Positions 1 to 43,811 of a DNA stretch of 43,811 nt are shown here, piece by piece. This stretch comes from Myxococcota bacterium. Lineage in GTDB: Bacteria; Myxococcota_A; Polyangia; Polyangiales; Houyiibacteriaceae. The notes beneath the pieces were generated by a model. It was not told the DNA's origin. It ran no database searches and worked only from the letters and a program-made list of their open reading frames with translations. Made by a program: the position numbers and the translations under genes. The DNA lies in NCBI GenBank assembly GCA_028284955.1, contig JANQQS010000057.1, positions 1-43,811 of the forward strand, in the 5' to 3' direction. How positions within the stretch are numbered: the stretch's first letter is position 1; every line of letters begins with the position of its first letter.

Positions 1-169
1 CCGACTCGCGGGTCTGGTCCGCGTCGCCGCGCGTTGTTCGTCATCGAAATAGCTTGGCTATTCCTCTTCCTCTCGCCTTCGTCGACACGGACCATCCTCC
101 GCGATTCAAAATCAGTTTAAGCCGTGGGCGATCTAGCGTGCACGAGCGACGATTTATCGTCCGACGCGG

Positions 170-1258
170 TCAGCCGTTCTTTTGGGCGAAGCTCTTCATG
201 AAGCCAGTGAGCTTTTCGATTTCTTGGGGGCCCATGGCGTTGTACATCGAGATGCGGATGCCGCCGACTGAGCGATGGCCTTTGGTGTTGACCATGCCTT
301 CCGCGGCTGCATCGGCCATGAACTTCTTTTCGAGCTCTTCGCTGGGTAGCGTAAAGACGACGTTCATCACCGATCGCGATTCGCGCTCCACGGGGCATCG
401 ATAAAACCCTTCGTGCTCATCGATGCAGCCGTAGAGCATGTTGGCTTTCTTTTGGTTTCGCGTTTCCATGGCCGAGGCGCCGCCGTTTTCTTTGACCCAC
501 TGAAGCACGTTGCGAACCATATAGATGGTGAACGTGGGCGCGGTGTTCTGCAGCGAGTTGTTTTCCGCGATGAACGAATAGCGGAAAATCTTTGGCACCT
601 TCGTGCTCGCGGCTTCCAGCAAATCTTTGCGGGCGATCACCACCGTGATGCCGGCGGGGCCGAGATTTTTTTGGGCGCCGGCGTAGATCAAACCGAAGCG
701 TGAAACGTCGATGGGGCGCCACAGGAAGTCGCTCGACATGTCGGCGACGATGGGCACGCTGCCGGTGTCTGGGAAGGTGTGAAACTGGGTGCCCGCGATG
801 GTGTTGTTCGACGTTAGGTGCACGTAGGCTGCGCCCGAGTCGAGCTCGAGGTCGCTTTGCTTGGGCACCCGAATGAACTTGCCGTCGACCTGTCCGGTGC
901 CTGCCCAGCGCGGCTCGCCCACGATCTCCGCTTCCGCGAACGCCTTCTTGCTCCAGCTGCCGGTGTTGATGTAGTCAGCGCTCTTGCCAGCCGGCAAGAA
1001 GTTCATTGGCACCAACGCGAACTGTCCGGTGGCGCCGCCCTGCATGAACAAGATTTCGTGGGTATCGGGCACGGGGACGAGCTCTTTGAGCAAAGACTTC
1101 GCCTCTTCGTGCACGGCCGAATACTTCGCGCCGCGGTGGCTGTGTTCCAGCATCGAAATTCCCGAGCCGTCGAAGTCGAGCAGCTCTCGCTGCGCGCGCT
1201 CAAGAACCGGGAGGGGAAGGGTGGAAGGACCGGGGCTGAAGTTGATGACGCGACTCAT
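170..1258 (-). CDS. serC: Phosphoserine aminotransferase
   Basis: PLP-dependent enzyme that transaminates 3-phosphohydroxypyruvate with glutamate in serine biosynthesis, and the analogous step of pyridoxal phosphate synthesis; cytoplasmic. The 362-residue protein has the family's full length. It opens with the typical [11 protein letters not shown], has the phosphate-cup stretch [10 protein letters not shown] near residues 71-80, NTGSWSKKA near 98-106, and [14 protein letters not shown] followed by the Schiff-base lysine K197 in [12 protein letters not shown]. The C-terminus carries [17 protein letters not shown], the substrate-binding segment of SerC. It starts at ATG 1258. A GNAT gene lies upstream on the same strand, 64 bp away. 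No serA or serB lies in the window. Confidence 0.97.
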
Positions 1259-1322
1259 GGCGCGGAGCGTAGCGAGCTCGGTAGGGGATTCAAGGCCAGA
1301 GGTTTCAAACGGGCGAGGAGGC

Positions 1323-1910
1323 TCAGACGGGGATGGATTCGGGGAGGAATTCCCAGCGATTGACGATCTGCTCGTAGCCGATCCAACCGGGTGAAGTTCG
1401 ATAGGAGCGGACGAGTTTGAATCCGACTTTGGGAAGAAGCCGGTTGGGACCAGGATTGTCGGCTTTGGGTTCGCAGATCAGAAGGCGGAGACCGAACCGC
1501 TCGACAAATATAGGAACCGACTGGCGTACCAGTTCGGTGCCGAGACCTTGTGTGCGCCGTGACGGCTCCCATAGGTGAAGATGCATAAAGGCGCTTTTGC
1601 CAAAACGAATCTGATTGATGTTGGTGTGGCCGATCAGCGTGCCTTGAGCCTCCCAGCCTAAATAGAAAAACTCGCGTTCAGCATCGGGCGCGTTCATGTC
1701 GCGTTGGATAAGCTCGATCCACGCGCGCTTGCGAGGCAGCTTGGCCGGGTCGACGCCCATGTCGTCCAGCGCGGCGCGAGACAGTCCGCGGAAATATGAC
1801 ACAACCTTGGGTGCGTCGTCCCGCGTCATCGGTCGCACTCGAACGGCGTCGTCCATGCTGTGAATGTAGCGGGTTCCTCGCAAGCGGAGAAAGGTGGTCG
1901 ACGCCAGCAT
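1323..1910 (-). CDS. GNAT-family N-acetyltransferase
   Basis: Acyl-CoA-dependent acyltransferase of the GCN5-related fold; substrate not predictable. The sequence runs from [21 protein letters not shown] (strand 1/helix 1), through the central strand [25 protein letters not shown], to the acetyl-CoA pyrophosphate loop [11 protein letters not shown] and the typical [16 protein letters not shown] motif, which resembles the N-x-A-x-x-x-Y-x-K-x-G-F pattern. An alternative ATG at 1856 would remove 18 poorly conserved residues and leave a start just before the first strand, so 1856 is at least as likely as 1910. Neither has a clear ribosome binding site. It sits upstream of serC on the same strand and may be cotranscribed with it. 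Confidence 0.85.
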
Positions 1911-1929
1911 CTGATACTAGCGTCTTTCA

Positions 1930-2175
1930 GTGTCGGCTTCGCGACAGGAAAAAATCTCACGAACTACTGTTTCGGCGGTGGCGGAATACCTCGCGACATT
2001 GAGAGCGGAGGCGAGTCGACAGGGAAGAGCGCTTTCCGTTTATTTGCGGGACATCCTTGCCGCCAATGCATCCGAACTTCGTGAAGCGCGGCGTCCCCGA
2101 TGGGGCGCGGTGGAGGACGGAAGCGGTTTGGCGATAGCCAGCGCGGACCACGAAGCGTCTCCGGCCAGCGAATAA
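1930..2175 (+). CDS. Putative RHH-type antitoxin of a decayed PIN toxin-antitoxin pair
   Basis: Small 81-residue protein beginning at GTG. The stretch ISRTTVSAVAEYLATLRAEASRQGRALSVYLRDILA resembles the DNA-binding ribbon-helix-helix or helical part of VapB/CopG-like antitoxins: a short strand, a helix containing LRAEASRQGR, then SVYLRDIL. The C-terminal tail, rich in E, R and G, would be the toxin-binding part. Its stop codon TAA (2173-2175) is followed in the same reading frame by a PIN-domain C-terminus without a start, so this antitoxin has lost most of its partner. The family call rests on pattern and neighbourhood only. No clear ribosome binding site is seen. Confidence 0.55.
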   Translation: MSASRQEKISRTTVSAVAEYLATLRAEASRQGRALSVYLRDILAANASELREARRPRWGAVEDGSGLAIASADHEASPASE

Positions 2176-2343
2176 AGACTCGCGAGCCAGTACGCGGACC
2201 AAAAACTCGGCTACGTAGACGCGACAGTGGTCGCGTTGTGCGAACGACTGAGTGAGCCCAAGGTTGCCACGCTCGACAAGCGACGTTTTGGCATCATCCG
2301 ACCCAAACACGTGTCTCAATTGGCCATCGTTCCGGTGGTATGA
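2176..2343 (+). pseudogene. C-terminal remnant of a PIN-domain (VapC-like) toxin
   Basis: After the antitoxin stop, the same frame reads a 55-codon open stretch ending at TGA 2341-2343. It translates to ASQYADQKLGYVDATVVALC, then ERLSEPKVATLDKRRFGIIR, then PKHVSQLAIVP. This matches the last third of VapC-like PIN nucleases, where YADxxLGxVDAxVVALAERL carries a conserved acidic residue and ATLDRRHF the last one. The N-terminal two thirds, with the first catalytic Asp and the Glu, are absent and there is no start codon. The toxin has therefore been reduced, apparently by an internal deletion that fused the stump directly behind the antitoxin gene. It cannot encode an active nuclease. Confidence 0.8.
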
Positions 2344-2393
2344 GCTCTACGCGTTCGCGAGCAGGGACCTCGCTGCGAATGAGCGGACGGCAC

Positions 2394-2421
2394 TTGCGTC
2401 CATGTCCCCCCTATGTATAGT
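2394..2421 (+). promoter_or_regulatory. Candidate promoter of tRNA-Ala
   Basis: A -35-like TTGCGT (2394-2399) and a -10-like TATAGT (2416-2421) are separated by 16 bp. They would start transcription near 2428, about 34 bases before the tRNA. Assigned by eye to the sigma-70 consensus only. Confidence 0.45.
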
Positions 2422-2461
2422 CCGCGCCTGCGCGTCGGCGGGCCCTTAAGGCGACGCGTTC

Positions 2462-2534
2462 GGGGCTGTAGCTCAGTTGGGAGAGCGCTGGAATCGCACT
2501 CCAGAGGTCAGGGGTTCGACCCCCCTCAGCTCCA
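2462..2534 (+). tRNA. tRNA-Ala (anticodon CGC)
   Basis: Cloverleaf read by eye. Acceptor stem GGGGCTG pairs with CAGCTCC (one G-U pair). The D arm is GCTC-AGTTGGGA-GAGC. The anticodon stem CTGGA/TCCAG closes a loop ATCGCAC with anticodon CGC, reading GCG. The T arm is AGGGG-TTCGACC-CCCCT. The discriminator is A2534. The CCA end is not encoded: the next bases are CCG. A run of seven T follows at 2537-2543. The GGGGCTGTAGCTCAG start is typical of alanine tRNAs. Confidence 0.95.
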
Positions 2535-2544
2535 CCGTTTTTTT

Positions 2545-2600
2545 CGGGAGGGGGATTAACCCCCCTCCCGCCCACTGGGCAGAGCCCAGCGGGACCCACC
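2545..2600 (+). repeat. Two-hairpin 3'-end element, copy E1 (GC-rich variant)
   Basis: Located 10 bp after tRNA-Ala, in its sense. Hairpin 1 is CGGGAGGGGG, loop ATTA, then the complement (2545-2570). Hairpin 2 is CTGGGC-AGA-GCCCAG inside CCC/GGG (2571-2593). ACCCACC follows, corresponding to the TTCACCC of other copies. A module of about 100 bp, rich in CACCGC and GGCGGGGCCCC, follows and recurs after copy E2. There is no T-run after the hairpins; the only T-run precedes them. Confidence 0.7.
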
Positions 2601-2726
2601 CTCCCCACCGCTGCGCCTTTGGCTTGCGTCCCCACCGCGGGGCGGCGGGGCCCCGGCAGTACACGACTCGGGCCATCAGAACACACGCACGCATCATGGC
2701 GGTGGAGTTCGGGTGACTGTGTTGTT

Positions 2727-2781
2727 GGGAGGGTTTGAGGCAAACCCTCCCCCCCGCGGGTACGACCCGCGCGGGTCCCCC
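2727..2781 (+). repeat. Two-hairpin 3'-end element, copy E2 (GC-rich variant)
   Basis: Same strand as tRNA-Ala and in tandem with E1. Hairpin 1 is GGGAGGGTTTG-AGG-CAAACCCTCCC (2727-2751). Hairpin 2 is built on CGCGGGT-ACG-ACCCGCG (about 2753-2775), with the same ACG loop as copies E3, E4, E6 and E7. The trailing module (about 2776-2860) repeats the one after E1, including GGCGGGGCCCCAGCAGCACA at 2832-2851 (the E1 copy reads GGCGGGGCCCCGGCAGTACA). Confidence 0.7.
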
Positions 2782-2885
2782 ACCGGACTCCGGTTGCTGT
2801 CGCGTCCGCCCCACCGCAATGCGGCGGGGCCCCAGCAGCACACCACTCACGAAACCAGGTCACGTGTCTCCTGGCGGGGGAGCTT

Positions 2886-2940
2886 GGGTGAATCGGCGGG
2901 GTCGTACCCCGACGAGAGGGTTTGGGTGCCAAACCCTCAA
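2886..2940 (-). repeat. Two-hairpin 3'-end element, copy E3
   Basis: Second of two tandem copies downstream of bioD, in bioD's sense. Read on the minus strand: AGGGTTTGG-CACC-CAAACCCT, then CTCG, then a hairpin around CGGGGT-ACG-ACCCCG, then GATTCACCC. On the minus strand it is followed by a copy of the 28-bp module CCGCCAGGAGACACG (about 2847-2877), which also follows copy E6. Confidence 0.85.
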
Positions 2941-2965
2941 ACAAAACAGTCTGGCGGGGGCGTTT

Positions 2966-3020
2966 GGGTGAATCGACGGGATCGTATCCCGACGAGAGGG
3001 TTTGGGTGCCAAACCCTCAA
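2966..3020 (-). repeat. Two-hairpin 3'-end element, copy E4
   Basis: On the minus strand the element begins exactly at the bioD stop codon: TGA is the TGA of TGAGGGTTTGG. Hairpin 1 is AGGGTTTGG-CACC-CAAACCCT. Hairpin 2 is CGGGAT-ACG-ATCCCG, followed by GATTCACCC. It is 80 bp from copy E3 and nearly identical in the first hairpin, while the second hairpin differs by paired changes. Confidence 0.88.
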
Positions 3021-3751
3021 GAAAGTACGGTGGAAAGCAGGCCGGACTGTTTGATGGCGTTGGCGAGTGTGTCGTTTGACAGGGGTTCTACGAAGGGGAG
3101 TTCGAATACTGCGGAGTCTCGTATCATCGTGCGAAGAACTGCCGCGTTGTCGGAGACGCTGTGATCGTTGGTGATCGTGTTTTGGGTTCGGACGAGTATG
3201 ATTCCAGCTACTTCGAGGTCTCGCTGGCGGGCCGATTCCCAGTGCGCGAGGGCGTTCGAGAGCACGCCGAGGCGATTGGGTGCGACGATGATGAGCGGCA
3301 TGCCGAGGGCCGCGGCGAGGTCGGCGATGGTTTCTCCTGCGGCGCGCGTCGCAGGCGGGGGATCTTTGGAGCGTGCGTTGACGGAGAGGGGGACCAGCAG
3401 GCCTCCCGCGCCTTCGGCGATAAGGAAGTCGGCGTTGACTTGTATGGCCAACTGACGCACTCGTTCCGCCAGTTGGGATGCGCTTGGGGGCGGCGCAGCT
3501 CCGCGGTTTGTGGCGGTGAGGGGAGCCACCGGAGCTTGCTCGCGATAGAGGCCGGGGGCGTTTGCGAGCGAGGGGATTCCGCATGCGTTGGCTAGAGCGG
3601 TCGCGTCTTTCGGCTCAGGCGCGCATCCGGTTTCGACTGGCTTGATTGCCGCGACTTGCACTTGAGCCCGGGCGAGGGCACGCGCGAAGCCACGCGCGAC
3701 GCAGGTTTTTCCCGCATCGGTGGTTGTTGCCGTGATGAAGACGCCCTTCAT
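3017..3751 (-). CDS. bioD: Dethiobiotin synthetase
   Basis: ATP-dependent synthase that closes the ureido ring of dethiobiotin from 7,8-diaminopelargonate and CO2, the penultimate step of biotin synthesis; cytoplasmic dimer. The 244-residue protein shows the P-loop ATTTDAGKT (residues 8-16; the family usually has GTDTGVGKT, so the first part is diverged but GKT is kept), KPVETGC with K37, and EGAGGLLVPL with E113. It has the P-loop NTPase core length. The ATG overlaps the bioF stop by four bases, so the two are translationally coupled. The stop codon is embedded in the two-hairpin element E4. No bioA, bioB or bioC lies nearby. Confidence 0.93.
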   Translation of the reverse strand: MKGVFITATTTDAGKTCVARGFARALARAQVQVAAIKPVETGCAPEPKDATALANACGIPSLANAPGLYREQAPVAPLTATNRGAAPPPSASQLAERVRQLAIQVNADFLIAEGAGGLLVPLSVNARSKDPPPATRAAGETIADLAAALGMPLIIVAPNRLGVLSNALAHWESARQRDLEVAGIILVRTQNTITNDHSVSDNAAVLRTMIRDSAVFELPFVEPLSNDTLANAIKQSGLLSTVLS

Positions 3752-4944
3752 GACTTTTGCTCAGGCCGCGGATTCTTCACGGTTGGATAAGAGGGAAGGC
3801 TCGCAAACGCAGCGAGCAGCCGATCGATATGGTCTCGGGTGTGGGTGGCCATCGGGACGAGCCGAATGCGGGCGGTTCCGGGGGCGACCGTAGGCGGTCG
3901 AATCGCCGTGGCGAGGAATCCATTGTCGAATAGAGCGCGAGCGACTGTTGCAGCAACAGAATCGTTTCCGATACGAACGGGTATGATGTGGGTATCAGAA
4001 ATGATAATATCGTGACCGCGATCGCGTAGACTTGAGCGCAGGTGGGCCGCGTGCTTGAGAAGCTGCGCGCGGGCGTTGTCGGCTTTGGATATGATTTCGA
4101 GCGCGCGGGTCGTGGCGCATGCGATCATCGCGGGCGGCGCGGTGGAATAAACGAAGCTTCGCGCTCGCTGTTCGAGGTATCGAATGGTTGGTTCGCGCCC
4201 TGTGATAAACGCGCCGCTGAGGCCGATCGCTTTGCCGAGCGTGCCGATGAGTACATCGGGGCGAATTCCAACTTCGGCGCTGAGGCCACGACCGCCCGGG
4301 CCGAATACGCCGACAGCGTGGGCTTCGTCTACATAGAGATGCGCTCGATTGTGGTCACATAGTGCGCGAAGCTTTCGCAGCGGCGCTCGGTCGCCGTCCA
4401 TCGAGAACACGGCATCGGTGACGACCCATGCTTGGCGATGATTGTTTCGGTGCTGGCTGATGAGTCGCTCGAGCTCGGAGTAGTCTGTGTGTGGATAGAC
4501 GCAGACTTTCGCGCGAGATAGACGACTGCCGTCGATCAAGCTGGCGTGGTTTAGTTCGTCACTGAAAATCACGTCCTCGCGATCTGTGAGGGCGCTGATC
4601 GCTCCGACGTTGGCAGCGTAACCGCTCGAAAATAGCAGAGCACGTTCGCATTCGAAGAAGTTCGCGAGAGCCTGTTCGCATTCCCGATGGGCCGCTGTGG
4701 TGCCGGAAATAAGGCGAGAGGCACCGGAGCCCAGACCCCATTGGTGGATCGCTTGGATTGCGGCTTCGCGAAGCTCGGGGGAGTTTGCAAGACCGAGATA
4801 GTTGTTCGAACAAAAGCAGAGCACATCACGATCGCCAATTCGAACTTCGGGGCCGGCCGTCGACTGAACGGTTTGAGGCGCGCGAAGCAAGTTTCGTTCG
4901 GCCAGGTCGTCGAGGGCCATTTGCAGAAACGAGCGAAGGGTCAC
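3748..4944 (-). CDS. bioF: 8-amino-7-oxononanoate synthase
   Basis: PLP-dependent condensation of pimeloyl-ACP/CoA with alanine, the first committed step of the biotin ring pathway. The 398-residue protein has FCSNNYLGLA (residues 44-53), GSGASRLISGTTAAH, the cofactor-contacting DEAHAVGVFG (D206, H209) and the Schiff-base lysine K238 in IGTLGKAIGLSGAF. Glycine C-acetyltransferase is a close homologue, but the overlap with bioD settles the call. The start is GTG 4944; an ATG eight codons in would cut the usual N-terminal helix. It is divergent from the lipoprotein gene at 5010. A 13-bp symmetric site CGTTT-GCG-AAACG (4995-5007) lies between the two genes and could be an operator. Confidence 0.93.
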   Translation of the reverse strand: MTLRSFLQMALDDLAERNLLRAPQTVQSTAGPEVRIGDRDVLCFCSNNYLGLANSPELREAAIQAIHQWGLGSGASRLISGTTAAHRECEQALANFFECERALLFSSGYAANVGAISALTDREDVIFSDELNHASLIDGSRLSRAKVCVYPHTDYSELERLISQHRNNHRQAWVVTDAVFSMDGDRAPLRKLRALCDHNRAHLYVDEAHAVGVFGPGGRGLSAEVGIRPDVLIGTLGKAIGLSGAFITGREPTIRYLEQRARSFVYSTAPPAMIACATTRALEIISKADNARAQLLKHAAHLRSSLRDRGHDIIISDTHIIPVRIGNDSVAATVARALFDNGFLATAIRPPTVAPGTARIRLVPMATHTRDHIDRLLAAFASLPSYPTVKNPRPEQKS

Positions 4945-5009
4945 GGCGCAGGTGTACCGTCTGAAGAAGGCAGGGTCATCTTGATACGGTTTTGCGTTTG
5001 CGAAACGTG

Positions 5010-5705
5010 ATGAAAGAACTTCGAGTGAGGAGAGTGCGCGCGTGGGGAGTCCCCTTGCTCTTGGCGGTGGCGGGGTGCGCTCCCATCCCAGCGGGAAGAG
5101 TGGATCCGTTGCGAACGTACGAGGCTATCGTGGTGCTTGGCTATCGTCCGCCGACGAACGAACGAGGACAGATCACACCAGAATTGGATGATCGAGTGCG
5201 ACTCGGGGTTCGACTTTTTCGAGATGGACTCGCGCCGCGATTGGTGATGGCGGGAGGCGCGATTGGCGCGAACGTTACGGAAGCGTACGTCATGAAGAAA
5301 AGGGCGATGGAACTGGGAGTTCCGGCACGTCGCGTTCACATGGAATCGGAGTCGACCAGCACGGTCGAGAACGTTCGAGGCGTTGCGTTTCTGATGTGCG
5401 ACGGAGCGGTAGGGTGCGATACGAGTATTCTGCTGGTGAGCAGCCGGGCCCATGCAGATCGAGCGAAGACGCTGTTTTCGTGCGTTGGGATTCATGCGGA
5501 TGTGGCGGAAGCTCCGCGTCCGAAGGGCAGGCCGTTTCGATTTACGGAATGGCTGGTGCGGGTGTACTACGGGATTCGTGACCCTTGCCGAAAGCTTCGG
5601 AGATACATGAATCGAGATGGAAGAAGTCGGGTTTCACGTGAAACGACAGAAGGATGTACCGCTGGTCAACGTGCGACGCTGGGCTGTCGTCGGCCCAAGC
5701 GGTAG
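5010..5705 (+). CDS. YdcF/SanA-like DUF218 lipoprotein
   Basis: DUF218 proteins (ElyC, SanA, YdcF) are envelope-associated and linked to cell-wall integrity or SAM binding; the exact reaction is unknown. The N-terminus MKELRVRRVRAWGVPLLLAV-AGC is a lipoprotein signal with its cysteine in LAVAGC. The core shows AIVVLGYRPP, DDRVRLGVRLFRDGLAPRLVMAGG, EAYVMKKRAMELGVPARRVHM and SESTSTVENV, the ordered motifs of the family. ATG 5010 is preferred over an upstream TTG (4992) because it gives a compact signal peptide. The last 89 bases overlap the next gene, and the extreme C-terminus is not family-like. Confidence 0.8.
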   Translation: MKELRVRRVRAWGVPLLLAVAGCAPIPAGRVDPLRTYEAIVVLGYRPPTNERGQITPELDDRVRLGVRLFRDGLAPRLVMAGGAIGANVTEAYVMKKRAMELGVPARRVHMESESTSTVENVRGVAFLMCDGAVGCDTSILLVSSRAHADRAKTLFSCVGIHADVAEAPRPKGRPFRFTEWLVRVYYGIRDPCRKLRRYMNRDGRSRVSRETTEGCTAGQRATLGCRRPKR

Positions 5706-6204
5706 CGGTAAGACGACGTTCGCGACTCAGCTCGCCGCGATCTTGAAGCTTTCGGTGCTCGAGCTCGATAGCGTGCACCATCTCCCCGACTGGCGCGCGA
5801 ATGATGAGAACGTGGCGCGCCGCCAGATCGCGGATTTTCTGTCGCGCCACCAGCGTTGGATCATCGACGGAAACTACGCGAGATATCGGGACGTATACTG
5901 GAATCACGTGGAGGCTGTAGTCTGGTTCGACCTGAGCCGACCCCGGGTCATGGCATCGCTCATCGGTAGAAGTCTGCGTCGGCAATGGCGACGTGAAGAA
6001 CTGTGGAACGGAAATCGCGAGCGTGTCCGGGACGTTTGGTCGCTGGACCCAAATCGCTCTGTATTGACGTCAACTTGGGTCAACCATGCTCGATATCGGC
6101 GAGAGTATCGAGAGCTCATGGCGCGCGAACGATCCGAGAGTCGTCGGTGGATGCGCGTTCACTCGAGGTCCGAAGCGAGCGCGCTGTTGGAACGCGCCGG
6201 TTGA
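5617..6204 (+). CDS. Small P-loop kinase-like ATPase (adenylate-kinase/FlaR-like)
   Basis: 195-residue NTPase. Walker A is VVGPSGSGKTTFA (about residues 24-36), followed by LSVLELDSVHHLPDW, as in the AAA_17 or DNA-topology-modulation (FlaR) group, where ELD..HH.P.W is characteristic. WIIDGNYARYRD follows, then VVWFDLSRPRVMASLIGRSLRR, a lid-like arginine-rich region. The substrate is unknown; it resembles a nucleotide or shikimate kinase in fold. It overlaps the preceding lipoprotein gene by 89 bp. A GTG at 5671 would reduce that overlap and still keep Walker A. Confidence 0.75.
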   Translation: MEEVGFHVKRQKDVPLVNVRRWAVVGPSGSGKTTFATQLAAILKLSVLELDSVHHLPDWRANDENVARRQIADFLSRHQRWIIDGNYARYRDVYWNHVEAVVWFDLSRPRVMASLIGRSLRRQWRREELWNGNRERVRDVWSLDPNRSVLTSTWVNHARYRREYRELMARERSESRRWMRVHSRSEASALLERAG

Positions 6205-6341
6205 CGGAGATGGGGGACGAAGCGGCGCTCGATACCGAACCCCTGGCGGAATCTGATGCAATGCCTTTGTCGACTGCGAACCTGTCACAAATGCCGATAA
6301 CTTGCGCGTATGCGTTCGAAATGATCGAAGAATCCAAAAAC

Positions 6342-6425
6342 GGACGCCGATGCGGCACCCGAAGCGGACGCTAACCCCGATGCCGATGCCGATGCTGATG
6401 CCGAACCCGACGCCGATGCACCACC
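6342..6425 (+). repeat. Asp/Ala-phased hexamer array A1
   Basis: About 14 head-to-tail hexamers of the form CCGATG/CTGATG/CCGACG. One frame would read D-A-D-A-A-P-E-A-D-A-N-P-D-A-D-A, but it lacks any start or upstream coding continuity: an in-frame TGA precedes it. Confidence 0.7.
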
Positions 6426-6519
6426 GAACGCATTGCTCAACCGACGCCCACGTAACGTCGCTCCGACCAAATGAACACCTGGAAATGATCGAGCAAATAC
6501 CCACCGAACGTAACTGTTC

Positions 6520-6574
6520 AGGGGGTCTTCCGAGACCCTCTCGATTGGTGAACTCGGTCCACCAATCTTCACCC
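6520..6574 (+). repeat. Two-hairpin 3'-end element, copy E8 (diverged)
   Basis: GGGTCT-TCCG-AGACCC forms hairpin 1 (6523-6538). TCTCG follows. GATTGGTG (6543-6550) pairs perfectly with CACCAATC (6560-6567) as hairpin 2. TTCACCC ends the element (6568-6574). The layout equals the other copies while both stems have different sequence. Confidence 0.7.
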
Positions 6575-6688
6575 CTACCGTAAGAATCGCTTCGCTCAAG
6601 CGGATCGAGCTGCCGCTACTTTGCACAAAACCGTTCCTAGTGAGCGAGGAGGTAAGCCGCAATCAGGCCAAAAGATCAGTGCTCTACG

Positions 6689-9481
6689 CTAGCTCTTGAT
6701 CTTTGGCGCGGCCTTCTTCGTAGCCTTCGTGGCTTTCTTCTTGGTCGGCTTGGCCGCTTTCTTCGTCGTCTTCTTGGCGGTGGACTTCTTGGCAGCGGAC
6801 TTCTTGGCAGCGGACTTCTTGGCAGGCTTCTTCTTCGCCGCGCGTTTGGTGGTGGGGCCGCGGTCGCGGCGAAGCTGGAGCAGCTCCTGAGCGCGTTCCT
6901 CCGTGATGCTTTCGGGGTCATCGCCGGTCCGTAGCGATGCGTTGGTCTCCCCGTCAGTCACGTACGGACCGAACCGGCCTTGGCGCAAGGTAATCAGTTT
7001 CCCCGATACGGGGTCGTCGCCGAGCGTGCGCAAAGGCTCGGCGGCCGCGCGGCGGCGCGATTTCTTCGGCTGGGCGAACAGCGCCAGCGCCTGTTCAACG
7101 GTCACCGTGAAAATCTCGTCGTCTCGCTCCAGGCTTCGCTTGTCGTCGCCTTTGACGAGGTAGGGGCCATACCGCCCGTTGTGGGCCACGATCATCTGCC
7201 CGTCGCTCGGGTCGGGGCCGACATCTCGGGGCAGCGTCAGCAGCTTGAGCGCGTCCTCGAGCGACAACGTGTCGGGGGACATCGACTTGAGCAGCGAAGC
7301 GGTCTTCGGCTTTTCTTTCTTGTCCGGATCAACCGGCCCAAGCTGCACGTAGGCACCAAACCGACCTGCTTTGAGAAGCACGGGCAAACCCGTTTCTGGT
7401 TCGGTACCGAGCTCGCGGTCTCCGCTGGGCGCGTTGAGCAGCTCGGTGGCGCGCTCCATGTTCAGCTCGTCGGGAGGAATATCGTCGGGTATGCGCGCGG
7501 TGTCTTCCTCGCGCTGAAGGTACGGCCCGTAGCGCCCCACCCGAACCGCGACCTCGCGACCATCGTCATCTTTACCGAGCGGGATGGTATTGATCGCGCG
7601 CGCGTCGATTTCTCCAAGCCGCTCGCTGACCATCGCCTGCAGGCCCAAGTCTTCCGCGTTGTCGCGTTCCGGCGCGCTCTGCGCGTTGTCGTTTTCGGGC
7701 TCGCCCGCGCCGAAATAGAAGCGACGCAACCAGGGAAGTGATTGTTCGCTGCCTTTGGCGATGGCGTCGAGGTCATCTTCCATCTTGGCCGTGAACGCGT
7801 AGTCCACGAGATGACCAAAATGCTGCTCGAGCAGAGTCACCACCGCGAACGCGCGAAACGACGGCACCAGCGCCGACCCTTTGCGCCATACGTAGCCGCG
7901 GTCCTGAATCGTGCTGATGATCGACGCGTAGGTCGACGGGCGCCCCACCCCGAGCTCTTCCAATCGGCGCACTAGCGATGCTTCAGTAAACCGTGCAGGC
8001 GGCTGGGTTTCATGGCTCTGGGGCGTAAAGGCTTTGCCCTGCAGCGCGTCGCCTTCTTTGAGCGGCGGAAGATGCTTCTCGCGATTTTCGAGCTCGGCGT
8101 TCGGGTCATCGCTGCCTTCGACATACGCGCGCAAGAAGCCAGGAAAGGTGATGGTGTTGCCCCGCACCGAGAACTCCACCTTCTGCCCGTCTGCGGTTTG
8201 CCCCGCGATCTTGACGAGCAGGCTCTGGCCGCGCGCATCGGCCATCTGCGAGGCCACCGTCCGCTTCCAGACGAGCTCGTAAATCCGCGCTTCATCCGGG
8301 CTCAGGGATCGCTGGACGTCTTCGGGCTTACGAAACGTTTCGCCGGCCGGACGAATCGCCTCGTGAGCCTCCTGCGCGTTTTTGACTTTCTTCGCGTAAA
8401 TGCGCGGCGCTTTGGGCACGTAGTCGTCGCCGTAAAGCTCCTGGATATGGCTCCGCGCCGCCGACAACGCCGCTTCGGAAAGCGTCGTGCTGTCGGTACG
8501 CATATACGTGATGTAGCCGTTTTCGTAGAGATGCTGCGCCGCGCGCATTGTGCGGGCCGCGGAAAACCGAAGCTTGAGCCCCGCCTCCTGCTGCAAGGTC
8601 GACGTCATGAAGGGAGCCGATGGCGTGCGTTTGTAGGGCTTGGTCTCGACCGAAGTCACCTTGAACTGCGCCGACTTGAGGGCTTCCGAAAGCGCCCGCG
8701 CGCGCGTCTCGTCGAGATGAACGACGTCCGTTTTCGATAGCGTTCCCGTCTCGCCGAAGTCTTTTCCGGTCGCCAATCGAACATCATCAATGCGCGCTAG
8801 CCCGGACTGAAACTCAGCCCCCGCCTGAGTCGCAAACGTCGCGTCAATGCTCCAATACTTCGCGCTCCGAAAACGCATTCGAGCGCGCTCTCGGTCCACC
8901 ACGATACGCGTCGCCACGCTCTGCACCCGCCCCGCCGACAAACGCGGCATGACCTTTTTCCAGAGCACTGGCGAGACCTCGTACCCGTAGAGGCGGTCCA
9001 AGATCCGCCGCGCTTCCTGCGCGTCCACCAAATGTCGGTCGATGTCTCGCGGCGCGTCGATGGCCTGCTGAATCGCCTTCTTGGTAATCTCGTGAAAGAC
9101 CATCCGCTTGACGGGCACTTTGGGCTTGAGCACCTCGAGCAAATGCCAGGCGATGGATTCCCCCTCGCGGTCTTCATCGGTCGCGAGCAAGAGCTCGTCG
9201 GCCTCCTTGAGCAGCTCGCGCAGCTTCGTGATGTGAGGCTTTTTGTTGGGGTCGACGATGTAGAGCGGCTTGAACTCGTTTTCGACGTCGACGCCGAGGC
9301 GCGCCCAAGGAAGCTTCTTGAACTTGGGGGGGACATCCGCGGCGCGCTTGGGAAGATCGCGCACATGCCCAATCGACGATTCCACCACGTAGCCATCCCC
9401 CAAAAACCCCGCGATCGTGCGAGCTTTGGCAGGAGACTCAACTATGACAAGCGACTTCGTGGTCATGGGGGTTGTCGACAT
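6689..9481 (-). CDS. topA: DNA topoisomerase I (type IA)
   Basis: Relaxes negative supercoils. The TOPRIM domain opens with KSLVIVESPAKARTIAGFLG and contains ATDEDREGESIAWHL. The catalytic tyrosine lies in the GYITYMRTDSTTLS segment. VGRPSTYASIISTIQDRGYV follows. In place of zinc fingers the C-terminal third carries about four repeated units of the type GREVAVRVGRYGPYLQ, FGAYVQLG, GRYGPYLVKG and GRFGPYVTDG, the TOPRIM C-terminal repeat typical of many non-enteric TopA proteins. It ends in a tail of Ala-Lys repeats (AAKKSAAKKSTAKK) that should bind DNA. ATG 9481 or 9466 gives the normal N-terminus; the longer GTG start at 9532 adds an uncharacteristic leader. Confidence 0.97.
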   Translation of the reverse strand: MSTTPMTTKSLVIVESPAKARTIAGFLGDGYVVESSIGHVRDLPKRAADVPPKFKKLPWARLGVDVENEFKPLYIVDPNKKPHITKLRELLKEADELLLATDEDREGESIAWHLLEVLKPKVPVKRMVFHEITKKAIQQAIDAPRDIDRHLVDAQEARRILDRLYGYEVSPVLWKKVMPRLSAGRVQSVATRIVVDRERARMRFRSAKYWSIDATFATQAGAEFQSGLARIDDVRLATGKDFGETGTLSKTDVVHLDETRARALSEALKSAQFKVTSVETKPYKRTPSAPFMTSTLQQEAGLKLRFSAARTMRAAQHLYENGYITYMRTDSTTLSEAALSAARSHIQELYGDDYVPKAPRIYAKKVKNAQEAHEAIRPAGETFRKPEDVQRSLSPDEARIYELVWKRTVASQMADARGQSLLVKIAGQTADGQKVEFSVRGNTITFPGFLRAYVEGSDDPNAELENREKHLPPLKEGDALQGKAFTPQSHETQPPARFTEASLVRRLEELGVGRPSTYASIISTIQDRGYVWRKGSALVPSFRAFAVVTLLEQHFGHLVDYAFTAKMEDDLDAIAKGSEQSLPWLRRFYFGAGEPENDNAQSAPERDNAEDLGLQAMVSERLGEIDARAINTIPLGKDDDGREVAVRVGRYGPYLQREEDTARIPDDIPPDELNMERATELLNAPSGDRELGTEPETGLPVLLKAGRFGAYVQLGPVDPDKKEKPKTASLLKSMSPDTLSLEDALKLLTLPRDVGPDPSDGQMIVAHNGRYGPYLVKGDDKRSLERDDEIFTVTVEQALALFAQPKKSRRRAAAEPLRTLGDDPVSGKLITLRQGRFGPYVTDGETNASLRTGDDPESITEERAQELLQLRRDRGPTTKRAAKKKPAKKSAAKKSAAKKSTAKKTTKKAAKPTKKKATKATKKAAPKIKS

Positions 9482-9643
9482 GGGGTACGTCGAGCAGGGG
9501 CCGCGAGCTCGTCCGCCTCGCTGCCAGGACACCGATAGTGAGCCAACTCATGACTCATCGCCCACAAAACCGCAAATGGCTTCGAAACTACTGAAGAACT
9601 ACAGCGGCCGCGAACAGGAGATGCCGACCAGCTTTGCGAAGGG

Positions 9644-9916
9644 CTACGCGCTGTAGACCGTGCCGCCCATCTCGGCTTCGTCGAGGGCGCGCTGCTTGGC
9701 TGCATGGTCCTCTGCGCACGAACCGCACACCCGAGCTTCCTTGGCGATCTCGTAGCCGGCCCCGCCCGGATCATCGAGCGTCTTCAGCTTTCGCCCTACC
9801 CGCATGCGATGAGCCTTCGCGCGGCTCGGATATTCGGTCGGCCGCGTCTCCACCACCACCGTGTGGCTCGGCGTACCCGGCGTCACAACGACATTGCACA
9901 TATCACAACGAAACAT
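9644..9916 (-). CDS. Small zinc-ribbon protein, function unknown
   Basis: 90 residues with two paired-cysteine knuckles: CDMC at residues 4-7 and CGSC near 64-67. A middle stretch (PTEYPSRAKAHRMRVGRKLKTLDDPGG is its 27-residue core, residues about 26-52) is basic. The pattern predicts one zinc ion holding N- and C-terminal knuckles together, as in DNA- or RNA-associated zinc ribbons. The start ATG 9916 has GGGAGAAG about 10 bases upstream. It is separated from topA by about 110 bp on the same strand. No further role can be deduced. Confidence 0.7.
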   Translation of the reverse strand: MFRCDMCNVVVTPGTPSHTVVVETRPTEYPSRAKAHRMRVGRKLKTLDDPGGAGYEIAKEARVCGSCAEDHAAKQRALDEAEMGGTVYSA

Positions 9917-10272
9917 AGATTCGGTCTTCTCCCGGTCGAGGGCGAAGGTACTACCGCAACCCGCAACTCAACGCAAAGCGAAGCTCGAAACGTCGCAAGC
10001 GACCGGAATGCGCTTGCGGCCCGGCCGTGATGCACGTACATCGCTCCTGTCTGGGGAAGTTTACGCCGTATCATCGATTCTTTGCGCGCGGGATCAGCCG
10101 AGCCATCTACGTTTGCGGAGTCATCGGCCTACACGCGCCCAGGTTGCGTCGCGGAGGCGCACAGCGACACGTCGGCGAGCGAGCAGAAGTCTTACCGCAA
10201 CCTGGTATGCCTAGAGCGACATCCCGGCACGCCCGACGAGGCGCTCGAGACACATCCCAGCCCCCATCGCGA
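9917..10272. other. Intergenic region, no supported gene
   Basis: 356 bp between two minus-strand genes. Short open frames exist on the plus strand but have no ribosome binding site or recognisable content. No repeat or RNA was recognised. Confidence 0.5.
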
Positions 10273-11073
10273 CTAGGGGTCGCCCACAGGAGTGCCGACA
10301 GATGTAGAGGTACCCGCGTGGCCGACTGACGATGCATCGTCGGACTCATGGATGCAGTTCACGAGCGTGTTGACTCCGGAGTGGACGAAGTCTCCTTCGT
10401 ACGAGTCGTCTAGGCCTTTGCAGTCGAGGCTCGGTTTCTCCGCTGGCACGTCTCTGCACGAGTCCGTCAGCGTACTGGTGATCGAAGCCTGGCAGTGCGC
10501 TTCGGTCATGCATGCGGCGTTGTTCGTCGCCACTCGGATATCCTCCTCAATGCCCGAAATCAGCGCCTTCGCGACCTCTGCGACCGCCGCAACGTCATCG
10601 CTCCCCGCAAGTTGCGGAAGCACCCTGTTCATGGCCGCCAAAACCGAATCGTCACAGTCCTCCTGGGTGCTGCACGAAACCGGCTTGCTCTTCCCGTCGC
10701 AAGCAAAGACCTGTTCAAAAACGCGGTCGAAATCCACCGAGTTGATGGACGCCTCCTCTGTCTCTGCGCCCTCTTCCTCTCCTTGACCGCTGCCCGTATC
10801 TCGGGTCAAGAGGCCACTGTTGAGCTCCGCTTGGCCGGCCTTCCATACCGCCGCCTCAAAGCCACACCCGCAGAGCTTTTGAGCCTCGACTCGTTGAGCG
10901 TCGACAAGTGTTTGATGTGTGGAGTTCACGAGGTTCGCCCACTCTTCTACCGTCCTCGGATTCGTCGAACTCGGATTTGGGCTCGACTTGAGCGCATCAC
11001 CGTCCTCCGACACCGACGCCATACAACCCGCAAGCACCACAAGTGTGCCCACCAAGACTCTTCGACTCATCAT
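10273..11073 (-). CDS. Cysteine-rich lipoprotein, function unknown
   Basis: 266 residues. MMSRRVLVGTLVVLAGC is a short lipoprotein signal with cysteine 17. The mature part is acidic and contains about ten further cysteines (CGCGFEAAVW, ACDGKSKPVSCSTQEDC, AACMTEAHC, DSCRDV, LDCKGL, VNCIHES), suggesting disulfides in an exported protein. A Ser/Thr/Gly-rich tail closes it. It starts at tandem ATG codons. No domain family is recognised. Confidence 0.7.
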   Translation of the reverse strand: MMSRRVLVGTLVVLAGCMASVSEDGDALKSSPNPSSTNPRTVEEWANLVNSTHQTLVDAQRVEAQKLCGCGFEAAVWKAGQAELNSGLLTRDTGSGQGEEEGAETEEASINSVDFDRVFEQVFACDGKSKPVSCSTQEDCDDSVLAAMNRVLPQLAGSDDVAAVAEVAKALISGIEEDIRVATNNAACMTEAHCQASITSTLTDSCRDVPAEKPSLDCKGLDDSYEGDFVHSGVNTLVNCIHESDDASSVGHAGTSTSVGTPVGDP

Positions 11074-11224
11074 CCCGATACTCCAAACTTCACGGCCCCA
11101 GATTTCGCTGGAGACTCCAGACCACCATCAGAATCCGTGTTTAATTAGTTCGCGATGACAAACCAGCAACATTCGTACCAGATCGACAAAGAGAGAGGGG
11201 GGCGCACACGCACGGCCGCGCCTC

Positions 11225-11482
11225 CTAGAAATGAGCGTCTTGTTCTTTGAGCCCGCGAACCTCGGCCGCCGCGTCGTGGTCTTCGAATAGGTCAAACAGC
11301 GTTTCAAGCTGGCGAACCCGCTGCGCGCGTTCTCGTTGCCTGACGCCGAAGACGCGGTCGCGATGAGCAATCACCGCACGCCGAATCGCTGCCGCCGCCG
11401 AACAACGAAAATGCTCCGACAGCTCTCCAATCGCCTGACGCGCCTCATCGTCAAGAATCACGCTCGTTCGCTGCATACCCAT
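11225..11482 (-). CDS. Ribbon-helix-helix (CopG-like) protein, orphan antitoxin-like
   Basis: About 85 residues. MQRTSVILDDEARQAIGELSEHFRCSAAAAIRRAVIAHRD shows the RHH pattern: a short strand RTSVIL, helix DDEARQAIGELSEHF, a turn, and helix AAAAIRRAVIAH. An E/R-rich C-terminal helix follows (RQRERAQRVRQLETLFDLFE). Such proteins usually act as dimeric repressors or antitoxins. No toxin gene lies downstream; the next 150 bp are non-coding. Starts at ATG 11482 or 11476 are possible and either leaves the domain whole. Confidence 0.65.
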   Translation of the reverse strand: MGMQRTSVILDDEARQAIGELSEHFRCSAAAAIRRAVIAHRDRVFGVRQRERAQRVRQLETLFDLFEDHDAAAEVRGLKEQDAHF

Positions 11483-11489
11483 ATGCAAC

Positions 11490-11517
11490 ATAAGATGTAT
11501 CGCCAAAGTAGCGTCAA
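11490..11517 (-). promoter_or_regulatory. Candidate promoter of the RHH gene
   Basis: On the minus strand TTGACG (11517-11512) and TCTTAT (11495-11490) are 16 bp apart. The predicted transcription start falls at the initiating ATG, so the mRNA could be leaderless. Consensus match by eye only. Confidence 0.3.
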
Positions 11518-11532
11518 GTGTCGCGTCAAACG

Positions 11533-12036
11533 CTACCGACCCGCAGGAGGTCTCTTGGGATACAACTCCCGGAACACGAACTCGAGCCCCCCTTGCGGAG
11601 GTGCCCCGGACATCGCACCCATGCCGGGCCACATCATGGGGATAGGTTGCGCGGCGTTCTCCTGACTCTGTTGATAAACCATCTTGATATGCAGCGGATG
11701 CGTACATTCCTGACTGGCCATCTTCGCAACCTTGATCACCGCCTCCGGGCATTGCCCGACAAGGGTTTGCGCCGTCACCTTGTCGCCGATCACGATGAGC
11801 GTCGGGATCGCAGCCTTCGCCAGCGCATCACAGGTCTTTCTGGCAAATTCATGGGCGTCCGTACAATCTTGACCTCGAAATAGGACTGAAAACGCGCCGC
11901 TTCGTTCTTCCACGAGTCTCGGGCGACGATGAGGAGGACGCCCCTCCCATGGAGGCTTCAAGGTGAAGGAGACAAAGGGCAATTTTATAAGGAAGCAATC
12001 ACCGTCTTCTGTTCTCTCCAGAATGTCCTGGAGCAC
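11533..12036 (-). CDS. Hypothetical protein
   Basis: Open frame of 167 codons from GTG. The middle looks protein-like: QDCTDAHEFARKTCDALAKA, then AIPTLIVIGDKVTAQTLVGQ, then CPEAVIKVAKMASQECTHPL. A Met/Pro/Gly-rich stretch PIPMMWPGMGAMSGAPPQGG follows near the end. The first 40 residues are less convincing and no good ribosome binding site is seen, so the true start may be internal. It is divergent from the lipoprotein gene at 12233. No family is recognised. Confidence 0.45.
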   Translation of the reverse strand: MLQDILERTEDGDCFLIKLPFVSFTLKPPWEGRPPHRRPRLVEERSGAFSVLFRGQDCTDAHEFARKTCDALAKAAIPTLIVIGDKVTAQTLVGQCPEAVIKVAKMASQECTHPLHIKMVYQQSQENAAQPIPMMWPGMGAMSGAPPQGGLEFVFRELYPKRPPAGR

Positions 12037-12232
12037 GGAGGGCTCTGGAGCCCCTGTTCAATCAATCGCTCTCCCGCCGTCATCACCATCGTCCTTACCT
12101 CGTCGCCCAGCCGGCCACCCAACAAATCGGCATTTGCTTCGGGCTCAACCTGCGCGTAGCAAGCCTCCTAGACGGCACAGCTTTTGCTGGCGCAGCCGGT
12201 CTATCACAGTCGATCTGGAAGGAGTAGCTGAC

Positions 12233-13135
12233 ATGAGGAAACGGATTTGCGCCGTTTTGGCTTGCGTCGCGTTGGAGGCGGCTTGCCTGGTTGGAGGCGG
12301 CTTGCCTGGTTGCGCCGCGAACGTGGCCGAACCGGCTGAAACTGAAGAAAAACTCATTCCCACGTGGGTTGTCCAGGCGCTCAACCTCCTGCGGAACGGC
12401 ACCGTTGTGTCCGGCGGCGTGGAACGCCTGCTTCAGCTTCTCGGTGTTCCGGGAGCACATATCTCACCCCGGCACCAGCAGTTCATCGAACACGCAATCT
12501 ATTCCGCCAGGAACCGTATCAAATTGAGAAATCGCGACGAGCAGACACGCCTTCTTGAGCGGATACGCACCATCGCAAACTCCGGAAAGCCCTCATTGTC
12601 CACTCTACTCGCGATTCAGCAGTACATGGAAGAGCAGGGGCTTCTAGACCAGAGCGCCCGTGACGCCTTCGCGTTTGCCCGGCAGGAGCTTGGAGGAGGA
12701 TCGGGTGGAGGCGGCCCTACCTTTATTTCGTTTGCCGCCGGAGACGACGATTGCACGCCGTACAAGGACGACAACGAGGACCATCGCCAGCTTGTACGAG
12801 ACCACGTACAAAACATGATGGGTGGTAAAGTCACCGTGCAGCGAAGCCTATCGGGCGGCTCGGTTTCGTTCGACCCAGACGCCAGCCGGTCAATCACCAT
12901 CGAACCCGTTGCGTCAGATCCAGCGAAGCTGGTCATCCAGAAATGGCAAGGTAACGCAGTGGACCTTCGGGGCACGATCAATGATCAACCCTTATGCGTT
13001 CGCATTGGCGGCGCGAGTGGCTGGATCACGGTAGGAACGAGTACCGGGATCACGGCAGGAAAAGAGCTGGTGACGCAGTTTGGGAAATGGCTAAGCGGAC
13101 TGCCCAAGGGCCAGACCGTTTATCCTACGCAGTAG
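12233..13135 (+). CDS. Lipoprotein of unknown function
   Basis: 300 residues from ATG 12233, chosen because GGAAGGAG (12217-12224) precedes it by eight bases. The signal region is MRKRICAVLACVALEAACLV, then GGGLPGC with the likely lipidated cysteine. The mature protein has a helical first half (VQALNLLRNGTVVSGGVERL, then a basic/acidic helix around QTRLLERIRTIANSG), a Gly-rich linker LGGGSGGGGPTF, and a beta-rich second half ending VTQFGKWLSGLPKGQTVYPTQ. The signal sequence is built partly from a 19-bp tandem duplication. No domain is recognised. Confidence 0.75.
   Translation: MRKRICAVLACVALEAACLVGGGLPGCAANVAEPAETEEKLIPTWVVQALNLLRNGTVVSGGVERLLQLLGVPGAHISPRHQQFIEHAIYSARNRIKLRNRDEQTRLLERIRTIANSGKPSLSTLLAIQQYMEEQGLLDQSARDAFAFARQELGGGSGGGGPTFISFAAGDDDCTPYKDDNEDHRQLVRDHVQNMMGGKVTVQRSLSGGSVSFDPDASRSITIEPVASDPAKLVIQKWQGNAVDLRGTINDQPLCVRIGGASGWITVGTSTGITAGKELVTQFGKWLSGLPKGQTVYPTQ
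12272..12309 (+). repeat. 19-bp tandem duplication inside a signal peptide
   Basis: TTGGAGGCGGCTTGCCTGG occurs twice in a row. Nineteen is not a multiple of three, so the two copies are read in different frames (LEAACLV, then GGGLPG). Losing one copy would shift the rest of the lipoprotein out of frame. Confidence 0.9.
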
Positions 13136-13248
13136 TCGTTCCGCACCCGCCGCGTGGGCTTACTGACTCCCGCGGTTGCGCGGCTGACGCGTCGTAAATC
13201 GACAAACATCCGGACAAGACAAACATTCAGACAACCAGGATCGGGCGA

Positions 13249-13752
13249 TCACCGGCGGCGCACTTCAGCACCCCGCGCCAGCTCTTTGATGCGGCCGACC
13301 ATGGCCAATAGGCCGCTGTTGCGGCCGGGGCTGAGGTGTTGGTCGAGGCCGAGCTGGGCGAAGATGGGCTGGGGGTCGTAGCGCGCAATTTCTTCGGGGG
13401 TGCGGCCGGAAAATAGTTCGAGGAGCATGGCTACGAGACCACGGACGATGTGCGCATCGCTATCCGCAGCGAACTTAATTGTGCCACTTTTGTCACAACT
13501 CGCAGACTTAATGAGCCAAACTTGGCTTTGGCAGCCGGCGACTAGGTTGCCGGGGATTTTGTGTTCGTCGCTTAGTTTGGGGAGCGCTTGGCCGAGCTCG
13601 ATGATGTATTCGTAGCGATCCATCCAGTCATCGAGGCAGGAAAAGGCCTCGAGTATCGCGCACGCGGCGTCCGGTTGGTCGCCCGCGGAGTCCGCAGGGC
13701 TGGCAGCGTCAGAGACGGTCGCAGGGTCAGACTGGTCAGCGGAATTGGTCAC
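13249..13752 (-). CDS. sufE: SufE/CsdE-type sulfur acceptor
   Basis: SufE takes persulfide from a cysteine desulfurase and passes it to the SUF scaffold for Fe-S cluster assembly. After a Ser/Ala/Asp-rich leader of about 30 residues come LDDWMDRYEYIIELGQALPKL, then NLVAGCQSQVWL with the persulfide cysteine C74, then KFAADSDAHIVRGLVAMLLELFSGRTPEEI. This is the complete family core. The ATG overlaps the stop of the upstream 1038-residue membrane enzyme by four bases (ATGA), so it is translationally coupled to an unrelated function. No sufS or sufB lies in the window. Confidence 0.95.
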   Translation of the reverse strand: MTNSADQSDPATVSDAASPADSAGDQPDAACAILEAFSCLDDWMDRYEYIIELGQALPKLSDEHKIPGNLVAGCQSQVWLIKSASCDKSGTIKFAADSDAHIVRGLVAMLLELFSGRTPEEIARYDPQPIFAQLGLDQHLSPGRNSGLLAMVGRIKELARGAEVRRR

Positions 13753-16700
13753 GGTTCTTTCTTGCCGTCTTCTCCATTCATATAGCCCAGCGCTTCGAGT
13801 TGATCCGCTACTTCGTCGATCGAGACTGAAGTTCCCTTCGCGGCGGACGCTGCGGCGCCCTTGCGCGACTGAATCAACGTCGCCATCACCGCTTCGGTCG
13901 TTTTCTGATCGTCCGACGAAAGATTTTTTTGTTCGGCCGGGTCGTTATCGACGCGATAGAGCTCGACCGGCTCAAGCCCGCGCGGGTTGCCGGCGTTGGC
14001 GGTGATGAGCTTGAACTCGCCCGCGACGCCCGCCGCCGGGCTGTCTCGCCGCTCGCGAACCGATTCGAGCACGTTGCCCTCGTGGCTTTCCTCGGCGTAC
14101 ACCACCGCCGCGCCTTCGGGATCGAACACGCTCTTTCCCTGTACGCCTTTGGGCACTGCCAAGCCAGCTTCCTCGAGCACCGTGGGCATCAAATCGATGC
14201 TCTGCACCCATTGCCGCGCCACCGTGCCGCCGCGCCGATTCTGGGGCAGCTTGATGAAGAGCGGCACCCGAACCTGTTCGTCGTAGAGCGTTGTGCCGTG
14301 CCAGAAACCGCCATGCTCGCCGAACTCTTCGCCGTGGTCTGAAGTGACGACGATGGTCAGGTCGTCGTAGAGCTGGCGGCGTTTGAGGTCTCGCAGGAGC
14401 GCGCCGAACTCTTGGTCCCAGAAGCTGATTTCGCCGTCGTAGAGCGCGCGCAAACGGCTCGCTTCGCTCGGGTCGGGGTGAGGATGCGCCGCGCGGGCGT
14501 AGCCGCTTCCTGAATAGGGATGCTCGAAATAGGGATCGTGCGGGTCCATGTAGCCCACGAACGCAAAAAACGGCTTTGCGTTTGCCGCGCGTTTATCGAG
14601 CCAGGCGCCAAGCGCTCGATTGACGGTCGTCGCGTCTTGGTAGGCAGCGCCCGGCTCCACTGTCCCGCGTGATGCGCGCAGGCGCTCGATGCGCTGGCGA
14701 ACGAACTGCAGCATCAAGAGCTTCGCGCTGGCGTCGTCGGCCCCAAGCACGAACTCGGGTTCGAGATAGCGATATTCATCGAAGCCTTGGTGGAAGTTGA
14801 AGTAGGGGCCGACGTTGAAGTTGGTCACCAATCCGAAGGTGGCGTAGCCAGAAGACTTCAGCGCTTCGGGTAAGGTCGTGAGTTCATCGGGCAGCGTATC
14901 GCTTTTGGCCATCACGCTATGGCTCGAGGGCAAGCGGCCGGTGAGCATCGAGGCAAAGCTCGGCCGGGTCCAGCTCGCGTTGGCGAACGCCTGGTCGAAG
15001 CGCACCGCGTCGTGCGCAAAGGCATCGAGATGGGGCGTTCGGCCGGCGGTGTAGCCGTAGGCGGGAAGGTGGTCGGCGCGCAGCGTATCGATCACGATGA
15101 AGAGCACGTTGCCAGGCGACTTATCACCCGACGCAGGGCGGCCGGACGCCTTGGCGTTCGCTGCGGAGCCCGAATGAGCGCTGCCTGAATTGACCTCGCC
15201 CTGACCCATCGCGACCGCCGCGCCGAGGCCCACGCCGACCACGACTACGGCCAGCGCTGCCGATCCCCACGGCGCAAGCAGCCAATGCCGGGTTCTTCGC
15301 TGCGCCACGAACCCGAGCAGCGCCGAGAGCGTCCAATAGGCCGCTGCCGCGCCGAGCGCGCATCCCGCCAGCAAGCCCAGGCCGGGCAGGCTCTTCCAAA
15401 CGAGTTCCTCGTGAAAGACATCGCGCCGAATGCGAAACGCGGTCAGCGCAAAGCCAAGCGCCGCGACCCACATTCCGGCCATGCGCGCGTAGGCCAGCGG
15501 CTCGGGTGTAGCTGCGCGACGCATCCATACCCCCGACAAGGCCAGCGCAAACCCAAAGCCGCCGCTGAGCAAGGTCACCAGCGCCGCGTAAGCGACCGGC
15601 CCATAGAGCCATACCTGAAGGCCGGTTTGCCCTCCGCCCGACGCGGCGATGGCCGCGGCTTCCCCAAGCCCCACCAAGGTTCCCGCGATCAAGCCCGCGC
15701 TGATTCCGAGAGTCAGCCCTCGCAGCGGCCGCGGAAGTTCCCGATCGCTGACTTCGGGCACTTCGGCCACCGATTGCTGCTCGCGATCTGGGTCGGCCAC
15801 GCGAATGGCCGGTCTGTAATCGGAGCGACGAGCGACAAAGATCAACCCGCCGAACGCTGAAACGAACATTTCGCACGCGAACCCCACGACCGGAATGAGC
15901 ACGGCGATGGTGATGGGCATGCCGAGGCGCGAATAGAGCTGCACCGCGGCGGCTTCGCGAAGGCCGATGCCGTTGATCGAGGCGGGAATCAGCGTCGCCA
16001 AGATCTGAAGCGAAGAGCCGAAAAAGACTTCGCCCACGCCGAGCTTCACCCCCAGCGCGCGGGCTGCACACACATAGATCAGATTGTTGAACGCATGGGT
16101 GCCCACGCCGAGCAGCGCGGCTTGCGCCACGAGCATTCCCTTGCCTTGGTAGGCGCACACTGCATCGACCAAGGTGCGCACTTTGGGTTCGAAGTTGGAC
16201 GGAAGCCATCGCGCCACCACGCGAAAGAACCGCGGTCGCGCGAGGAACGTAAGCCCGACCGCAATCACGCCGAGGAAGAACCCATTGACGAGCAGAACGC
16301 CGCTGAGCCCGAGGAAGCGAAACCCAAATACAGAACTCGCCATCACCACCACGCCGAACGCAAGCTGGCCGAGCACCATCTCGACGCCAATTGTGGCGGT
16401 GGCGCGAGCGGTTTTTCCTGTGTGCTTGGCGACATCGTAGATGCGCCAGCCGCCAAATCCTGTAAACCCGCCAGGGGTAAACGCGCCCCAAAAGCGCGCG
16501 ATAAGAATCGAGCCCGCCAAGAAACGCCACGGCGCGAAGATCCCCTGGCCCGACAGCAGCCGTTGCCAGCGCACCATGCTGAAGCCGATGGCCACTAGCT
16601 GCATGCCCACCGCGGCGACGACCCAGCCCCAGCGCAGCGTGGAGAGCTGAACCATGACTTCTTCGGCCCCCGCGCGAGCGAGCACCTTGCGAAATACCAC

Positions 16701-16865
16701 CCACAGCATGGCCGCGGAAAATAGGATCTTGGCGAGCAGTACGAGCCGGCTGCGCCACGCATTAGACGAGGCCGCGCGGTCCGAGGCTCCCCCGGAAGAC
16801 GACGACGCGGAAGACGACGACGCGGAAGGCGCCGACCCAGGCAGCGTCTTGGTTTGAGTAAACAT
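13749..16865 (-). CDS. Fusion: AglD/LPG-synthase-like membrane domain plus sulfatase-like phosphotransferase
   Basis: 1038 residues. After a Ser/Ala-rich leader (to about residue 40), residues about 43-345 form a multi-helix domain of the UPF0104/AglD/MprF-flippase type (PWRFLAGSILIARFWGAFTP, GGFTGFGGWRIYDVAKHTGK, LIPASINGIGLREAAAVQLY). Further membrane helices run to about 545, then a sulfatase-fold domain from NVLFIVIDTLRADH (metal Asp about 594). The catalytic segment is SWTRPSFASMLTGR: the formylglycine C-x-P-x-R is replaced by T-x-P-x-F, so the nucleophile would be Thr634, as in phosphoglycerol or phosphoethanolamine transferases. TSDHGEEFGEHGGFWHG holds the remaining metal ligands. A lipid-linked head-group transferase is inferred. 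ATG 16865 has GAGG just upstream. It is coupled to sufE. Confidence 0.85.
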   Translation of the reverse strand: MFTQTKTLPGSAPSASSSSASSSSGGASDRAASSNAWRSRLVLLAKILFSAAMLWVVFRKVLARAGAEEVMVQLSTLRWGWVVAAVGMQLVAIGFSMVRWQRLLSGQGIFAPWRFLAGSILIARFWGAFTPGGFTGFGGWRIYDVAKHTGKTARATATIGVEMVLGQLAFGVVVMASSVFGFRFLGLSGVLLVNGFFLGVIAVGLTFLARPRFFRVVARWLPSNFEPKVRTLVDAVCAYQGKGMLVAQAALLGVGTHAFNNLIYVCAARALGVKLGVGEVFFGSSLQILATLIPASINGIGLREAAAVQLYSRLGMPITIAVLIPVVGFACEMFVSAFGGLIFVARRSDYRPAIRVADPDREQQSVAEVPEVSDRELPRPLRGLTLGISAGLIAGTLVGLGEAAAIAASGGGQTGLQVWLYGPVAYAALVTLLSGGFGFALALSGVWMRRAATPEPLAYARMAGMWVAALGFALTAFRIRRDVFHEELVWKSLPGLGLLAGCALGAAAAYWTLSALLGFVAQRRTRHWLLAPWGSAALAVVVVGVGLGAAVAMGQGEVNSGSAHSGSAANAKASGRPASGDKSPGNVLFIVIDTLRADHLPAYGYTAGRTPHLDAFAHDAVRFDQAFANASWTRPSFASMLTGRLPSSHSVMAKSDTLPDELTTLPEALKSSGYATFGLVTNFNVGPYFNFHQGFDEYRYLEPEFVLGADDASAKLLMLQFVRQRIERLRASRGTVEPGAAYQDATTVNRALGAWLDKRAANAKPFFAFVGYMDPHDPYFEHPYSGSGYARAAHPHPDPSEASRLRALYDGEISFWDQEFGALLRDLKRRQLYDDLTIVVTSDHGEEFGEHGGFWHGTTLYDEQVRVPLFIKLPQNRRGGTVARQWVQSIDLMPTVLEEAGLAVPKGVQGKSVFDPEGAAVVYAEESHEGNVLESVRERRDSPAAGVAGEFKLITANAGNPRGLEPVELYRVDNDPAEQKNLSSDDQKTTEAVMATLIQSRKGAAASAAKGTSVSIDEVADQLEALGYMNGEDGKKEP

Positions 16866-16990
16866 CAACCTCGGCGGTACCCGGCCCAGCCGATTCGGTC
16901 AAATTGCAGGCTTCGCGCGCAAAGCGGGCGCGCGCTCGAGCGCTGGTGAAGAAATTTGCCTGGCGCGGAGGCCGCTGATAGCCACGTCTC

Positions 16991-18421
16991 ATGATGCAGT
17001 CATCTCAGAATCGAATGGGTGGCGTTTCGCCGCAGATTTCTACGTTGGCGATGTATATGCTGGCGCTGCCCGGACTGGCGCTGGTCGCCACAGGATGCGG
17101 CGGCTCAGCATGCAGCGGCTCGGAACGCGGTTCCGCCGAAGGCGACCAGGAAAACGAGCCCTCGACCACCACCGACCTCAAGGCAAACGCAGCCGAGGAT
17201 TCCGCCAAATCCCCGGGCGCGAGCCCCGCAGACCTACCAATGGGGCTCCTGCTCGCCTACTCTCAGTTCGAAATCAAAGACGGGAAACCCACCGCCAAAC
17301 CCAAGGCGGCGCGGCTCGAAATGCTCCACCGAAGCGGCGGTCAGTGGAGCTCGGAAGTCCTCGAAGACGCAGACAGCAACGTCTTTCACAAAGCGATGGT
17401 GCTTTCCTCGCCGCAAGGCTCGCCCGGTCTGCTCACGCTTGGTGGCAGTAAAGCCGCCGTGAAACTATGGGCCCGCGCAAACGGAAAGTGGTCGGCCAAA
17501 ACGCTTTGGACGGAGTCGTTCGGAGGCCGCTTTGACCGGATGCGCGACGCCGAGCTCGGCGATGTGCTCGGCCGAGGAACACCGCAGATCGTGGTCGGCA
17601 CGCACGACCAAGGCGTCGTGGCGACGCTCGAGCATTCGGCCGGCACCTGGACAGTCACGGAGCTCGATCGCACGCCGAATACGTTCATTCACGAAATCGA
17701 ACTCGGCGATTTGGATGGAGACGGGAAACAGGAAATCTACGCCACCCCGAGCGAACCCAACCGGCTCGACGCGAAAGCCCAGTCGGGCCAGGTCGTGCGT
17801 TATGTGCCCGCGTCGCAACGAGGCACCGCAAAGAAGACCGCCATTCGGACAGTGGTAGCCGACCTCGGCAATCGACACGCGAAAGAAATCTTCGTGGGCG
17901 ATGTGGATGGGGATAAGAAAGACGAGCTCTATGTCGTTGTCGAAGGGCGCACCGAAAAAAGCGAAAGCGGCGCGCGGCGAGTCGTGGAGCCCGTAGAAAT
18001 CCGGCGTTACGAAGCCGATACCGATCCGAAACAGGGCGCGGTGATTGCCACGATTGAAGGCGACTCGATGATGCGGTTTTTGACCGCAGGCGATGTCGAT
18101 GGAGACAAGAAACGAGAGCTCGTCGCGGCATCGTTCAGCCAGGGCCTATGGCTCCTACGTCCCGGCTCAAACGCGAGCGGCGAATGGGGCAAAGAGCTGA
18201 TTGACCGCGAATCCGGAGGTTTCGAGCATGCGTCGTTGCTCACTGATCTCGACCAGGACGGCACCGACGAGCTCTACGTGGCCTCGGACCAACACGGAGA
18301 ACTTCGGCGATATACGTGGACGAGCGGGCGATCTCGCCGCGAAGTGATCCACAAACGCGACATTCCCCGCGCGATGATGACGTGGAACATCATGCCCGTC
18401 CCGGCCGCTTTGGTGAAATAG
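16991..18421 (+). CDS. FG-GAP/VCBS-like repeat lipoprotein
   Basis: 476 residues with a signal ending LALPGLALVATGC, then a Ser/Gly/Glu-rich linker. The body carries at least four calcium-type repeats: LGDLDGDGKQEIYA, VGDVDGDKKDELYVVVEG, AGDVDGDKKRELVAAS and LTDLDQDGTDELYVAS. Such DxDxDGxxE repeats form seven-bladed propellers in integrin-like and VCBS proteins. The protein is expected at the outer membrane or surface; its ligand is unknown. It starts at tandem ATG codons. It is divergent from the flippase/sulfatase gene. The stop codon lies in a 17-bp tandem duplication and is followed at once by hexamer array A2. Confidence 0.82.
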   Translation: MMQSSQNRMGGVSPQISTLAMYMLALPGLALVATGCGGSACSGSERGSAEGDQENEPSTTTDLKANAAEDSAKSPGASPADLPMGLLLAYSQFEIKDGKPTAKPKAARLEMLHRSGGQWSSEVLEDADSNVFHKAMVLSSPQGSPGLLTLGGSKAAVKLWARANGKWSAKTLWTESFGGRFDRMRDAELGDVLGRGTPQIVVGTHDQGVVATLEHSAGTWTVTELDRTPNTFIHEIELGDLDGDGKQEIYATPSEPNRLDAKAQSGQVVRYVPASQRGTAKKTAIRTVVADLGNRHAKEIFVGDVDGDKKDELYVVVEGRTEKSESGARRVVEPVEIRRYEADTDPKQGAVIATIEGDSMMRFLTAGDVDGDKKRELVAASFSQGLWLLRPGSNASGEWGKELIDRESGGFEHASLLTDLDQDGTDELYVASDQHGELRRYTWTSGRSRREVIHKRDIPRAMMTWNIMPVPAALVK

Positions 18422-18445
18422 CTGAGGCGGTGAAATAGCCGAGGC
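18412..18445 (+). repeat. 17-bp tandem duplication across a stop codon
   Basis: GGTGAAATAGCTGAGGC and GGTGAAATAGCCGAGGC stand head to tail (18412-18428 and 18429-18445). The first copy contains the TAG of the FG-GAP-like gene. Confidence 0.85.
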
Positions 18446-18634
18446 AGACGCCGAACCAGATGCAGACGCCGAACCAGATGCAGACGCCGAACCAGATGCA
18501 GATGCAGACGCCGAGCCTGAACCAGACGCTGATGCTGATGCCGATACCGATACCGATGCAGATCCCGATGCAGACGCCGAGCCCGACGCTGATGCAGATC
18601 CCGATGCCGATGCCGATCCTGGCGCCACCGCCGA
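18446..18634 (+). repeat. Asp/Ala-phased hexamer array A2
   Basis: About 31 head-to-tail hexamers of the form C(A/C/T)GA(C/T)(G/C/A), beginning with three copies of the 18-mer CAGACGCCGAACCAGATG. It fills the space between two convergent genes. In one plus frame it reads D-A-E-P-D-A-D-A, in one minus frame G-S-A-S-A-S, but neither has a supported start. Confidence 0.88.
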
Positions 18635-18652
18635 TCTCGTAGCGTATCCGCC

Positions 18653-19267
18653 CTACCGACTACGACCGAGCAGCCCGCCGCCGATGGATGCCACCGCGAC
18701 GCCGAGCGAGATCAAGTAGGCGCCCCACAAAGGAGACACATCCACCACGTAGCCGGTTCGCTCAGCGATCTCACGGGTCGCCCGCGCAATCTGAGCAAAA
18801 CTGTAGATGAGCGATGCCCCGCCAATCAGGGCGATGGCCATCAACGCGAGGCGCGCTTGGCGCATGTGCACGAGGGTGCGGCGGCGTCCCAGCAGGGCGA
18901 GCAATCCGAGCGCCACGCTGGGAATCATCCAAAGATTCGTGGCCTGCGTGATCGCGAGATCAAATGCGGACGCAACCGCCGGCCCTGCCCCACCCCGATA
19001 GGACGAAGCGTCGAGCGCGGTCCGTACCAGAGGCGCGAAAAAGCCCACCAGCATCAACCCCGATCCCGCGGCCACGACGCCTCGGCCATGGCGCAGAGAA
19101 AACGGCGCCACGGGCGCGTGTTCATCGATAGGTTCGTAGAGCGCCGGGTCAGGCGGCAAGCGGTCAAACGGAACCAGAGCCAGCTCATGCTCAGGACAAT
19201 GCGTTAGGCCTTCAAAGCTCTCGCGGCAAAACGGACAAAAGAGCACTTCGGGCTCATAACTACCCAC
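18653..19267 (-). CDS. Membrane protein with N-terminal zinc knuckle
   Basis: About 204 residues from GTG 19267; a TTG at 19309 would add 14 residues across a hairpin and is less likely. The N-terminus VLFCPFCRESFEGLTHCPEHELALVPFD has a CxxC...CPEH zinc-binding pattern. Four probable membrane helices follow (GVVAAGSGLMLVGFFAPLV, LWMIPSVALGLLALL, LALMAIALIGGASLIYSF, GAYLISLGVAVASIGGGLL). The function is unknown; such proteins are often regulators or chaperones at the membrane. It is downstream of the M14 gene on the same strand, separated by a hairpin AGAGCAG...CTGCTCT at 19269-19294. Confidence 0.7.
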   Translation of the reverse strand: MGSYEPEVLFCPFCRESFEGLTHCPEHELALVPFDRLPPDPALYEPIDEHAPVAPFSLRHGRGVVAAGSGLMLVGFFAPLVRTALDASSYRGGAGPAVASAFDLAITQATNLWMIPSVALGLLALLGRRRTLVHMRQARLALMAIALIGGASLIYSFAQIARATREIAERTGYVVDVSPLWGAYLISLGVAVASIGGGLLGRSR

Positions 19268-19318
19268 TAGAGCAGCGGCCTTTTGCCCTGCTCTATGGGA
19301 TGCACCCAAACCTTTCCA

Positions 19319-20020
19319 TCACTCCACATGATCATTGCTCTGCAAGATTTCAAAGTGCTTGAGCAGCAGACGAACGACCTGTCGCTGCATGTCCACTCGC
19401 CGCGCTTCGGGAAAGCCCATCCAGGTTTCGACGCAAATGCCCACGCACCCCACCGCGTCGACAATCACTTCGGTCGATGACGTGGCCACAGGATAAAACA
19501 GCGGGGCCCACGCTTCGTCGTCGGTGGCGCGGGCAGCGTTGAGCTGGTCGACGACGTCTTGAACGACGCCCGGCATCGGCTTCACGCCATACACCAGCGT
19601 TTGTCCAAACGAAGGCGTGACCTTCGGGTCGTAGCGCTTTTGGCTTTCGTGCAGGGTGGCGACGAGGGCCGGCTGCTCGTCGAGCACCAAATCCATAAAC
19701 CGGCGGGCCAAACGGTACTCGCGCTCGGGAGCGCCAGCGTCGCCAGGGAAACAACGATTGAGGTCGAGGCCTCCTGGGGCTTTTCGCTCGCGCGCACGAT
19801 AGGCGGGCGGATTCATCACGGGGCAAATCAGCAAGCGCCCGCGATCCGGCCGGAGCTCTTCTTCGAGCAGTTCCTGCAGGGCGTGCACGCCGCATACTTC
19901 GTCGCCATGAATTCCCGCCTGAATCAACACCGTCGCGCCGGGTTGCTCTGCCTCGAAGACGTAGAGGGGAACGGTCGGGGTTAGAAAATGAATACCAGCA
20001 GGAAGCGGCATGTCGCTCAC
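19319..20020 (-). CDS. Succinylglutamate desuccinylase/aspartoacylase-family amidohydrolase (M14-like)
   Basis: 233 residues. The zinc site is visible: GIHGDEVCGVHALQEL supplies His and Glu, and LVATLHESQKR supplies the third histidine. CPVMNPPAYRARERKAPGG and DLNRCFPGD give the substrate-binding arginines of the AstE/AspA group. The likely catalytic glutamate is in VETWMGFPE. This group removes N-acyl groups from amino acids; which acyl group cannot be told. The start is GTG 20020 or ATG 20011. Confidence 0.85.
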   Translation of the reverse strand: MSDMPLPAGIHFLTPTVPLYVFEAEQPGATVLIQAGIHGDEVCGVHALQELLEEELRPDRGRLLICPVMNPPAYRARERKAPGGLDLNRCFPGDAGAPEREYRLARRFMDLVLDEQPALVATLHESQKRYDPKVTPSFGQTLVYGVKPMPGVVQDVVDQLNAARATDDEAWAPLFYPVATSSTEVIVDAVGCVGICVETWMGFPEARRVDMQRQVVRLLLKHFEILQSNDHVE

Positions 20021-20130
20021 TTAGTGCCGAAACCCTAGCGGAACTCAGGACCGAGGTCCACGAGCCTAGTCATCACAAGAGTCCCGATGGGAACTTGAAA
20101 AACGAGCAAAACCGTGTTTTCAGGAGGTTT

Positions 20131-20970
20131 ATGAACGTTCGCTCGATTCATCTGGTCGCTCGATGTGCTCCGCTGCTGCTCGCGCTGGCGAGCGTACAGG
20201 GAGGCTCCACGATTCATTCCCAGGCTTCGGCCCAGGCGACATCCAAGCACGCGAAAGGTCGTCATTCCAAGCCGAGGCGAGCGCCGGTACCCGACGACGT
20301 GCCGTCCAAGCCGCGCAACGAAACGCAATGCAACTATCAAGAGCCGATTGCGTTTTTGGTCCGCGAAAACTTTCTCGCGCGTTCGAGCCACCCTCCAGGC
20401 GAACGAAAAGCACGACGCGCGATGCAGACTCAGGCGGTCAAGTTTCGCACCGAACACTACGGCTACTTCGAAGGCTTTGGCCGAGCGGCCTGGAACCGCC
20501 GCACACCAAGCGACCATGCCAAGCGAGTTTCGTTCATGGGTCGCACCGTGCGCGTGAATGAAAAAATCGCGCCTGCACTCGCCTGCGTAGAACAACAGCT
20601 CCGCGCCGAATGCACCGAGCCTCGCTACGAACCCAAGCGGCTCTCCGGGCTACGCACGCGAAACACCTACCACAACGGACAGGTCAGCAATCACGTGTAT
20701 GGCATCGCGGTCGACGTCGACCCCAGCGAAAACACGTGCTGCATGTGCGTCGCCAAATGGCAAGACCATCCACGCTGTCAAAACGAAGCTTCATCGATCT
20801 ACGAGCGCATGATCATGCCGCCATGCTGGGTGCACGTATTCGAGCGCTTCGGGTTCTACTGGCTCGGGCGCGACCGCCTCCAAGACACCATGCACTTCGA
20901 GTTCCTCGGCCACCCCGACCACATCCTTAAAAGCGCCGGCCCCCCACCGACCGACCAGTCTGGTAGTTGA
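20131..20970 (+). CDS. M15-type D,D-/L,D-peptidase-like exported protein
   Basis: 279 residues from ATG 20131, which has AGGAGG three bases upstream. The upstream TTG at 20095 is less likely. A signal segment CAPLLLALASVQG precedes a basic linker. The catalytic domain has NHVYGIAVDVDPSENTCC, matching the SxHxxGxAxD metal motif (H and D as ligands), and DTMHFEFLGHP with the HxE/H pair of M15 (VanY-like) peptidases. Extra cysteines (TCCMCV, RCQNEA, PPCW) suggest disulfides. Its likely role is trimming peptidoglycan stem peptides. It is divergent from the M14 gene. Hexamer array A3 begins right after the stop codon. Confidence 0.82.
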   Translation: MNVRSIHLVARCAPLLLALASVQGGSTIHSQASAQATSKHAKGRHSKPRRAPVPDDVPSKPRNETQCNYQEPIAFLVRENFLARSSHPPGERKARRAMQTQAVKFRTEHYGYFEGFGRAAWNRRTPSDHAKRVSFMGRTVRVNEKIAPALACVEQQLRAECTEPRYEPKRLSGLRTRNTYHNGQVSNHVYGIAVDVDPSENTCCMCVAKWQDHPRCQNEASSIYERMIMPPCWVHVFERFGFYWLGRDRLQDTMHFEFLGHPDHILKSAGPPPTDQSGS

Positions 20971-20972
20971 AA

Positions 20973-21215
20973 CGGACGCTGACGCAGATTCCGACACCGA
21001 CGCTGAACCCGATTCAGACGCTGAATCAGACGCCGATGCCGAACCTGGAGCTGAATCTGATCCCGATGTTGATGCCGACCCTGATCCCGGTCCAGCACCA
21101 GGATCGGTATCAGCATCTGCACCAGGATCGGCATGGGGTTCAGGTACCGGGTCGGCTTCGGCACCAGCGTCGGCTTCGGCACCAGCATCGGGTTCGGCAT
21201 CTGATGTCATCTGAT
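20973..21215 (+). repeat. Asp/Ala-phased hexamer array A3, with inversion
   Basis: The first half (to about 21097) is GACGCTGACGCAGATTCC-like on the plus strand. From about 21098 on the same hexamers appear as their reverse complement (GGATCGGCATGGGG, CAGCGTCGGCTTCGGCACC). A transcript could fold back over roughly 100 bases. A +2 frame overlapping the end of the peptidase gene reads V-V-E-T-D-A-D-A-D-S-D-T-D through the array. Confidence 0.85.
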
Positions 21216-21350
21216 GCGGCATCGGTGTCGGGCCTCGGGGCTCCGAGCCTTTCGCAGAGAGAGGACGAGGTAAGCCGCGCTTAGGCCAAAAGGACACTGC
21301 TCTAGTGCTGTTCATTTGCTGCACAGTAAAAATTCGCATAGATTTCCAGA

Positions 21351-24300
21351 ATGTTTCGGATGTATGGGGTTGTGGTGCGAAGAACAACGCTCTGCGCCAT
21401 CGCCCTGCTGTCGGCATGTGCGGGGGATTTCGACAGCGAGCGCGTCGCGCCGCAGCGCGCGTCGATCGGGGAAGAGCTCTATCGAGTGTTTTGCGAGCGC
21501 ATGGCCTCGGAAGCGTTGCCGCGCGATGTAACCGGGAGCCAGACGCGGGCGCTTTGCGCCGGGCGAGCCGGCCCTGAATCCGCCCCGGAGGGTCGGCTCC
21601 GCGCGTTTGCAGAGCGGCGCGAGGTCGTCGTGAACACGCTCAATGCGGTCTTTCCGGAAGCCGAGGGCGACGATTTCGTATTGCTGCTGCGGCGCTTCTT
21701 GCCGCTCTATGAACCGCCCGAAGAGGTCTTGCCGAGCCAAACGCGAAGCCTGGGCCAGCTTCTGGGATCGCTCCGGGAAGATGCGCCCGGTCTTGAGGCG
21801 CTGCAGCGGGTAAGCGCTCAGGAAGGCTACCGCCCCGCCGCGCTCGGGCTGGGCATGCTCAAAACGCTGCTCGTGTATCCCCGGTTGCCTGAAGTCACCG
21901 CCCGGCTGCGCGCCACCATCGAGCCCGGCGGAATCGCGGAAGACGAATGGGACGACCTGCAACGAGCAGTCGCCGCAGAGATGGCATCGGCGAGCGAGCG
22001 CGACCCAAACGACGCGGATTCGGTGTCCACGCTCTCGCTCGTTCGCGATCTGCTGTGGCAAGAGCGTAGCGAATGGGCGGGAACGCAGTCGCTATCGCTG
22101 CCCATTCGAGATTCGCGCGGAATCGCGGTTCCGCGGCGCGTCGGAGATTCGGTGGTGGCCCCGTTTGTCGACGCCGACGCAGACGGGCTCGCCGACGTCG
22201 ACGCGCTCGATCGGTTGGTGACCACGACCGGCGAGCCGCCGCCTTCGCCGTTTGCCGTGGCGGGCGATCAAACGGCTCGCGATGCCGAGGGCCGAGCCAT
22301 CGGGGCCGACGGCATGCCGCTCTACGCGTACCAGCAAGTGAGCCAGAGCTTACTGGCGGGCCTCCTGCGCAACTCGCAGTCGCTCTTCGAAGGACGGGAT
22401 GCAACGGAGGCCGAAGGGCTCAGTTTGGCCAAGGGGCTTTCGCTGTTCTTGGGGCCTCCCGCCGACCAAAGCGCCACCCGCGGACAAACGACGCTGACCT
22501 ATCGCGGCTACGACACGGACGGCGGCCCGTGGTTTGATTTGATCCATGCCGCGGGAAGCGTGGCCCACGAGGCAGCGACGGATGACGTGCTCAGCGCGCT
22601 GCACACCTTGCTCACCCAAAACGACCCGACCCTTGCCGGATTGGTGGAGTCGGTTCGGTTCGGCAACCAGCGAGGAGACGCCGAGCCGGATGTGCAGCTT
22701 CCCGATGACTCGGAGTTTTGGGATGACCTGATTCAAATCGGCACCTGGATCGCGCAAGAACCTGGCCTCATGGAAGCCTTGCTCCGCGCATTCGCGGACC
22801 CTCGTACGGCGCGCCTCGGGCCCATGCTCGGCGAGCTGATGCGTCATCGCGACACGTTTGCGTTCGATGCCGATCTCAACCGCCCGCTGCGCACCATCAC
22901 GTTCGTCGACGAAGTCGATCGCGGAACGGCCGATGACGCAGGCAACGAAAGCATCTTCCAGCGGCTTGCGTCGATCATTCACGATTTCGACGGCACCCGA
23001 TGGTGCAACAAAGCGGACGCCCGAGTTCGCATTCGGTTGCCCATTATTGGCACCATCACCGTCCCGTTTGCGAACTTTGGCGAATGCGACCTCATCGAAA
23101 TCGAAGACATGTCGCAGACCTACGCGCTGTCGATGGTCGGTCGCGCCCGAATCGACATCAAGAGCGGCTTTTTGAACGGCATTCTCGCGGTCACGAGCAT
23201 TTTTGGGCTCAACGCGGATTCGCTGATCCAAGGCCAATCAGGCATCGACGGGCTCACCACGAGCCCCACGCCAGAAGCCTTGAATCGGCTCATCTTCAGC
23301 GAGCGAAATAATTTTTTGACCAGCGTGATGGATCCACCGAGAACGCGCGATGGGGCGCTCGCCGAACAGCGCCATGATCCGGTGTTGCTCGCGTGGGAGC
23401 GCGCGTACCAGTTCTGTGGCGACGAAATTCAAGACCCCGGCGCGCCTTGCGATCGCCCCGAAGTGCTCACCTTCTATCAGGCGCTCAGCCCAATCATCGA
23501 TGCGTTTGATCGCTTCGATCGGCGCACCGAAGGGCGCTTCTTGTTCAACCGGTTCATCAGCCGCCTTCACCTGCATTGGCCTTCGCCGGCCAATCCGCGA
23601 ACCCAATCGATGAATCCGCAGGCGGCGTTTTATGCGACCCACGACGACGTTCGCAGCTTTGAACCGATCGTGTCAGATTTGTTTTCTGATTGCGCATGGA
23701 TGCCGACAGAAACCGCGCGGGTGTGCGAAGCCGGCGCCTCGGGAAAGCTGTTTCGGCGACTCCACGAGATCGCGGTTCGATTGCAATCGATTCCCGTGCG
23801 GCCAGGAGTAAACGGGCTTCAAGCCGTCGCCGGGCTCGCCGAATCTTGGTTCAACCCTGCGCTCCATCCGGAACTCACCACGCGCTCGGGAAGCCGCACC
23901 ACGCGCACCAACGCAGGATCGCGCGAGCCAGAGGTGGCGCCGCTTTATCTGATGGTGGATGCGTTTTCAGCGATGGGCCGGGCCCTCGACGCATCGGGAG
24001 ACGCCCAAACGCGCTGGGATGCAGCGCTGACGCAACTCGGCTCCACATGGCTCACGACCACGCCGATCGAATCCACGTCGCAGGTGCAGTTTGTAAACGA
24101 TGCGTTCCCGCCGATGGCCGGGGCGCTGGTGACCTTCGCGAGAGATCGAATCGCAGTGCATCGCGACGCGGGCGACCTCGGCATCTGGTCCGAGTCGCTA
24201 GACGATCGCGCGGTGGACGCCTTCGGCGGGCCGCTCGGTGCAACGGTGATTTCGTTTTTGGCTGCCGTCGAAGAAGACCCCGACGCGCGCGCCGAGCTAT

Positions 24301-24830
24301 CGCAGTTTATCGCGCATCTGCTCGATGAAGACGCCCAGCCGGAGGCGTACGCTTCGGCGCTGCTCGCCGCCGCCGATTTGCTGCAGCAGCTCGATACCGA
24401 TCGCAACCGGGTGCCGCTGATGCGCGCGCTTTCCGAAGGCGTGACGGTCGGCGTGCGACGCGCGGTGGAGGACGGTGAGCCGGCGATGCTCGACCGCAAC
24501 GCGCTCCCCGACGGCGTACTTGGCGAAACCCTCCAGTTGCTTGGTGAAGCTCAAAAACAAGACGACAATCGAACGCTGAGCGGCATCTTGCGGCGGCTCG
24601 CAACCAATCCCGCGAGCTCCGCGTCCGACGGCGACGACGTCATCGAGAGCCGGCTTGAAACGCTGCTCGACGTCATTGGGGAAGTCAACCGCGCGCGCCC
24701 CGGCGAAACATCCAGCTTGCAGAGCGCAGACTATCAGGAAGTGTTTCGACAGATGGCGGAGTTTTTCCTCAGTGAAGAACGCGGAATGGAGCGACTGTAC
24801 CAAGTGATTCAACATCGGCGGATCGAATGA
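21351..24830 (+). CDS. Very large (1159 aa) lipoprotein, function unknown
   Basis: The signal peptide VRRTTLCAIALLSAC has its lipidated cysteine at residue 23. The mature protein is largely helical and acidic, without low-complexity except FVDADADGLADVDALDRL near residue 270, which resembles a calcium loop. A cluster of ordinary globular sequence follows, including LFLGPPADQSATRGQTTLTY, VRIRLPIIGTITVPFANFGE and LNGILAVTSIFGLNADSLIQ. No recognised catalytic motif is seen. The length and the absence of membrane segments suggest a periplasmic or outer-membrane protein. A pair of two-hairpin elements follows the stop, and a FadL-type porin follows those, so both could act at the outer membrane. 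Confidence 0.8.
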   Translation: MFRMYGVVVRRTTLCAIALLSACAGDFDSERVAPQRASIGEELYRVFCERMASEALPRDVTGSQTRALCAGRAGPESAPEGRLRAFAERREVVVNTLNAVFPEAEGDDFVLLLRRFLPLYEPPEEVLPSQTRSLGQLLGSLREDAPGLEALQRVSAQEGYRPAALGLGMLKTLLVYPRLPEVTARLRATIEPGGIAEDEWDDLQRAVAAEMASASERDPNDADSVSTLSLVRDLLWQERSEWAGTQSLSLPIRDSRGIAVPRRVGDSVVAPFVDADADGLADVDALDRLVTTTGEPPPSPFAVAGDQTARDAEGRAIGADGMPLYAYQQVSQSLLAGLLRNSQSLFEGRDATEAEGLSLAKGLSLFLGPPADQSATRGQTTLTYRGYDTDGGPWFDLIHAAGSVAHEAATDDVLSALHTLLTQNDPTLAGLVESVRFGNQRGDAEPDVQLPDDSEFWDDLIQIGTWIAQEPGLMEALLRAFADPRTARLGPMLGELMRHRDTFAFDADLNRPLRTITFVDEVDRGTADDAGNESIFQRLASIIHDFDGTRWCNKADARVRIRLPIIGTITVPFANFGECDLIEIEDMSQTYALSMVGRARIDIKSGFLNGILAVTSIFGLNADSLIQGQSGIDGLTTSPTPEALNRLIFSERNNFLTSVMDPPRTRDGALAEQRHDPVLLAWERAYQFCGDEIQDPGAPCDRPEVLTFYQALSPIIDAFDRFDRRTEGRFLFNRFISRLHLHWPSPANPRTQSMNPQAAFYATHDDVRSFEPIVSDLFSDCAWMPTETARVCEAGASGKLFRRLHEIAVRLQSIPVRPGVNGLQAVAGLAESWFNPALHPELTTRSGSRTTRTNAGSREPEVAPLYLMVDAFSAMGRALDASGDAQTRWDAALTQLGSTWLTTTPIESTSQVQFVNDAFPPMAGALVTFARDRIAVHRDAGDLGIWSESLDDRAVDAFGGPLGATVISFLAAVEEDPDARAELSQFIAHLLDEDAQPEAYASALLAAADLLQQLDTDRNRVPLMRALSEGVTVGVRRAVEDGEPAMLDRNALPDGVLGETLQLLGEAQKQDDNRTLSGILRRLATNPASSASDGDDVIESRLETLLDVIGEVNRARPGETSSLQSADYQEVFRQMAEFFLSEERGMERLYQVIQHRRIE

Positions 24831-24833
24831 TCT

Positions 24834-24886
24834 TAGGGTCTGGCACCCAGACCCTCTCGTCGGGGTACAACCCCGCCGATTCACCC
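24834..24886 (+). repeat. Two-hairpin 3'-end element, copy E5
   Basis: Starts three bases after the stop codon of the 1159-residue gene. Hairpin 1 is AGGGTCTGG-CACC-CAGACCCT: relative to E3/E4/E7 a T-A pair has become C-G on both sides. Then CTCG, a hairpin on CGGGGT/ACCCCG with loop ACA/ACG-like, and GATTCACCC. Confidence 0.87.
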
Positions 24887-24899
24887 AACTGTGCTTTCT

Positions 24900-24952
24900 T
24901 AGGGTCTGGCACCCAGACCCTCTGGCTGGGATACGATCCCAGCCATTCACCC
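24900..24952 (+). repeat. Two-hairpin 3'-end element, copy E6
   Basis: Tandem to E5 at a 66-bp period. Hairpin 1 equals E5. Hairpin 2 is GGCTGGGAT-ACG-ATCCCAGCC, perfectly paired though its arms differ from every other copy. It ends ATTCACCC. Confidence 0.9.
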
Positions 24953-24960
24953 AAACTCCC

Positions 24961-25044
24961 CCGCCAGGAGACACGCGCGGTGGTTTCACCGCCAGGAGGC
25001 ACGCGCGGTGGTTTCCCCGCCAGGAGACACGCGCGGTGGTTTCG
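24961..25044 (+). repeat. 28-bp module repeated three times
   Basis: Units at 24961-24988, 24989-25016 and 25017-25044 begin CCGCCAGGAGACACGCGCGG and continue TGGTTTCN. They differ at one internal base and the last base. One further copy follows element E3 on the minus strand at about 2847-2877. Confidence 0.92.
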
Positions 25045-25065
25045 AATGCACTTAACGAACGCATC

Positions 25066-25129
25066 TCGATGGAGGGCTGCTCGATGGAAGGCTGCTCGAT
25101 GGTGAGGGCTGCTCGATGGTGAGGACTGC
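25066..25129 (+). repeat. Tandem repeats that carry the porin's start codon and ribosome binding site
   Basis: Four units of 15, 15, 17 and 17 bp (TCGATGGAGGGCTGC to TCGATGGTGAGGACTGC) lead into the FadL-like gene. Each contains ATG. In the last two the GGTGAGG of one unit lies 7 bases before the ATG of the next, so repeat number would decide which ATG has a ribosome binding site and in which frame. Confidence 0.85.
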
Positions 25130-26564
25130 TCGATGGGGTGTTCTCGCGATGTTGGCGCTTTCGCTGTGGCCCGCAGAGGCGCTGGCGGGAGGCTTTTTTC
25201 TTACCGATCGAGGAACCCGGCAGCTGGGCCGGGGCTACGCGTTTGTGGCGGGAGCCGATGACCCATTTGCCCTCTGGTATAATCCCGCCGGGCTCGCCGC
25301 TTCCGGGCAGCAGCTCTCGTTCGACCTGAACTGGACGCTGCTCGACGCGTCGTTTTCGCGCATCGATAGCGGCGGGAACGAACTGCCCACGGTGGACGCG
25401 GATCCGCGCCCGCTTCCCGTGCCCACGCTGGCGTTCAGCCAACCCGTGCACGAGCAGTGGACGCTCGGGATAGGCCTGAGCGCGATGAATATCGTGCCGC
25501 TCGAATGGCCCGCAGGCATCGATGCGCAAGGCAGCCCCTGCAGCCCCAGCGATCCCGAATGCGGCCCTGCCCCGCAGCGTTATTCGCTGCTCTCGCTGGG
25601 GCGCACGGTGCTCTTTAATCTCGCCGCAGGCGCCGCCTACACGCCCCTCGACAGCCCATCGCGCGGCACGCTTTCGCTCGGCGCCGGGCTTCAGCTCATG
25701 ATGGGTCCGCTCGAAGTGCAAACCACGCTCAGCGGCTGCGAAGGGTTTATCTGCACGCAGCCCGAAAACCCCGAATGGGACGCGGTGGTTCGCTATCGAG
25801 ACCCCTGGGTCATGGAGCCCGTGATCACGGGCGGAGCGCAATACACATGGCGATGGCTTCGCGCGGGGGCATCGGTCACCTGGTGGCCAAGGCCGCTCAA
25901 AGGCGACGCCGATGTCGACGTGCGGCTTCCTTCCGCGGCCATCTTCGACCGCGCGGAGATTTCGGGAGACCAAGCAGAAATCTCCGTGCCCTTTCCGCTG
26001 ACCCTGCGCACGGGCATCGAAGTTCGGCCGATCGCGCCCTTACGCATCGAAACCGCGCTGGTCTGGGAGCGCTGGTCCAAACAGCGAAATATCTCCGTCG
26101 AAGCGAACGGCATCGACGTGCTGAATGTCATCGGCATCGGCGATTACGAAGTCGGCACCATCGACATCCCCCGCCAGATGAACGACACCTGGAGCCTACG
26201 CATCGGCGGCGACTACGACCTCATCGATGACCGGCTCACACTGCGCAGCGGCTTCAATTACGAAAACTCGAGCTTCGACGACGCCTACCTCACCCCGCTC
26301 ACCATCGACAGCCGAAAGTTCCTGCTCGCCCTCGGCGTCGGCGTTCGCGTCGGCCCCGGCGTCTGGCTCGACGCGGCATACGGACACGTATTCTTGCAAA
26401 ACCGCAGCGTACGCAACAGCCAAGTGCCCCAGCTCACCCCCATCCGGCCCCCACGCTCCGAAAGCGAGCCTCCCCCAGACGGAGCCATCTTCGTCGGCAA
26501 CGGCGACTACAACCTCCGCGCCCACACCGTCGGCATCAGCGTCCGCTGGATTCCTTGGACGTAG
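25116..26564 (+). CDS. OmpP1/FadL-family outer-membrane transport protein
   Basis: 482 residues. The signal peptide is MVRTARWGVLAMLALSLWPAEALA. Directly after cleavage comes GGFFLTDRGTRQLGRGYAFV, then AGADDPFALWYNPAGLAA, the N-terminal hatch motif of FadL porins (xxG..A..G.A..A...D..A..YNPA). The rest alternates as amphipathic beta strands (TLGIGLSAMNIVPLEW, LFNLAAGAAYTPL, TLSLGAGLQLMMG) and ends in a strand with terminal aromatic residues (GISVRWIPWT). The usual role is uptake of hydrophobic compounds such as long-chain fatty acids. The start ATG 25116 lies inside a tandem repeat that also supplies GGTGAGG as ribosome binding site. Confidence 0.93.
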   Translation: MVRTARWGVLAMLALSLWPAEALAGGFFLTDRGTRQLGRGYAFVAGADDPFALWYNPAGLAASGQQLSFDLNWTLLDASFSRIDSGGNELPTVDADPRPLPVPTLAFSQPVHEQWTLGIGLSAMNIVPLEWPAGIDAQGSPCSPSDPECGPAPQRYSLLSLGRTVLFNLAAGAAYTPLDSPSRGTLSLGAGLQLMMGPLEVQTTLSGCEGFICTQPENPEWDAVVRYRDPWVMEPVITGGAQYTWRWLRAGASVTWWPRPLKGDADVDVRLPSAAIFDRAEISGDQAEISVPFPLTLRTGIEVRPIAPLRIETALVWERWSKQRNISVEANGIDVLNVIGIGDYEVGTIDIPRQMNDTWSLRIGGDYDLIDDRLTLRSGFNYENSSFDDAYLTPLTIDSRKFLLALGVGVRVGPGVWLDAAYGHVFLQNRSVRNSQVPQLTPIRPPRSESEPPPDGAIFVGNGDYNLRAHTVGISVRWIPWT

Positions 26565-26916
26565 TTTGCCTCCGACACCATCAAAGCGTGCCAGCAAGCA
26601 AACTACGACACCAAGCATGGACCGACCCGTTGCGGCTCTGCATCCAGCAGAAGCGAAAAAACAAGGGTGCCAGAGACATGAGGCGTTTGAATGCGCGTCA
26701 CACCATCACCAACGAGAGTCTGCCCATCGCCTTCCGGGGTCGAATCACCCCCGCGATGCATGCGAAATGGAAGAAGGATCTGCCGGTCGAAGTAGCTATC
26801 ATAAAGCGAACTCTGTAGTTCGATTCGCCCCCCCTACCGCCTGAAACGGGCGGGAGAACGCTACGTGCGGTTCGCGTGCAGGCGCCGGGGCATGCTTCTT
26901 GCGGAGCTATTCCGCG
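26565..26916. other. Intergenic region with one doubtful small ORF
   Basis: 352 bp. An open frame of 46 codons from ATG 26678 to TAG 26816-26818 (MRRLNARHTITNESLPIAFR...) has no recognised family or clear ribosome binding site. A GC hairpin CCGCC-tgaaacg-GGCGG at 26836-26852 could be a terminator but lacks a T-run. Confidence 0.45.
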
Positions 26917-28770
26917 ATGAGTCCGCGCGACAAGTTCATGGCGATGTTGCTGACCTTCGCTTCGGGATGCGTCGCGTCCGCTGCGAGCGAGGACAGCCGC
27001 GAGAAGTCATCGCAAGAAAAGAGCGTCGACGGGCTGGCCGGTATGCTCGCGCTTGGGCAGCACGACATAGCCGAAGCGGACTACGCGCTTCCTGCGGAGC
27101 AAGATCCGGCGTTTGGCACTGACGCAGTTTCGGGCGAAACGCTCGTGACGCAGGTTGCCGGTCGCGTGTACGGGCCGGCGGATCGTGCCGGACGTGTTCC
27201 GCTGGTGTTCTTCATGCACGGAGCCTCGTTGTCGTGCGCCTACACGCCAAACGATGAACGCTGGTCTCATATTCCAAGCGATTCGGTTGATCCCGTGACT
27301 GGGAAGTGTCCAGAAGGAACGAGTGAAATCGAGAGCTATCGAGGGTTTGATACGGCTGCGCGGCTCCTTGCCTCGCATGGGTATTTGGTCGTCTCAATCA
27401 ATACCAACCGTGGTTTGGGTTTCAGCGATTTCGACACACGCCGAACGAACCGAGTCATCGAAGACCGAGCCACGCTGCTGTTTAAGACTTTCGACAGCGT
27501 TCGACAGTGGGATGCCGCTGGCGCCCCTCCGCAAGTTTGGAGCCTGACTGATTCGGAGCCACCCACGCTTAGGGGCCGCGTCGACTTCGAGCACGTGGCG
27601 CTGGTCGGGCATTCCCGCGGCGCCGACGCCGTCGCGCTCGCGTTTCGACGTTGGCAAGATTCGAACTCCGCCGTCCGGGTCCGCGCGCTGGTGCGCATCG
27701 CCGCACCCGAAATCCTCGACGCACAAGCCATTGTCGGCGTGCCGGTGTTGCATTTGCTCGGTGGCTGCGATGGAGACGTTCGCGGACTCGACTCCGCGTT
27801 GACCCATCGCCTATCCACGAATCTAGGCTCAAATAAGAAGAATCTAGGGCCAAACAAGAGCGCCGACACGCAGCCCAAACTCCTGTTCACGCTCTGGGGA
27901 GCCAACCACAACTTCTTTAATGAGCGATGGGAATGGAGCGAAGCCCAGCGCTGCCTAGGGGCGCAGAAATCACTCTGGAGGATCGAAGAACGTCACGTAT
28001 TGCGAAACGTTCCTGGTTGGGAAGCTTCGGAATGGATCGACCATCGGGGACAGCGCGTATCGGGGCGTGACCGGCAGTATCGTATCGCCGCGGCACTCAT
28101 CGGAACGTTCATTCGAGCTTACGCAGGCGCCGACTCAGACCCTTCGCGCGCTCTTGTTTTCGACCCGCAAACCCCACTCCCCGCTTCGCTGCTCGACTAT
28201 CCCGCGAGCCGAGAGTTTCGACATCCGCATCGCGAACAACGAGCCTGGAACCATCCCGAGAACCCTCCATCGTACAGCGGTGGACCAGAGTTAGACGTCA
28301 CACCGATCTCAAATGAAGACCCGCTTCAAGTGCAGCTCGGATGGACATCTGGCGAGAGCTACGCCGAACTTCCTCTCAATCCGCAAGCTGTTCAACCCGG
28401 CGCGACACTCTCTGCATTGGTAGGCCGCATGATTCCCTGCAAGCCGTCGTCGCAAGCGCGGTGTGCCCGACACCCCATTGAGCTGCAGGTTCGGTGGGTG
28501 TATTCCGAAAGCGACCATTCAGCGCCGCTCTTGTCCGAACCGTACTTGGTGCATAGCTGGCAAGGATACGAATCCTACGCGGAGCACCCCGACGTGCACG
28601 AATACTACGCGGAGCCGTACACCGCATACGATACTGTCGTCGTGCCCGTGATCGCGAACGCACAAGGCCAGCTCCCTCGCGCCGTTCGCTTCGAATGGAA
28701 AAGCGCATCGAGCCTAGGCGGGCGAGTGCGCATTGGGGACGTATTCTTTACCTATCCTCGGGTGATGTAG
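26917..28770 (+). CDS. Exported alpha/beta hydrolase (PET-hydrolase/chlorophyllase-like)
   Basis: 617 residues from ATG 26917; a TTG at 26899 adds six. The signal MSPRDKFMAMLLTFASGC may be a lipoprotein signal. The hydrolase core shows VPLVFFMHGASLSC (oxyanion-hole strand), then ASHGYLVVSINTNRG, then the nucleophile elbow ALVGHSRGADAVALAFRRW (GHSRG serine), an acidic residue likely in LLGGCDGDV, and the catalytic histidine in LWGANHNFFNERW. GxSxG plus GANHN matches secreted esterase/cutinase-like enzymes. A C-terminal beta-rich domain (about residues 460-617) has no recognised family. The substrate is unknown. The last 23 bases overlap the convergent gene at 28748. Confidence 0.85.
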   Translation: MSPRDKFMAMLLTFASGCVASAASEDSREKSSQEKSVDGLAGMLALGQHDIAEADYALPAEQDPAFGTDAVSGETLVTQVAGRVYGPADRAGRVPLVFFMHGASLSCAYTPNDERWSHIPSDSVDPVTGKCPEGTSEIESYRGFDTAARLLASHGYLVVSINTNRGLGFSDFDTRRTNRVIEDRATLLFKTFDSVRQWDAAGAPPQVWSLTDSEPPTLRGRVDFEHVALVGHSRGADAVALAFRRWQDSNSAVRVRALVRIAAPEILDAQAIVGVPVLHLLGGCDGDVRGLDSALTHRLSTNLGSNKKNLGPNKSADTQPKLLFTLWGANHNFFNERWEWSEAQRCLGAQKSLWRIEERHVLRNVPGWEASEWIDHRGQRVSGRDRQYRIAAALIGTFIRAYAGADSDPSRALVFDPQTPLPASLLDYPASREFRHPHREQRAWNHPENPPSYSGGPELDVTPISNEDPLQVQLGWTSGESYAELPLNPQAVQPGATLSALVGRMIPCKPSSQARCARHPIELQVRWVYSESDHSAPLLSEPYLVHSWQGYESYAEHPDVHEYYAEPYTAYDTVVVPVIANAQGQLPRAVRFEWKSASSLGGRVRIGDVFFTYPRVM

Positions 28771-29341
28771 ACGAGGCGCTCGGTGTGGTGCGTACGTAGT
28801 AACGCGCGCCCCAGGTGGTGAGCGAGATTGCGCCGAGTTCGAGCACGACGTTGACGGGGATGCCCACGACGGTTTGGCCAATGAGCCAATCCATTCCATG
28901 GAACGACGACGCACGGACCAACACAAAGACGCACAGCATGAGCATGCCCGCGATGAGCAGGCCATACCGGGCTCGCTTCGGCCACACGCGAATCGCAAAA
29001 AACGCGGCACTCACTGAAACGACGAGCGTGGCGGTAGCGATAAAGCCAATTTGGACGAGGTGTCGGTGATCGTACCACCCGAATGCGTGGGCATTGATCC
29101 GGCCGAGCTCGGTCAGCGCCGATTGTAGATCGAGCTGCTTGTTGACACCCAGCGCGCACAGCAGAAGACAGACTCCGCCCCACAGACTCGCGGCGCTATC
29201 TCCCTCGCGCTTCGCACAACTCCAGGAGCGCCAGCACAGCCATGCTGCGAAAAAATACGCGACCACGGTCGCCCAGCCGAGCCACGATGGGTCGCCAATC
29301 CCCGGGCTCCATTGCCCGATCCATCCGCTTGATTCGTTCAT
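28748..29341 (-). CDS. Conserved-type membrane protein, function unknown
   Basis: 197 residues with five to six hydrophobic helices: WLGWATVVAYFFAAWLCW, SLWGGVCLLLCALGVNKQLD, IGFIATATLVVSVSAAFFAI, GLLIAGMLMLCVFVLVRAS and IGIPVNVVLELGAISLTTWG-like. The ALGVNKQLDLQ signature followed by RINAHAFGWYDHRH recalls a family of small membrane proteins found as uncharacterised proteins in many proteobacteria. It starts at ATG 29341. It is last in a minus-strand run with glbN. No activity is predicted. Confidence 0.75.
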   Translation of the reverse strand: MNESSGWIGQWSPGIGDPSWLGWATVVAYFFAAWLCWRSWSCAKREGDSAASLWGGVCLLLCALGVNKQLDLQSALTELGRINAHAFGWYDHRHLVQIGFIATATLVVSVSAAFFAIRVWPKRARYGLLIAGMLMLCVFVLVRASSFHGMDWLIGQTVVGIPVNVVLELGAISLTTWGARYYVRTTPSASSTSPEDR

Positions 29342-29369
29342 ACTACTCGCCCAAGCATCGAAAGAAACT

Positions 29370-29618
29370 CTACCGCTCGTTGCGCTCTGCTCGAAGTTTG
29401 CGAAGCACGGCCAGCGCCTCCTTCTTGTCGATTTCTACCCCGTCGCGCCAGAACGCGACGTTCCGCTCGAGCACATGACGCACTCGTTCCGAAAGCGGAA
29501 GCTCGAAGAATTCGTCGATGGTAATCTCTCGCCAACTGCTAGGCTCGCGAAGGAATACCGTGTCGAATACGCTTCGCCGCTCTTCTCGCTCTGCTCCGCG
29601 TTGTTTTGGCGCATTCAT
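29370..29618 (-). CDS. Small acidic/basic protein coupled to a truncated hemoglobin
   Basis: 82 residues, no cysteines and no membrane segment. The centre, SSWREITIDEFFELPLSERV then RHVLERNVAFWRDGVEIDKK, looks like a compact helical domain, and ALAVLRKLRAE closes it. Its ATG overlaps the glbN stop by four bases (ATGA), so the two are translated together. The function is unknown; it could be a partner of the hemoglobin. Confidence 0.75.
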   Translation of the reverse strand: MNAPKQRGAEREERRSVFDTVFLREPSSWREITIDEFFELPLSERVRHVLERNVAFWRDGVEIDKKEALAVLRKLRAERNER

Positions 29619-29983
29619 GGAAGGTCGAGAACGTCGGCCCGAGTGCTCGCCACCACCGACATGACCTCTTCGATGATCTGGGTATTCACGTTCAGCTCGT
29701 GGAGCGTGGTTCGAAGATGCATCGCGATGGTATCGAAGTGCTCGTCTCCGAGACCGTTCTTCCTGGGCGCTTCGTGGGCTTCCCTCAAATCGCGGCCGGT
29801 ATAGCTGTGCGGCCCGCCGAAGGCCATCGTGAGAAAGGCGATTTGTTTGTTGACCTGACTCTCAATATTCATGTCTTCGAAAAATCTCGCGACGCTGGGG
29901 TCGGCCATGATTTTTTCGTAAAACCGAACCACCGCGGCTTCCACCGCCGCCTCTCCACCGAGCTTCTCGTATAGCGTGCTCAT
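29615..29983 (-). CDS. glbN: Truncated hemoglobin, group I type
   Basis: 122 residues, full trHbN length, binding heme for O2/NO chemistry. The sequence starts MSTLYEKLGGEAAVEAAVVR and continues with FYEKIMADPSVARFFEDMNI, the A/B helix region with tyrosine B10 at residue 22. The phenylalanine pair at CD1 lies in VARFFED. The proximal histidine F8 is H70 in LREAHEAPRKNGL. GDEHFDTIAMHLRTTLHEL is helix G. A purine-rich GGGGGAAG precedes ATG 29983. It overlaps an 82-residue gene downstream and follows the glycosyltransferase gene by 35 bp. Likely functions are NO detoxification or O2 binding. Confidence 0.93.
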   Translation of the reverse strand: MSTLYEKLGGEAAVEAAVVRFYEKIMADPSVARFFEDMNIESQVNKQIAFLTMAFGGPHSYTGRDLREAHEAPRKNGLGDEHFDTIAMHLRTTLHELNVNTQIIEEVMSVVASTRADVLDLP

Positions 29984-30018
29984 CTTCCCCCCACGCGCAC
30001 TGGATAGCTTGAGCTGGG

Positions 30019-32850
30019 CTAGAGGGCGACTTCCAACAAGATAAACTTGTTGTTTTCCCGCAGGGTGGTGACTTCGCGCAGTTTCTTACCGTGGACCAGG
30101 CCTTTGAACCCACCCAGACGGGTATGCTCGAGTACAAAGAACGCGGTGCGCCCTTCGTTTTCTTGAATCCATTCTTTCACTTTTTTGTTGTCGAGTTCGA
30201 CGAAGACCTGAACGCGATTGCCGGTATAGAAGTTCTCGCCCTTCCAGTTCATTTGCCAGGCCACCAGCGGTTCCGAAGTGCTTTCGCGTTCTTGGTAGTA
30301 CCGCTTGATAAGCTCACGCATTCCCCAGTGGGGAGATAGGTCGACCATGTATACGTTGAGCGTCCAGACGCAAAAGAAGAGCGCTGCGCCCAAGGCGGCG
30401 CGGCTAGCCCATCGGTGCGCGATTCGGAATGTCGCGAGGGCCCAGATGGTCGCCGCCACAACGGCCACGCCGGTAACGATGGGGCGGTAGTCGAAGTGGT
30501 CCGGCCAAGGGCGACCGTAGTTATAAACGAATAGGTGAATGAGGCGCTCAAAGCCGTGGGGTCGACTGGCCGTAATCCAGCTGAGGTCGCGGCCGACGAA
30601 CGCGACCACCACCGCGCCCATCGCGATCGCGACGCCGAGTGACGCTGCGCGATGCCTCGAGTCAGTCTCCGATATGCCCGATGGGGTCGAACCAGAGTCG
30701 ATTGAACTGCGCGAATCCTCTCGGCCGTCTTCACGACGAAGGAGCCAAAACCCCGCCACGCTCATGACCACGCCCAGCGCGATGCCGCCGAACGCCAGTG
30801 CAGCAGGCGGACCATGGGTAAGGACCCAATCGGCGCGCGCGGCCTTGTCGACCGACTCGGGAACGATGCCGCGAAGGTTGCCCCAGAGACCAGCCACGCC
30901 GAGGATCAACGGAGCCGGGCTCAAAACAGCGAGCGCAGTAGCCACGCGCTGCGTGATCGCCCGCGGCCGATAATGTTCACCGGTCGTTCCCCACATCTCC
31001 GCGAGGACAATGCCAACGAGCATCGCAAGAGGCGGTACCGCTGGGAAAATGTAGTGGTGAAACTTTGTGATCATCGCGCTGAACACCGCAAACGTGCCGA
31101 AAAACCATATGCACAGCAGCATGAGGGTTTGCCGTTTGCCGATGGGTTCGTCGGGCGCGAGCGCGCTTGAGTCGCGCTTGGGGAGATACCAAAGCCACGC
31201 CAGAGCGGCCGCGGGAACCAACGCGACCCACGGAAAAGTCGCGTAACCAAGCTGAAGGATGAAGTACTGGATGCTGCCGGTGTCTCCGTGCACGCCCTTG
31301 CCCAACCGATTGATGTGGTCGTGTACAAGCAAGCGATCGGTAAACCCTGGCCCGTGCCGTACGAACATCGCGACGTACCAAGGCAAACCTACTGCGGACA
31401 CCGTGAGCATGCCCCGCGCCACATGCAGCCGCCCCGAAGCGAGCATCGACCAGCGACTGGAGCCGACGAGATAAAGCAGCGCGATGAGACCCGGAATCGC
31501 AAACCCAATGATGCCCTTGCCCATGAATGCAAGACCGCAAAACAAGTAGAAGCCGGTCATGTACAGGGCGTGCGTCCGCCGTTCGCGACGCAGCATGAAG
31601 ATCACCACCGCGAGCACCGAGAGCCACAGCAGCCCCTGAACCACCGGCTGGCCACCGGCTCCCAGTACGTAAGGCAAATCCATACGTAGCGCGGCGTTTC
31701 CGGCCACACCTTCATTGCCGGCCGAACCAAAAAGAAACTCGTCGCGGCTTAGCGCGATGCCGAAGTTTGGATCCACGGCGATGTTTCGCGAGAGCAGATA
31801 GAGGGCCTGCGGCAACATCAGCAAAGTCACCGCCCCGATGGCTGCATGCTGCCCCGACACCACCACACGACCGAAACGATAGCCGCGCACGCGTTCGTCT
31901 GTGTCGACGTTGAGCGCCAAGATCAGCATGCTCATCGCGATAGTGATGTTGGCGACAAGCGGAATGTCGGTGATCGCTTGGTGCGACAAAAAGAAGAAAT
32001 GAGGACATGTCGCGAGAACGAGCGCCCCGAGTGCCCCTGCGCGAGCACCAAAGACCTTGCGCATGGCGGCGTAGGCGGCGAGGAGCGCACCCAAACTCAT
32101 GACCATCACCGGCAGGCGCAACGACCACTCGGGAGCAAGGGGATTGGCGTCTGGCGTCGCGTCCACGCCGAACGCGCTTAGGGAGAGCGCTTCGCTCCAA
32201 AAGATCAAAATCGGCTTCGACCAGAACCAACCATCTTGCGCCCACCACAGGCTGATCCAATCGTCTCGCGATAGGATCTCTCGGGCGACTTCGCCGTAGT
32301 GGGTCTCCCACGGGTCCCAGAGGCTGAATGCTCCCATCAGGGGCAGGTACATCGCGGAGACCACCACGAATACGAGAAGCCCGGGACGGCGCCATGCCGC
32401 CGGGCAGAGAACGAGCAGCGCCGCTCCGATCACGTAGGGCAAACCGGCGTAGCCGTACGTCCATCCACCCGAAATAAGCACCAGCGCAGCGACGAACAGG
32501 CTCAACATCGGCGCCAGGGCCGCAGGTTCGCCAGGAAGCGGTGCCAGCGCGGTATCTCGCCAATCGACGATCTCGAGCCGTGAACGATTCCTGTCGCCGG
32601 CCTCATTGCCTTCGCCGTCTTCTGCGCGTTCGCGTTCTTCGGTCCAGAGCCCGAGCGCTCCGAAGAGCCCGACGATGGCAACTCCGATCGCCGCGATGCC
32701 CCAGAGCGCCCCCCGAACGAGCTGACCGGTGTGGCTCATCATGACGAGCGAGGCGATCGACCCCGCCAAAAACGTCAGCGCTCCCCGAACACGGGAGCGG
32801 GCGAGCCATGCAGTTCGAGGAACGCGTTGGGGCTTTGATTCGGTACCCAC
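30019..32850 (-). CDS. ArnT/PMT-type polyprenyl-linked glycosyltransferase
   Basis: About 943 residues from GTG 32850. ATG 32742 would give 907. The open frame itself runs further upstream, into the divergent sbcD-like gene and through 15-bp repeats, and that part is not believed. Many membrane helices are visible. The GT-C signature is DPWETHYGEVAREILSRDDW, then ISLWWAQDGWFWSKPILIFW, matching the DE-xx-YxxxAxExL...W...KPPLxYW pattern of ArnT. FFFLSHQAITDIPLVANITI and FMGKGIIGFAIPGLIALLYL are also typical, as is FHHYIFPAVPPLAMLVGI. The C-terminal 150 residues are soluble (FYTGNRVQVFVELDNKKV). It transfers a sugar from a lipid-phosphate donor to a lipid or protein on the periplasmic face; the acceptor is unknown. 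Confidence 0.88.
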   Translation of the reverse strand: MGTESKPQRVPRTAWLARSRVRGALTFLAGSIASLVMMSHTGQLVRGALWGIAAIGVAIVGLFGALGLWTEERERAEDGEGNEAGDRNRSRLEIVDWRDTALAPLPGEPAALAPMLSLFVAALVLISGGWTYGYAGLPYVIGAALLVLCPAAWRRPGLLVFVVVSAMYLPLMGAFSLWDPWETHYGEVAREILSRDDWISLWWAQDGWFWSKPILIFWSEALSLSAFGVDATPDANPLAPEWSLRLPVMVMSLGALLAAYAAMRKVFGARAGALGALVLATCPHFFFLSHQAITDIPLVANITIAMSMLILALNVDTDERVRGYRFGRVVVSGQHAAIGAVTLLMLPQALYLLSRNIAVDPNFGIALSRDEFLFGSAGNEGVAGNAALRMDLPYVLGAGGQPVVQGLLWLSVLAVVIFMLRRERRTHALYMTGFYLFCGLAFMGKGIIGFAIPGLIALLYLVGSSRWSMLASGRLHVARGMLTVSAVGLPWYVAMFVRHGPGFTDRLLVHDHINRLGKGVHGDTGSIQYFILQLGYATFPWVALVPAAALAWLWYLPKRDSSALAPDEPIGKRQTLMLLCIWFFGTFAVFSAMITKFHHYIFPAVPPLAMLVGIVLAEMWGTTGEHYRPRAITQRVATALAVLSPAPLILGVAGLWGNLRGIVPESVDKAARADWVLTHGPPAALAFGGIALGVVMSVAGFWLLRREDGREDSRSSIDSGSTPSGISETDSRHRAASLGVAIAMGAVVVAFVGRDLSWITASRPHGFERLIHLFVYNYGRPWPDHFDYRPIVTGVAVVAATIWALATFRIAHRWASRAALGAALFFCVWTLNVYMVDLSPHWGMRELIKRYYQERESTSEPLVAWQMNWKGENFYTGNRVQVFVELDNKKVKEWIQENEGRTAFFVLEHTRLGGFKGLVHGKKLREVTTLRENNKFILLEVAL

Positions 32851-32874
32851 TACGGAATCGGAACGGCGTGCAGA

Positions 32875-32990
32875 GGTTGGGTCCACAGGGGTTGGGTCCA
32901 CAGGGGTTGGGTCCAAAGGCTGGGTGCCTCGCGGCCAGATGCCCGAGGCCAGATGTCGGGAAGCCAGGTGTCGGGAAGCCAGGTGCAGGG
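32875..32990 (-). repeat. Two adjacent 15-bp minisatellites upstream of the glycosyltransferase
   Basis: Array one (32875-32919) has three units of GGTTGGGTCCACAGG. Array two (32931-32990) has four units like AAGCCAGGTGTCGGG. On the minus strand they are open and would read P-V-D-P-T and H-L-A-S-R repeats, but no start codon with a ribosome binding site precedes them. Confidence 0.85.
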
Positions 32991-33130
32991 AGACTAGCGC
33001 AGAAGTGGCGGGAGCATAGCAGCGAACCTGTGTTCGGGTACCCGCAGGATAAGCGCCGGTTCGCCCGCGATTTCTGGCGTACGCAGACCGGGCGTTGGCC
33101 ACTTGAGCATCCGCGGCGTACGCTCGTCCG

Positions 33131-34294
33131 GTGGCTGTACGACCGGCGCGGGGGATTCGCCTCCTACACACTGCCGACTGGCAGATCGGGAAGCGTTTGC
33201 GGTTCATTCCCGGCGACACCGGAGCCCTCGTGCGCGAGCAAAGGCTTCGCACCATCGAGGCGGTGGGCGCACTGGCGCTCGAACGAAAGGTTGACGCGGT
33301 GCTCGTGGCCGGCGACGTGTTTGATATGAACACGGTGGCCGAGGAGACGCTTCGTCGCTTCGCGCATACTCTGGAACAATTTCGCGTGCCTTGGGTGCTG
33401 TTGCCCGGCAATCACGATCCTGCTCTCGCGGAAAGCGCATGGACACGGCTCGCTCGCTTGGCGCTGCCCTCCCACGTTCATCTTCTAACCAGCTTCGAGC
33501 CTCTCCTTCTCGCAAACGGACGACTCGCGATCCTTCCCGCGCCGCTTCGCGCCAAGCACGAGCCCACCGACCTCACAGAAGAGTTCGCCAACATCGAGAC
33601 ACCGTCCGCCGCAATCCGGGTGGGCTTGGCGCACGGCGCGGTCACCAATCGACTGCCTGCGCGCGCGGAAGCGAGCAACCCCATTTCCGACACCCGGGCT
33701 TCTCAGGCTCAGCTCGACTATCTGGCGCTCGGCGACTGGCACGGCACGCTAAAGATCGCCGAACGCACATGGTACTCCGGCACTCCCGAAACCGACCGAT
33801 TTCGAGACAATGATTCCGGAAACGTGCTGCTCGTGGACATCGAGGGCCCAGGCGCGCCGCCAGTCGTCGAAACAATTCGCGTAGGACACTACCGCTGGAC
33901 GTCATGGACTCATTCGGTCCACAACGCAGAGGACATCGCCGCGCTGCACGTACGCTTTGAAACACTCGACAGGCCCTGGGACCGACACCTCGTATCGCTA
34001 AAACTGCAGGGCGCGATCGACCTGACCGCGCGCGCAGCACTCGAAGAAGCGCTCGAACACTGGCAGGCACGACTTAGATTTCTGCAAACGGACGAGGCTT
34101 CACTGCACGCAGCCGTAACCGAAGAAGAAATCGAAGAGATGGGAGGCGAAGGTTTTGTGCGCCAAGCCGTCGCGCGGCTTCGTTCGATTCAACTAGACAA
34201 CGAGCATCCCGATCGCCACGCCGCGCGGGACGCGCTTGCCATGCTCTATTCGGACTACCAGGAAATCAAATCAGATGTGGATCCGGCGCATTGA
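33131..34294 (+). CDS. SbcD/YhaO-like metallophosphoesterase (DNA repair exonuclease)
   Basis: 387 residues. The phosphodiesterase motifs appear in order: RLLHTADWQIGK (motif I, with D-x-W instead of D-x-H, as in the YhaO branch), VLVAGDVFDMN, LLPGNHDPALAESAW and GLAHGAV, then LALGDWHG. Two metal ions would be bound. The partner ATPase gene begins within its last 20 bases, the standard SbcCD arrangement. The nuclease subunit would trim DNA ends or hairpins. GTG 33131 is the only GTG/ATG start in this frame before the first motif; no ribosome binding site is evident and an ATT start at 33155 cannot be excluded. Confidence 0.88.
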   Translation: MAVRPARGIRLLHTADWQIGKRLRFIPGDTGALVREQRLRTIEAVGALALERKVDAVLVAGDVFDMNTVAEETLRRFAHTLEQFRVPWVLLPGNHDPALAESAWTRLARLALPSHVHLLTSFEPLLLANGRLAILPAPLRAKHEPTDLTEEFANIETPSAAIRVGLAHGAVTNRLPARAEASNPISDTRASQAQLDYLALGDWHGTLKIAERTWYSGTPETDRFRDNDSGNVLLVDIEGPGAPPVVETIRVGHYRWTSWTHSVHNAEDIAALHVRFETLDRPWDRHLVSLKLQGAIDLTARAALEEALEHWQARLRFLQTDEASLHAAVTEEEIEEMGGEGFVRQAVARLRSIQLDNEHPDRHAARDALAMLYSDYQEIKSDVDPAH

Positions 34295-37112
34295 AGTTCG
34301 CGATTTTCGCGCTCTGGTGGGCACGACGATTGTCGACTGTGCCGATCTGACAGTGATTTCTGGCGAGAATGAAGAAGGGAAATCGACGCTCGCCGCGGCG
34401 CTGCGCGCGGTGCTTTTCGAGCGACATCGCGTCGGCGGGCAGCTCGCGGAGAGCTTCCAGCCGTTTGGATCGAAACTTCGTCCCGAGGTCACATTGGATT
34501 TTGAGATCGGTGGGCAGGGCTATCGTTTGCGGAAGGCGTTTTGCGTCCGACCCGAAGCGGAACTGATCACCTCAGCGGGAACCTGGATCGGCCAGCACGC
34601 AGAACGAGAGCTGGAGAAGCTCCTACGAGTCAAAATACCTGGCCGAGGACCCAGCAAAGAGGACCACCAGGGCATATGGGGGTTGCTGTGGGCGGAGCAG
34701 GGTCGTGCTTCGGAGGCGGTACCCATCAGCGGAGATGCTCGAACTCGATTGCAATCGACGCTGGAAAAGGAAGTCGGCGCGGTGCTGGGAGGCACTCTTG
34801 GTCCAGCGCTGCTTCACCGAGCCGCCGCGCGCTACGCGAATTCATTCGACCGACGAGGTCTTCCTCGAAACGAACGAAAAATACTGGCCGCGAAGCGTGC
34901 AGAATTCGAGCGAGAGTACGAAGCATTGTCCGCTCAGCTCATGGAGCACGAAGCCGAAGTCGACGCGCTTTCCTCCGCCCAGGCAGAGCTCAACGCGACG
35001 TGGCGCGCCGAAGCGAAGGTCGAGCTCGAGCGAGAGCTCAAAGATCGGCAAGAGGCTCATGCGCGCGCGAACACGCTGGAAACGCACGCGGAGGATGCGC
35101 TTCGTTCGCTACGCCTGGCCCAAGCTAAGCTTGAAACAAGCCGCGCCAGGACATTGCAGCGCCGAGAGGCGGCCGCCGATCTGGAAAAAGCCCGCGCTGC
35201 CGAACGGGAGCGCGCTCAGCACGCAGCGCAGCGAAAAAAGCAACTGGAAGCCGCGCAGCAGACTCGCGACGCGGCGGCGAAACAACTCGCTGAAGCGATA
35301 GCCACACAGGAACGCGCCCAGCGGTCGTTTGAAGAATGCGTTCGCGCGCGTCGATTGATCGAAGCACAAAGGAAACACGCCCGTGCCCACAGCCGGCTGA
35401 GACGCGCGCGCAAGCTCGAACGCGCCGCTCAATCTGCGCGGGACGCCGCCGATGCAGTCGATATCAATGAAGCTCGCTTGGATAGCCTGCGCGCCGCTCG
35501 GGAACGCATGCGCACCGCGGAAGCGCGGCTGCAGTCGGTGGCGACAACGATCTCTTTTTCTCGATCGAAAGCGACGACCACTGCAGGAGTAACGATTGCC
35601 CCCGGCGCATCGTTTCAGTTCACTGAACCGACTGAGTTCTGCCTAGCCGATGGGGAACGGGTGCAGGTTCATCCGGGAGGCGAATCTCTCGCTGCATGGC
35701 GGGAGGAAGCCCACGCGACAGAGACAGACTATGCAAACATGCTGAAGGCGACAGGTTTTGAAAGTTTGGAAGCCGCCACCGAGGCCCTCCGAAAGCGCGC
35801 GGCCTATCTTGCCGAAGCGCAGTCAGCGAATCATCAAATGAGATTTGTGGAAGCGCCACTCGGCATCGAGGCTCTCACCCGAGAAATCCAGGAACTCGCC
35901 GACCTATCCGAAGCACTGCGCGCGCAGGCTGACGATGCTTCCCCCAATGAGCAAACCCTCAACAAGCAAACCCTCAACAAGCAAACCACCGATGAACAAG
36001 TAGCGCTGTTCAACGAGGCGCGCGCGGAGCAAGCGCGTGACTCCGCGACAACCGAAGCACAACGTCAGGAGCAGCGAACATCGACTGCCGAGACCGCTCT
36101 GCGCATCGCCCACCAGGCGTGGTTTGAGCAAGACGCGCGACATCAAGCCGTGGCTGAGCAGGTGCACAACCTCGAAGAACGTCTCGCGACGTCGCGGGAG
36201 CAGACCAGCGATCACGAGTTGGAAAGCAAGCTTGTCGACGAAGTTGCGCGGGTAGAGGCGGCGCGTGCTTCCGTCGAAAAACATCTTGCCGCTTCCAAAG
36301 CCTCGCCGAGCGAAGAAACTGCCAAAGCACTCCGCGCCTCACAAGAAAGACAAGCGAAGGCTTCAGACGAAACCGGCGCGCTTGAACGCAAGGTCCGAGA
36401 ACTACAGATCCGGCTCTCGGCAAGCGGTCATGCCGGCCTCGGCGAACGCCTTGCCGAACTAGAAGCCGAGCGGGCGGCGACGATCGCCCTGCACGACCGC
36501 GCCGAACGCGAAGCGCTCGCCGCTTCCCTTCTTCACCGAGTTTTGGAAGAAGCAGCGGCCGACGCGAAGCAACATTTGCTTGAACCGATTCAGGCGCGTA
36601 TGCGTTCTCTTTTGGGCGCGGTAATCGGCTCGGCGGAGCTTGACATGGACGCCGAGCTTCGCGTTCGGGGTCTTTTTCGAACCGACCGCAGCGAGCCGTT
36701 TTTAGCGCTCAGCGTGGGCACCCGCGAGCAGCTGGCGGTGATGGTTCGGCTCGCATTCGCCGACCTTCTCCGAGAAGCAGGAAGCCCGACGCCGATCGTC
36801 CTCGACGACGCGCTGGTCTACTCCGACGCCACTCGCTTCACAGCGATCAAGAATGTTCTTCAGTCAGCGACGAACAAGGGGCAGCAAATTCTCATATTCA
36901 CGTGCCGCGAAGACGATTGGGCGGATGTCCAAGGCAGCTTCGTACGATTGGAAGAATGCCGCTCGGCAACAAAACCAGGCGCGCCTCCGCAGCTCGCTGA
37001 GACTCCGATACGCGCGCCCGCTCCTGATATCGCGACGATGAACCGCGAAATCGACAAAGGATACGCGCAGACGGTTCACGACGGTCTCGAAGCCGAAGCG
37101 CACCATGAGTAG
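34275..37112 (+). CDS. SbcC/YhaN-like SMC-type ATPase
   Basis: 945 residues from ATG 34275; an upstream ATG (34236) would only enlarge the overlap with the nuclease gene. The N-terminal half-domain reads IRRIEVRDFRALVGTTIVDC then the Walker A ISGENEEGKST (residues 29-38). Long coiled coils rich in A, E, R and Q run from about 200 to 770. The C-terminal half-domain has the signature LSVGTREQLAVMVRLAFADL (about 812) and Walker B PIVLDDALVYSD. No CxxC zinc hook is seen. The hairpin region instead has a beta-rich insert TTAGVTIAPGASFQFTEPTE and a short tandem NKQTL repeat (35951-35980). It works with the upstream phosphoesterase on DNA ends. Confidence 0.88.
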   Translation: MWIRRIEVRDFRALVGTTIVDCADLTVISGENEEGKSTLAAALRAVLFERHRVGGQLAESFQPFGSKLRPEVTLDFEIGGQGYRLRKAFCVRPEAELITSAGTWIGQHAERELEKLLRVKIPGRGPSKEDHQGIWGLLWAEQGRASEAVPISGDARTRLQSTLEKEVGAVLGGTLGPALLHRAAARYANSFDRRGLPRNERKILAAKRAEFEREYEALSAQLMEHEAEVDALSSAQAELNATWRAEAKVELERELKDRQEAHARANTLETHAEDALRSLRLAQAKLETSRARTLQRREAAADLEKARAAERERAQHAAQRKKQLEAAQQTRDAAAKQLAEAIATQERAQRSFEECVRARRLIEAQRKHARAHSRLRRARKLERAAQSARDAADAVDINEARLDSLRAARERMRTAEARLQSVATTISFSRSKATTTAGVTIAPGASFQFTEPTEFCLADGERVQVHPGGESLAAWREEAHATETDYANMLKATGFESLEAATEALRKRAAYLAEAQSANHQMRFVEAPLGIEALTREIQELADLSEALRAQADDASPNEQTLNKQTLNKQTTDEQVALFNEARAEQARDSATTEAQRQEQRTSTAETALRIAHQAWFEQDARHQAVAEQVHNLEERLATSREQTSDHELESKLVDEVARVEAARASVEKHLAASKASPSEETAKALRASQERQAKASDETGALERKVRELQIRLSASGHAGLGERLAELEAERAATIALHDRAEREALAASLLHRVLEEAAADAKQHLLEPIQARMRSLLGAVIGSAELDMDAELRVRGLFRTDRSEPFLALSVGTREQLAVMVRLAFADLLREAGSPTPIVLDDALVYSDATRFTAIKNVLQSATNKGQQILIFTCREDDWADVQGSFVRLEECRSATKPGAPPQLAETPIRAPAPDIATMNREIDKGYAQTVHDGLEAEAHHE

Positions 37113-37388
37113 CGCCACGATCGATGGTCATCCTCTTCGATTTAGAAACCATCATGTCGTTCGACACCGACTTCGACCGCCACGGAGTCCGTCGATGGAC
37201 CGACGAGCCCTGATCTCCCGCTCTGCACAACGAAACGAAACGCACCAGGTTACCCCTGCGTATCAGAACCCGTGTGAGGCTTGCTCGGTGGCGATTGGCA
37301 TGGCTAGGCTCGAGGTTCACTAGAAGATCGGCGTTCATGGGTTCGGCGCTTGACCGCCACTGTGGCGCCGCCTCAGGAGACATTCGGG
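37113..37388. other. Intergenic region
   Basis: 276 bp without recognised features. A ribosome binding site AGGAGA (37375-37380) stands 8 bases before the next gene's ATG. Confidence 0.5.
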
Positions 37389-38498
37389 ATGGACAAGCAG
37401 GTTTGTCGCTGGGGCGTATTGAGCACCGCAAACATCACCAAGAAAAACTGGCATTCGATCGTCAACTCGGGAAACGGACGACTCGTCGCAATTGCTAGTC
37501 GTTCCACGAAAAAGGCAAAAACTTTTATAGAAGGCTGCCAGGCATCGATTCCTGTCGCTCACCCAGTCGACGCGGTCGAAGGGTACGAGACGCTACTGAG
37601 GCGAACCGACGTCGACGCAGTGTATCTACCGCTGCCAACGGGGGTTCGAACGGAATGGGCTATCCGAGCCGCGAACGCAGGAAAGCACGTCCTCATCGAA
37701 AAACCGTGTGGTGTAAGCGCAGACGAGGTCGAACGGATCGTTGCCGCATGCAATGCCAACGCGGTGCAGTTCATGGACGGGACGATGTATCTGCACAGCA
37801 AACGAATGGCCGCATTGCGAGGCGTGCTCGACGACAGAACGACGATCGGAGCAGTTCGCCGTGTCGCCACCCAGTTCAGTTTCCGCGCGCCGGAATCGTG
37901 GATTGACGAAAACATTCGCCTCAGCAGCGCACTCGAACCTGCTGGATGCCTGGGCGATCTGGGCTGGTACACCATAGGGATAACGCTGTGGGTGATGAAC
38001 TACCAGTTACCTTCCGAGGTACGGGGACGCGTACTCAGAGGCATTCGACGCGATGACAGCGAGCACACCGTGCCCCTCGAGTTTCAAGGCGAAATGCATT
38101 TCGATGGGGGCGTCTCGGCAACTTGGTACAACTCGTTCGTCACTCAGCATCAACAATGGCTGCATGTGAGCGGGTCGGCCGGCTACCTCGAAGTTAAAGA
38201 CTTTGCCCTTCCTTACTTCGGCAACGAAGTGTCGTTCGACGTCTCGAAGCACGATTTTGTGAACGACGGCTGCTCTTTTCGCATGGAGCGATCGACGCGG
38301 ACTCACACGATTTCCGAACACAGCAACAACCATGAAAGCGCGCAAGAAACCCGCCTCTTTCGCGCGTTTGGAGACTTGGTGCTGCATGGAAAACGAGACC
38401 CGCGGTGGGCAGAAGTTTCCTTGAACACGCAGAGAGTGCTCGACGCCGCATTTCGATCCGCGAACGAAAACGGTCGTCCCACATCGCCATCATCGTAG
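37389..38498 (+). CDS. Gfo/Idh/MocA-family NAD(P)-dependent oxidoreductase
   Basis: 369 residues from ATG 37389, chosen because AGGAGA lies 8 bases upstream and the protein then begins just before the Rossmann strand. RWGVLSTANITKKNW replaces the usual GxGxxG by a serine/threonine form seen in the subfamily of trans-1,2-dihydrobenzene-1,2-diol dehydrogenase. Next come VDAVYLPLPTGVRTEWAIRA, then HVLIEKPCG with the catalytic-type EKP lysine, and LGDLGWYTIGITLWV in place of the G-x-x-x-D-x-x-x-x metal/substrate motif. It reduces or oxidises a cyclic alcohol, probably a sugar; the substrate is not deducible. The gene is followed by a large foldback repeat. Confidence 0.88.
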   Translation: MDKQVCRWGVLSTANITKKNWHSIVNSGNGRLVAIASRSTKKAKTFIEGCQASIPVAHPVDAVEGYETLLRRTDVDAVYLPLPTGVRTEWAIRAANAGKHVLIEKPCGVSADEVERIVAACNANAVQFMDGTMYLHSKRMAALRGVLDDRTTIGAVRRVATQFSFRAPESWIDENIRLSSALEPAGCLGDLGWYTIGITLWVMNYQLPSEVRGRVLRGIRRDDSEHTVPLEFQGEMHFDGGVSATWYNSFVTQHQQWLHVSGSAGYLEVKDFALPYFGNEVSFDVSKHDFVNDGCSFRMERSTRTHTISEHSNNHESAQETRLFRAFGDLVLHGKRDPRWAEVSLNTQRVLDAAFRSANENGRPTSPSS

Positions 38499-38499
38499 C

Positions 38500-38693
38500 G
38501 CTCATTGGGGATCGGCGGACCGTCGGGGGTCTCGCCCACAGGAGGGGAAGGGCGGCCCCGTGTTTGAGGGCATCTTACCCAAGCCTGGGTGACGACTCGA
38601 AAGAGTCGTTGCCCGGGCTTCCCGAGCCCGAGTTCGGGGGGATCCACCCCTCCGAGGACGAGACCCCCGACGGTTCGCCGATCTTCAATGAGC
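38500..38693. repeat. Large imperfect inverted repeat between convergent genes
   Basis: The left arm, 38500-38547, starts GCTCATTGGGGATCGGCG and the right arm, 38647-38693, ends CGCCGATCTTCAATGAGC. The arms match with few mismatches over about 35 bp, then GGAGGGG pairs with CCCCTCC. Inside is a second perfect hairpin: ACGACTC-GAAA-GAGTCGT (38592-38609) within AAGCC/GGCTT (38581-38620). The block fills the gap from the oxidoreductase stop (38498) to the end of the minus-strand gene at 38711. Confidence 0.9.
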
Positions 38694-38710
38694 TCAGGAC
38701 AAGAAGTGCG

Positions 38711-39553
38711 TTAGGGCGCCGCTTGTTTCAGCTTCGATGCGATCGAGCAATCCACCGCCCCGAAGCTCTCAGGGCCGATGTTTGGACGTTTGGCTTGATG
38801 CGCGCCAAACCGTAGCCGCGCCGACACCAAACCTCCCGATGCCTGCACCCGTCCACGAAACAGCGGCTGCTTTGATTTCAGATCCCAAACAAACGCATCG
38901 ACCGGCCGAGTCCGACGGTTTCCCTGCTCCAGTACGAGGAAAAAGTATTCGCTTTCGATGAGACGCCGAAGTACCGGCAAGTCTCGCTCTATGTGCCTCG
39001 TCAGCTCTTCTTCAACGACGCGAAGTCGGAGCACGCTGTCGGTTTCAGGAATACGGCGCCGCCATCGAGAAGACAGGAAATCTCCTCGTGCGTACAAGCC
39101 TCGAGCCGACAGCGGAGCCAGCCCCAAGCAGCGGCCAATGGCGTCCGGTTTGAGCGAACGAGCGGCCTGCTGAATCTGCTCTGGACGATTCGCTCGGGAA
39201 ATCGGTAGACGTAGGTAGAGGCCTGTCCGGTCGTGAAGGTCGGAAAACTGAAAACCCTCCGCCACCCAATGATTCGGCTCTTGAGCTGCCGCGGCGCGCA
39301 CCCATCGATCGATCTGGTTTTGAAACTCGATGACCTGCCGTCCAGGCTGCGCCACCTTTTGCGCGTACGTCTGCTGCAATACGCCACGCAGCTCCGATAC
39401 TCGAACCTGCTCCCGTATGCGATATCCAACAACAAACGCGAGAAGCACGGCGACAACGCCGACCGCCCATGTCCAACGAACGCGGGGCGCGAATGCCTTG
39501 GAATCGGCTTCTTCAAACCGCGCAGGTCGCAGTTGCTCGTCAGAAGCAGTCAT
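38711..39553 (-). CDS. Membrane-anchored protein of the Exb/Tol cluster, function unknown
   Basis: 280 residues from ATG 39553; an upstream GTG (39559) adds two. A cytoplasmic N-terminus is followed by one membrane helix WTWAVGVVAVLLAFVVGYRI. A periplasmic part begins with a helical stretch (VSELRGVLQQTYAQKVAQPG, then RQVIEFQNQIDRWVRAAAAQ) and continues with a beta/alpha domain (HWVAEGFQFSDLHDRTGLYLR and later VFVWDLKSKQPLF-type strands). It lies directly after two ExbD genes on the same strand, so it is a candidate partner or target of the motor. No family was recognised. Confidence 0.7.
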   Translation of the reverse strand: MTASDEQLRPARFEEADSKAFAPRVRWTWAVGVVAVLLAFVVGYRIREQVRVSELRGVLQQTYAQKVAQPGRQVIEFQNQIDRWVRAAAAQEPNHWVAEGFQFSDLHDRTGLYLRLPISRANRPEQIQQAARSLKPDAIGRCLGLAPLSARGLYARGDFLSSRWRRRIPETDSVLRLRVVEEELTRHIERDLPVLRRLIESEYFFLVLEQGNRRTRPVDAFVWDLKSKQPLFRGRVQASGGLVSARLRFGAHQAKRPNIGPESFGAVDCSIASKLKQAAP

Positions 39554-39581
39554 CCCCACACCGACGCAGAAGACGACGCGA

Positions 39582-40118
39582 TTACTCGCCTACTTTGTTC
39601 ACCGCGAAGTTGACGTTCGTGTAGCCCGCCTGCGCGGAAGAAAACATCACTTTCTTGATGATTCGATAGTCGATCGCCTCGTCCGCCTGCAAGATCACCG
39701 CGCCAGGAAACTCTTTCGCGGGATGCAATATGCTCCAGTTACGCTTCAGCGTTTCGAGGTTCTGGATCAGCGGTTCGATGCGGTCGACCTGCGCGCTCTG
39801 AAGGAGCGTATTGCTGTCCGCGACACGCGAGCCATCCAAAGTCACCACGCGGTTGTCGATCGCAATGATGGGCGCGATTTCAAGTTCGCTGGTGTTCGAC
39901 GCATCTGGCATCGTGATGCTCGGCTTCTGCGCCACGAGCTCACCCGACGCCGCAAACGACATCAGCAAAAACACGACCAGCACGATGAGAAAGTCGATGA
40001 AAGGAACTAGCGGAATCGACAGGTCGACCGGCTTGCGTCCTCCTCCAGCCACTTTGTCCCGCACAAATTTGAGCGGAATGCGGTGAAGCAATACTCGACC
40101 AGGCTTGGCTATCGGCAT
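39582..40118 (-). CDS. ExbD/TolR-type biopolymer transport protein
   Basis: 178 residues with the canonical single membrane helix IPLVPFIDFLIVLVVFLLMS. The ion-pathway aspartate D42 in PFIDF is kept. The periplasmic domain (SELEIAPIIAIDNRVVTLDG, then a helix, then VILQADEAIDYRIIKKVMFS) has the TolR/ExbD fold, ending in NVNFAVNK. It is one of two ExbD genes behind one ExbB. It would couple proton flow through the ExbB pentamer to work across the periplasm. Confidence 0.93.
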   Translation of the reverse strand: MPIAKPGRVLLHRIPLKFVRDKVAGGGRKPVDLSIPLVPFIDFLIVLVVFLLMSFAASGELVAQKPSITMPDASNTSELEIAPIIAIDNRVVTLDGSRVADSNTLLQSAQVDRIEPLIQNLETLKRNWSILHPAKEFPGAVILQADEAIDYRIIKKVMFSSAQAGYTNVNFAVNKVGE

Positions 40119-40179
40119 CGGGCGCTCTTTCTTCTAATCGTAAATCGACAAACGTACATCGGGTGACGCTCTCGCAGAG

Positions 40180-40647
40180 CTATTGATCGGACAGCGACAT
40201 GTCGGGAAAGCCTTCGCCGACCACCATGTCCATCGCGTCCACGATATCGTCATAGCGAACGCCGTCTTCGGGAACGACAGTGAGGTCTCGTCGATTGGGC
40301 TCAAGCCGCTTGCGATCCTGCAGCTTGCTGCGCAGCTCTTCGAGATCGTAGGTGTCGCCGTTCTTGGGAATATTGATGACATCGCCTGCGCTCGACGCCA
40401 ACACGTAGCCGCTGTTCTGAACCTGCAGTCGCACGATCACCCGCTCTTCGGGCGGCGGCTGGTCTTCGCTCTCCACTTGACCCGGAGTACGCTGGTTCGC
40501 GTTGATGCGCGCCAGCTGATTCCACACCGCAGTGACGAGCAAGAACATCACGCAGCACAGTAGAAGATCGATGAACGGAATCAGAGGGATTTCGGCGTCG
40601 AGCGCCTTCTTCCCTCCACCACCGCCTCCGACGTTTACGCCACCCAT
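40180..40647 (-). CDS. ExbD/TolR-type biopolymer transport protein
   Basis: 155 residues. After a Gly-rich start (GGVNVGGGGGGKK) the membrane helix is AEIPLIPFIDLLLCCVMFLL with aspartate D27. The periplasmic part has RVIVRLQVQNSGYVLASSAG and ends DMVVGEGFPDMSLSDQ. The gene begins 7 bp after the ExbB stop. A 61-bp gap precedes the second ExbD. Two different TolR-type proteins per motor is the composition of the myxobacterial Agl motor. Confidence 0.93.
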   Translation of the reverse strand: MGGVNVGGGGGGKKALDAEIPLIPFIDLLLCCVMFLLVTAVWNQLARINANQRTPGQVESEDQPPPEERVIVRLQVQNSGYVLASSAGDVINIPKNGDTYDLEELRSKLQDRKRLEPNRRDLTVVPEDGVRYDDIVDAMDMVVGEGFPDMSLSDQ

Positions 40648-40654
40648 GCTCGCC

Positions 40655-41308
40655 TCAAACCGCTTGCTGCAGGCCCTGGAGGTTCACCTTGGAGCGGTTG
40701 TTGACCACCAGGTTCATCACCTGAACCGTCGCCGCATTGATGTCGTCGAGCAACGTCTGCGTCTTGCCGTTCAGCACCGCAAATCCCATGAGCGCAATGA
40801 TGGCCGCGATAAGGCCGAACGCCGTGCAGTTCATCGCCTCCGAGATGCCCTTCGCGAGCATGGTAGCCTTCGAGGTCGCGTCGGCTCCGGCCACTGCCGC
40901 GAACGCCGTAATCAGACCGACGACCGTGCCGAACAGCCCCGAGAGCATGGCCAGATTCGCGAGTAGCGCGAGGTAGCCAGTGCGGTGCTCGATCAGCGGA
41001 AGCTCACGCAGCGCCGACTCATCCATCGCAGCCTGTACTTCAGCGTCCGGCCGATTGACCTTCATGAGGCCCGCCTTGACGATGCGCGCGAGGGGCGCGT
41101 TCGCCGCCGAACAAAGCTTGATGGCTCGCCCGATGTCGCCAGCAAGAATGCATTTCTGCATCGTCGCGAGAAACACATCCTTGTTGATGGAGCTCTTATA
41201 GAGATACACGGAGCGCTCCACAATCACTCCAATGGCCACGATGAGCCAGAAGAGGATGATGTACATTGCCCAGCCGCCCTCTTCAAAGTGATGCGCGAGT
41301 GCCGACAT
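40655..41308 (-). CDS. ExbB/TolQ-type proton channel
   Basis: 217 residues. A first membrane helix AMYIILFWLIVAIGVIVERS is followed by a cytoplasmic helical bundle. The two C-terminal helices are LALLANLAMLSGLFGTVVGLITAF, about residues 113-136, and TAFGLIAAIIALMGFAVLNG. GLFGTVVGL and the threonine in the last helix are the conserved channel features of ExbB/TolQ/MotA. The start ATG 41308 has AGGAGG six bases upstream. It is the first gene of the leftward cluster and divergent from a second ExbB at 41968. Confidence 0.95.
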   Translation of the reverse strand: MSALAHHFEEGGWAMYIILFWLIVAIGVIVERSVYLYKSSINKDVFLATMQKCILAGDIGRAIKLCSAANAPLARIVKAGLMKVNRPDAEVQAAMDESALRELPLIEHRTGYLALLANLAMLSGLFGTVVGLITAFAAVAGADATSKATMLAKGISEAMNCTAFGLIAAIIALMGFAVLNGKTQTLLDDINAATVQVMNLVVNNRSKVNLQGLQQAV

Positions 41309-41314
41309 TCATAG

Positions 41315-41335
41315 CCTCCTGAACCGGTGCGGTTC
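41315..41335 (-). promoter_or_regulatory. Ribosome binding site with adjoining hairpin, leftward exbB
   Basis: On the minus strand GAACCG-CAC-CGGTTC (41335-41321) abuts AGGAGG (41320-41315), which lies six bases before the exbB ATG. A hairpin right beside the ribosome binding site can influence translation. Confidence 0.5.
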
Positions 41336-41731
41336 GCAACCTTGAGCGACGTTCCGAAGCGACCCAATCGCCGCCAAACGTTCGCTTTTACCCTAACAAA
41401 ACTGTTGTTACTTTTGATCGCAGAATGCGAAATGCCTCGGAATAACCAGTGTTTACCCGGGACAACACACAGCCACACGATGATACTGAGCCGGAATCAC
41501 AAGTCAACTGTGTAACGACTCAACTGTCCTGCCCGGCGCCACGAGATACTCGGGCACCGTTCTTGGGGTTAGTGTCCCGTCCTCACGATTGGTTCCCGAG
41601 CTCCTCGATCAATCGTTTCGGGCAATCGTTTCGGGAGGGCTCGCGATCGAGTCCAGGCTATCGATCCGTCGGCGTTTCGGAGGAAAACAGCCACACCGAA
41701 CACTTTCTGTAAAAAGAGCATGTCCTCTTCG

Positions 41732-41761
41732 TTGACATCTCCGATAACGCTGGGGTAGTTT
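41732..41761 (+). promoter_or_regulatory. Candidate promoter of the rightward Exb/Tol cluster
   Basis: An exact -35 TTGACA (41732-41737), 18 bp spacer and TAGTTT (41756-41761). Transcription would begin near 41768, leaving a leader of about 200 bases before the exbB ATG. Confidence 0.4.
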
Positions 41762-41967
41762 CGCAGTCGGAATCTCGGCCATTGGCGGACAGAGCTAACG
41801 ATTTCAACGGATTCCACCCGTCGCGCCAGCCAGATGGAAGGGGGCGGATGTGCGGCATAACGATGTGTCGCGCATTCCCAGCGTGCACCAGTGGCAAGCG
41901 GTTTTGGGCACAAGCGAGTGAAGCATAAGCGATTTCGGCGCGGGCGAACTGAAGGAGCCTATATCTG

Positions 41968-42600
41968 ATGGAAGAAATCTGGCATGCATTGCAAGAAGGC
42001 GCGCCTTTTTCGTTTATCAACATTGGTGTGTTGGCCTTCGCCTTGGCCATCATCGCCGAACGGTCCGTGTTCATTCTCACGAAATACAGAGTGAACAGCA
42101 CGGAGTTCATGGCGCAGATTCGGAAACTTGTTCAGGCCGGCAACATCGACCGTGCCATCAAGCTTTGTGAGGCAGCCCCGCTCCCTCTTCTTCAGGTGGT
42201 GAAATCGGGTCTCACTCAGGTGAACCGAGGAGAAGAAGCCGTCATCGCGTCGATGGAAGAGCGTATGTCGGAGGTGCTGCCCGCGCTTGAAAAACGAATC
42301 GGGGCATTGTGGACGCTCGCAAATATCGCCACGCTGATTGGTCTTCTCGGGACCATTCGCGGTCTGATTCGAGCGTTCAAGGCGGTCGGTACGATCGACG
42401 ATCCCTCGCAGAAAACCGCGCTTCTCTCGGCCGGCATCGCGGAGGCGATGTGGAACACCTTCCTGGGTCTGTTCATCGCCGTGGTATGCATGGTGGCTCA
42501 CTTGTTCCTCCATGGCATGGCGAAGAAGCACAAGCTCGACATGGAGAAGTCGACCATGAAACTCGAGAATCTACTCACCCTGCGTCGCCAGGGGAGCTGA
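41968..42600 (+). CDS. ExbB/TolQ-type proton channel
   Basis: 210 residues. The first helix is FINIGVLAFALAIIAERSVF. The channel helices are LWTLANIATLIGLLGTIRGLI and MWNTFLGLFIAVVCMVAHLF, with the conserved GLLGTIxGLI and the channel threonine (WNTFLG). AAGGAG (41952-41957) lies 10 bases before the ATG. Sequence identity to the leftward ExbB is low by eye, so these are separate lineages rather than a fresh duplication. It is the first gene of an ExbB-ExbD-ExbD operon with short 18- and 11-bp gaps. Confidence 0.95.
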   Translation: MEEIWHALQEGAPFSFINIGVLAFALAIIAERSVFILTKYRVNSTEFMAQIRKLVQAGNIDRAIKLCEAAPLPLLQVVKSGLTQVNRGEEAVIASMEERMSEVLPALEKRIGALWTLANIATLIGLLGTIRGLIRAFKAVGTIDDPSQKTALLSAGIAEAMWNTFLGLFIAVVCMVAHLFLHGMAKKHKLDMEKSTMKLENLLTLRRQGS

Positions 42601-42618
42601 TTCCACCCCGACCTGTTC

Positions 42619-43173
42619 ATGGCGCAACTCACTGCACAGCAGCGTCGCTATATCCGGAAGCACACGAAGGACCACGAGTTGGATCCTTCGGAGACTTCGG
42701 AAGAGCTCAACATCGTTCCGTTTCTCGACATCGTCGTGAATCTGATCATGTTCTTGCTGATGTCGATTTCGGCGGTTGCATTTTTCTCGCAGGTGGAGGC
42801 ATCTCTCCCCGAGTATTCACGCGGTGGCGTCGGCAGACGCTCTGCGGAACCATCGCTCAACCTCAACCTCACGATTACCAATCGCGGTGTGATCGTGTCT
42901 GGCTCGGGCGGGAAGCTCTCGCCAGGGTGCGTGAACACATCGACTGGGCGCGTGCTTACCGTAGTGAAGCGACCCAACGGGGAGCACGATTGGAACGCGC
43001 TAACGGCTTGCGCAGCCAAAGTGAAGGAAAACTTCCCCGATGAGTTCCGGGTCACGGTGAGTGCGGATCCGGTCGTGGAATACCAGGATGTCATCAGCGC
43101 GATGGACGCTGTGCGCAGCAAAGGGGATAAAGAACTCTTTCCCGAAGTCTTACTCTCCGCTGGAGTACGCTGA
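42619..43173 (+). CDS. ExbD/TolR-type biopolymer transport protein
   Basis: 184 residues. A basic cytoplasmic N-terminus (RRYIRKHTKDHELDPSETSE) precedes ELNIVPFLDIVVNLIMFLLMS, with the ion-path aspartate D37. The periplasmic part is unusual: PSLNLNLTITNRGVIVSGSG is followed by GCVNTSTG and LTACAAKVKENF, giving two cysteines that could form a disulfide. It ends DVISAMDAVRSKGDKELFPE, as usual for ExbD. It is the second gene of the rightward motor operon. Confidence 0.92.
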   Translation: MAQLTAQQRRYIRKHTKDHELDPSETSEELNIVPFLDIVVNLIMFLLMSISAVAFFSQVEASLPEYSRGGVGRRSAEPSLNLNLTITNRGVIVSGSGGKLSPGCVNTSTGRVLTVVKRPNGEHDWNALTACAAKVKENFPDEFRVTVSADPVVEYQDVISAMDAVRSKGDKELFPEVLLSAGVR

Positions 43174-43184
43174 GGACAGTCGTT

Positions 43185-43748
43185 ATGAGCGCCGAACAGC
43201 CCGCGTCTATAGGTCAGGTCAAGCAGATCATCAGGCGGCGTCTTCGGCGCAAGCCCGAGCACCAGTCTGAGGGAATCAATATCTATCCGATGATGGATAT
43301 GATGACGATTCTGTTGGTGTTCATGGTCATGCAGTTCGCGTCATCGACCGCCGCGGTGGTGCAAGAGAGCGAAGAGCTCCGCATTCCGTACTCGACGTCA
43401 CGAGTTCAACTCGACGACGCAGTACCCATTCAGATCTCGCGAAGTGAAATCGTTGTCGATGGAGACCGCGTGATCGATCTCCGCAGCGGCACGGTCGACC
43501 CGAGCAACAAGCAAGGCGGAGGAACGGGGTTTTTGATCACTCCGCTGTTCCGCAAGCTGGAGCAGATTCGCGACCTCAAGAAAATGATCGCTCAGCAAAA
43601 CTCAAGGCGGCCCTTCGAGGGAAACGTGCAGATCATCGCCGACCGACGAACCCCGTTTCGTACGCTCTCCGAGGTGATCTACACGCTTGGTCAAACCGAG
43701 TTCAAAAACATGCGGTTCGTGGTCAACAAGCCGCCGCTCAAGCGCTGA
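43185..43748 (+). CDS. ExbD/TolR-type biopolymer transport protein
   Basis: 187 residues. An arginine-rich N-terminus (QIIRRRLRRKPEHQ) precedes INIYPMMDMMTILLVFMVMQ with aspartate D38 in the membrane helix. The periplasmic domain has VPIQISRSEIVVDGDRVIDL, a Gly-rich loop (NKQGGGTGF) and ends VIYTLGQTEFKNMRFVVNKP, close to the C-terminal strand of the leftward 178-residue ExbD (VNFAVNK). It is the last gene of the operon visible here. A two-hairpin element (E7) follows the stop by six bases. Confidence 0.93.
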   Translation: MSAEQPASIGQVKQIIRRRLRRKPEHQSEGINIYPMMDMMTILLVFMVMQFASSTAAVVQESEELRIPYSTSRVQLDDAVPIQISRSEIVVDGDRVIDLRSGTVDPSNKQGGGTGFLITPLFRKLEQIRDLKKMIAQQNSRRPFEGNVQIIADRRTPFRTLSEVIYTLGQTEFKNMRFVVNKPPLKR

Positions 43749-43754
43749 TCTATT

Positions 43755-43810
43755 TGAGGGTTTGGCACCCAAACCCTCTCGTTCGGGATACGATCCCGAA
43801 CGATTCACCC
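43755..43810 (+). repeat. Two-hairpin 3'-end element, copy E7
   Basis: Six bases after the last ExbD stop. Hairpin 1 is AGGGTTTGG-CACC-CAAACCCT. Hairpin 2 is CGTTCGGGAT-ACG-ATCCCGAACG, the longest perfectly paired version seen. It ends ATTCACCC one base before the window edge, so a tandem partner could follow outside. Confidence 0.9.
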
Positions 43811-43811
43811 G

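Follow-up and report, generated by a model that had tools for sequence, protein, structure and literature searches.

Paired-hairpin elements behind stop codons in Myxococcota: a probable superfamily of small REP-like mobile DNA

REPs are palindromic repeats; they are known to occur up to 20 bp from the 3' ends of genes and can supply stop codons (PMC3733652). A GTAG REP consists of one 20-40 bp palindrome with an unpaired GTAG (GTGG) at the hairpin foot, and the gene for the RAYT transposase (PF01797) is flanked by inverted copies. CGTC REPs carry a terminal unpaired CGTC (TGTC/CCTC), a CCA-like tail and stems of 8-9 bp, of which the first two pairs are A-T (PMC3733652). For the bacterial group studied here we found no described REP, and word searches of two papers on GTAG REPs (PMC2817692, PMC3733652) found no mention of its class.

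The window, a contig of 43,811 nucleotides from a Myxococcota genome, was credited in a first-pass annotation with eight copies (E1-E8) of an element with two hairpins in one order. The covariance model (R3) identified five full two-hairpin copies (E3-E7), with scores of 69-75 bits and E-values of about 1e-13 to 1e-15. Each full copy comprised AGGG-stem-CCCT, C, a second stem and TTCACCC. E8 was confirmed as a real, though divergent, copy. The features were located as follows.

2545-2720, minus strand: second partial copy, headless; its 3' hairpin pair (2546-2598) is E1
2727-2884, minus strand: body and 3' end of a long copy, from alignment and fold
2885-2937, minus strand: element copy 2; hairpin 1 2917-2937, hairpin 2 2893-2915, TTCACCC 2886-2892
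2965-3017, minus strand: element copy 1; hairpin 1 2997-3017, C, hairpin 2 2973-2995, TTCACCC 2966-2972
3017-3751, minus strand: bioD (dethiobiotin synthase), the gene upstream of the minus-strand array; its TGA overlaps the element start
6520-6575, plus strand: divergent copy E8 of a second subfamily, with unrelated stems in the same layout (25 bits, E 4e-4)
24835-24887, plus strand: element copy E5; hairpin 1 24835-24855, hairpin 2 24857-24879, TTCACCC 24880-24886
24901-24953, plus strand: element copy E6, in tandem with E5; hairpin 1 24901-24921, hairpin 2 24923-24945, TTCACCC 24946-24952
24959-25043, plus strand: three tandem 28-nt units CCCCGCCAGGAGACACGCGCGGTGGTTTC, a repeat family that reiterates the start of the element body
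43757-43811, plus strand: element copy E7; hairpin 1 43757-43777, hairpin 2 43779-43803, TTCACCC 43804-43810
6646-6688 and 21264-21304 of the window, L082:4141-4312 and L094:4402-4573: second repeat type

E1 (2546-2598) and E2 (2730-2782) lack TTCACCC and did not hold as full-order copies; both are the 3'-terminal hairpin pairs of longer copies, in mirror order and on the same strand as E3 and E4. Copy 2 is the head of a long copy that extends to about 2727. In the 2727-2884 portion, a CACGTG-centred hairpin is followed by a GGGGCCCCGCCGC../GCGGTGGGG hairpin and then by the mirror-order pair that had been annotated as E2 (HP2' 2755-2771, HP1' 2727-2751). A tRNA gene was observed at 2462-2534; about 10 nt separate its 3' end from the final hairpin of the array on the minus strand.

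At each of its three main sites in the window, the element immediately follows a gene of the same strand. The first A of copy 1 is the final base of the bioD TGA stop; E5 starts 4 nt past the stop codon of a gene ending at 24830, which encodes a protein of about 1156 aa with no named domain; and E7, which is cut off by the contig end, starts 8 nt past the stop codon of a gene for an ExbD/TolR-like protein. The exchange of TTTGG/CCAAA for TCTGG/CCAGA in stem 1 was present as annotated, as were the differing second stems, which read GGCTGGGAT/ATCCCAGCC in E6 and CGTTCGGGAT/ATCCCGAACG in E7. A motif similar to the 28-nt units also comes after TTCACCC in other copies.

Other repeats were seen nearby. 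The second repeat type (TAGAGCAGTGGCCTTTTGGCCTGAGCGCGGCTTACC...CGCTCAGACCAAAATTCCACTGCTCTA) is a long near-perfect hairpin with TA at both ends, and its first TAG can serve as the stop codon of the preceding gene. Long Asp/Ala/Pro-type codon repeat runs (GATGCCGACGC..) were noted at 18420-18653 and 20960-21202.

The element is present in high copy number. The hairpin-1 pattern GGGTNTGGCACCCANACCC, with at most one mismatch, gave 245 matches in the 6.07-Mb genome of the window (G000) and 0 when the pattern was reversed; 245 is probably a lower bound, as many contigs end inside an element. A strict detector run on 1.18 Mb of shuffled sequence gave no copies. Alignment showed the head to be the best conserved part of the element, with longer copies extending some 230-300 nt through further hairpins. 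E8 has a sister with like stems at L084:19492-19547 (minus strand), and L094:19019-19075 carries yet another set of stems in the same layout. An alternative pairing of stem 1 with a distal TTCACCCAAAC box was rejected, as the box does not track the T/C change in stem 1.

The pairing was analysed in four alignments (A1-A4), all of which exceeded both the shuffled and the slid controls on the main measures. A1 (window's genome, 50 copies) and A2 (genus g9) were gathered by sequence similarity, with no requirement for pairing. In A1, 61 cells were changed on both sides, compared with 20 in the shuffled control and 0-2 in slid pairings, where the signal is lost. Both-side changes numbered 62 in A3 (two genera; 21 in the control), affecting 10 of 18 pairs, and 56 in A4 (four lineages; 15 in the control), affecting 12 of 17 pairs with no one-sided change. 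The covariation score of A4 was 0.398, relative to 0.108 in the control. The results support the annotated claim that the fold, rather than the sequence, is kept: it persists across families though the stem letters differ almost entirely.

Over 158 copies, hairpin 1 contained 1434 Watson-Crick, 3 G-U, 1 A-C and 5 other pairs. Nearly all stem changes affect both sides and give Watson-Crick pairs; intermediates are very few. The fourth pair of hairpin 2 is often a T-C mismatch in G000 (unpaired in 30 of the 50 A1 copies), and the same mismatch was seen in copies from genus g75. The scarcity of G-U pairs lends no weight to selection on RNA alone, which would be expected to tolerate them, whereas folded single-stranded DNA or arm-to-arm correction would not. 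The covariation could also be a mutational by-product of template switching between quasi-palindrome arms, with no selection on the fold, and the near-uniform change of both sides with so few intermediates would be consistent with this. We consider this explanation unlikely: it leaves the constant AGGG/CCCT, C and TTCACCC across families unexplained, as well as the stop-adjacent sense placement described below, and the hairpin 2 mismatch persists at one position without having been corrected.

Plain DNA similarity placed the element in G008 and G015 (another genus of the same family), with a weak 25-base match in G020. Structure-aware models found it in ten genera of the order (17 of 184 order genomes) and in 14 of 379 genomes of a phylum sample, which were all of one class and added two genera of that class; these models found no element in any other class among the 379. 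The layout AGGG-stem-CCCT-C-stem-TTCACCC was thereby found in 12 genera, six families and one class of Myxococcota, probably Polyangia. The stems are unrelated between lineages yet still pair (AGGGGGACGCCTCGCGTCCCCCT / TCGTCCGGGCAAAGCCCGGACGA in g75 versus AGGGGAACCTCTCGGTTCCCCT / GCTGCGGGGGCGAAGCCCCCTCCGC in G484), although the lineages beyond G000, g9 and G020 were found by structure-aware models, so that pairing there was partly selected for. AGGG, CCCT, the following C and TTCACCC are constant across lineages. The copies were gathered partly through model or pattern matches and are not a random sample. The G255 matches resemble a tandem satellite and were not used as evidence; at G255:C50:6047-6778 (L247, L251), R3 matches recur at near-regular spacing.

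Presence/absence polymorphism of the element was observed at six sites in genus g75 (S1-S6). The upstream genes were identified in each of the six g75 genomes (76-100% identity), and 30 of the 36 downstream regions were read: those of all six genomes at S1, S3 and S6, of five genomes at S4 and at S5, and of two genomes at S2. At five of the six sites the element was intact in one species only, and the orthologous sites read empty or, once, held a remnant. S1-S4 carried the element in one genome and lacked it in all others read, and S5 had an intact element in one genome and an internally deleted remnant in a second. Three genomes carried the element at S6, a fourth had a remnant and two lacked it. 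Of the three copies, two have flanking variants in common and are distinguished by a compensatory C-G/T-A exchange in stem 1.

At S1 and S3-S5, the filled alleles exceed the empty ones by 107-117 bp, inserted immediately after the stop codon, and no target duplication was evident. S2 had one empty allele, and its 3' part differs. The ends of the inserted unit vary, and no protein is encoded within it. The empty alleles have the apparent stop codon of a gene that we read as convergent 0-3 nt past the upstream stop (junctions TAG-CTA, TGA-TT-TTA, TGA-GAT-TCA and TGA-TTC-TCA). The elements are mobile, and the filled and empty orthologous sites give direct support to the REP-like mobile sequence that had been listed as one alternative in the first pass. 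It is improbable that they are MITEs, in which the hairpins would travel as passengers between the terminal inverted repeats of some DDE insertion sequence. Some G000 copies are bounded by TAGAGCAGTG..CACTGCTCTA, and the g75 unit can have CTAG at both ends; however, most copies lack such ends, and no target-site duplication was evident at the filled sites.

The placement at gene 3' ends claimed for the window copies was borne out on a larger scale. Among 132 first-of-cluster copies with at least 320 nt upstream, 30 had no clear coding signal, and in the 102 classifiable copies from all lineages the sequence upstream of hairpin 1 coded in the sense direction in 93 cases and in the antisense direction in 9, from approximate gene calls over about 1.1 Mb of G000 and few-kb loci elsewhere. 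Between genes of the same direction, 29 elements were sense and 5 antisense (p = 4e-5), and no divergent gene pair was present among the classified copies. In copies whose upstream stop codon could be assigned to a position at or ahead of the element, its distance from AGGG was mostly no more than a few tens of bases. Neither a lack of covariation nor random placement, the two outcomes named in the first pass as speaking against its interpretation, was found. Four copies in genus g9 (L069, L072, L077 and L136) sit within sense frames that stay open across them. As read from translation, a squalene-hopene-cyclase-like gene around L077:1500 (minus strand) seems to hold the element in frame. Around L168:1500 (minus strand), ATGGCYAARATCGTAGGACTT flanks the element on both sides, like a duplicated gene start.

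The sense, stop-adjacent position in all lineages suggests another reading, in which the element is a functional RNA 3'-end signal whose hairpins guard the mRNA from 3' exonucleases, whose C-rich TTCACCC promotes (for example Rho-dependent) termination, and whose spread is secondary. The predicted strong folds followed by an unpaired C-rich stretch would suit such a role, as would the conservation of the head. In contrast, the sites are polymorphic between close species, some copies are inside reading frames, the hairpins are not followed by a U-run, no curated Rfam covariance model matches, and the hairpin 1 pair counts reveal no RNA-specific tolerance. We regard this reading as a real, though lesser, possibility.

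Candidates for the enzyme that moves the element were also considered. One candidate was a RAYT (Y1) transposase acting on a REP/BIME of the classical kind. REPs are known to have a high copy number, palindromes, compensatory stems, a location at gene 3' ends and some copies within genes (PMC3733652, PMC2817692). However, the elements have no GTAG head, PF01797 had no match in the element-rich genomes G152, G153 and G002, and in genomes with PF01797 no element was found within about 1.5 kb of it; we therefore consider this origin highly improbable. A reverse transcriptase (PF00078) was rejected as a general mobiliser, as it was not found in G000 or G121. A hidden transposase between neighbouring copies was likewise rejected, only an enoyl-CoA hydratase, an HhH-GPD glycosylase and TPR proteins being present there. 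No mobilising enzyme was found among RAYT/Y1, reverse transcriptase and the genes between neighbouring copies. As the mobilisers tried (Y1/RAYT and reverse transcriptase) fail, the element appears to be REP-like and recognised as folded DNA by another enzyme.

In our assessment, these sequences are likely to be REP-like mobile DNA, a superfamily whose members are small and non-autonomous. The constant head (AGGG-stem1-CCCT, one to a few nt, usually C, CT or CTC, stem2 and single-stranded TTCACCC) is followed by one or more further hairpins, and the inserted unit measures about 107-117 bp in the one genus with readable empty sites. An enzyme acting in trans may recognise the hairpins as folded single-stranded DNA, and copies outside gene ends would mostly be lost through harm to genes. 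After insertion, transcription of the upstream gene would continue into the element and make it that gene's 3' UTR. There the hairpins, with the C-rich single strand behind them, could influence termination or set the 3' end of the mRNA; such a 3'-UTR role is plausible. Points against this assessment are that no mobilising enzyme was found among the candidates examined, that the ends of the inserted unit vary, and that simple DNA transposition leaves the sense-orientation bias unexplained.

More tentatively, and with some doubt on our part, the elements could represent a new mobile class, in which the enzyme reads structure (two hairpins and TTCACCC) in place of sequence and inserts in the sense direction at stop codons. 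If so, portable 3' UTRs would have spread through the genomes of a bacterial class, and if the element sets mRNA 3' ends, hundreds of genes would have gained one 3' UTR by insertion. The superfamily adds a REP-like group that is neither GTAG nor CGTC and, on present evidence, is not RAYT-driven. It raises two questions: what moves the element, and what makes its copies settle in sense orientation next to the stop codons of genes.

The elements resemble GTAG REPs and BIMEs with RAYT in being short, high-copy palindromes near stop codons, with compensatory stems and some intragenic copies (PMC2817692, PMC3733652). They share the high copy number, extragenic location and proximity to gene 3' ends of that class; however, the GTAG is absent from A1-A4, where the constants are AGGG/CCCT and TTCACCC, and two different hairpins in fixed order with TTCACCC replace the one palindrome, with no RAYT partner. 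The elements also have a strong sense orientation, which to our knowledge is not a property of REPs, and we found no such description.

The CGTC REPs, including RPE-4 and RPE-6 of Rickettsia, are similar in being palindromes without a dedicated transposase that occur at gene ends and, in frame, within genes (PMC3733652). The elements differ from these in lacking a constant CGTC tag or CCA tail, in other stem and loop dimensions, in a stem 1 that starts A-T then G-C (A4), and in the two-hairpin head. With MITEs they share small size, non-autonomy and presence/absence polymorphism, but the terminal inverted repeats are not constant (TAGAGC/GCTCTA-like ends occur in some copies only), and no target-site duplication was evident at S1 and S3-S5. 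Integron attC sites carry RYYYAAC and GTTRRRY core boxes, and inspection of A4 showed no constant boxes of this kind. Intrinsic terminators are likewise G+C-rich hairpins directly behind stop codons; in the elements, however, hairpin 1 is followed by C(TC) and hairpin 2 by TTCACCC in place of a U-run (A1-A4), the linker and TTCACCC are constant, and the whole is dispersed and mobile.

Follow-up and report, generated by a model that had tools for sequence, protein, structure and literature searches.

Two divergent Agl-type motor clusters and a candidate partner protein at a conserved locus of Polyangiales myxobacteria

Two paralogous AglRQS-type motors, probably proton-driven and acting in trans on Glt complexes, are encoded head to head at a locus of a Polyangiales myxobacterium, the left one (L) most likely corresponding to AglRQS of Myxococcus xanthus and the right one (R) to MXAN_3003-5, with a 282-aa protein as the candidate partner of L. 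The locus was found in a stretch of 43,811 nucleotides (hereafter the window), which is one whole contig (C30), and the gene to the right of position 43748 was consequently read in relatives only.

As listed in Table 1, seven uninterrupted genes form two divergent trios, each composed of one ExbB and two ExbD genes, and one trio is followed by the gene for the 282-aa protein. An earlier note, made from the DNA letters, had described these clusters, and they are present where it placed them. The intergenic gaps are short (7, 61 and 22 bp on the left, 18 and 11 bp on the right), and therefore each trio looks like an operon. The matches to Pfam MotA_ExbB for the two ExbBs (E values 8.6e-25 and 9.6e-24) and to Pfam ExbD for the four ExbDs (2.7e-18, 1.2e-13, 1.7e-13 and 5e-11) are all above the gathering cut-offs. 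Both BL and BR keep the two conserved pore threonines of TolQ/ExbB, and all four ExbDs keep the ion-path aspartate, located in their single transmembrane helix where TolR/ExbD have it, exactly as the note had quoted it (D27, D42, D37 and D38). The locus is conserved across the order, its proteins sharing up to 91% identity with those of relatives, and hence chance is ruled out. The right neighbour varies among relatives, such as a TRAP transporter, a TPR protein with Lon, or an H+-pyrophosphatase. That TonB, TolA and Pal are missing nearby, as already remarked, also holds for every relative examined, where tonB, tolA and pal are all absent from the genes next to the locus.

Table 1. Features of the motor locus in the window
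Feature	Coordinates	Strand	Basis or remark
282-aa single-helix protein	38711..39559	-	GTG start; no family match
D2L, ExbD/TolR homologue, 178 aa, AglS-like position, D42	39582..40118	-	Pfam ExbD
D1L, ExbD/TolR homologue, 155 aa, AglQ-like position, D27	40180..40647	-	Pfam ExbD
BL, ExbB/TolQ homologue, 217 aa, L lineage, most likely AglR orthologue	40655..41308	-	Pfam MotA_ExbB, trees
Divergent intergenic region, 659 bp, between both ExbB genes; both promoters expected here (prediction)	41309..41967	.	
BR, ExbB/TolQ homologue, 210 aa, R lineage, most likely MXAN_3003-5-type (M2) motor	41968..42600	+	Pfam MotA_ExbB, trees
D1R, ExbD/TolR homologue, 184 aa, D37	42619..43173	+	Pfam ExbD
D2R, ExbD/TolR homologue, 187 aa, D38	43185..43748	+	Pfam ExbD

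Trees were constructed for ExbB alone and for the whole-trio concatenate. In the ExbB tree, both trios belong to an Agl-type clade that is separate from both TolQ and TonB-ExbB (support 100/100), and the trio tree also groups both of them with motors of Glt systems. The comparison with AglRQS made in the earlier note is thus borne out, and the placement within TonB-ExbBD that it named as a refutation was not seen. Judged by these trees, the two motors are two ancient paralogous lineages, L with support of 100/99 in the ExbB tree and 100/100 in the concatenate, and R with 100/98 and 100/99, respectively. In addition, R is joined with the motors linked to Glt cores at 99/94 in the ExbB tree and 97/93 in the concatenate. 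The placement of the Bdellovibrio-group motors conflicts between the two trees and was left out of the interpretation. Note that Anaeromyxobacter and Myxococcaceae were sampled as metagenome-assembled genomes (MAGs), and that the matches listed in the contig scan also include Plesiocystis, Nannocystis and the Bdellovibrio group. The Myxococcaceae and Anaeromyxobacter MAGs contain one L and one R per genome, located on different contigs, and R is the sole other close lineage found in them besides L.

Then, could both trios be Tol-like or Ton-like motors for envelope maintenance, unrelated to Glt? The shared Pfam families, ExbD and MotA_ExbB, would be compatible with this, as would the weak resemblance of the 282-aa protein to TolB_N described below. 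However, the source genome has its own Tol locus on C193, with a TolQ-type ExbB, TolR and a TolB_N protein, as well as three TonB loci of its own (C108, C115 and C158). The NCBIfam tolQ, tolR, exbB and exbD scores of the trio proteins are all far below the cut-offs (TIGR02796/TIGR02801 for Tol), and the trees exclude TolQ and TonB-ExbB. An ordinary Tol or Ton motor is ruled out by the trees, the scores, the neighbours and the separate Tol and Ton loci, and the broader envelope-maintenance reading, already disfavoured, is highly improbable.

In M. xanthus, there is a single further complete set, MXAN_3003-5, in addition to AglRQS (PMC3858216). AglRQS serves both gliding and the spore coat, a single motor acting in trans to drive Glt as well as Nfs, with GltG and NfsG both bound by AglR (PMC3169522, PMC3858216). 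MXAN_3003-5 is an uncharacterised motor with no role assigned in the gliding literature cited here; MXAN_3003 showed no binding to GltG or NfsG in two-hybrid assays, and deleting MXAN_3004 affected neither motility nor sporulation (PMC3858216, PMC3169522). The Pfam ExbD coordinates (positions/protein length) of the L type in Myxococcaceae are 16-156/161 and 28-177/191, those of the R type are 17-161/179 and 40-187/199, and the published ones are 15-158/162 for AglQ and 28-176/194 for AglS. Based on published lengths, domain coordinates and copy number rather than on direct sequence comparison, L is most likely orthologous to AglRQS (M1), and R most likely to MXAN_3003-5 (M2).

The earlier note had regarded the cargo of the motors as unknown, a question now largely answered by three Glt modules elsewhere in the source genome. 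Contig C85 carries GltC (279 bits), GltE (95 bits) and a full-length GltG (440 bits), as well as a giant TPR protein, while further Glt-like sets are located on C88 and C183, and the three modules include a GltI-like protein. It should be noted that the strict equivalog cut-off for GltG is 650 bits, and the 439 bits of the source genome lie below it, as in all 187 genomes sampled. No ExbD is present on C85, C88 or C183, that is, the three modules are without motor genes of their own. Since motors and Glt modules are split as in M. xanthus, the motors probably have the Glt complexes as their cargo.

The distribution of motors and Glt genes in other lineages bears on which of the two drives Glt. 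Operons in other classes contain, in order, a GltC-like gene, genes for a TPR protein of ~1200 aa and a protein of ~450 aa, an R-type ExbB-ExbD-ExbD trio and a GltG-like gene (L140, L195-L197 and L206-L208). In one genome (G044), a full-length GltG adjoins the L-type trio. In a family of another order (f18; G042, G050 and G058), full-length GltG occurs and the best match to the L-type ExbB reaches only 39%, as an R-type motor would; therefore, L is not always needed by a Glt module, and no clean rule ties full-length GltG to the constant presence of L or R. The L trios of other orders are followed by HEAT-repeat proteins, not by Glt genes. A swapped or mixed assignment, where R is the main Glt/Nfs motor and L powers another envelope process, would be in line with the weak L-type matches in f18, the HEAT-repeat neighbours, and the sister relationship between R and the motors inside Glt-core operons. 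However, the published lengths and Pfam coordinates of AglQ and AglS fit L and not R, the L trio adjoins GltG in G044, and the two-hybrid and deletion results for MXAN_3003 and MXAN_3004 do not suggest a main Glt/Nfs motor, so that such a swap is unlikely.

The head-to-head layout is a new point and is kept across Polyangiales. The two trios are adjoining and divergent in all 25 loci where both are intact, and a further order provides two genomes with the divergent pair (L129 and L130). In G328 (L302), the two trios are probably in tandem, an L-type ExbD lying upstream of the R trio. In the trio tree, the shapes of the L and R subtrees within Polyangiales largely agree. These observations could be explained by a coupled motor pair, co-regulated, sharing subunits or driving one Glt machine in opposing directions, in which the 282-aa protein would be the coupling or clamping element. 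Yet adjacency alone is no proof of shared function, L and R are on separate contigs in the Myxococcaceae and Anaeromyxobacter MAGs, and there is no sign of mixed subunits; we thus hold such coupling to be hardly likely. The idea of a coupled two-motor gliding-type machine in Polyangiales, in which the AglRQS-type and M2-type motors would be produced and employed jointly, with the 282-aa protein as a new subunit that couples or clamps the AglRQS-type motor on its periplasmic side, is put forward as a speculative and rather improbable one.

The 282-aa protein comprises ~26 cytoplasmic residues, a transmembrane helix (~27-45) continuing as a periplasmic helix to ~92, and an alpha/beta domain (~105-282) with an invariant cysteine pair, C144 and C271. 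No sequence homologues were found in Pfam, NCBIfam or PDB. For the AlphaFold2 model (mean pLDDT 80), Foldseek gave LpoB with an E value of 1.8e-3 (prob 0.99), and the VIA-align Z scores of the domain were 6.6 for Cj1090c (the best), 5.7 for PelC, 4.9 for LpoB and 4.4 for TolB, all below the trustworthy level, so these weak fold matches exclude no family. The modelled domain weakly resembles the TolB_N/LpoB/PelC/CsgG-like alpha/beta fold. The docking histidine of TonB/TolA (SHLS motif) is absent in 26 of the 28 members, only two having a histidine in the transmembrane segment, and no family member matches a TonB_C domain; a TonB/TolA-like transducer is therefore ruled out.

The family occurs in all 31 sampled Polyangiales and is essentially absent elsewhere. 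Could the protein be merely a neighbour, and not a part of the motor? The absence of the TonB/TolA motif agrees with this, and so do two genomes (G007 and G014) in which the partner gene is away from the motor locus. On the other hand, it lies no more than about 2.5 kb from the L-type ExbB gene in 29/31 genomes, it is inside the L trio in G030, and the displaced copies of G007 and G014 are beside an extra AglQ-like ExbD, which adjoins the partner gene in the main locus of G004. A mere neighbour is thus possible but doubtful, and the order-specific family is a new candidate motor component, possibly an adaptor as the earlier note had proposed, linked to L by position.

For the preferred reading, two AglRQS-type motors acting in trans on Glt, the following scheme is proposed. 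Each motor would be an ExbB/TolQ-like ring enclosing two different TolR-like subunits, and protons passing the transmembrane aspartates would turn or cycle the complex. The force may be delivered in trans to envelope-spanning Glt/Nfs-like complexes via TonB-like GltG subunits encoded on other contigs. The 282-aa protein would be an order-specific periplasmic partner of the left motor, anchored in the inner membrane by its helix, with a putatively disulphide-bonded periplasmic domain.

The data suggest that the M2 lineage is ancient in Myxococcota, sister to the Glt-operon motors, and head to head with an AglRQS-type motor throughout Polyangiales. Consequently, the idea that both motors serve one task becomes testable. 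Beyond Myxococcus, the model of gliding genetics, the 282-aa family offers a concrete candidate for a new motor component.

Compared with known systems, the locus is most similar to AglRQS of M. xanthus (MXAN_6862-6860, cluster M1) on the L side: both consist of three consecutive genes, one TolQ-like and two TolR-like, with the ion-path aspartate in both TolR-like proteins, both are encoded away from the Glt genes driven, and the published protein dimensions fit the L-type proteins of Myxococcaceae MAGs. The difference is that L of Polyangiales stands opposite a second motor and precedes the gene for the 282-aa protein, which no sampled genome outside the order carries. MXAN_3003-3005 (M2) is the remaining complete Agl set in M. 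xanthus, as R is the remaining close lineage in the MAGs, whereas R adjoins L in Polyangiales and some other lineages and is on a separate contig in Myxococcaceae and Anaeromyxobacter MAGs. TolQR and ExbBD share the fold families and ion-path residues, but they belong to a different clade (100/100), have a single TolR/ExbD per TolQ/ExbB, and include a transducer, TolA or TonB, in their loci. Finally, the Glt core-complex operons with a built-in motor ('Group B' of Luciano et al., 2011) contain a trio of the R kind, with identical internal gene order and sister to R in the trees; there, the trio is flanked by GltC/GltD-like TPR genes on one side and by a GltG-like gene on the other, while in the source locus it stands alone, with Glt on other contigs.

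The seven genes described in an earlier note as two divergent clusters of one ExbB and two ExbD genes each, plus a candidate adaptor, are all present where it placed them according to the gene calls in the window (see the table). The ExbB and ExbD family assignments are certain, the ion-path aspartates that it quoted are confirmed at their exact positions, and its observation of paired motors is real. The two ExbB genes are separated by 659 bp, and the window is the complete contig C30 of a draft genome totalling 6.07 Mb. Elsewhere in the window (13749-16868, minus strand), a 1039-aa protein fuses a lysylphosphatidylglycerol-synthase-type membrane domain to a sulfatase domain.

Genes of the divergent motor locus in the window
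Gene	Position	Strand	Remark
Left-trio ExbB	41308-40655	minus	
Left-trio ExbD, first	40647-40180	minus	
Left-trio ExbD, second	40118-39582	minus	
282-aa protein		minus	begins 22 bp past the second left-trio ExbD
Right-trio ExbB	41968-42600	plus	
Right-trio ExbD, first	42619-43173	plus	
Right-trio ExbD, second	43185-43748	plus	

Judged by sequence, both trios are of a known kind, Agl-type gliding motors, and the likening to AglRQS proposed earlier is borne out, as both fall in the Agl-type clade in the ExbB tree and in the trio concatenate. The ExbB tree comprises 85 proteins, including E. coli TolQ and ExbB as well as the genome's own Tol- and Ton-type ExbBs, from all of which the Agl-like motors, those of the window among them, are split with 100/100 support. 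The left ExbB belongs to a lineage distributed over Myxococcota (L, 100/99), and the right one to a lineage with members from Polyangiales, Myxococcia and the loci L129 and L130 (R, 100/98); the R lineage groups together with ExbBs from inside Glt-core operons (99/94). Both lineages are recovered by the three-protein concatenate (L 100/100, R 100/99). Long branches make it uncertain where the third Agl-type motor of the genome and the Bdellovibrio-group motors belong at depth. That the window motors are Tol or Ton systems is rejected, since the tree separates them and the genome has its own such loci on other contigs. Its Tol-type locus, on C193, encodes a TolB_N protein and an ExbB that clusters with TolQ of E. 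coli, and TonB_C proteins adjoin motor genes on C108, C115 and C158. Neither the trees nor the relatives' loci place the clusters within TonB-ExbBD transporters with tonB alongside.

Searches with the 282-aa family, and likewise with the right-hand ExbD, gave matches in 35 of 37 relatives, and the gene maps show the head-to-head trios to be recurrent, with divergent orientation in all 25 loci where both were found intact. Among the matches listed, MAGs named Sandaracinaceae and Myxococcales carry the same layout, in line with the assignment of the window's genome to the Polyangiales. The divergent arrangement of L and R is shared by two genomes from another order (L129, L130), which also carry extra L-type ExbB copies, with apparently three L-type ExbB-like stretches each; tandem duplicates of L-type ExbB precede two ExbDs in several other orders (L131, L132, L139, L141, L200). 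For genome G328 (L302), a tandem arrangement of L and R is suggested, because the R trio has an L-type ExbD immediately upstream of it in the same orientation. The flanking genes differ between relatives (TRAP transporter, TPR protein with Lon protease, RelA/SpoT-domain protein, H+-pyrophosphatase, SNF2 helicase), and no tonB, tolA or pal occurs among them in the relatives examined, as reported before for the window. The conserved pairing of two Agl-type motors, together with an order-specific companion protein, is new: no description of either was found in the titles, abstracts and selected passages searched, although Sorangium, Plesiocystis and Haliangium were among the genomes surveyed by Luciano et al. 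(PMC3169522).

The companion, the 282-aa protein, is present in 31/31 sampled Polyangiales, while the other 156 Myxococcota genomes yielded only one marginal partial match (E 5.6e-4). Its gene and that of the L-type ExbB are no more than about 2.5 kb apart in 29 of these 31 genomes, with coordinates compared by eye. In G008 the two genes are at contig ends that face each other; G007 and its congener G014, which is not part of the sample, have the gene relocated beside an extra AglQ-like ExbD; in G030 it is within the trio. Such an extra ExbD adjoins the gene in three genomes (L081 10019-10579, L083 8085-8696, L088 6002-6538), in two of them apart from the main motor locus. In non-Polyangiales loci L132, L134 and L148, a HEAT-repeat protein of 564-614 aa occupies the corresponding place after the L trio.

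The AlphaFold2 model, built with seven sequences (mean pLDDT 80), agrees with the single-helix membrane protein noted earlier as 280 residues: one helix (29-92) forms the TM segment and periplasmic stalk, followed by an alpha/beta domain weakly matching LpoB, PelC, CsgG and TolB N-terminal domains (Foldseek E 1.8e-3 at best, Z <= 6.6). A putative periplasmic disulphide is suggested by C144 and C271, which are kept in 28/28 members and are the sole Cys residues in most of them. Four members (L136, L137, L138, L144) have a small repeat of four additional Cys at six-residue spacing (e.g. 165, 171, 177, 183), which is not in the remaining ones. Judged by the TonB/TolA docking His, which is missing in 26/28, the protein is not a TonB-like transducer. 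Our best guess is that the protein is a candidate motor-associated periplasmic partner.

The cargo, left unassigned by the earlier note, is likely to be Glt-like sets on three other contigs. On C85, a full-length GltG (439 bits with the NCBIfam model) is accompanied by GltC (279 bits), a 1254-aa TPR protein, GltE (95 bits), a 100-aa protein, a TPR protein and another of >2400 aa, a set alike in content to the M. xanthus G1 cluster; two further sets are on C88 and C183. None of the three contigs has an ExbD, all 12 ExbD places of the genome being mapped to C193, C115, C108, C196, C158, C182 and C30. In other classes, R-type trios occur within Glt-like sets (L140, L195-L197, L206-L208), and in G044 a full-length GltG adjoins an L-type trio. 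On the simplest interpretation, L and R would drive the Glt complexes in trans, with the pairing of motor to complex not readable from sequence. The third Agl-type motor, on C182 (L013), has its own TPR protein, AgmX/PglI-tailed. The ion-path Asp of its first ExbD (9969-10544, minus strand) is replaced by Asn (LLPFMNLF) and that of the second is kept, leaving the motor with a single kind of TolR-like subunit that can be protonated.

The M. xanthus gliding machinery has been defined as clusters G1, G2 and M1 (AglRQS), with M2 (MXAN_3003-5) reported as a second motor (Luciano et al., PMC3169522); MXAN_3003-5 is the sole other complete Agl set, for which no motility or sporulation role was found, and AglRQS serves both Glt and Nfs (PMC3858216). 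In each of the named Myxococcaceae and Anaeromyxobacter MAGs, a single ExbB of the L type occurs along with a single one of the R type. The Pfam spans of their L-type ExbDs (16-156 of 161 and 28-177 of 191 residues) match the published AglQ (15-158 of 162) and AglS (28-176 of 194; PMC3169522), and those of the R-type are 17-161 of 179 and 40-187 of 199. Based on these lengths and domain coordinates, and on one L and one R per MAG, L most likely corresponds to AglRQS and R to MXAN_3003-5, M. xanthus being compared by published descriptions rather than sequences.
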